Shown here one piece after another: positions 1 through 30,729 of a DNA stretch of 30,729 nt. Both the position numbers and the translations under genes were made by a program. Within the stretch, counting starts at the first letter, position 1. The number at the start of each line of letters is the position of its first letter. This DNA is from a virus: the IMG/VR virus record IMGVR_UViG_3300027686_000021, positions 1 through 30,729 of that record; one strand, given 5' to 3'. The notes beneath the pieces were generated by a model. It was not told the origin of the DNA, did not search any database, and saw only the letters and a list, made by a program, of their open reading frames with translations.

Positions 1-262
1 TGATCCTAATCCTGCTGAAACTACCTATACTGCTGGTACCTACGTTGATCCTGATGGAGATGGAGTATTTCAATTAGTTGGGGAAGATGGGAAAACCTTA
101 TCAGGTGAGTTTAACGAAGACGGTACTGCTTACGTTGATCCTAATCCTGCTGAAACTACCTATACTGCTGGTACCTACGTTGATCCTGATGGAGATGGAG
201 TATTTCAATTAGTTGGGGAAGATGGGAAAACCTTATCAGGTGAGTTTAACGAAGACGGTACT
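1..262 (+). repeat. 135-bp tandem repeat inside a coding region
   Basis: Bases 1-127 are repeated without a mismatch at 136-262, a 135-bp period (45 codons) that keeps the reading frame. The array probably continues upstream of the window. The identity at DNA level, including third codon positions, points to a recent duplication or ongoing homogenisation. Confidence 0.95.
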
Positions 263-1693
263 CCTGTTACTTTAAATGCTGACGGAAGTACAACTACAAC
301 TGTTGTCAACGATGACGGAAGTACAACTACAACTACTATTAATACTGATGGTACTACAACTACAACTACTACCAGTGCTGACGGTACTACTAACACTACC
401 AATAACATCGACAACAGTGTTACCAATAACACTACTAATAACACTACCACTATTAACAACAACGGCTTAAATTCAGACGCTGTAGCCGCTATGTTGGATG
501 ATTCTATTGGTAAGCCCGCTACTGATAACGAACCTGCTACGGGGTTATATTCCGAGTTAGAGGCGCTAGGGCTTAACGACCAGCAGATACTAACCTTTAT
601 AGGGCAACCCGCAGGCTTAGACGCTGAAGGTAATGTCATACCTGCTACGGGGCTGTATGCCGAGATAACGGACGTAAACGGCAACATTACCGCCTCTAAG
701 AACGAAGTACTAGGCGCTATAGGTGATCCTGCTACTGATACTTCTCCTGCTACAGGTATATTTGCAGGCTTAGACTTACAGACTGGTGACATTCTTAGCG
801 GCACTCAGGGGCAGATAGACACACAGACTGGTGTACTAACTACGGCTATAAGCAAAACTGAAACAGCTATAACCGATCAAGCTGCTAAGTTTGAAAAAGC
901 GGGTATGGCCCGTGATGCAGCCATCCAGTCGGCTATAGACCAAGTTGGTGTTGATCTAGGGCTAACGCGGGAGCAGATACTTACCCAGATAGGCGCTACC
1001 GAAGCTAATATTACTACTAAGATAGGTCAAGCTGTTGACCAACTATCTGGTGAAATAGACGTAGTAGCAGACTTTGTAGGTAAGCCTATAGGTGAAGTCA
1101 CCGATGCTGACATAGACTTTGTTGCTGATATACTAGCGCAGCAGGAAGTTCTTACTGAACAAATGGTTTATACCGACCAACAATTGCAGTATGATGTTAA
1201 CCAAGACGGCGTTATTGACATAAATGACCAAACCATGCTAGAAATGGCTCAGTCAGGTCAGGATGTAGACCTTGGGAGTATGTTTAACCCTACGGGCTTG
1301 TATGAGGTAAATCAACAGACTCAGCAAGATATACTGACTGCTCAAGAGTTAAACACTCAGCAGAACTTAAACATACAAAACCAAATAGAAAACACCAGAG
1401 CACAACAAAGACAGGAAAGAGGGCAGGAACGGCTAGTAGAAGACTTGATTAACTACACTCCGCAAACAGCCAGTACACAACAGATGGGCGTGGCTAACAT
1501 AGACTATCTGTATGATGTTGGGGGGCAGGACATATTTGCCCCTACTAACAGAACGCAGAGATTTAGCCCTTACGGAAATAGCAACGCCGTCCCTGTTAAC
1601 CAGAGCATACAAACGCAGAATGTAAGAAGAGCGGCGCAAGGTGGTTTACTTAAAAGAAACGACTCGCTGTTAAAATTATTAGGAGAAGAATAA
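1..1693 (+). CDS. Repeat-rich virion (tail/fibre-like) protein, 5' end outside window
   Basis: The frame is open from base 2 to the stop at 1691-1693 with no plausible start, so this is the C-terminal 563 residues of a longer protein; the first Met (491) is internal. It opens with a 45-aa tandem repeat (Y-V-D-P-N-P-A-E-T-T...), then four 11-aa Thr/Asn-rich repeats of the form xxDG[ST]TTTT, then three modules ending PATG[LI][YF]AE-like (about 490-770). A helical, Gln-rich part follows. At 1193-1228 there is an EF-hand/dockerin-like loop, DVNQDGVIDIND, with Asp/Asn at the usual calcium-ligand spacing. The C-terminus is basic. Repeats and composition suggest an extended structural protein such as a fibre or tail component, but I recognise no enzymatic domain. 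The stop overlaps the next start (TAATG), so translation is probably coupled. The virion role is inferred from context and composition. Confidence 0.75.
   Translation, partial: DPNPAETTYTAGTYVDPDGDGVFQLVGEDGKTLSGEFNEDGTAYVDPNPAETTYTAGTYVDPDGDGVFQLVGEDGKTLSGEFNEDGTPVTLNADGSTTTTVVNDDGSTTTTTINTDGTTTTTTTSADGTTNTTNNIDNSVTNNTTNNTTTINNNGLNSDAVAAMLDDSIGKPATDNEPATGLYSELEALGLNDQQILTFIGQPAGLDAEGNVIPATGLYAEITDVNGNITASKNEVLGAIGDPATDTSPATGIFAGLDLQTGDILSGTQGQIDTQTGVLTTAISKTETAITDQAAKFEKAGMARDAAIQSAIDQVGVDLGLTREQILTQIGATEANITTKIGQAVDQLSGEIDVVADFVGKPIGEVTDADIDFVADILAQQEVLTEQMVYTDQQLQYDVNQDGVIDINDQTMLEMAQSGQDVDLGSMFNPTGLYEVNQQTQQDILTAQELNTQQNLNIQNQIENTRAQQRQERGQERLVEDLINYTPQTASTQQMGVANIDYLYDVGGQDIFAPTNRTQRFSPYGNSNAVPVNQSIQTQNVRRAAQGGLLKRNDSLLKLLGEE
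275..406 (+). repeat. 33-bp degenerate coding repeat, four units
   Basis: Four consecutive 33-bp units (275-307, 308-340, 341-373, 374-406) encode 11-residue units of the form xxDG[ST]TTTT followed by three variable residues. They follow directly on the 135-bp repeats and make a Thr/Asp/Asn-rich low-complexity linker or beta-type repeat in the virion protein. Confidence 0.8.
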
Positions 1694-3393
1694 TGGGTTG
1701 GTGGGATACTTTTACAAAAGGCGCTATAGACTACGCTACAACAGGTACTACTGGTAACTCGCTAGGGGATGCGGCGGCGGATGCGGCGTTGGGGTATGCC
1801 TTAGATAAAACGGGTGTTACAGCCTCCATGCAACCGAATATAGCCTCCGTAGGCTATCAAGGCGGTATACCATCGTACAAAGCGGTTAGAGAACGTGTAC
1901 CTACTAACCAAGATCGGCGTGCTGGTGGACAAAACCAAAGGTATTTCACAGACACGCAGTTTGCTATGGGCGAGAAAGGGTTTAAGGAATCTAGACCTAA
2001 GAGTATAGAAGAAGCCAAGGCAAGGGCTATACTTGATCGTGACACGCTGGGGCAACGTAATATGCAGCAAATCCCGCAATCGTCTATGACTCAACCTACA
2101 CAGGCTATGGCTGCTGGTGGTATAGCTTCGGCCTACAATAGACCCCATAACGGGTACTACTTAGGTGGTGTAACCGATGGCATGGCAGACGAAGTACCAG
2201 CAAGTATAAACGGTACACAAGAAGCTCGTCTAAGCGATGGTGAGTTTGTTATCCCTGCTGATGTAGTTAGTCACCTAGGTAACGGTAACTCTGATGCTGG
2301 CGCACAGCAACTGCACGGTATGATGGACAACGTGCGTATGGAACGTACTGGAAACCCAGAACAAGGTAAACAGATAGACCCCAACAATTTTATGCCTAAG
2401 ATGTCTCAGGGTGGCGGGATAGCTATGTATCAAAACGGCGGGCCTATACGGAAGTTTAATGTGGGAGGTGAGACTGACACTACTAGTGCAGACCCCAATG
2501 CTGTGGCTCTTGACCCTAATGTAGGACGAAAAACAGGAGTAGAGTCCTCGCTATCTAGTTGGGCGGGGCCATATGTAACAGATATGCTAGGTAAAGGTGC
2601 TGCTTTAGCTGAAACACCTTATCAAGAGTTCCAAGGGCCGTTGACTGCTGGCACGTCTGACTTACAGCAGAAATCTTTTGAAGGTATTGGAGCCTTATCT
2701 GCCCCTGCTAACATGGGCGTAGATACGTTTGATGCTACTCAAGCTCAGAAGTACATGAACCCGTATCTAATGGCGTCGATCAATCCTCAGATAGAAGAAG
2801 CTCGCCGTCAGTCAGAAATACAACGTGTATCAGATGCTGGACGACTAACTAAAGCTGGCGCGTTCGGGGGTTCTCGTCAAGCAGTTATGGAAGCCGAAGG
2901 TAATCGTTCGCTTGGAGATCGTATAGCGGACATAACAGGGCAGGGCTACGCCTCTGCATACGACAAAGGTCTAGCGCAGTTTAACTTAGAGCAAGGTAAC
3001 CGTAATAAGTATGGGTTCGACGTTCTAGGTGGGCAGGGGACAGCAGGTGCTACTCAACGTGCTCAGGAGCAGCAAGGTCTTAGTGCTGACATAGCGCAGT
3101 TTGAAGAGGAGAGAGATTTCCCTTACAAGCAGGTGCAGTACATGCAGTCACTATTACAGGGTCTACCTCTAGAAGCCCAGTCTATATCGTACTCTCAACC
3201 TAGCGACTTCCAGAAAAATATGGAAGCTGTAGGCGGTGTAAGTACAATGCTTCAAGATTTGTACGGTGGTGGTACTAAGGATACTTCGATGGCTGGTTTT
3301 GGTAGTGCGACTCCACAGCAGATAAACCAAGCGTATATTGATAACCCTAATGTTACTCCCGCAGAAATAGCAAAACAGTATCCCGGCACATAA
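1693..3393 (+). CDS. Virion structural protein with SDGEFVIPADVV module
   Basis: The 566-aa protein starts at an ATG overlapping the upstream stop, with AGGAG 7 nt before it. The N-terminus (MGWWDTF...) is Gly/Ala-rich. Around residues 140-210 is a module with Gly-Gly turns and the string LSDGEFVIPADVVSHLGNG, which from memory recurs in many marine phage structural proteins. The C-terminal half has a second familiar segment: YMNPYL, then AGAFGGSRQAVMEAEG (about residues 395-410) and Gln-rich helices ending in a segment with Pro-Ser-Asp-Phe. It has no membrane segment and no catalytic motif. Its place just before a 642-aa protein and a giant polyvalent protein resembles the internal-core gene order of T7-like phages (gp14-gp15-gp16), but that equivalence is inferred from position only. 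A tail-tube or ejection protein is an alternative. Confidence 0.75.
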   Translation: MGWWDTFTKGAIDYATTGTTGNSLGDAAADAALGYALDKTGVTASMQPNIASVGYQGGIPSYKAVRERVPTNQDRRAGGQNQRYFTDTQFAMGEKGFKESRPKSIEEAKARAILDRDTLGQRNMQQIPQSSMTQPTQAMAAGGIASAYNRPHNGYYLGGVTDGMADEVPASINGTQEARLSDGEFVIPADVVSHLGNGNSDAGAQQLHGMMDNVRMERTGNPEQGKQIDPNNFMPKMSQGGGIAMYQNGGPIRKFNVGGETDTTSADPNAVALDPNVGRKTGVESSLSSWAGPYVTDMLGKGAALAETPYQEFQGPLTAGTSDLQQKSFEGIGALSAPANMGVDTFDATQAQKYMNPYLMASINPQIEEARRQSEIQRVSDAGRLTKAGAFGGSRQAVMEAEGNRSLGDRIADITGQGYASAYDKGLAQFNLEQGNRNKYGFDVLGGQGTAGATQRAQEQQGLSADIAQFEEERDFPYKQVQYMQSLLQGLPLEAQSISYSQPSDFQKNMEAVGGVSTMLQDLYGGGTKDTSMAGFGSATPQQINQAYIDNPNVTPAEIAKQYPGT

Positions 3394-3420
3394 CAGAATT
3401 TAAAGTTTTAGGAGATAGAC

Positions 3421-5349
3421 ATGCAACAACCTAGTGGAATTATGGGCGCAGCGGCTAAAGGCAACAGTGCTGATGCTAGCTTGGGTGGCTTGGCGCAGGG
3501 CGTAGATACTAAAGTAGAAGCCTACCGAAACAATCCTCAAGCACTAGAAAAGCGATTGCAGGGTAATCAGCAACTTATAGATTTGCTCGCCCTTCAAAAG
3601 GTTAAGTCTGAGAAAGAATCAGCTAAGAACCAGCTATTACTAAGCGAGCAGCAAAACCCTAACACTATAGCCCAACAGCTAGAAGCAGAAGTTGTAGGTA
3701 TGAACAAGGACGAAATGTCTAAGCAGACCGCTGGGATACTAGGTCAACGCCAGAAACAACAACAGAAGAACATGCAACGTACTGCTAAAGGTGCTTCACA
3801 GGGTGCTCCTGTGATGGCTGCTCGTGGTGGCCTCATGCCTTTACCTCGTCAGAACATGGCTAATATGGCTCAAGGTGGGATTATTGGGTATGACGGTGGT
3901 GGCCCAGTAGGACATGCTCACCCACCTACCGCTGCTCCCGCTACTGCTCCTACTGCTCCTGCTATAGACTCTGCTACTGAAGCTAAGTTGATTAAGGCGC
4001 TTGGTAAAGACTATCAACAGAAACTTGCTGGTATGTCAGAAAAAGCAAGAAAATCAGCAGTGGCAGGTCTTAAACTTAGCAGTGAAATGATGGGTCGCCT
4101 AGATCAAGTTATTGATGCAGTAACCTTTATTCCTAGAAAGATTGGAGAGGGCATAACAGCGGTTTCGGATGCATTCAGAGTCTCGCCGACTGGGCAAGCC
4201 TTACTTGGAGAGTATGGATATGAACCGAAATCGAAAGTTGAGAAAGAGCGAGTCACGCCATTAACTTTCGAAGAGTTACAAGCTGGAGCGGTACCTAAGT
4301 CTGTTGTCCCTCCTACTGTTACTGAGCCTGTTGTCACTACTACCACTGCTCCTACAAAGATTAAGCCCGATCCAACTATTGAAGAGAAGATAAACACGGT
4401 TATGGCTGGCACTGGAACCCCTACCGCTGTAAACCAAAATGCGGTGTCAGATAGACTGGAAGAATCTGGGATTACGTCTAAACTACAAGAACAGATGGCG
4501 GGCAAAGAAAACCAAACCGTAGTCGATAACTCTGAAGCAGCTAGAAAAAGAGCTGATTTAGGTAGTAGACGCGAAGAGAATAGGGCGGAAGCAGAGACAG
4601 GTATAGCTACCTTGAAGGATATGACCACAGCCGCTAAAGACCCTGATAAGTTACGTAGGGAAAGAAGAAAAGGTATATTCGCTGGCGCTGCTCGTGCTGG
4701 TGGTCGGGGTATACTAGACGCGTCCATGAACATGGATAGACAACAAGAAAACTTCGGCTTCAGTAAACAACGAGAAGCAATGGCAGCTACGAATGAAAAA
4801 ATAAAGAACGATCTTACTGCCTCCAACATAAGCCAGACTTCAGCAGATAAAGTGTACGGCGCTCTTACCAAAAGTTCTAGTGACGCTATGGCTGTCATGG
4901 CTAATGTCACCGCCCAAGACGTAGAAGCGGCGGATAGACAGATAAAGCAAGCGTTTGATGAAAAGAAGCTTGTAATAGACGCGGGAATTAAAGGTATTGA
5001 ACTAGAACTAGAAAAACAGATGGTGGACGCTAAGGGCCAAAGCAATAAATTAGTCGCTATACAAATCCTAACTGATGCCGTACTTACAGCTAAAGTAGAG
5101 CAGGAGAAACTAGCTGCTGAAGTACTTTTGGGAGAAGGCGCGGCGATAGATGCCCGTTTCAAGGAGTGGAAAGATAGTGGCGAAGTCGAGCCGTTCGAGT
5201 ATAAAAATGATGTAGAAAAAGCCGAACATATTGCTTACACAGGTATGCAAGATAAGTTACAAGACGCTGGTAAAGCATTTACAGAAGCGACAACTTTGTT
5301 GAAGGAATTTACGAGTGACAATAAGTCTGGTACATTTGGCGGCAAATAA
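3421..5349 (+). CDS. Probable internal virion protein, Ala/Gln-rich, coiled-coil
   Basis: The 642-aa protein has a TAGGAG RBS 6 nt before the ATG. It begins with a helical, Gln/Lys/Glu-rich region and then a Gly-rich patch containing AQGGIIGYDGGG (about residues 148-163), a type of low-complexity turn shared with the gene upstream. A Thr/Pro/Val linker follows (about 290-330). The last 270 residues are highly charged and predicted helical (Glu/Lys/Ala-rich), suited to coiled coils. There is no enzymatic motif, signal peptide or membrane helix. Between two other large virion proteins, it is most simply an internal-core or ejection protein; a scaffold is less likely because of the gene's position. 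The minus strand of its 3' half also lacks stops, which reflects its Ala/Lys/Glu codon composition. Confidence 0.72.
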   Translation: MQQPSGIMGAAAKGNSADASLGGLAQGVDTKVEAYRNNPQALEKRLQGNQQLIDLLALQKVKSEKESAKNQLLLSEQQNPNTIAQQLEAEVVGMNKDEMSKQTAGILGQRQKQQQKNMQRTAKGASQGAPVMAARGGLMPLPRQNMANMAQGGIIGYDGGGPVGHAHPPTAAPATAPTAPAIDSATEAKLIKALGKDYQQKLAGMSEKARKSAVAGLKLSSEMMGRLDQVIDAVTFIPRKIGEGITAVSDAFRVSPTGQALLGEYGYEPKSKVEKERVTPLTFEELQAGAVPKSVVPPTVTEPVVTTTTAPTKIKPDPTIEEKINTVMAGTGTPTAVNQNAVSDRLEESGITSKLQEQMAGKENQTVVDNSEAARKRADLGSRREENRAEAETGIATLKDMTTAAKDPDKLRRERRKGIFAGAARAGGRGILDASMNMDRQQENFGFSKQREAMAATNEKIKNDLTASNISQTSADKVYGALTKSSSDAMAVMANVTAQDVEAADRQIKQAFDEKKLVIDAGIKGIELELEKQMVDAKGQSNKLVAIQILTDAVLTAKVEQEKLAAEVLLGEGAAIDARFKEWKDSGEVEPFEYKNDVEKAEHIAYTGMQDKLQDAGKAFTEATTLLKEFTSDNKSGTFGGK

Positions 5350-5360
5350 GGAGTTAGTTA

Positions 5361-8300
5361 ATGCCTTACTCAGTACGATCTGAAGACGGGTATACTTTAA
5401 ACGGTATACCTGACAACCTAGAACCTAATGACCCTCAAGTACTTGCGGAACTAGACAAACTGCGTGCTAAGAATGCTGCCCCACAAAAAGTGGCGAAGCC
5501 TCGCCCTAGTAGAGCGTCGAGTAGAATAGCCGAAGAAAGCTCTGGTATTATAGGTAACATACTAAAAGGTTTCGGTTCTGGTGCGACAGGTATGTTGGAG
5601 TCCGCTGCTTTAGGTGCAGCTACCCTGCTAGAGGAAGAGGCGGAGCTAGAAGCTCGTAGCAAGATAAGAGAAGCATTTGATATAGACATGCTCAAAGGAG
5701 CAGATCAAGACTCTATAGCTTACAAATTAGCTTCGGGTATAGGTTCTATAGCCGCATTAGCCCCCGCCGCATTAGCTGGCCCTGCTGCTTTACCTGTGGC
5801 TGGTGTCGTAGCTGCTGGTGCTGGTGCTGGTGAGGCTAGTGAACGTGCGCGTGCGTACGGTGCTACCGAAGACGAACGTAATATAGCTGCCCTTAAAGGT
5901 ACGGCTATCGGCCTCACTGAGCTAGCTCCTTTTGGCAGGCTTGCTAAAGGTTTAAGTAGAGGGGCTAACAAAGCCTTTGACATGCCCAAAATAGATGCGG
6001 GTGTAGATAAGGTACTTGACCTGCTCGGCCCTAAAGCTGTAACAAGCATTAACTCTCGTATTAGAAACGTAGCTGGCACTGGCCTAGTAGAAGGCGCACA
6101 GGAAGGCGCGGCTGCTATTTTACAAAACCTCACAGAACAAGGCTATAACCCAGAACAAGTACTGGTAGACACTGGCGTTCTAGAAGAAGCCGCTATTGGC
6201 GGTGGTGCAGGTGCAATACTCCAAGCCCTAGCAGACGTTATAGGTGGTAGAAGGGGCGTAAGGCAAGGAACTGGCATCGAAGGTGACTCCGCCGAAACCG
6301 CTGGGGTGGAAGAAGCTACTCTCCCCGTCACTGAAGAGACCGATGCAGACGTTATTGCAAAAAGCAATGCCGAAGAAGCAGAAGCAGCTATACAAGAAAC
6401 AGAGGCAAAAGTAGTAACAGAAGCAGACTTAGAAGAAGTAACGTCGGAAGAGCCAAGGCTCGGTGCTACTGAAACTGAGACTGAGACTGAAGCTGCGACT
6501 GTCTCTTTTAATATCCTAGAAGAAAAGTCGGCGAATACTGACGTAGATGTAACTCAAGAGGTTACACAGAGAACCTCTCAGGGAGTTAGCCAAGAAGATG
6601 CTATTGCAGAGGTAAACACGTTAGTAGACGCCAAGATAGCGGAGCAAGCAGATGCTGGAGTTCTTGACGAGACAAGAAGTAGAGATAGCGTTCCTGTTGT
6701 TAAAGAAGCACCCCCAGAAACCGAAGTCATTACCACCGAATCTGAAACAGTTGTCGATGGAGGAGTGGACAACACTGAACAAGGCGCTACAGATACTGCT
6801 AAAGGAGAAAGCGGAAAGCCCTCTACACTAGCGCAGGCTATGAGCACGTTGAATGGCAAGCCTGTGACGTATCAAGCTGGCAGTAGAGACAGCGAAGCAG
6901 AGGTGGCTAGAAAGAGAGGTAAGAAAGAACTAACTGCTTTTGAGAAGGCGGAAGAGTTGAAAGTCTCTCAAGAGTTTAATCGTAGCCAGTCTGGTAAAGC
7001 GCCCATTATGAATAGGGCTAAGAATGTAGGAATAAACTACGACGCTGAAAAACAAAACCTAAGAAAGAACCAAAAAGTTTCTGCTAAAGAAGCTGACAAG
7101 CTAGTTACAGCCAAAGTAGAAGCCAAAGAAAAAGAAATTGTCGCTAAACAAAACACTATTAATGAAGTACTTGGTGTTTCTGCTATAGAAGCTGTTCCAC
7201 AAGATAGCCCTAACTATTCCACTGATGTGGAGACTATCACGCCTAAACTTGTTAAGGAGCTAGGTCTTACAGGTAGAAATAAAGTCTTTGGTGATAAACT
7301 TATATCAGCATACCAAGAGACAGGTTCTCCTGAAATAACGCGGGGAGACTTAGCAGCCGTACTTAGGCAAGCAGATGAGAATACTCAAGTTGTTTTTGAG
7401 AACGCTAAGGATACTATACTCGCTCGTGAAGTTAAGAAACCTGAATCTCAACAACTCGATGAAGTAGCTGTAGAGAAAGAAGCTCGTAAGTCTATCAACG
7501 GTATGTTAAGCCTAGACAACAAAGGTAAGGCGTACGTAAACAAGCACGTAGGCCAGCGTGCAAAACCCAAAGAAAAAGCTCCAGATACAACTCCGAAGAC
7601 GGATGACGTGCGTGATAAAGCTATCCTCAAGAAGGCGGGAAAAACTATAGGGTCAGAAAAAGGAGATGCTGCTGGTAAGCCTCTTACCCCCCAACAAATA
7701 ACTGAAAGGTCGCAGGAGGTAATTGACACAGAAGGATTAGAACAGTTTGTAGAACCTAACCTCCGCGTAGCCCCAAAAGACGAAACTTCAGATCAGAAAG
7801 TAGAACGACTACGTTTGTTAGCCAAAGAAGATCAAGCATTTGTTGACCAAATAGAAGACAGGTTAGCTGGGGCTACTGCAATTGACTTAGATATCACGCT
7901 ACTGCCTAAAAGCTACATAAACGAGTTAGACGGTGTGGTTACTGGAGACATACAGAAACTTGTTAGGAAAGGTGACCTTCGTGGGGCATTGATGGCGTTA
8001 AGTGGAGCTTCCACAGACTCCCGCGTTAAAAAGATTGCCCGTGTACTAGCTACAGCCGTAGGCGCTGCAAAGGTTAAGACTGCTGACGGCCCTGATTCGT
8101 TTGTGTCAAAGGATGGCACGCTATACATTGCCGAAGGGCCAGTGTACATACACACGTTACTGCATGAGGCCACTCACTCGGCAGTAAATAAAATACTAGA
8201 CAACAAAGGTAGCCCCGCAACTAGAAAACTAGAGCAGTTGTTCAAAGAAGTAAAACCTCAACTAGACTCCGCTTACGGCGCTAAAAACCTCAAAGAGTTT

Positions 8301-11300
8301 GTCTCTGAGGCCATGAGTAACTCTGCGTTCCAACAGAAACTGGCAGGTATGAACCCTGATGGCTCTCCTATTGGGGCGTTGGAGAGGTTCTTTAGAATCA
8401 TAACTAACTTTGTACGTGTTTTGTTAGGGGCTGACACTAAAACCACTGGCTCTGCATTGGATGCGACTGACCAAGCTATAATCTCCTTATTAGCCACATC
8501 TCCTGACACCCGTGGAGCAGGTAGTACTTACGCTAACGCTACTCGTGATGGTGTAAAGAAGATAATAAAAGATTTAGGGTTAATACAAAAAGGGTTCCCA
8601 GCCCCCACGCCTAAGTTCAAAAAGCAGTTTGGGGAGGACGGCGCTACGTGGTTAGACAGCGTTGAGTCACTAGTTACTAAGTTCGAAGCGTTGCAGTTAC
8701 TAGATACGCAGGCTCTTGGGGACGTAGCGGAAGCACGGGGCTTCGGAAACTTAGGTAACTTACTACACAAATCAATCCAAAGACTGCGTGGGGGCATGGA
8801 CGAATCGGACGTGTACGTAAGAGAGCGAGTGCAGACCGTTGCTCGTTGGGCGCAGAAAAACCCTGAGAAGAACAAAACGTTAGGTCAGTTAATTTATAGT
8901 AGAGAGTATGGAGCTACCATATACCAAGTAGACCCTACGCTAAAAGAAGATGCAGCAAAGAAAAAGTATGGTTCTGGCTCTGACAACTTTATGACGTGGA
9001 AAGAGCAGCGGAACGACTGGAATGCTCTAGGTAAAGACGGACAAGACACATACGTGTACCTACGAGATACGTACCGACAGCAGTATCAGAGCATGAAAGC
9101 TATTATCACAGGCCGTATGGAAGAGGTGGTAGGTAAGGAAGAGGCGGACAAGCTAACGACTAGTGTATTTGACAAGCTGTTCGACAAGAACACTCTAGAT
9201 GTCTACTTCCCACTGGTACGTAATGGCAAGTTTAAACTATCCTACGTACCTAAGAAGACGGGTCAAGTAACCCCTGACCGCGATAACTATGTGGTGGAGA
9301 TGTTTGAGAACGCGGCTGACCGTAACAAAGCTAAGAATGAAGCTATAGCTTTGGGTGCTACTGGGGTAGAAACCGTGGACGGAAATATATCTGCGAGTGA
9401 TTTCCGTAAGAACGCCCCTGATGGAGGGTTCGTGAACGAAGTGCTTACTATTCTACAAAAGAATGGCGTAAATAGTACCGTACAAGATGACGTTATGAAC
9501 TTGTTTATAGATTCATTGCCTGAAACTGCCCTCGCTAAAAGCCTTAAAGGACGAACAGGTATAGCGGGATACGACAGTGACCCTGTTGCGGCTATGAGAA
9601 GTAAGGCTTTCGATATAGGTCGCCAAGTACAGAGAATAAAGTACGCTGGAAACATACGTGCTATAACGTCTGAGATAGACAAGGTAGCTAGGAAACTGGA
9701 AGTAAACAACCCCAACAGCGGAACTACTAGTTCTATCGCCAAAGATATGTTGGCGCGAGCAGACTTTGCCGTCAATGGCGCGGGTAATAAGTTTGTGGAA
9801 GGAATAGTTAAAAACATTAACCAAGTGGCCTTTATCTACACTATTGGATTCAATGCTTCGTCCGCTATAGTTAACTTGAGTCAGTTACCTCTTGTGGTTG
9901 GCCCTATGTTAGGTGCTGAGTTTGGACATATTAAAGCAGGTAGGGCCATGAAGGAGGCTACGGCTTTGGTTAAGTCATCTGGTAATACGTTACAGTCTTA
10001 CTTTGACATGACTTTGAATAAAGCTACCGGAGAGTATGAGTACACCCTAAAGAAAGGGCTAGACCCCAAGATAGAAGCGGAGTTTAAAGACCTAGAGGTA
10101 TTGGTGACTATGGCTTCAGGGCGATCCTACCTAACGCAGTCGTATTTAGCTGACGCATCGGGGTTAGATGAAGGTACACAAACGTTCGAGTTCATTAAAA
10201 AGAAATTTGGTGTGGAAGCATCAGGACGTGTAAATCAGGGTAATGTAGGGGCTAAAATACTAAACAGCGTATCTTCCCTGTCGGCAATTATGTTTAATGC
10301 TGGAGAGAAGTTTAACCGACAGGTGACTTTGTTATCTGCCTACAAGCTGTCACTAGAAAACGTACAGACCAGAGAAGGTAAGAAAAAGAAAGAGGATCAG
10401 CTATCGACAACCGATATGCAGAAAGAAGCCTCTGAAGATGCTCTTTATAAGTCTATGGAGTATAACGGTGGTGCGGTACTAGAGACAGGTTCTAGAGTGT
10501 CTCAGCAGGGCTTTGGGCGTGTAGCGTTTATGTACAAGAACTACGGTTTTCGTATGTACACCACTATGTTCAAGACGGGTAAACAAGCCCTAGAACTTAG
10601 CTTTGCTCCTAAGAAGGGAGAGACTGCGGCACAGAAAGAAGAACGTATACGTCAGAGAAAGATAGCTTGGGGCAAGTTACGTGCTATCCACCTATCCTCT
10701 CTTTTGATAGCGGGTATACAAGGTATGCCTATATACGGCGCGGTAGCTTTGTTTATAGACCTTACTATGCTGGAAGATGACGAGGATGATGCAGATACCG
10801 TAATCCGCAAGTACTTTGGTGAAGGTTGGTTCAAAGGGCCAGCAGTAGACGCTCTGGGAGTAGACTTCTCTAAACGTGTTAGGTTGAATAGCCTATTGTT
10901 TGAGGCGAACAGGTATAGTAGAGACTCATCTCTGGAAGAAAGTATACTTTACCATATCGGTGGCCCCGCATTGAGTACTGGAAAGAGGATGGAGCGTGCG
11001 ATTAACGACTTCTCTGAGGGAAATATACAGCGTGGTATAGAGAGCGCCCTTCCCGCAGGACTCACAAACTTGTACAGGAATAGCCCACTAGGCAGGTTCC
11101 AACAGGACGGAGCTATGGAAACTCGACGCGGGGACGTTATATACGATGACTTAAATGCGGGAGACTTCTTTGCTGGTATGGTGGGCTTCCCTCCCACAGG
11201 CTACACGTTTGCTCAAGAGCAGTCGAACGTAGAGCAGCGTATAAACCGATCTGTAACTAAGGAAAGGTCTAAGTTGCTGAAAGAATACTACGTAGCACGT

Positions 11301-11525
11301 AGACAGGGTGACTACCCTGAGTCTAGAGAAATAAAGAAGAAAATGCGGGAGTTCGGTAAGAAACATCCAAGCGCACGAATAACGTACGATTCTTTGAAAC
11401 GGTCTTACAAAGGACACCTACGTACCACGGCTAAGATGCACAATGGCACTACGCTAAGTCCTATGATGAAGTCGGTGTTAGAGGCGGAACGACGAGAGTA
11501 CGATACTTCTAGTTTGTTTGACTAA
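5361..11525 (+). CDS. Giant polyvalent virion protein with zincin-like domain
   Basis: At 2054 aa this is the largest gene in the window; AAGGAG lies before its ATG. Residues about 120-200 form an Ala/Gly-rich hydrophobic segment, then a G-L-V-E-G-A-Q-E-G-A stretch. Residues about 300-480 are acidic and probably disordered. At H935-E936-A937-T938-H939 is an HExxH zinc-protease motif (LLHEATHSAVNKIL), followed by E979 and E983 in a KEFVSEAMSN helix that could supply the third zinc ligand, as in gluzincin-type proteases. The C-terminal region has a hydrophobic segment near residue 1777 (LSSLLIAGIQGMPIYGAVAL), an Asp/Glu cluster, and a fold-like stretch reminiscent of the large polyvalent-protein-associated domains of phage proteins (LPD38-like, from memory). 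The likely role is injection with the DNA, T7 gp16-like, with proteolysis of itself or a host target. The length is at the high end for such proteins. Confidence 0.8.
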   Translation: MPYSVRSEDGYTLNGIPDNLEPNDPQVLAELDKLRAKNAAPQKVAKPRPSRASSRIAEESSGIIGNILKGFGSGATGMLESAALGAATLLEEEAELEARSKIREAFDIDMLKGADQDSIAYKLASGIGSIAALAPAALAGPAALPVAGVVAAGAGAGEASERARAYGATEDERNIAALKGTAIGLTELAPFGRLAKGLSRGANKAFDMPKIDAGVDKVLDLLGPKAVTSINSRIRNVAGTGLVEGAQEGAAAILQNLTEQGYNPEQVLVDTGVLEEAAIGGGAGAILQALADVIGGRRGVRQGTGIEGDSAETAGVEEATLPVTEETDADVIAKSNAEEAEAAIQETEAKVVTEADLEEVTSEEPRLGATETETETEAATVSFNILEEKSANTDVDVTQEVTQRTSQGVSQEDAIAEVNTLVDAKIAEQADAGVLDETRSRDSVPVVKEAPPETEVITTESETVVDGGVDNTEQGATDTAKGESGKPSTLAQAMSTLNGKPVTYQAGSRDSEAEVARKRGKKELTAFEKAEELKVSQEFNRSQSGKAPIMNRAKNVGINYDAEKQNLRKNQKVSAKEADKLVTAKVEAKEKEIVAKQNTINEVLGVSAIEAVPQDSPNYSTDVETITPKLVKELGLTGRNKVFGDKLISAYQETGSPEITRGDLAAVLRQADENTQVVFENAKDTILAREVKKPESQQLDEVAVEKEARKSINGMLSLDNKGKAYVNKHVGQRAKPKEKAPDTTPKTDDVRDKAILKKAGKTIGSEKGDAAGKPLTPQQITERSQEVIDTEGLEQFVEPNLRVAPKDETSDQKVERLRLLAKEDQAFVDQIEDRLAGATAIDLDITLLPKSYINELDGVVTGDIQKLVRKGDLRGALMALSGASTDSRVKKIARVLATAVGAAKVKTADGPDSFVSKDGTLYIAEGPVYIHTLLHEATHSAVNKILDNKGSPATRKLEQLFKEVKPQLDSAYGAKNLKEFVSEAMSNSAFQQKLAGMNPDGSPIGALERFFRIITNFVRVLLGADTKTTGSALDATDQAIISLLATSPDTRGAGSTYANATRDGVKKIIKDLGLIQKGFPAPTPKFKKQFGEDGATWLDSVESLVTKFEALQLLDTQALGDVAEARGFGNLGNLLHKSIQRLRGGMDESDVYVRERVQTVARWAQKNPEKNKTLGQLIYSREYGATIYQVDPTLKEDAAKKKYGSGSDNFMTWKEQRNDWNALGKDGQDTYVYLRDTYRQQYQSMKAIITGRMEEVVGKEEADKLTTSVFDKLFDKNTLDVYFPLVRNGKFKLSYVPKKTGQVTPDRDNYVVEMFENAADRNKAKNEAIALGATGVETVDGNISASDFRKNAPDGGFVNEVLTILQKNGVNSTVQDDVMNLFIDSLPETALAKSLKGRTGIAGYDSDPVAAMRSKAFDIGRQVQRIKYAGNIRAITSEIDKVARKLEVNNPNSGTTSSIAKDMLARADFAVNGAGNKFVEGIVKNINQVAFIYTIGFNASSAIVNLSQLPLVVGPMLGAEFGHIKAGRAMKEATALVKSSGNTLQSYFDMTLNKATGEYEYTLKKGLDPKIEAEFKDLEVLVTMASGRSYLTQSYLADASGLDEGTQTFEFIKKKFGVEASGRVNQGNVGAKILNSVSSLSAIMFNAGEKFNRQVTLLSAYKLSLENVQTREGKKKKEDQLSTTDMQKEASEDALYKSMEYNGGAVLETGSRVSQQGFGRVAFMYKNYGFRMYTTMFKTGKQALELSFAPKKGETAAQKEERIRQRKIAWGKLRAIHLSSLLIAGIQGMPIYGAVALFIDLTMLEDDEDDADTVIRKYFGEGWFKGPAVDALGVDFSKRVRLNSLLFEANRYSRDSSLEESILYHIGGPALSTGKRMERAINDFSEGNIQRGIESALPAGLTNLYRNSPLGRFQQDGAMETRRGDVIYDDLNAGDFFAGMVGFPPTGYTFAQEQSNVEQRINRSVTKERSKLLKEYYVARRQGDYPESREIKKKMREFGKKHPSARITYDSLKRSYKGHLRTTAKMHNGTTLSPMMKSVLEAERREYDTSSLFD

Positions 11526-11560
11526 AAAAACTCCCTGCCGCCTCGGAAACGGACAGGGAG
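11524..11560 (-). terminator. Rho-independent terminator of the minus-strand block
   Basis: The arms CTCCCTG and CAGGGAG (11531-11560, extended by CCG/CGG with one bulged base) form a hairpin. Read on the minus strand it is followed by seven T (11530-11524). It ends leftward transcription just after the 71-aa gene. On the plus strand the same hairpin has no T-run, so it would stop the virion transcript only weakly. Confidence 0.88.
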
Positions 11561-11574
11561 AAAGGGATAAACTG

Positions 11575-11790
11575 CTATAGGGTACGCCAAACACGTATCC
11601 CTAACATATCATCTTGTATTATAACTCTTATTTCTAACTGCCAACACCTACGTTTAAATATATCTTTGCACTGCGCTATAGCTTTCTGAGTGTTTATACA
11701 GGGTACAAAGACTGAGGCTCCTACAACCATACTGCCCCAGTCTATAACTACCTTAACTCCATCAGGGTCAAGGTCATCTAGTTTAAGCAT
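11575..11790 (-). CDS. Small conserved-looking phage protein, unknown function
   Basis: This 71-aa protein starts inside the end of the primase-helicase gene: the ATG overlaps that gene's stop by 8 nt, which implies translational coupling. It is the last gene before the terminator. The sequence (V-V-I-D-W-G-S-M-V-V-G-A-S-V-F-V-P then a helix and a beta strand ending in RVWRT) looks like a compact alpha/beta domain with several Cys and Trp. From memory similar short proteins occur in phage replication blocks, but I cannot name a family. Co-translation with the primase-helicase suggests an accessory replication role; this is inference. Confidence 0.65.
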   Translation of the reverse strand: MLKLDDLDPDGVKVVIDWGSMVVGASVFVPCINTQKAIAQCKDIFKRRCWQLEIRVIIQDDMLGIRVWRTL

Positions 11791-14605
11791 CTACGGGCGT
11801 GTCTACAGACGTTTTAGAGCAGTCTACAGCCAATACTCTCGACGGAGGTAGTTGGGTAGATGTACCCTTAGTTAGCCGCATAGTGACTGTCTTAGCCGCC
11901 ATATGCGAAATCAAATCCGCCTTAAACGAGCTGTAGTTTATATCCTGCTTACCGCACCATGCTTTCAAGGGCTTGGGGGTTAAGTATAGAATCTTTACAT
12001 CCGTCTCGTATCTACCTACCAAACGTACTCTTGGATCAACTTCGGGTATCACTAACTCGTCTAAGCCGTTATCTTGCGGCTTTCGTAGATCATCGGTGCT
12101 ACGTATCTTTAGGATGCTACCCCAGTTCTCGTGCAGGTAGTTGTTTAGCGTCTCTTGCACAGATGAAGTCATATCACTCACGTTCCTTAGATTTTCTTTT
12201 AGCAGTCCTAGTGAGTAGTTCATTAGCGGCTTCGGTAAGTAGGGTAGTAGACCTAGACGATAGGCTATCATAGCGCCAGTAATCGTACAGGCTACACCTG
12301 CTGACCAGAAACGGTTCTCTGCTTTAAGCCCAGCCTCCTTGTCTATAGCTTTCTGTACCTTTCCCAGTAAAGCCCTGACCGCTTCTAGGTTATCTATAAC
12401 GTACTGTATATAGATAATACCCGCATGACCGTACAACACCTCTGCGTTTTGAGCATGGGCATCAGTAAGGTGTTTAGTCTCCGACTCGTTAAACAACTTC
12501 GTAGCCTTAGTCTCCATCATCCTCTGGGCTTCTGCTTTCGGCATAGCCTTAGCTAAACTAACTTTCTCGATGATACTAGTGTTACCTGTTGTTACCGTTA
12601 GAAGGCTCCAAGGCTCACCCCTAGCACGTTCTATGTTACCTCCACCAGCCATACGGTTCTTCTGCCTACCTCCAGATAGTTGATAGATCATGTCAGAAAG
12701 TTCGTCTGCTTTGGCGTTAGTCATCTCATCAATGTACAAAGGCAAGTTATGGTACACCTCCCCGCGTAACATCCTAGAGTTTTGAGTGTCGTTCTTCTCT
12801 ATCACCAACTCTTTTGGCTTGCCCCACACCGAAGCCGCTACGTACATAGCTGTCGTTTTGCCTAAACCAGACTCTGTACTGTGTACATGAAAGCCCGAAC
12901 AAGCTATTGGGGACAGAGCCATAAGAGGAGAGCCGAAACTTGTAGCTACAATGTATTGGTGTAGTTCAAAGCCATCACGGTTATAGAAGCCAACCATCTC
13001 CTTCCACTCTTCCATAGTGCCGCTTGGCTCAAAGGCATGAAACAAGTCTCTGGTTGGCGTAGATGGAGGGTTAGACTCTATGCGATCTGCAAATATTTCT
13101 TTATCCCCAAGCACGAAAGACTCAAAGTCATCACCTGTCCAACCGAACTGCCTACGTGCGTGTTGAGTAGCGGTGGTTGCCTGTAACTCGTTAACCCACC
13201 TAGTCGTGTAATTCATAATGTCATCCATTTTAGTAACAGCTACACCGTGTAAAGCCATCTGTTTGCGAAACTCCTCTCTAGAAGTTACAGCGGTTAGAGG
13301 TACAGTAAACTCTCTGACCCCGTCCACAGGCAGATGAAGACGCATAACTATACCCTCACCGGATTCAACGTCCTGTATACGTTTAACTACATACAAGTCG
13401 TTATGGTAGATAAGTTTTTCATCCATATCCCCATCGTCGTTCTTAGTGCGTATGTATACACCACCCGTAGCACCTCGGAAGTAGGGTTTAGGGTAAGGAG
13501 GTATAACGTATGTAGTACTAACACCGGAGTCTTTCTCCATAGAAACTACGTTATCTTCTTCTTCCGCTTCCTTAACACGTTGTCCTAGTACTATAGGAGA
13601 ACCTATCTTACCCCAGTGTTTACAGTCTGTGCATACGTCAGGTCTGTTATCGTTGAACGTATCGCACCTGTGAACATGTTTTGTTGTGTCATACTTACTA
13701 TCTGTTTCTGCGGGATCGTAGTCATCGTACCCCCGTGATATTTTATGTGCGCCTTCTCTACCACCATCTACACAGTGTTTTATGATAGACACAGCGTCAA
13801 ACCACAAGGGTTCGCTAATCTCGTTAGGGTTCTTGAGTACGTGCGCTATCTGAGCACAGCCATCTCCCCGACTAGTCTTGGCGATAATATCCTTAAAGTA
13901 GTTCTCTTTGTTTTTGTACAGCCCTTGCACCACCGCACTAAACTCTTCTATAGGCGAGGGAGCTGGTATCGGGTCATAACCTAGTAGTTCAGAGAAATCA
14001 TCGAAGTTAACCAAGTCCTGCTCTGTATTACCAAAGTACCCAACTTTAGAGGGGGGATCAGTTTTGTGATTATGCGTAGAAGGTATACGTAGTATCCTAG
14101 CCGCATCTGACGTTACTGCGTGGTCGCATATAAGCCCGTGGGTCTTAGTTAAAGCCTTTAGGCGTACAGCTACAGGGAACCAATCGTCATACGTCACAGG
14201 TTCAGACAGGTGCCAGTAGACATGTATACCGCGACCTGAGTTAACAAGTATAGGTATGGGCAGACTAAGGGTCTTACAGAACTCTTGTAGCGCGACTACC
14301 GCCTTTTCCTGAGTAAGGTACCCTTTATCTTCATCGACTTTAGTTTCACCGCAATCGATGTCAAAGAACAACGACTGTAGTTTATGTACGTTAGAAACCT
14401 TCCGCGAGGTAGGCTCTTTAAATGTTGCTAAGGCAAAGTAACAGTCGTATCCATCTGCATCTAGTTCGTGCGCTTTGTCTATCATCTGGTCTATAGAAGA
14501 CACCAACTTCTGATATGGTGCCCCGCCAGCTTTTTTGTTATGCGCCCAAATGCAGTATAAACCGCTATCAGCTAAAGCCCTTTGCAAAAATGATTTAGTA
14601 TTCAT
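11783..14605 (-). CDS. AEP-type primase fused to DUF927 helicase-like ATPase
   Basis: This 940-aa protein has two parts. The N-terminal third has features of the archaeo-eukaryotic primase superfamily (RepB/PrimPol-like): FFDID with D82 and D84 as likely metal ligands, SGRGIHVYW with H128, and AARILRIPSTHNHK. A Cys/His cluster (HRC...C-T-D-C-K-H) near residues 310-330 may bind zinc. The C-terminal part matches DUF927: Walker A SGLGKTT with K583, a Walker B-like LYIDEM, and YQLSGGRQKNRM. Together they would unwind DNA and lay primers at the fork for the PolA enzyme encoded upstream in the same block. The RBS is weak and the leader contains a 16-bp palindrome. The absence of a separate primase or DnaB-type helicase gene in the window fits this fusion covering both jobs. 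Confidence 0.87.
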   Translation of the reverse strand: MNTKSFLQRALADSGLYCIWAHNKKAGGAPYQKLVSSIDQMIDKAHELDADGYDCYFALATFKEPTSRKVSNVHKLQSLFFDIDCGETKVDEDKGYLTQEKAVVALQEFCKTLSLPIPILVNSGRGIHVYWHLSEPVTYDDWFPVAVRLKALTKTHGLICDHAVTSDAARILRIPSTHNHKTDPPSKVGYFGNTEQDLVNFDDFSELLGYDPIPAPSPIEEFSAVVQGLYKNKENYFKDIIAKTSRGDGCAQIAHVLKNPNEISEPLWFDAVSIIKHCVDGGREGAHKISRGYDDYDPAETDSKYDTTKHVHRCDTFNDNRPDVCTDCKHWGKIGSPIVLGQRVKEAEEEDNVVSMEKDSGVSTTYVIPPYPKPYFRGATGGVYIRTKNDDGDMDEKLIYHNDLYVVKRIQDVESGEGIVMRLHLPVDGVREFTVPLTAVTSREEFRKQMALHGVAVTKMDDIMNYTTRWVNELQATTATQHARRQFGWTGDDFESFVLGDKEIFADRIESNPPSTPTRDLFHAFEPSGTMEEWKEMVGFYNRDGFELHQYIVATSFGSPLMALSPIACSGFHVHSTESGLGKTTAMYVAASVWGKPKELVIEKNDTQNSRMLRGEVYHNLPLYIDEMTNAKADELSDMIYQLSGGRQKNRMAGGGNIERARGEPWSLLTVTTGNTSIIEKVSLAKAMPKAEAQRMMETKATKLFNESETKHLTDAHAQNAEVLYGHAGIIYIQYVIDNLEAVRALLGKVQKAIDKEAGLKAENRFWSAGVACTITGAMIAYRLGLLPYLPKPLMNYSLGLLKENLRNVSDMTSSVQETLNNYLHENWGSILKIRSTDDLRKPQDNGLDELVIPEVDPRVRLVGRYETDVKILYLTPKPLKAWCGKQDINYSSFKADLISHMAAKTVTMRLTKGTSTQLPPSRVLAVDCSKTSVDTPVDA

Positions 14606-14632
14606 ATCCGCATCCGAGAGGTAAGGTAGCAG

Positions 14633-14648
14633 GGGTGCATATGCACCC
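14633..14648. promoter_or_regulatory. Perfect 16-bp palindrome in primase leader
   Basis: GGGTGCATATGCACCC is a perfect inverted repeat in the 94-nt gap between the SSB gene and the primase-helicase start, 28 nt before that ATG. It could be an operator or an RNA hairpin controlling primase translation. No T-run follows on the minus strand, so it is not a standard terminator. The rest of the gap shows no gene. Confidence 0.55.
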
Positions 14649-14699
14649 TCTTCGGTGTATTAGTTACGCCTAGCTACAGGTTATTAGAGGGGGGAGGTT

Positions 14700-15443
14700 T
14701 TACCCGTCCCAATTATCCACGATAGATGCTAAGTCTTTGTCTTCTTCTTTTGGTGCTACGGACTTCTTCTTAGCTGTTTTCTTAGGTTGCTCTATAGGAG
14801 CTTCTTCCAGTGTATCATCACCGAACAAGTCATCAGATACTACAACAGGTTTTTGGTCAGCATTAACTTGTGCTGAAGCTACGTTAGCGGTAACGGTTTC
14901 AAATGGGTTACCACTATCCATCTCAAATCCATCTGCTACAACACCGAACGGTGAGGCGGCTTCCATAGGTAGGTACTTGATAACCTGTACAGCACGTAAG
15001 CGAACAGATACACCTGCGTCACGCATATTGTAAGGGTAGAAAGTAACAGCTACGTTAGCAGTACTGCCTGTGGTTAGCTTAAAGTCTTCTGGTAACTCTT
15101 TACTCTTAGCATCGAACTGCTTCGGAGGATTAGTAGCGTCCTTGCCGTAGGAGGCTTTCAGTACAGCTTTACCTACGAAGGTACCACTTTCTTCTTTTTC
15201 AAAGGGAAAATCAATCTTCTCAGGCCATCCTTTCTCTTTGGCTTTAATATAAGCGTCAGACATTTGCCCATACAGAGCCTTGGCCTGATCCTTGCTCATA
15301 CGAAACTTAGTCTCGTACTTAGCGCCATCCTCAAATGCATCACAGGGTACGCTCTTACCGTTCTCACCTGCGGAAGCATCATACCGATAAGGCTGGTTGA
15401 TACGAGGGTAAAGTATTTCTACGTTTTCAATTATATAACTCAT
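14700..15443 (-). CDS. Single-stranded DNA-binding protein, T7 gp2.5/DUF2815-like
   Basis: This 247-aa protein has the design of phage SSBs: a beta-rich OB-fold-sized body (residues 1-160), a low-complexity linker and an acidic tail ending in DLASIVDNWDG, the type of tail that recruits polymerase and primase. YETKFRMSKDQAKALY and TGSTANVAVTFYPY in the body match my memory of the DUF2815-type family. It would coat single strands and recruit partners during replication and recombination. A run of Lys (about 222-235) precedes the acidic tail. The start is an ATG 1 nt after the upstream stop, with AAGGAA inside the end of the previous gene. It shares an SPFxVV...GFE motif (164-175) with the 222-aa neighbour. 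Confidence 0.82.
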   Translation of the reverse strand: MSYIIENVEILYPRINQPYRYDASAGENGKSVPCDAFEDGAKYETKFRMSKDQAKALYGQMSDAYIKAKEKGWPEKIDFPFEKEESGTFVGKAVLKASYGKDATNPPKQFDAKSKELPEDFKLTTGSTANVAVTFYPYNMRDAGVSVRLRAVQVIKYLPMEAASPFGVVADGFEMDSGNPFETVTANVASAQVNADQKPVVVSDDLFGDDTLEEAPIEQPKKTAKKKSVAPKEEDKDLASIVDNWDG

Positions 15444-15444
15444 G

Positions 15445-16113
15445 CTACATTCCTTTCTTGGTTGCGTTTAATTCAAAACCTTCTACTACTGCGAATGGAG
15501 ACTTAGGTTCCGCAGATACATCTAAGCTAATAGCCTTGAGTGTATCGGGGTGGTTCTTCAACTCTGAAACCTTTTCTGCCTCGCCTTCATACAGATACCG
15601 TATCGGTCTAAAATAAAGTTTAGGGATCGGACTATCTTCATCAAAATACACCCGCGTTACTAAACGGGTTGCTACCCAACCTCTGCTAGACAGAAACTTA
15701 ACATAGTCTTGCATCGGCAAGTGTACACCGTTACCTCTACCATATATCGAAGTAGCGGGTAACTGTAGTTGGATTACCTTATCTAGCTCATCTGTAAATA
15801 CTACAGCTAGACGTTGGGCAAACCTACAAGCACGTCCGCGATTACTCCCTGACCCACGTATGTTCTGTGGGCAATCCATACAACGGGCGGCTTGCTTGCT
15901 CTCTTGTGGTACATCTTCAGACGGTCTTTGCGTATCCGCTGACCAGCACGTAGGTGCTGATGATCTGTTGGGGTCGTAAGCATTTTCAAAATATGACCTT
16001 GAGATCGGGGCCGCGTTGACCACTACAATGTCCACAGAGGAACCTTCTATGGTAACGGATTCCAAATTATCCACAAGAGAAAACTTCCTACCATATAAAC
16101 TAATTCTTCGCAC
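15445..16113 (-). CDS. Possible SSB paralogue with a Cys cluster
   Basis: This 222-aa protein begins at GTG (16113-16111); no ATG in frame fits, and GAGGA lies about 9 nt before the GTG. Its four Cys (C56, C78, C81, C96) in an Arg/Asn/Ser-rich segment look like a zinc knuckle. The rest is beta-rich. Its C-terminus, SPFAVVEGFEL (205-215), closely resembles SPFGVVADGFEM in the SSB encoded next to it, each following a final beta strand. This suggests a diverged OB-fold duplicate or a shared binding motif. It could bind DNA in recombination or replication. I know no named family for it, and the paralogy is inferred from one motif plus adjacency. Confidence 0.68.
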   Translation of the reverse strand: MRRISLYGRKFSLVDNLESVTIEGSSVDIVVVNAAPISRSYFENAYDPNRSSAPTCWSADTQRPSEDVPQESKQAARCMDCPQNIRGSGSNRGRACRFAQRLAVVFTDELDKVIQLQLPATSIYGRGNGVHLPMQDYVKFLSSRGWVATRLVTRVYFDEDSPIPKLYFRPIRYLYEGEAEKVSELKNHPDTLKAISLDVSAEPKSPFAVVEGFELNATKKGM

Positions 16114-16114
16114 A

Positions 16115-16438
16115 TTACATGTCCTCGTCGAATAGTTCTTCTATATCAACGGACTCAACTACCGCTTTTGAATCCTTTTCCTGTACATGTTTAGCTACCC
16201 TAATCTCTGCCACCTCTTGTGCATTCTTAGGCTTTGCAGAGTTACCAGATACTGCTGACCCGTTAGATAGCAAGGCGCTAGTGACATCTGAGAGTTTAAA
16301 CCTGTACGTGTTACCTGCCTTAATAAAGGCGCTTCGGGGTATATGCCCCTTGCGTATCCATAGCCGTATGGTTGTTACCGATACTGAAAAGTGCTCGGCT
16401 AGAACCTCTATGGGCACAAAAACTTCTGCATCACTCAT
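16115..16438 (-). CDS. MerR/excisionase-type helix-turn-helix protein
   Basis: This 107-aa protein carries a winged-helix DNA-binding domain in residues 7-57: VPIEVLAEHFSVSVTTIRLWIRKG is a typical MerR/Xis-like helix-turn-helix, followed by a short wing (RFKLSDV). The C-terminal half is charged and probably disordered, ending in an acidic EELFDEDM tail like that of the SSB. The start overlaps the upstream stop (TAATG) with GAGGA 7 nt before. It may be a transcription regulator of the block or an architectural DNA-binding protein at the origin. No integrase gene is visible here, so an excisionase role is not supported. Confidence 0.78.
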   Translation of the reverse strand: MSDAEVFVPIEVLAEHFSVSVTTIRLWIRKGHIPRSAFIKAGNTYRFKLSDVTSALLSNGSAVSGNSAKPKNAQEVAEIRVAKHVQEKDSKAVVESVDIEELFDEDM

Positions 16439-16833
16439 TATTTTTTCCTCACCGCTACTGCGTATTCTGAATCTACATTAAGACCTCTTGGTACAAGGTC
16501 GGGATTATCTTCTAAAAACTGCCGGACATTACCTTGGTTAAGACGCTTGTCGAAGAACTCAGGTACATCATGCTCTTTAACAAACTTATACATAGACTCC
16601 CAATCGCTAGTCCAGTACCTAGTCTTAACTGACCTATAGAATAGACCTGCGGAAGTCTTGACACTCTCTACGCCTTGCTCCTCGCAGTATGTGAGAAGTG
16701 CCGATTTAACCTTCTCTAGTTGAGTTATAAGTACTTCGTCCTTCTCTTTAAACTCTGATGTCAACTCTACTCTCTTAGCCTTGATCTTCAAGTAAGTCTC
16801 AGTCAACTTCTCGGCGGTTACGTTACCACTCAT
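16438..16833 (-). CDS. Conserved-looking phage protein, unknown (Gam-like size)
   Basis: In this 131-aa protein a helical N-terminal half (coiled coil, Lys/Glu-rich, about residues 5-55) is followed by a compact domain with SVKTSAGLFYRSVKTRYW and a C-terminal LNQGNVRQFLEDNPDLVPRG stretch. From memory this combination recurs in marine phage replication blocks, without a known function; the layout of coiled coil plus small domain recalls phage Gam-type DNA-end protectors, but that is a guess. AGGAAG lies before the ATG. It is the first gene after a candidate promoter at 16863-16891. Confidence 0.65.
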   Translation of the reverse strand: MSGNVTAEKLTETYLKIKAKRVELTSEFKEKDEVLITQLEKVKSALLTYCEEQGVESVKTSAGLFYRSVKTRYWTSDWESMYKFVKEHDVPEFFDKRLNQGNVRQFLEDNPDLVPRGLNVDSEYAVAVRKK

Positions 16834-16862
16834 AACTTCTTCCTTTTATTGACGGGATGTTC

Positions 16863-16891
16863 ACTTTAATGGCTCTTTATGCCCTAGTCAA
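16863..16891 (-). promoter_or_regulatory. Candidate sigma70 promoter
   Basis: On the minus strand TTGACT and TAAAGT are separated by 17 nt. The -35 box overlaps the stop of the helicase gene and the start point would fall about 20 nt before the 131-aa gene. It would give the HTH/SSB/primase group its own transcript. Confidence 0.5.
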
Positions 16892-18419
16892 GTATTTCTT
16901 TATAGAGATCGATCATTTTTGTGTGAACGTCTATTCTACTATCTAATAGTGTGTAAACACGTTTCTCTACGTTCGATCCTTGTAACTGTACGATGGTACA
17001 TTTCTGGTCTTGTCCTGATCTATGTACACGGGCGTTTGCTTGAGCATAGGTTTCTAGAGAACTAGTCGGCCCCCACCATACCACCGTATTCGCCGCAGTT
17101 AGTGTTACCCCATGCGCTGCTGATTGAGGTTGGATAACTAACACTTTGGGGTCGTCTTGCTCTTGGAACTGTTTAAATATCTTGGTACGGTTGGGTGCGC
17201 TAACGTCCCCACGAATTACCTCTGTAGATATTTTATCTTCTCGTAACTTGTTTGTGAGTATGTCTATCGTATGTTTGAACGGAACGAAAACTAATACCTT
17301 CTTACTAGACTCATCAATTACTTCTCGTAATACCTTATATCTATGCTTTATATCAAACTCTAAAGCATCCCCTTCGTCGGTATACACGGCACCACTGGAA
17401 ATCTGTAGTAACTTGTTCATGTTAACAGCGGCATTGACAGCGGTTATCTGTTCGCCCGCCGCCTGCATAACCATCTTATTCTTTAGTTCGGTGTAGTACT
17501 TCTTTTGCTGACGTGTTAACTCTACCTCACGTTTCACATACACCATTGGGGGTAAGTCTAGGCACTCGTCTTTTGTAAATCTTATAGCAGGTTGCAGTGC
17601 GTTATATACTGTATCTGTAGCTGTATCCTTAGCCACCCACTTAAAATTAGTTACCTTACGCATCACTTGGTCGCGGAAAGAACTAAAGAACTTAGGCACA
17701 CTGTGGGGATTAATTAGTTTAGCTAACCCGTACGCGTCTAGGGGACTCTGTGCCGCAGGTGTACCCGTCATCATCCATAGCCATGTGTCTGGTTTAAGTA
17801 ACCTGTTTAGGGTCTTCCACCTAGTAGTTTGGGGGTTCTTATAGTGAGTAGCTTCATCCACAATTACTAAGTCGAACCCACCGTTAGCTATGGTATCTTC
17901 TACAATAGCCAGCCCGTCATAATTTATTACTACATACTCCGCGCCGTTATCTATTATCTTTCTGCGTTTGGCGGCTGACCCGTAGGCCACGTCCACTGTC
18001 CTGTGCATGGCAAACCTAAATAAATCGTCACGCCACGCGGAATCCATTATAGATAGAGGGCATATGATTAGTACTCGGTTAATCTTCCCCACATTAAGTA
18101 AGTAGTCTGATGCCCATATAGCAGAGGCTGTCTTACCTGTACCTTGTTCGTTAAAACAAAAAGATTTCCTGTGTAGGGTCATAAAAGCCGCAGTAGTCTT
18201 TTGGTGATCGAAGGGAGTGTACTGCCCCGTCCACTCGTACTTACCCTCGATGGGGGAAGGTGCCTTGATGTTAAGGTTTCGGAGTACATGGGTTTCTTCT
18301 ATGCCCCAGTTAACTAAGACTTGGTTGTCCGCTAACTCCTTGCTCTTTGGAATTACCGTAGTCACTTGACTAGGGTTGCGAAGACGTAACAATAACGCCC
18401 TGTTGTCTACTATCTGCAT
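16884..18419 (-). CDS. SNF2-type superfamily 2 helicase/ATPase
   Basis: This 511-aa protein has the ordered SF2 motifs: Q/I region FDHQKTTAAFM, Walker A EQGTGKTAS (K96), motif II VDEATHYKN (D188-E189-A190-T191), motif III MMTGTPAAQSP, and in the second RecA lobe VLVIQPQSAAHGVTL and ANARVHRSGQ (motif VI). Motif VI with HRxGQ is typical of SNF2-like translocases. It would move along double-stranded DNA using ATP, perhaps remodelling protein-DNA complexes or aiding recombination. It has no extra DNA-binding or nuclease domain, so it is the compact form common in phages. DEAT instead of DEAH is a small deviation. A 400-nt non-coding stretch lies upstream, so it likely begins its own transcript. 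Confidence 0.9.
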   Translation of the reverse strand: MQIVDNRALLLRLRNPSQVTTVIPKSKELADNQVLVNWGIEETHVLRNLNIKAPSPIEGKYEWTGQYTPFDHQKTTAAFMTLHRKSFCFNEQGTGKTASAIWASDYLLNVGKINRVLIICPLSIMDSAWRDDLFRFAMHRTVDVAYGSAAKRRKIIDNGAEYVVINYDGLAIVEDTIANGGFDLVIVDEATHYKNPQTTRWKTLNRLLKPDTWLWMMTGTPAAQSPLDAYGLAKLINPHSVPKFFSSFRDQVMRKVTNFKWVAKDTATDTVYNALQPAIRFTKDECLDLPPMVYVKREVELTRQQKKYYTELKNKMVMQAAGEQITAVNAAVNMNKLLQISSGAVYTDEGDALEFDIKHRYKVLREVIDESSKKVLVFVPFKHTIDILTNKLREDKISTEVIRGDVSAPNRTKIFKQFQEQDDPKVLVIQPQSAAHGVTLTAANTVVWWGPTSSLETYAQANARVHRSGQDQKCTIVQLQGSNVEKRVYTLLDSRIDVHTKMIDLYKEILD

Positions 18420-18717
18420 CTTTTTACTCTCTTGTTAACATGTTTAGCTAGGGGTATCTACGACCCCGTCGTCCCGGAGGGGACAAGTGTTTATTAAAAA
18501 CCCTGCTTCGTTCACCGATAGGGTCAGGTCGGTATCATGGGATAAAGGAAAAACTCCCTGAACTGCCTAAATTTTTACGCGTAAAATACCCACTCGGAGG
18601 ACACGTTTATATTTTTAGACGCATCTAGGCAACGTCTCTTCACACCACACACATACCAAATAAGGCATACATATAATACTAAATGATCATTTCCCTTTAG
18701 GGCTAACCCTAAGTAGA
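18420..18717. other. Non-coding gap with several inverted repeats
   Basis: There is no minus-strand gene between the helicase start and the HNH-like gene. The gap holds a GTCCC/GGGAC hairpin (18471-18484), the perfect palindrome TTTTACGCGTAAAA (18573-18586) and a TTAGGG/CCCTAA stem with CTAA loop (18697-18712). A plus-strand promoter-like pair TTGTTA-17 nt-TATCTA lies at 18432-18460. It includes a 14-15-nt string, TGTTTAGCTAGG with flanks, also present in the main promoter near 29.1 kb. It is probably a control region for the helicase. Confidence 0.55.
18573..18586. promoter_or_regulatory. 14-bp perfect palindrome, candidate operator
   Basis: TTTTACGCGTAAAA is perfectly self-complementary and AT-rich at its ends, a common form for binding sites of dimeric repressors. 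It lies about 155 nt upstream of the helicase ATG. The HTH protein at 16115-16438 is one possible binder; this is a guess. Confidence 0.4.
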
Positions 18718-18816
18718 ATGCCGCCTCCAAACAATTACCCAGAGGCACCCGTGATAATTTTCATGCTCATATTCGTTGTTCTATCTCTATCCGCAGTGGC
18801 GGCTCAAGACTTATAA
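18718..18816 (+). CDS. Possible 32-aa single-span membrane peptide
   Basis: The plus-strand frame reads M-P-P-P-N-N-Y-P-E-A-P followed by about 17 hydrophobic residues (VIIFMLIFVVLSLSAVA) and a short A-Q-D-L tail. It lies in the only long gap of the replication block and runs against it, ending 3 nt before the HNH-like gene's stop. A promoter-like pair lies about 260 nt upstream, but the RBS is poor. It could be a small membrane or lysis-type peptide, or a chance frame. Confidence 0.25.
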   Translation: MPPPNNYPEAPVIIFMLIFVVLSLSAVAAQDL

Positions 18817-18819
18817 CTT

Positions 18820-19101
18820 TTACGCTATCTTACCCTTACTTATCCTACCACCTGCGGTACGGTTTTTCTTTTTGCTTTGTATAGTATAACCGTCTTTGTT
18901 ACTACCACCCTTTGCTAGGGCTACGTTATGGGCTAAGTCTCTACCCTCGCGCTTATCGGCTATGCCGTTTTTGTTAGCGTCTTTACTGCTACTATCTACC
19001 TTCCGCCTGAGACGTTGACGTTCCATACGTCTCTCGTGCGCGGGGCTACCTACGGGAGGGTTCTTTTGTTTCTTTCGATCTGCTTTATTCTTGTACGGCA
19101 T
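18820..19101 (-). CDS. Small basic protein with degenerate HNH-like motif
   Basis: I chose the ATG at 19101 (93 aa), overlapping the upstream stop as TAATG, because GGGAG lies 7 nt before it; an in-frame ATG further upstream is not needed. The N-terminus, MPYKNKADRKKQ, matches a start I remember from phage HNH-type proteins. The C-terminal part, GRDLAHNVALAKGGSNKDGY...KNRTAGG, resembles the beta-beta-alpha core of HNH nucleases (DH..pLskGGsN...skNR), with the first His retained but the catalytic Asp-His pair changed to AH. An N-terminal DANKNGIADKREG loop resembles a calcium-binding loop. The protein is strongly basic. It may be a DNA-binding remnant or an unusual nuclease. Confidence 0.6.
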   Translation of the reverse strand: MPYKNKADRKKQKNPPVGSPAHERRMERQRLRRKVDSSSKDANKNGIADKREGRDLAHNVALAKGGSNKDGYTIQSKKKNRTAGGRISKGKIA

Positions 19102-19772
19102 TAGTTTCTCCCGTTGTACACACATTCTGTCACTATACAGTGACGTTTACACAAACCACTTTGGTTCGCATTCCATACATCTTTCTTATACGCTTGCTCC
19201 ATACGACTGTAATCGGCAAGCCACTTAGCCCATAGCTTAGACTCGTCCTTCTTGTAGTACTTGTCCTTTACAAGCTCGTTACATACTACAAACAACAATC
19301 CGCCCTTCACTGTCTCTAGCTTTGGGTACATCTTAAACAAGCTCATAGCCATTAGTTCTAGCTGCCCTTTGTCTGCGTACCTAGTGTTCTTACTAGTCTT
19401 GTAGTCTATTACCCACGCCAACTTAGCTTCTCTATCAAGGATAACTAAGTCAGCGATACCTCGCCACCACACGTTATCATCTCTAAACCCACACGGCTCA
19501 AGGTTCTCAGTGAGTCCCATCTCCAGCTCACAAATCTTCTCTCCTTTCTTAGCGAGTAGGGCATCTAAAACATCTTTACAGTAACTGTACTTAGCTGGTA
19601 GAGCTGTACCATCCCTAACGTATTCTTCTGCCGCCAAGTGTACAGCGGTGCCGTATAGCATAGCTTCTGTCTCAGGTTCCTTGTAGTCCTTAGCCATCTT
19701 GAGGTGGTAGAACTTCTTAGGACATTGTTCAAAAGACTTTATCTTCGAGAAAGACCACGGGGCTATGTTCAT
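19101..19772 (-). CDS. RecB/Cas4-like PD-(D/E)XK nuclease, probable Fe-S type
   Basis: This 223-aa protein has the ordered motifs of the family: SFSKIKSFEQCPKKFY at the N-terminus (C17), GTAVH (H45), GIADLVIL (D108), VIDYKTSK (D123, K125) and the Gln of GQLELMA (Q137). The C-terminus has C208-x3-C212-x4-C217, which with C17 resembles the 4Fe-4S cluster ligands of Cas4 and AddB-type nucleases. It should be a single-strand-dependent or end-processing exonuclease serving recombination or replication. There is no helicase domain, so it may partner the SNF2-like or primase-helicase protein. Its start overlaps the 83-aa gene by ATGA. The Fe-S assignment rests on Cys positions only. Confidence 0.85.
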   Translation of the reverse strand: MNIAPWSFSKIKSFEQCPKKFYHLKMAKDYKEPETEAMLYGTAVHLAAEEYVRDGTALPAKYSYCKDVLDALLAKKGEKICELEMGLTENLEPCGFRDDNVWWRGIADLVILDREAKLAWVIDYKTSKNTRYADKGQLELMAMSLFKMYPKLETVKGGLLFVVCNELVKDKYYKKDESKLWAKWLADYSRMEQAYKKDVWNANQSGLCKRHCIVTECVYNGRN

Positions 19773-20020
19773 TCTTTTTCCCCTAGCATTGTTGCGGCCA
19801 CTATTAATTCCTCTATAAGAGAGTGTAGCATGTCGGGGGTTAAGATTATTCTATCCTTGTGAGTTGTGGCCCCGTCTACCTCCACTTGCTCTACAAGTAT
19901 AACGTCTCCCCCGTTGCTGTCCTCCCCCACAACTATAGTTAAGTAGCTGCCCTCTGTTTCTAAGGGAGGAGAAGTTGACTTGTCTTCCCTAAACTTGTTT
20001 ATGTCCGTAACTTTACTCAT
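19769..20020 (-). CDS. Small protein of unknown function between PolA and nuclease
   Basis: This 83-aa protein overlaps both neighbours by 4 nt (ATGA at each end), so all three are probably translated together. Its N-terminus is polar (MSKVTDINKFREDK), the middle is beta-like with Asp/Glu/Gly turns, and the end is an amphipathic helix (DMLHSLIEELIVAATMLG). I know no family. Its place between a polymerase and a nuclease suggests a small replication accessory. Confidence 0.6.
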   Translation of the reverse strand: MSKVTDINKFREDKSTSPPLETEGSYLTIVVGEDSNGGDVILVEQVEVDGATTHKDRIILTPDMLHSLIEELIVAATMLGEKE

Positions 20021-21885
20021 TCACAATCTCCATATGCATTAGCCATACCAGACTCGCAGTCTAGCGGTAGCCCCTCTGCCCAATCAGGGGTCTTACGCAT
20101 ACATGCTTCTATATAGGCTTGGGCCTCGTCAGCTTCTACTGTAGGCACGCAACATACTATAGAGTCGTGTACAGTAAGGACTGCCCGATACTTCTTAGTT
20201 ATGTCTACCAACTGATCGCCAATAATACACCGCGCAAACGCTTGGCATATGTTCTCTACTACCTTACCACCATATATACGGGTTCGGCCTCTACGGACTT
20301 TGTAATCGAACTCAATACCTTGTTCGCCCTGCGTCCACTCTAGATCATCATAGCGCATAAATAACCCAGAAGGTAATTTTACATACCCCTGACACGCATA
20401 CAGATGCTGCTCACCGCTATCCCAGTCGCCCGTTGATTTGTACTTTATGATCCCGTTAGGGCCAAAGCTACCTGAGTGTTTACGGCGAGACATCTCCACT
20501 AACATGTTCTGACAGCTACGCCATAGTAAACTTATATTGTTGTTAGCTTCCCGATAAATCTTAACTACCCTACGCCCTTCGTGCAGTGGCATGTCTACCC
20601 CAAACGTCTTTAGCTGATCTACAAACCGTTGTGCCCCCATACCATATCCGCAACCTAGGATGGTAGTCTTACCTACAAACCTTTGTTCCTTAGTTACCTT
20701 GTCCTCTGACACGTTATAGATAGTAGCCGCCATCTTAATATATACATCTTCCTTGTTGGTAAACGCTAATATCAAGTCATCCTGTCCTGCAAGCCACGCC
20801 AGTACTCGCGCTTCGATCTGCGAGGAGTCACAATCAATAAGTGTGTACCCTTCGGGAGCAATGATACTCTTCTTTAACTTCTTACCGTGTTGCCCACGAC
20901 TAGGTAGGTTCTGTATGTTGATCTTATCATCGCCACCCCACCTACCTGTATGTGCGGCATAATATCTTATGGGTATGGGCAGCAGACCACGACTAGCTAT
21001 ACCTATGAAACGCTCAGTGCGGCTCTCTTCTAACGTACTCTTGGTGCCCAGCCTTGTAGTAACGAGTGACTGTACACGAGGGTCTTCGTGGTCTAATAGT
21101 GCCTTGAACTCCTCATCAGACTTAGCGAACGCAAAGGTCTGCTTACCTGTAGTGAGACTAGTCTTCATGGGCGGCACTACACCTAGCCCCCCAAGCAATT
21201 CGGCAAACTTAGGGTTGCTCATTAGTTCTTTCTTGGTCACACCAGAAGATGCTATAAGGTCTTCTTTAACCTGTCTGGTGTTTGTGAGATGCTTCTCTAG
21301 TAACGGTACGTCTAGTTCTAACATAGGCTCTGTAAACATACGCAGGGTACGGTCTATGATACGTAGCTCCTGCTTGGGGAAACGCTTACCCATTATAGAG
21401 AACAGCTTGTAGGTTAACTCTACGTCATTAACGCAGTAGTCCCCGTACTTATCTAACTCTTCGGCAGTAAAATCTTCGCGCTTCTTACCTACAGCGTTTA
21501 ATACTTCTGTCCCTTTGACACCAACTTTATATCTTTCTGAGAGTACATGTAACGAGCCACCCACCTCCACACCGTGTAGGGCACGAGCGATACATAGAGT
21601 ATCAGTGTACAAGCGAGGGTGAACATCAAAAATCCAAGAAAGGATAGCGCCATCAAACAAAGTGTTGTGAGCCAAAAGCACGCTATCAGCCCACTTGTAA
21701 GTATGTAGATAATCTTTGATCTCAGTACGTGTTCCACTAGCCCACTCCGTGTCTCCATTGTTCAGTTTAACACCTACTCCGATCACCTCAAAACGAGGGT
21801 CACGGATGTAGGATTCTGTTGTCATCTTACGCAAAGAGAAGTCTTTGTCATAATACGTTTCAAAGTCTACGGTTATTAAATCCAT
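20017..21885 (-). CDS. polA: Family A DNA polymerase with 3'-5' exonuclease
   Basis: This 622-aa enzyme is the phage replicative polymerase. The exonuclease domain carries DFETYY (D7, E9), LLAHNTLFDGAIL and CVNDVELTYKLF. The polymerase domain has motif A LIDCDSSQIEAR (D353), motif B KTTILGCGYG and motif C TVHDSIV (H573-D574-S575). There is no 5'-3' exonuclease domain, as is usual for phage PolA. In motif B the residue matching E. coli Phe762 is Leu410 (K-x3-L-G-x2-Y-G), a variant reported in viral PolA. Motif C has HDS rather than HDE. It ends by overlapping the 83-aa gene and begins 3 nt after the 87-aa gene. With the primase-helicase and SSB it forms a complete small replisome. Confidence 0.95.
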   Translation of the reverse strand: MDLITVDFETYYDKDFSLRKMTTESYIRDPRFEVIGVGVKLNNGDTEWASGTRTEIKDYLHTYKWADSVLLAHNTLFDGAILSWIFDVHPRLYTDTLCIARALHGVEVGGSLHVLSERYKVGVKGTEVLNAVGKKREDFTAEELDKYGDYCVNDVELTYKLFSIMGKRFPKQELRIIDRTLRMFTEPMLELDVPLLEKHLTNTRQVKEDLIASSGVTKKELMSNPKFAELLGGLGVVPPMKTSLTTGKQTFAFAKSDEEFKALLDHEDPRVQSLVTTRLGTKSTLEESRTERFIGIASRGLLPIPIRYYAAHTGRWGGDDKINIQNLPSRGQHGKKLKKSIIAPEGYTLIDCDSSQIEARVLAWLAGQDDLILAFTNKEDVYIKMAATIYNVSEDKVTKEQRFVGKTTILGCGYGMGAQRFVDQLKTFGVDMPLHEGRRVVKIYREANNNISLLWRSCQNMLVEMSRRKHSGSFGPNGIIKYKSTGDWDSGEQHLYACQGYVKLPSGLFMRYDDLEWTQGEQGIEFDYKVRRGRTRIYGGKVVENICQAFARCIIGDQLVDITKKYRAVLTVHDSIVCCVPTVEADEAQAYIEACMRKTPDWAEGLPLDCESGMANAYGDCE

Positions 21886-21888
21886 TGC

Positions 21889-22152
21889 CTACACCGTGCC
21901 AACCTTAAACGCTTCGCAAAACGCTTTTACCTCCTCCTTAGATACCCCTGTGTCCTTGGAGGTATATGCTACTGTGTTACTACCCTGCACAGGGTCAGTA
22001 AAGTATTCATATAATCGTCTCAAGTTCTCAGAACTAATTTCTATACCATTCAATACATTCATCGTTTGTTTCCTTTTTGGCTTGTTGAATACGTTGTCCC
22101 AGTTATCCCAGAACGTCTCGGCTGTTGGACGTTGGCGACTACCCTTACCCAT
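21889..22152 (-). CDS. Small phage protein, MGKGSRQRP type, unknown
   Basis: I chose the ATG at 22152 (87 aa) with AGAGGAAG before it, in preference to a TTG two codons earlier. It overlaps the DUF3310 gene by 8 nt. The start MGKGSRQRPTAETFWDNWDNVFNK is a signature I remember from short phage proteins next to replication genes. The second half (from about residue 32, M-N-V-L-N-G-I-E-I-S) could be a separate domain or an internal start, since AAGGA lies about 10 nt before that Met. The C-terminal half has a helical V-S-K-E-E-V-K-A-F-C-E-A-F pattern. The function is unknown. Confidence 0.6.
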   Translation of the reverse strand: MGKGSRQRPTAETFWDNWDNVFNKPKRKQTMNVLNGIEISSENLRRLYEYFTDPVQGSNTVAYTSKDTGVSKEEVKAFCEAFKVGTV

Positions 22153-22471
22153 TTTCAACTTCCTCTATTAACTTGTTTAGGTACCACTGCGCCTTCTTGA
22201 GGTCTTCTAACGGCTTACCCTTACGCTCGTACCTCCAAAGGTATTTCAGACATGCACCTTTACAGTACCCTTGGAATGCTTCGGCAGTCATGCTTGCTTC
22301 TATACCCTCAATACATTCGATGTTGCCATAGGTGTAGTGACTTGGGCTGTTAACATTGTCTTCCATGCTGCCCTTGAGTAAACCCCACGATTCTAGCCCT
22401 GTCTTTTCTATAGCGGGGGCGTCTTCTCGTAATCTATCCCAGTCTTGTGGTGTTGCGTCATTAATGCTCAT
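22145..22471 (-). CDS. DUF3310 family protein
   Basis: In this 108-aa protein the domain covers about residues 38-104: VNSPSHYTYGNIECIEGI, AFQGYCKGACLKYLWRYERKG, and AQWYLNKLIEE match the SPSHY...IE...Y..GN..KYl.R...K....DL.KA..YL pattern of DUF3310, often annotated as nucleotide-kinase-like in phages. The activity is unproven. The N-terminal 35 residues are extra and not in the core domain. The start overlaps the nuclease gene by 11 nt, with AGAGGA before the ATG. It probably acts in nucleotide or replication metabolism. Confidence 0.82.
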   Translation of the reverse strand: MSINDATPQDWDRLREDAPAIEKTGLESWGLLKGSMEDNVNSPSHYTYGNIECIEGIEASMTAEAFQGYCKGACLKYLWRYERKGKPLEDLKKAQWYLNKLIEEVENG

Positions 22472-22778
22472 CGTGCTGTCCTCTGAAGCCTGTTCCCGAT
22501 ACTAGGGCCACTGTGTCATGCATGTTGACTTCACTTACTACTAGCGCAATACCGCCAGCAGATGCAATGTCGGTTAGGTTTTTGTATTGCAGGGGGGTAG
22601 GTTTGTTCTTCCCTGCCTTACACTCAATGCCAAAGAACTTTCCCTCATGGCACCCTATGATGTCAGGTACTCCACTACGTCCGTATCCGCCTGTCATGGG
22701 ATAGAAGTAGTAAGCACCCATCTGTTTAAGGTAGGTCGTTACTACCTTCTTTACTCTTGCTTCGGGGGTTGAAGCCAT
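22461..22778 (-). CDS. VRR-NUC domain nuclease
   Basis: I chose M at 22778 (105 aa), preceded by GGAGAAAG; an upstream ATG at 22901 would put 41 non-domain residues in front and clash with two better-supported small genes. The core motifs are those of VRR-NUC: E6 in STPEARVKK, GYGRSGVPDIIG (D39), IECKAG (E52, K54) and T61-P-L-Q64. This PD-(D/E)XK-type fold cuts branched or flapped DNA structures, and stand-alone copies are common in phages, where Holliday-junction or replication-fork resolution is the usual suggestion. Its start lies inside the 3' end of the 41-aa membrane gene. Confidence 0.87.
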   Translation of the reverse strand: MASTPEARVKKVVTTYLKQMGAYYFYPMTGGYGRSGVPDIIGCHEGKFFGIECKAGKNKPTPLQYKNLTDIASAGGIALVVSEVNMHDTVALVSGTGFRGQHDEH

Positions 22779-22876
22779 TTTCTTTCTCCGTAAACTATTA
22801 TCTCGTAACAGTCGTATACCGTAGCTAGTAAGAAACTTATTATGAACGCGCCTAAGAATATCATTTCCCATTGCAT
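22751..22876 (-). CDS. 41-aa small membrane protein nested between two genes
   Basis: The frame M-Q-W-E-M-I-F-L-G-A-F-I-I-S-F-L-L-A-T-V has about 16 hydrophobic residues suited to one membrane span, then a charged C-terminal tail (Y-G-E-R-K-W). AGGAGG lies 5 nt before the ATG, the best RBS in the neighbourhood. It overlaps the 44-aa gene upstream by 16 nt and the nuclease gene downstream by 28 nt, each in a different frame. It could be a small inner-membrane effector or holin-like protein; the function is unknown. Confidence 0.6.
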   Translation of the reverse strand: MQWEMIFLGAFIISFLLATVYDCYEIIVYGERKWLQPPKQE

Positions 22877-22995
22877 ATCTTCCTCCTAAGCCATATAGCA
22901 TTGAGTTCCTGTCTCTTAGTTTCCTTGGTAGCCTTCTTACCTGTCTTGTTCTTCCAAGCTACGTATTCTGCTTTAGGACATCTCTTCTCTCTCAT
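22861..22995 (-). CDS. 44-aa basic protein, palindrome-led
   Basis: I chose the second of two in-frame ATGs (22995). It puts AGGAG 7 nt before the start and leaves exactly 17 nt to the palindrome at 23013-23029, as in four other genes. The sequence starts M-R-E-K-R-C-P-K-A-E-Y and includes W-K-N-K-T-G-K-K and R-Q-E-L-N-A-I-W-L-R-R-K, so it is strongly basic and probably helical, perhaps nucleic-acid binding. It heads the unit that leads into the membrane peptide and nuclease genes. Confidence 0.55.
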   Translation of the reverse strand: MREKRCPKAEYVAWKNKTGKKATKETKRQELNAIWLRRKICNGK

Positions 22996-23005
22996 ACTCA
23001 TACTC

Positions 23006-23299
23006 CTATTCTGTAGGGAATGTCCCTACAACCCAATACACGTTGGCGTCGATTCGCTTACCAACACCCTCTATCCAAGTCATTGGTGGGTCGTACTCAC
23101 ATATACTTAATACACTTAGCCGTCCTTGTAACCATTTAGGAACAGCCTCATTAGTAATATAGCCCCCCTCGAAGGGGGAGTCAACACATTCCATACCTAT
23201 ACATGTAACATTTAGTTCATTAGTATCAGTATGTACCTCAACGCGATACATAATGTCCTTTGGTGTACTATCGTAGCTAAACGTGTTATGCGTAGACAT
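23006..23299 (-). CDS. 97-aa protein paralogous to upstream gene's C-terminus
   Basis: It overlaps the end of the 321-aa gene by 14 nt and has no palindrome leader of its own, so it is probably made by coupled translation. Its residues about 51-92 (V-P-K-W-L-Q-G-R-L-S-V-L-S-I-C then GVGKR.DANVYWV) match the last 40 residues of the 321-aa protein (LPEEIEGKLSVLSICDV...VGRRAMDTVYYV). The N-terminal half is beta-like and has no match that I can see. The last residues, VGTFPTE, come from the palindromic repeat, so the gene was either truncated or extended by it. The function is unknown. Confidence 0.65.
   Translation of the reverse strand: MSTHNTFSYDSTPKDIMYRVEVHTDTNELNVTCIGMECVDSPFEGGYITNEAVPKWLQGRLSVLSICEYDPPMTWIEGVGKRIDANVYWVVGTFPTE
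23013..23029. repeat. Palindromic leader repeat, copy 1
   Basis: Plus strand GTAGGGAATGTCCCTAC: 7-bp perfect arms, loop ATG. It ends 17 nt before the 44-aa gene's ATG, with AGGAG in the spacer, and also encodes VGTFPT at the C-terminus of the 97-aa protein. Confidence 0.92.
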
Positions 23300-24251
23300 A
23301 ATATACCGTGTCCATAGCGCGACGACCTACGGTATCAACAAAGTCACCCACATCACAGATAGATAGTACCGACAACTTACCTTCTATTTCTTCGGGTAGG
23401 GTTTCTTGCCCATACGTACGAGTACCATGCACCTTGTCCACCATTCCCGAATACTCTCTAATACTTCGGGCTATTGACGTAACATCAGTAAGGCGTATAA
23501 CGTCATACTTTACCTCCTCTCTACGTACGTAAACACGTACGGCATACAGGTCTATACAGGTAGTTCCTATCGCGTCTTGAATCTTTATAGCTTCCCTTAC
23601 CTTGGTTACCTTGTCCTTGACATCATTACTTAGGAACGCGTGGTGAGTATCCACTAGGTGACAAAGCTCCTTCCACACCTCTGTCCGCTGTCCCTCTCTA
23701 ATCCCGTCAGTAGTCAACCCCAGTTCATTAAGGTTAACCCTTATAACGGAACGGTTACTGGCTGCCTGTTTGTTGATAGTATAGAGGGTATCTTCAAAGG
23801 TAGCCGCCACCACATCTTCGTGGCTTATAGGTAGAAGGTATCTGTTGGCGTTGCGAGTAGCTGTGGTTATATTCCCCGTCACCTTTAGTCGGCGTTGCAT
23901 CCTGTAGTCATCGTACTTGCCATTGGATATTTTGGGGGAGTATACGGCAAACTTTGAGTCTCCCTCACGCCCAACAGAGTAGTCTCCGTAACCTACCCAA
24001 CCCATGCAGAACACATCGGTGGGGTCATACACGTAGAACTTCCTAGCCGCCTCATGTCTACGAATAGTAGTAGCAAACTTACAGCCTCTAAAACCTACAC
24101 TCAGTAGATAGTCTAGTAAAAAAGACTCAAAACCACCTTGGCGGTTTGGGAACAGTGACCAATTAGGATCACGTAGGTCACTGTGGGTAAAAACAACAAA
24201 CTTTTCTTTATCTGTATCTAATTCCTGTACGCAGGGTAGGTCGCTATTCAT
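23286..24251 (-). CDS. Uncharacterised 321-aa protein of the accessory block
   Basis: Of two adjacent ATGs I chose the second (24251), because it gives CGGAG a 7-nt spacing and the palindrome a 17-nt spacing as in the sister genes. The protein has no membrane segment or signal peptide. It has an aromatic-rich N-terminal half (YGDYSVGREGDSKFAVYSPK, then RRLKVTGNI), a helical middle with TKVREAIKIQDAIGTT, and a C-terminal piece LSVLSIC repeated in the next gene. I see no nucleotide-binding or catalytic motif. Its position beside the VWA and MoxR genes suggests it is a substrate, adaptor or structural partner of that machine; this is inference. Confidence 0.65.
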   Translation of the reverse strand: MNSDLPCVQELDTDKEKFVVFTHSDLRDPNWSLFPNRQGGFESFLLDYLLSVGFRGCKFATTIRRHEAARKFYVYDPTDVFCMGWVGYGDYSVGREGDSKFAVYSPKISNGKYDDYRMQRRLKVTGNITTATRNANRYLLPISHEDVVAATFEDTLYTINKQAASNRSVIRVNLNELGLTTDGIREGQRTEVWKELCHLVDTHHAFLSNDVKDKVTKVREAIKIQDAIGTTCIDLYAVRVYVRREEVKYDVIRLTDVTSIARSIREYSGMVDKVHGTRTYGQETLPEEIEGKLSVLSICDVGDFVDTVGRRAMDTVYYVYA

Positions 24252-24268
24252 CATATTTCTCCGAGTTG

Positions 24269-24285
24269 GTAGGGAATGTCCCTAC
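24269..24285. repeat. Palindromic leader repeat, copy 2
   Basis: GTAGGGAATGTCCCTAC, ending 17 nt before the 321-aa gene's ATG; the minus-strand spacer begins CAACTCGGAG, the conserved flank with the RBS. It starts 2 nt after the stop of the 295-aa gene. Confidence 0.93.
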
Positions 24286-24287
24286 AG

Positions 24288-25175
24288 TTACTTTGTTTTG
24301 TACTCTTGGTACGAGTTAGTGAACGTACCCTTATGATTTACCCACGCATTGAACTTGGCGCGGAACTTCTTAGGGTCACTTGTTAGGCTGACGTTAATCA
24401 CCGAATTTATAGCCATACTATGCCAGTACCTGTTACCCATGCTATCTGCTAGTTCACATAGGAACGCGTGTACCATAGTGGTACGTTGCTCGTGTTGCTC
24501 TTCTACTAACATGTCTCTGAACGTGTCCCCACCCATACGACCAGCCTCCATCCTAGCCTCGCGGTTAGACTCCCAGTTCATAGTGCCCTCAAGTATGGGG
24601 GTCATAGTCCATGCCCAGTGTAGGTATTCATCGATAGCTTTTTTGTACGGTGCCTTGGCTTCTTTGTTAACACGTACACGTGTGACAGGTATAGGGTGTT
24701 CATCACTGGACAGTGTCCAAGGTGCGTAATGTCTGTGCCCCGCTACAGAACTGTTAGTCCTTCCTGCGGTAAACACTACAGGCTTGCGCTCATCCTTGGG
24801 TAGGTAGTAGCGGTTGCTTACTAGATGAAGTATGTACTGCTTGCCGTTGTCTACTATGAACCGCATACCCATAGGCATACACCGCTCAAGGAACGCGTAC
24901 CTACCATTGTGCGCGTAGTCACCTGTCTCGTTACGAAACCATACTGTGTCAGTGTTATCGTCATTACGAACCCAGACCACTGCGGCAGTGTGCGACTGTT
25001 CATGCTCCCCGCGATCTGATAACACGTACTGGTGTGGTGATACCTTGACGATACATTCCCACTTACGTCTGCGATCGCCGAGAGGCACTATGTTAGTACC
25101 CCTGATTGGTTTGGTGTTGTTGTACAAATGTTCCACGTGAGTGAAACTGTCTAGCCCATAATCATACATAGCCAT
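24288..25175 (-). CDS. Uncharacterised 295-aa protein coupled to the VWA gene
   Basis: Its ATG overlaps the VWA gene's stop (TAATG), so the two are probably translated together in a fixed ratio. The N-terminal half is beta-rich with many Trp, Tyr and His (WECIVKVSPHQYVLSDRGEHEQ, VVWVRN, DTVWFRNETGDYAHNG); the C-terminal half is helical (DEYLHWAWTMTPILEG, MVHAFLCELADSMGN) and ends in a basic tail. There is no membrane segment. I do not recognise the family. By analogy with MoxR/VWA systems, which carry variable partner proteins, it may be the client or adaptor of the VWA protein. Confidence 0.65.
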   Translation of the reverse strand: MAMYDYGLDSFTHVEHLYNNTKPIRGTNIVPLGDRRRKWECIVKVSPHQYVLSDRGEHEQSHTAAVVWVRNDDNTDTVWFRNETGDYAHNGRYAFLERCMPMGMRFIVDNGKQYILHLVSNRYYLPKDERKPVVFTAGRTNSSVAGHRHYAPWTLSSDEHPIPVTRVRVNKEAKAPYKKAIDEYLHWAWTMTPILEGTMNWESNREARMEAGRMGGDTFRDMLVEEQHEQRTTMVHAFLCELADSMGNRYWHSMAINSVINVSLTSDPKKFRAKFNAWVNHKGTFTNSYQEYKTK

Positions 25176-26425
25176 TACAAGTCCCTCGATTTAATATGTA
25201 CACGTTTACCTACAGTGGGGTTAGCGTTCTCGTTGTCCAAGATAGTCCACAGTACAGGGAACTTCCAGTCTCCCCAGCCCCCGTACAGGTACCCGTCAGT
25301 CAGTACGATAGCGGCTTGTGGACTAATACCGTTCTTAGCCATGTACTCAGTAAGGCACGTAACGTCTGTGCCTCCACCTCCACGCGGCTTGGTAGACTTG
25401 ACTAGCTGCGCCATCTCGTTCATCTCATAGGTTTCATCCCCTACCACAGAACTACCCCAGTACAGTACTCGTACCTTGCTGACCTTGACTGTTGCAAGTA
25501 TCTCTGCGACTGCGGATAACATCAAAGTAAGCTCCCGTTGCCCTATCGAACCTGATGTATCGGGGGCAAATACTAGCTCATCCACCCGTTCGCTATACCT
25601 AGAGGGCATATACACGTCCTGCCCTAGCAACCTGCGGTTGGGTCTAGCCCATGTAGAGTAATCGTTGCCCCTACACGTTGACTGTACAAAGTCACGTAGT
25701 ACATCACGCCAGTTGACCTTGGTCTTGAGTAGCTCATCTATGTCACGCGGTACATCGGCACCCATCTTACCAGCCGCCATTGCTCCTTGACGTATAGCTT
25801 CATCGATGTCACGTTCCAAGTCCTTGGCTTCTTCTTCCGATAGCTCCTGTGCCCCCTCCCAGTCGTGTTCGTCGAAGCCTGTTCCCTCGTCAGTAGGGGA
25901 TTCCCTACCATCACCGTCACCACCACCACCATCACCATCGTCCTCATCAGCAATCCTTCGCATGTCTTCGTCTAGGTCACGCGCATACTTGAGTATGTTG
26001 AACACCTGTGCGGTGTCCATGTCCCTATACTTCTCATCGACCAGCGCACCTTCCGGTAGTACCGCAAACCCGTCCGTGTTGGCATCCCGTATCTTTATGT
26101 TGATCACGTAGTCCATAGCCATGTTAGCCAGAGCAGCGTCTTCTTTCCATAGATGCTCCCATGTTCGTAGGTGGCGGTACAGCTTGTGGTAGTTCTCATG
26201 TAACACCACCCCACGTAATTCGGCATCGGTAAGGCCAGCCACAAACTTACGCCCGTACTTCTCATCCCTCCCGTTAGTACACGCTGTGGGTAAGTTGTCT
26301 TCGATGACCTTATCTCCGATCATTAGTACTGCTGCTAGGGCGGTGTACCTAGGCTCCCCTAGTATCTTAACGACTGCCTTGGTCAGTCGCTGTTCTTCTG
26401 TCAGTCCATCACTGTTTAGTAACAT
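25175..26425 (-). CDS. Metallopeptidase-like plus VWA protein (DUF2201 type)
   Basis: I chose ATG 26425 (416 aa) with AGGAG 7 nt before it; the in-frame ATG at 26449 lies inside the palindrome. The N-terminal half matches the putative metallopeptidase domain DUF2201_N, with VVLHENYHKLYRH carrying HExxH (H76, E77, H80). A long acidic Asp/Gly/Glu linker with DGDGGGGDGDG follows. The C-terminal half is a VWA domain with a full MIDAS: DTSGSIG (D289, S291, S293), the Thr of GGGGTDV and the Asp of LTDGY. Such proteins act with MoxR AAA+ ATPases, here encoded next upstream, to remodel or metallate protein clients. A palindrome copy (25893-25908) lies in the linker, where it encodes G-R-E-S-P-T. Confidence 0.85.
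   Translation of the reverse strand: MLLNSDGLTEEQRLTKAVVKILGEPRYTALAAVLMIGDKVIEDNLPTACTNGRDEKYGRKFVAGLTDAELRGVVLHENYHKLYRHLRTWEHLWKEDAALANMAMDYVINIKIRDANTDGFAVLPEGALVDEKYRDMDTAQVFNILKYARDLDEDMRRIADEDDGDGGGGDGDGRESPTDEGTGFDEHDWEGAQELSEEEAKDLERDIDEAIRQGAMAAGKMGADVPRDIDELLKTKVNWRDVLRDFVQSTCRGNDYSTWARPNRRLLGQDVYMPSRYSERVDELVFAPDTSGSIGQRELTLMLSAVAEILATVKVSKVRVLYWGSSVVGDETYEMNEMAQLVKSTKPRGGGGTDVTCLTEYMAKNGISPQAAIVLTDGYLYGGWGDWKFPVLWTILDNENANPTVGKRVHIKSRDL
25893..25908. repeat. Palindromic repeat variant inside the VWA gene
   Basis: GTAGGGGATTCCCTAC, 16 bp, one base shorter than the consensus. It lies in frame in the disordered acidic linker between the metallopeptidase-like and VWA domains, where an insertion would be tolerated. 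Confidence 0.75.
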
Positions 26426-26564
26426 TGCATTTCTCCTGTGTAGGGACATTCCCTACCATCTTGTGTACGTCTACCAACAACAGCCTAGCTTGCTTGCGCT
26501 CTCGTTTGGTAATGAGGCGGGTAAGGTAACCCCGCGTTGATCGTGTCTGGCGACTGTCTCTCAT
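26409..26564 (-). CDS. 51-aa basic protein coupled to the MoxR gene
   Basis: The ATG overlaps the MoxR gene's stop (ATGA) and the frame runs 51 codons into the start of the VWA gene (17-nt overlap). It is very basic (M-R-D-S-R-Q-T-R-S-T-R-G-Y, then ITKRERKQARLLLVDVHK). The palindrome at 26440-26456 is translated within it as VGNVPT near the C-terminus. There is no clear RBS of its own, so it would rely on coupling. The other coupled pairs in this block make it plausible but not certain. Confidence 0.42.
   Translation of the reverse strand: MRDSRQTRSTRGYLTRLITKRERKQARLLLVDVHKMVGNVPTQEKCNVTKQ
26440..26456. repeat. Palindromic leader repeat, copy 3
   Basis: GTAGGGACATTCCCTAC, perfect arms. It ends 14 nt (not 17) before the VWA gene's ATG, and the flank keeps only the RBS (ACAGGAG) of the usual CAACTCGGAG. 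It is translated in the 51-aa frame. Confidence 0.92.
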
Positions 26565-27658
26565 TTCTTGTCACTTGAGAACATGTACCCGTTATTCCTA
26601 CACCAATCAGTAAACCTGCTGTTACTCATAACAGCGTTGCGGTGAGGATACTTGGCGTGTCGCGCACCATGTACAAACAGACCTTGCGCTTCTGTATCTA
26701 GACGTGCCATGTATATCATCCAAGCATCTACCCATTCGCGGTTCATAGATTGTAGGGATCGATACACCACCATACATACAGTGGCGTCTTTCGAGGGTAT
26801 TGTGGCGTTGTGAGGGTCATCCTTAATAGATTGTAGACTAGGTAAGTCATCACCGAGCTTTACGAATGCCATAAGAGCCTTGGCACCGGACGCACCAATA
26901 GTACCTATGAGGGCATTGGTCAGTAGGTCATCATCTAAATGCTCACGCTCCAACAGAATATCCGATGCCGCGTGTAGGGATCGAGGCGTTACAAACTGAC
27001 TACCGGATGGTGCCTGTGGGTGGTATATGTACGGGTTGTCATCAGGGTTCTGCACATCAGAGAATGATTGAAACAGTGCAGGGTTGTCCTTAGCCCAGCC
27101 ACACAGTACAGGGTCTAGCCCATTGGGTATCGCAAAGTTAGCCAGCCATTCCATGTTAGCTTGCTTCTTGAGTCGTAACCTAGTGACGCGGTTACAGGCA
27201 TGGGCAGGTAGTGTGTCACCTAGATTCTCTGCACCTAGGTTAGAGGTAGCGAACACTATAGACTCAGGGTGTAGCGTGTAATCACCTATCTTACGCTCCA
27301 ACATCAGGCGCAGTAGCCCATTGAGTATCTCGCGCTCTGCCTTACCGACCTCATCGATCATCAGTATCAGCTTGACGCCTAGGTGTACACCCAGTTCTTC
27401 GTTGGTCAGGTACTTGACGTAGCCTGTGCCATCGTCCATATGTTGTATCTTAGGTATAGTTATATCGCCCGGAACCTTGGTCGTACAGTCAAAGTAACAG
27501 AGTATATGATCAGGATGCTTCTCACCTATAGCTGCTAGTGCGGACGATTTGCCCTCACCCATGTCACCTTCCATCACTACGGTGCGCTTGTGCCCTATCC
27601 TTGAGATTAGAGTCACGGCTTGGGGTATAGTCGATGCGTATATATGTTCTGCGTTCAT
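26561..27658 (-). CDS. MoxR-type AAA+ ATPase
   Basis: In this 365-aa protein Walker A is EGDMGEGKSSA (K37), Walker B is LILMIDEVGKAE (D102, E103), and sensor 1 lies in IVFATSNLG. The arrangement with Walker A very near the N-terminus and helical additions after the AAA+ core fits the MoxR/CobS group. The C-terminal 150 residues are helical and end in RFTDWCRNNGYMFSS. MoxR proteins work as hexamers with VWA partners, and the next gene encodes such a VWA protein, so the pair probably forms one machine. CobS-like annotations are common for phage members, but no cobalamin gene is present. CGGAG lies 7 nt before the ATG, with the palindrome leader 17 nt away. Confidence 0.88.
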   Translation of the reverse strand: MNAEHIYASTIPQAVTLISRIGHKRTVVMEGDMGEGKSSALAAIGEKHPDHILCYFDCTTKVPGDITIPKIQHMDDGTGYVKYLTNEELGVHLGVKLILMIDEVGKAEREILNGLLRLMLERKIGDYTLHPESIVFATSNLGAENLGDTLPAHACNRVTRLRLKKQANMEWLANFAIPNGLDPVLCGWAKDNPALFQSFSDVQNPDDNPYIYHPQAPSGSQFVTPRSLHAASDILLEREHLDDDLLTNALIGTIGASGAKALMAFVKLGDDLPSLQSIKDDPHNATIPSKDATVCMVVYRSLQSMNREWVDAWMIYMARLDTEAQGLFVHGARHAKYPHRNAVMSNSRFTDWCRNNGYMFSSDKK

Positions 27659-27675
27659 GTTATTTCTCCGAGTTG

Positions 27676-27692
27676 GTAGGGGATGTCCCTAC
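27676..27692. repeat. Palindromic leader repeat, copy 4 (one mismatch)
   Basis: GTAGGGGATGTCCCTAC; one arm mismatch. It ends 17 nt before the MoxR ATG with the full CAACTCGGAG flank, and starts 2 nt after the stop of the 312-aa gene. Confidence 0.92.
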
Positions 27693-27694
27693 GG

Positions 27695-28633
27695 TTATAG
27701 GTCAAGTGAAGGTAAGTTAGCGATAACGTCATCTATAGACGCTTTGGTTTCGGCACGCAGGGTGGGGGATGTTCTTAGTCCGTCTGCGGTAACACCACGA
27801 ACAGAGTCTTCTAGACTCCTGCGTATCGCCTCCTGCTTACTGTCTCCTGTCACGTTGCACGACTTTAGTAGGTCGATAACATCTAGCACGTTGTCTACCA
27901 GACTACCCTTGAACACTAGGGCACCTGTCGAAGGCGATACGTACTCACCTGCTTCTGGTTCACGTAGTCGCTCAGACATATTGGACACAGCTACGTGTAC
28001 ACGTTTCCACATGCTGTTCATAGCCCCGTCAAATCTGGCGTTGTGGTACTTGTTCATGTGGTCTTTGAGTACCTGCGTCTGCTCGTTACCCACGCTAATG
28101 CGGAAGTCGTTTGGGTCAGAGATAGAGAAGTATGCTATCCGAAACTCAAACTTGTCTGCTAGGGACTCAGTAGTCGGGTAGTCCGCTGCGTTGTGCAAGT
28201 CACCCAGTCGTGCATTCTCTTGAGCGCGATCCCAGTCGTACGCTCCAAGGAACTCTCCTTTCAATCGGTAGAACTCCCCCTGCATATCGGTCATCAACTC
28301 GTTGTACTTGAAATACGTTTCAGTAGGTAACATACGATGCCCCATGTCATTCCAAGGTAGGGTCATTGCGTAGTGTAGGTTGCGTGCGTTACTCGCTAGA
28401 GTATGAAGTGCCTTGAGAGAAGCACTATCACCCAGTAACACCTTACCGACTGTCGCGGTATCCTTGTTAGCGTTGTTGTCCACTACCACCTTGGCGGATG
28501 CCGCCTTGTCTTTCTTGGTATTTCTGCCCCACTTGCTGCACGTATGCTCTACTAGCATGGCAGACGAACTGATTGAGGGAAGGCTTATTTCTGGTGCTTC
28601 GTTTAGGTTTGATGCTTCGTTTAAGTTAGTCAT
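27695..28633 (-). CDS. Uncharacterised MoxR-associated protein, possibly DUF3150-like
   Basis: I chose ATG 28633 (312 aa) with CGGAG 7 nt before it; the ATG nine codons earlier lies in the palindrome. After a repeated N-terminal NLNEA...NLNEA pair, the protein has MLVEHTCSKWGRNTKKDKAA, HYAMTLPWNDMGHRMLPTETYFKY and a long helical body with DFRISVGNEQTQVLKDHMNKY, then a helical end. From memory this architecture resembles a family found beside MoxR and VWA genes in phages and bacteria (DUF3150-type), but I cannot confirm it. It would be the third subunit of the machine. No catalytic motif is visible. Confidence 0.7.
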   Translation of the reverse strand: MTNLNEASNLNEAPEISLPSISSSAMLVEHTCSKWGRNTKKDKAASAKVVVDNNANKDTATVGKVLLGDSASLKALHTLASNARNLHYAMTLPWNDMGHRMLPTETYFKYNELMTDMQGEFYRLKGEFLGAYDWDRAQENARLGDLHNAADYPTTESLADKFEFRIAYFSISDPNDFRISVGNEQTQVLKDHMNKYHNARFDGAMNSMWKRVHVAVSNMSERLREPEAGEYVSPSTGALVFKGSLVDNVLDVIDLLKSCNVTGDSKQEAIRRSLEDSVRGVTADGLRTSPTLRAETKASIDDVIANLPSLDL

Positions 28634-28634
28634 G

Positions 28635-28826
28635 TTATTGCTCCGAGTTGGTAGGGACATTCCCTACGATAGATGACGCGGCTGCGTCCGTTGATATAAG
28701 GTATGCACATAGGCAGACCATAATGATTGCGCCAACAGTCAACCCGCGAAGGTAACTTCTTTGGCACTGCTTGTTTAGCAGGTAGGCATCTGCGGCATTG
28801 ATAGCCTCACGTTGTAGGTCGTCCAT
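28635..28826 (-). CDS. 63-aa single-span membrane protein
   Basis: The ATG overlaps the upstream stop (TAATG). A polar helix (residues 1-26) leads to a hydrophobic span GLTVGAIIMVCLCAYLI (about 28-44) and a short tail whose last ten residues are encoded by the palindrome and the next gene's RBS. With one Arg/Lys-bearing side before the span, the N-terminus probably faces the cytoplasm. There is no signal peptidase site I would trust. It may anchor the accessory machine or act on the host membrane; unknown. Confidence 0.62.
   Translation of the reverse strand: MDDLQREAINAADAYLLNKQCQRSYLRGLTVGAIIMVCLCAYLISTDAAASSIVGNVPTNSEQ
28651..28667. repeat. Palindromic leader repeat, copy 5
   Basis: GTAGGGACATTCCCTAC, 17 nt before the 312-aa gene's ATG with the CAACTCGGAG flank. 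It and its flank also encode VGNVPTNSEQ, the last ten residues of the 63-aa protein. Confidence 0.93.
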
Positions 28827-29032
28827 TACTCACCCCCTAGTTCGACTATCATGCCGATCATCTGCTCGCGGTTAGTAGGGCATTCCCTACGGACTAGCCT
28901 ATCGCGCCAGCTATCTCTGCCTTGTACTTCTCGCTCCTTGCGGTCAAACATATCTTTATGAAGCTCAAACATTTCACGTAGTTGTTCATCTATGCCTTGC
29001 GCTACAGTCTCTTGCTCTGTTGGTATAGTCAT
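28826..29032 (-). CDS. First gene of the accessory block, 68 aa, unknown
   Basis: I chose ATG 29032 with CGGAG 7 nt before it; the ATG nine codons earlier lies in the palindrome. The protein is helical and charged (E-Q-L-R-E-M-F-E-L-H-K-D-M-F-D-R-K-E-R-E, then D-S-W-R-D-R-L-V-R), suited to a coiled coil or small regulator. A shortened palindrome copy (28875-28890) is in frame as E-C-P-T. It is the first gene after the promoter at 29114-29142, so it is likely to be expressed early and strongly. I see no known motif. Confidence 0.62.
   Translation of the reverse strand: MTIPTEQETVAQGIDEQLREMFELHKDMFDRKEREVQGRDSWRDRLVRRECPTNREQMIGMIVELGGE
28875..28890. repeat. Palindromic repeat variant inside the 68-aa gene
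   Basis: GTAGGGCATTCCCTAC, one base shorter than the consensus, in the coding region and not before a start. On the minus strand it is read in a different frame from the VGNVPT copies (giving E-C-P-T). Confidence 0.75.
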
Positions 29033-29049
29033 GGTATTGCTCCGAGTTG

Positions 29050-29066
29050 GTAGGGACATTCCCTAC
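29050..29066. repeat. Palindromic leader repeat, copy 6
   Basis: GTAGGGACATTCCCTAC, 17 nt before the 68-aa gene's ATG with the CAACTCGGAG flank. It lies downstream of the promoter, so it is transcribed and could fold as an RNA hairpin just before the RBS. Confidence 0.93.
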
Positions 29067-29113
29067 AGTAAAAGTAAAGGGACACAGCGTCCCCGCCCCG
29101 TAATGGGATTACC

Positions 29114-29142
29114 AGTATAACACACCTAGCTAAACATGTCAA
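29114..29142 (-). promoter_or_regulatory. Strong sigma70-type promoter for the leftward block
   Basis: TTGACA (29142-29137), a 17-nt spacer and TATACT (29119-29114) on the minus strand make a near-consensus promoter. The start point would be near 29107, giving a leader of about 75 nt before the 68-aa gene. It should be read by the host RNA polymerase and is the best promoter in the window. Confidence 0.85.
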
Positions 29143-29180
29143 GTTGTCTACTGTTATACCCAAACGTGACTAACGGTGTA

Positions 29181-29210
29181 TTGTTACACATTGTTACACA
29201 TTGTTACGTA
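29181..29210. repeat. 10-bp iterons TTGTTACACA
   Basis: TTGTTACACA occurs at 29181-29190 and 29191-29200, followed by TTGTTACGTA at 29201-29210: three units at exactly one helical turn. The GTTAC core reappears inverted at 29494-29544. Confidence 0.8.
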
Positions 29211-29442
29211 GGGTAGGCTTGTAAGTCCTTGATAACGCTCGAATGTTACAATGTTACGTTTTTGAGGGAAATATAGGGGGAAATAATTCGCTCTAACCCC
29301 CTCGAACGAATTTGTCACAGTGTGTAGCTTCGCCAATAAGACCCTATATATATTCAAAAAAATGTCACAAAGTAATGTATATTAAAAAGACACATAATTA
29401 ATCACTTTTAGCTAGGTTTTTTTGGGCATAAGGCTTCACTGC

Positions 29443-29480
29443 CCGACACGATCCGACACGATCCGACACGTTCCGATACT
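29443..29480. repeat. 10-bp tandem repeat CCGACACGAT
   Basis: Units at 29443-29452 and 29453-29462 are identical, 29463-29472 differs by one base (CCGACACGTT) and a partial unit (CCGATACT) follows. The one-turn period puts all units on one face of the helix. Confidence 0.82.
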
Positions 29481-29493
29481 GTGACATTTTTTT

Positions 29494-29544
29494 GTAACAT
29501 TGCATTACAAACACGTAACATTGCGGGGTAAAATGTAACATTGC
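29494..29544. repeat. Three GTAACATTGC boxes at two-turn spacing
   Basis: Identical boxes at 29494-29503, 29515-29524 and 29535-29544, with steps of 21 and 20 bp. Their complement, GCAATGTTAC, overlaps in sequence with the AATGTTAC and TTGTTAC units on the other side of the AT-rich stretch, so the two clusters face each other. Confidence 0.82.
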
Positions 29545-29548
29545 TCTG

Positions 29549-29565
29549 GTAGGGACATTCCCTAC
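29549..29565. repeat. Palindromic repeat, copy not at a gene start
   Basis: GTAGGGACATTCCCTAC with perfect arms in the non-coding region, 4 nt from the last GTAACATTGC box. No RBS or start codon follows on either strand. Confidence 0.9.
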
Positions 29566-29572
29566 GTCTGAC

Positions 29573-29643
29573 GCTCAACGCTAACAAGGAACTGGTCTTG
29601 GACGAGCGTCTGCCTAGATGCTCAACGCTAACAAGGAACTGGT
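29573..29643. repeat. 24-bp direct repeat, 47-bp period
   Basis: The same 24 bases, beginning GCTCAACGCTAACAAGG, lie at 29573-29596 and 29620-29643. Each copy is preceded by CGTCTG at a slightly different distance (8 and 13 nt), so the duplicated unit is larger and has one internal indel. An inverted pair GACGCTC/GAGCGTC (29570-29576, 29604-29610) overlaps it. Confidence 0.88.
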
Positions 29644-29667
29644 ATCCGATTCACTTTTTTACAGGCG

Positions 29668-29690
29668 AAAAAAAGCCCCTCGAAAGGGGC
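29668..29690 (-). terminator. Rho-independent terminator after the 66-aa gene
   Basis: GCCCCT/AGGGGC stem with loop CGAA (29675-29690), followed on the minus strand by seven T (29674-29668). It ends the short upstream transcript 6 nt past the 66-aa gene's stop and insulates it from the leftward promoter at 29.1 kb. Confidence 0.9.
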
Positions 29691-29695
29691 GGTGA

Positions 29696-29896
29696 TTATT
29701 GCCAGCTTAGAATGTGATCGATGATAGACTTAGGCGTGCCTAGCTTAGACTGTGCTAGATGGCGCTCTAGTCTAAGGTCAATCAATATGCTGTCAATGGT
29801 ATCGCTAGCGCGGCCAGACAATGTGAGATCGTTCTGGCATGCGTGAAGCGCGGTGATGGTATCCTCAATAAGTTTTATTTGTGTGGAAGGTTTCAT
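29696..29896 (-). CDS. 66-aa protein of unknown function
   Basis: The ATG is preceded by GGAG at 9 nt. The protein is entirely helical-looking (IKLIEDTITALHACQNDL, then DTIDSILIDLRLERHLAQSK) with an amphipathic pattern, suited to a small helical bundle or a dimer. It has no membrane span and no known motif. It ends right before a terminator and follows the 207-aa gene with a hairpin and TTAGG repeats between. Confidence 0.6.
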   Translation of the reverse strand: MKPSTQIKLIEDTITALHACQNDLTLSGRASDTIDSILIDLRLERHLAQSKLGTPKSIIDHILSWQ

Positions 29897-29915
29897 AATA
29901 TGTTACTCCAGTAGT

Positions 29916-29952
29916 GGGCCATCCGTGGCCCTGTTAGGTTAGGTTAGGTTAG
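29916..29952. repeat. GGGCCA/TGGCCC hairpin and TTAGG microrepeat
   Basis: A perfect 6-bp stem with loop TCCG (29916-29931) is followed by 3.8 units of TTAGG (29934-29952), which includes the stop codon of the 207-aa gene. On the minus strand both lie between that stop and the RBS of the 66-aa gene, so they could tune its translation. There is no T-run for a terminator. Confidence 0.65.
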
Positions 29953-30572
29953 TGTTTGGGTTCGGTAGGCTCGGCGGCCATTGCCGCTATCACGAGACCT
30001 AGCGCATGGTATGAAGGGCCGCCCTCTTTTAGCTCCAGTTCATTGGCTATGTTCTCGAACTGTTTACCTAGCGTAGCGTAGGTAGTGCGTAGTCTAGTAA
30101 GCGCCTTTGTATCGTCGGCAATGTCCTTCTCATCGTCCGACATGTCCTCGCGTTTGGCTTTGTCCAGCCGCTTACCAACCGCGTTACGGGTATCCTTTAA
30201 CCTAGATGCCGCCTGTTTTTTGGCGTTCATCACCGCGACCCGTTCGGGATTGGGTGAACCATCTGGCAGCTTGGTTGGCATGGTTGCAGGGTCTATAGCG
30301 GCTAGCGCCCTAACCTCATCCGGTAGCATGGCGTCGTGCACCACTAGCATATCGGCGTATAGTTCGGGACTGGCTAGCGATCCCTCGGTGGTATTGCTTA
30401 CCAGATATAGTAAGGTATTCTCGGGATAGGCTTTGCACAGTAGAGAGCATAACCTATCTAGGGAGGTGTCTTTATTGATGGCCGATTCAGTGCATACAAT
30501 ATCGGCGGTAGAATATGCCAGCATAGCGTTGGCGACGGTCTTAGATAGTACGTTAAGAGTTAATGTAGTCAT
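29949..30572 (-). CDS. 207-aa protein of unknown function
   Basis: The ATG has AGGA about 10 nt before it. The N-terminal 90 residues look alpha/beta (VLSKTVANAMLAYSTADIVCTESA, ENTLLYLVSNTTEGS); a Lys/Asp/Arg-rich helical region (about 115-170, NAKKQAASRLKDTRNAVGKRLDKAKRED) follows, and a short C-terminal helix ends in EPTEPKH. There is no catalytic motif, membrane span or signal peptide. A variant palindrome (30600-30615) lies 27 nt before the start. It may be an early phage protein, judging by its place at the head of a short terminated transcript. Confidence 0.65.
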   Translation of the reverse strand: MTTLTLNVLSKTVANAMLAYSTADIVCTESAINKDTSLDRLCSLLCKAYPENTLLYLVSNTTEGSLASPELYADMLVVHDAMLPDEVRALAAIDPATMPTKLPDGSPNPERVAVMNAKKQAASRLKDTRNAVGKRLDKAKREDMSDDEKDIADDTKALTRLRTTYATLGKQFENIANELELKEGGPSYHALGLVIAAMAAEPTEPKH

Positions 30573-30599
30573 TGTAATTATTCCTATTAATGATAGATG

Positions 30600-30615
30600 G
30601 TAGGGAATCCCCTAC
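30600..30615. repeat. Palindromic repeat variant before the 207-aa gene
   Basis: GTAGGGAATCCCCTAC, 16 bp with 6-bp arms, 27 nt before the start codon and without the CAACTCGGAG flank. It marks the right end of the family in this window. Confidence 0.75.
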
Positions 30616-30652
30616 ATACACAGAGCAGCACCATTGCCGCTTTGATGGGTCT

Positions 30653-30681
30653 AGTATAACAGGTTTAGGTAGGTATGACGG
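30653..30681 (-). promoter_or_regulatory. Weak candidate promoter for the 207-aa gene
   Basis: On the minus strand TATACT (30658-30653) lies in the leader of the 207-aa gene, in the same TGTTATACT context as the strong promoter at 29.1 kb. A 17-nt spacer leads to CCGTCA, a poor -35 box. The remaining bases to 30729 show no gene; they include a GC-rich run with several CCC/GGG stretches. Confidence 0.35.
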
Positions 30682-30729
30682 TTTCCAGACCCTACCCGCC
30701 CCCCACCACCCGCTTGCTATATATGGGAC

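Follow-up and report, generated by a model that had tools for sequence, protein, structure and literature searches.

The locus lies on the minus strand, at 23006-29032, of a 30,729-nucleotide stretch of an IMG/VR virus record (hereafter, the window). In order of transcription, it comprises g77, a 63-aa protein, DUF3150, MoxR, a zincin-like and VWA protein, g295, g322, and g97 (Table 1). All the parts named in the original prediction, made from the letters alone, occur where it had placed them, and on this strand, with the 63- and 77-aa proteins upstream and the 97-aa protein downstream. The lengths it had given, 312, 295, and 321 aa, are accurate, since they are those of the DUF3150, g295, and g322 proteins read from their likely starts.

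Table 1. Features of the locus, with their coordinates in the window.
Feature	Coordinates	Strand	Description
g77	28826..29032	-	Small charged protein, encoded first in the block; likely ATG at 29032 (ORF list start 29059)
63-aa single-pass membrane-like protein	28635..28826	-	ORF call
DUF3150 protein	27695..28633	-	312 aa from the likely start; 321 aa from the ORF list start at 28660
MoxR-type AAA+ ATPase	26561..27658	-	Walker A K37, Walker B D102-E103; phrog_1297 (4.4e-42)
VWA protein with N-terminal zincin-like domain	25175..26425	-	Start probably 26425 (ORF list start 26449)
g295	24288..25175	-	Alpha+beta; no consistent Pfam or PHROG match and no PDB fold match
g322	23286..24254	-	321 aa from the second Met; C-terminal domain common to g97
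g97	23006..23299	-	Free-standing version of the C-terminal domain of g322
17-bp palindrome, seven copies	23013..29565		May serve the module as an operator or a leader hairpin

The window and part of a 58.2-kb contig are 99.96% identical. In this twin contig, the terminase, portal, and head genes share one strand, and the opposite strand carries a replication operon. A comparison of portal proteins relates the contig to Synechococcus phage MinM2, Pelagibacter phages HTVC023P and HTVC027P, Roseobacter phage CRP-902, and Caulobacter phage GB2A. The carriers of the module are a little-studied, mostly marine phage family. Elsewhere in the window, a tandem repeat of ~133 bp occupies the left end (1-276), inside a virion gene that encodes a 1996-aa protein in a near-identical contig and of which the window holds only a 400-aa part. 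A 2054-aa virion-side protein (5361-11525) has a large polyvalent-protein-associated domain (LPD39, 7e-9) and is perhaps injected.

The ATPase and the VWA protein

The MoxR ATPase has intact Walker motifs, as had been claimed for K37 and D102-E103. Walker A reads GDMGEGKS, and G31, G34, G36, K37, D102, and E103 are invariant in an alignment of 37 relatives. Compared with solved structures, the MoxR profile matches Midasin best (1e-15) and NorQ weakly. Midasin is an assembly remodeller.

The VWA protein is spanned over its whole length by two Pfam families, DUF2201_N (PF13203; 2.1e-25, 90.3 bits) and DUF2201 (PF09967; 2e-15, 57.5 bits), both of which exceed their curated cut-offs. It also matches phrog_1314 (1.6e-79). 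Its MIDAS is complete (D297, S299, S301, T361, and D385) and invariant in 33 VWA relatives, which bears out the intact MIDAS of the original prediction. The HExxH motif claimed for the same protein is present in the window (HENYH at residues 84-88, in a HENYH....H pattern) but is not strictly kept among relatives. Although H84, E85, H88, H93, N109, D113, and N117 are listed as invariant columns in the 33 relatives, such a list hides spacing, and direct reading of the alignment columns exposes an extra residue in five of them. The motif is HExxH in 28 of the 33 and HExxxH, as HEDEGH, in the other five (L010, L014, L015, L055, and L061). The MIDAS is intact in all five carriers of HEDEGH, of which the L010 protein is 65% identical to that of the window. 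In the motif columns of a VWA copy on a Variovorax plasmid, we found no zincin motif. Proteolysis is doubtful as the core activity, because the HExxH spacing is broken in 5/33 relatives while the MIDAS is kept in 33/33. The core function is probably remodelling rather than proteolysis.

We reject the “HNH endonuclease” label that phrog_1314 and RefSeq attach to proteins of the N4 gp25 type. Their domains read as DUF2201 zincin-like plus VWA, and the label appears to be a mis-annotation.

Partner families and operon position

One of the partners for which no clear family had been seen, the 312-aa protein, is best read as a weak but syntenic DUF3150 member. In the window, it scores 21.6 bits against PF11348 (E 1.5e-4), below the curated gathering cut-off of 24.9; relatives at the same gene position score up to 28.5 bits, above the cut-off. 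A pairwise tblastn comparison aligns it with the protein annotated as DUF3150 in MinM2 (E 3e-13). The MinM2 protein matches the family profile at 2.3e-81 and is itself one row of that profile. A scan of genome contigs with DUF3150 returned only five loci, a class-wide family search 9 of 369 genomes, and we found no mention of the family in the open-access papers searched.

For g295 and g322, the absence of a clear family stands with respect to Pfam, PHROGs, and PDB folds. No consistent Pfam or PHROG family was found among the 35 members of g295 and 43 members of g322 that were scanned; stray matches of single members were counted as chance. Their AlphaFold2 models (pLDDT 89.8 for g295 and 88.7 for g322) have no fold match in the PDB by Foldseek (best E 0.64 and 0.24, respectively). 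Among viral predicted structures, the g322 model matched only four uncharacterised proteins of uncultured phages. A profile comparison found no homology between g295 and g322. The g97 protein, with no Pfam or PHROGs match, is paralogous to the g322 C-terminal domain (hhalign E 1.2e-13), and the two genes overlap or abut in 20 of 20 contigs. Where at least 1.5 kb of upstream sequence was available, g295 is accompanied by the VWA gene every time (66/66), although many of these cases are redundant contigs or were retrieved through the VWA gene itself. When g322 alone was the query, scans returned near-identical contigs only, because g322 changes too fast for the method. Thus, g295, g322, and g97 would be dedicated partner families outside known families.

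The genes of the module are conserved and collinear in ~100 IMG/VR loci, and the module is therefore not a chance arrangement. Co-occurrence in other phages, proposed as a check on the original prediction, was examined with profiles built from the window genes. Of 23 non-redundant contigs that extend at least 4 kb to either side, 15 have the order DUF3150-MoxR-VWA-g295-g322-g97, and a further five miss only g295; the DUF3150 gene is present in 22. The head of the block is less widely shared: relatives of g77 occur only at the two closest loci (L011 and L013), and the 63-aa protein only in the near-identical contig. Downstream of the block and on the same strand, 31 non-redundant contigs carry genes for VRR-NUC (29/31), PolA (29/31), a RecB-like nuclease (27/31), and an SNF2 helicase (26/31). 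As these nuclease, polymerase, and helicase genes are co-directional with it, the block belongs to a replication-side operon, on the strand opposite to the virion genes. From this operon position only, we infer early expression.

We find that the genes of the operon differ in their rates of change. Median identity to the window is lowest in the partners (g322 27%, g295 36%, g97 38%, and DUF3150 40%), intermediate in MoxR and VWA (53-57%; VWA 57%), and highest in PolA, RecB, and SNF2 (63-78%; PolA 67%, SNF2 78%). The fastest change being in the partners fits adaptors that track a variable client, the simplest case being a client from the host. It may also reflect weak constraint.

The palindrome GTAGGG-N5-CCCTAC starts at 23013, 24269, 26440, 27676, 28651, 29050, and 29549. 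These seven copies are confined to the module region, against a chance expectation of 0.08, and related 16-mers occur at about 25892, 28874, and 30600. Five palindromes directly precede the ribosome-binding sites of g77, DUF3150, MoxR, VWA, and g322. L011 and L013 have palindromes at matching places, with the inner pair changed on both sides, from A-T to G-C, almost throughout, and with one copy inside the coding sequence of the VWA linker. Since both orientations of the palindrome centre occur, an operator bound by a protein and an RNA hairpin are equally likely. The element is missing from nearly all other loci and thus looks like a lineage-specific control element that lies outside the machine. 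Hairpins acting as N4-type promoters were considered and rejected, as searches of the giant virion proteins by motif and Pfam found no virion RNA polymerase. Upstream of the module, a long non-coding stretch (29100-29640) is dense in short repeats (GTAACATTG/TGTTAC and GTGTCGGATC) and is a possible replication or control region.

Candidate functions of the machine

We favor, with a probability of about 45%, a remodelling machine that is expressed early, has lineage-specific adaptors, and acts on a client that is most likely a host complex. The block would encode one ATP-powered protein remodeller, expressed early in infection together with the replication genes. An AAA+ ring of the MoxR protein would have the VWA protein as its co-chaperone, which would use its MIDAS metal to grip a carboxylate on the client. 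As in NorQD (PMC13036017), the VWA domain would insert a finger into the MoxR ring, and ATP hydrolysis would twist or pull the MIDAS-held client. The N-terminal zincin-like domain might clip the client, or merely bind it. DUF3150 could be a helical linker or adaptor, while g295, g322, and g97 would choose or hold the client as lineage-specific adaptors. Observed here are the gene content, the intact motifs, the conserved gene order, the position in the operon, the relative rates of change, and the lack of a detectable copy in phages with the same portal family; the physical assembly and the adaptor roles are inferred.

The client would most likely be a host protein complex, engaged for takeover or counter-defence, and less likely the phage's own replisome. 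That the block is a bespoke AAA+ machine whose own fast-evolving adaptors let it unfold or dismantle one specific host complex early, for either purpose, is a tentative proposal. Against the favored reading, phage replication proteins are nearly as plausible clients, and no known anti-defence gene was found beside the module proteins of the window.

The machine might instead act on the phage itself, remodelling its replication or recombination complex by loading, clearing, or recycling polymerase, SSB, recombinase, or nuclease. We consider this possible, if doubtful. It is consistent with the constant position of the block in the replication operon and with Midasin, an assembly remodeller, being the closest solved relative of the ATPase. 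It is also consistent with integrative-element-like loci at which a MoxR-DUF3150-VWA triad sits with Bet/RecT, YqaJ exonuclease, and primase, these neighbours being identified by reading the sequences. However, phages of the HTVC027P type replicate with no detectable copy. In addition, early host-takeover genes occupy the same operons in phages, and operon position therefore cannot separate a takeover role from a replication role.

Virion maturation, one of the roles that the original prediction had left open, is unlikely. A virion assembly or maturation chaperone has been proposed for the related pair of group 2.2 jumbo phages (PMC7824862). The N-terminal peptidase-like domain would suit such a role, and in roseophage RPP1 the homologues of gp24/gp25 have a structural module nearby (PMC4193335). 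In contrast, the module studied here is on the replication side and on the strand opposite to the virion genes. Eight phages of the same portal family have no match to the VWA profile, in a search that did match MinM2, Rhizobium TM3, N4, QDWS595, and rV5. Furthermore, phages with unrelated virions, and plasmids with no virion at all, carry the VWA gene or the triad. Together, these observations disfavor virion maturation.

Counter-defence or superinfection exclusion, aimed specifically at host immunity or competing elements, is less probable still. The partner proteins change fastest, and the core triad is spread across phages, plasmids, and integrative elements, as such a role might lead one to expect. 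However, no protein of the window matches any PADLOC model, and gene order and content are steadier than is usual in anti-defence islands.

A CobS/CobT-like metal chelatase or metallocentre inserter, already doubted in the original prediction, is highly improbable: MoxR/VWA pairs such as NorQD do insert metal (PMC13036017), and the integrative-element relatives are CobS-like in sequence when read by eye, but there is no chelatase-family match, and no CobN or large subunit and no cobalamin gene was seen among the genes examined in the window and its 58-kb twin contig.

Thus, the original interpretation as a whole is partly supported. Host takeover, anti-defence, and a role in remodelling the replication complex of the phage itself are all candidate functions.

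Comparison with known systems

The VWA protein matches 687 phage records, including Schitoviridae and rV5-type phages. The MoxR/VWA pair is already known in phages; what is new here is the set of dedicated partner families and the link to DUF3150. In Escherichia phage N4, gp24 and gp25 are middle genes and belong to the Schitoviridae core (PMC4193335). Like the window, N4 has an AAA ATPase followed by a DUF2201_N plus DUF2201 VWA protein with HExxH and DTSGS, in a middle-gene, replication-side region. Unlike N4, the window has a VWA protein in a separate tree clade, ~30% identical to its best matches in the phage collection. Profile searches of the N4 record found no DUF3150, g295, or g322, although searches of named phage records with g295 and g322 had no positive control, so that absence there is weak evidence. 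The main text of CRISPRi-ART gives no result for gp24/gp25 of N4.

Group 2.2 jumbo phages carry a MoxR-vWA-peptidase pair, for which Iyer and colleagues proposed virion assembly chaperoning (PMC7824862). It resembles the window in combining a MoxR ATPase with a VWA protein that has an N-terminal peptidase domain. In rV5_ev158, MoxR and VWA are both detected but lie kilobases apart, and a profile search found no DUF3150. The pair is not mentioned in the plasmid anti-defence paper or the paper on HTVC023P-type pelagiphages.

Plasmids of Rhodovastum, Variovorax, and Caballeronia carry MoxR-DUF3150-VWA triads, as does one Cloacimonadota contig. MinM2, which shares the portal family, has all three core genes, with MoxR preceding DUF3150. 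We did not detect g295, g322, or g97 beside the plasmid, integrative-element, or MinM2 triads. The two genes that follow VWA in MinM2, positioned like g295 and g322, are unrelated to them by profile comparison.

The vWA-MoxR ternary conflict systems carry a VMAP component (PMC7159879) and thus, like the window, combine MoxR and vWA with a further component. Pfam searches of the window partners recognised no VMAP or effector domain. NorQD, RavA-ViaA, and Midasin share the working principle proposed here, an AAA+ ring with a MIDAS VWA co-chaperone. For NorQD, remodelling is described as acting through pore engagement, with the MIDAS suggested as substrate binder (PMC13036017). These systems differ in their accessory domains and clients, and the window, unlike their settings, has no nor, frd, or ribosome-assembly genes.

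Genes of the N4 gp24/gp25 type are a family-wide core, present in hundreds of phages, with no assigned function and widely labelled “HNH endonuclease.” The block described here links them to DUF3150 and three partner families. Interactions, adaptors, and operon timing thereby become handles for a client search. Since plasmids and integrative elements also have the core triad, what is learned in one system may apply to the others.
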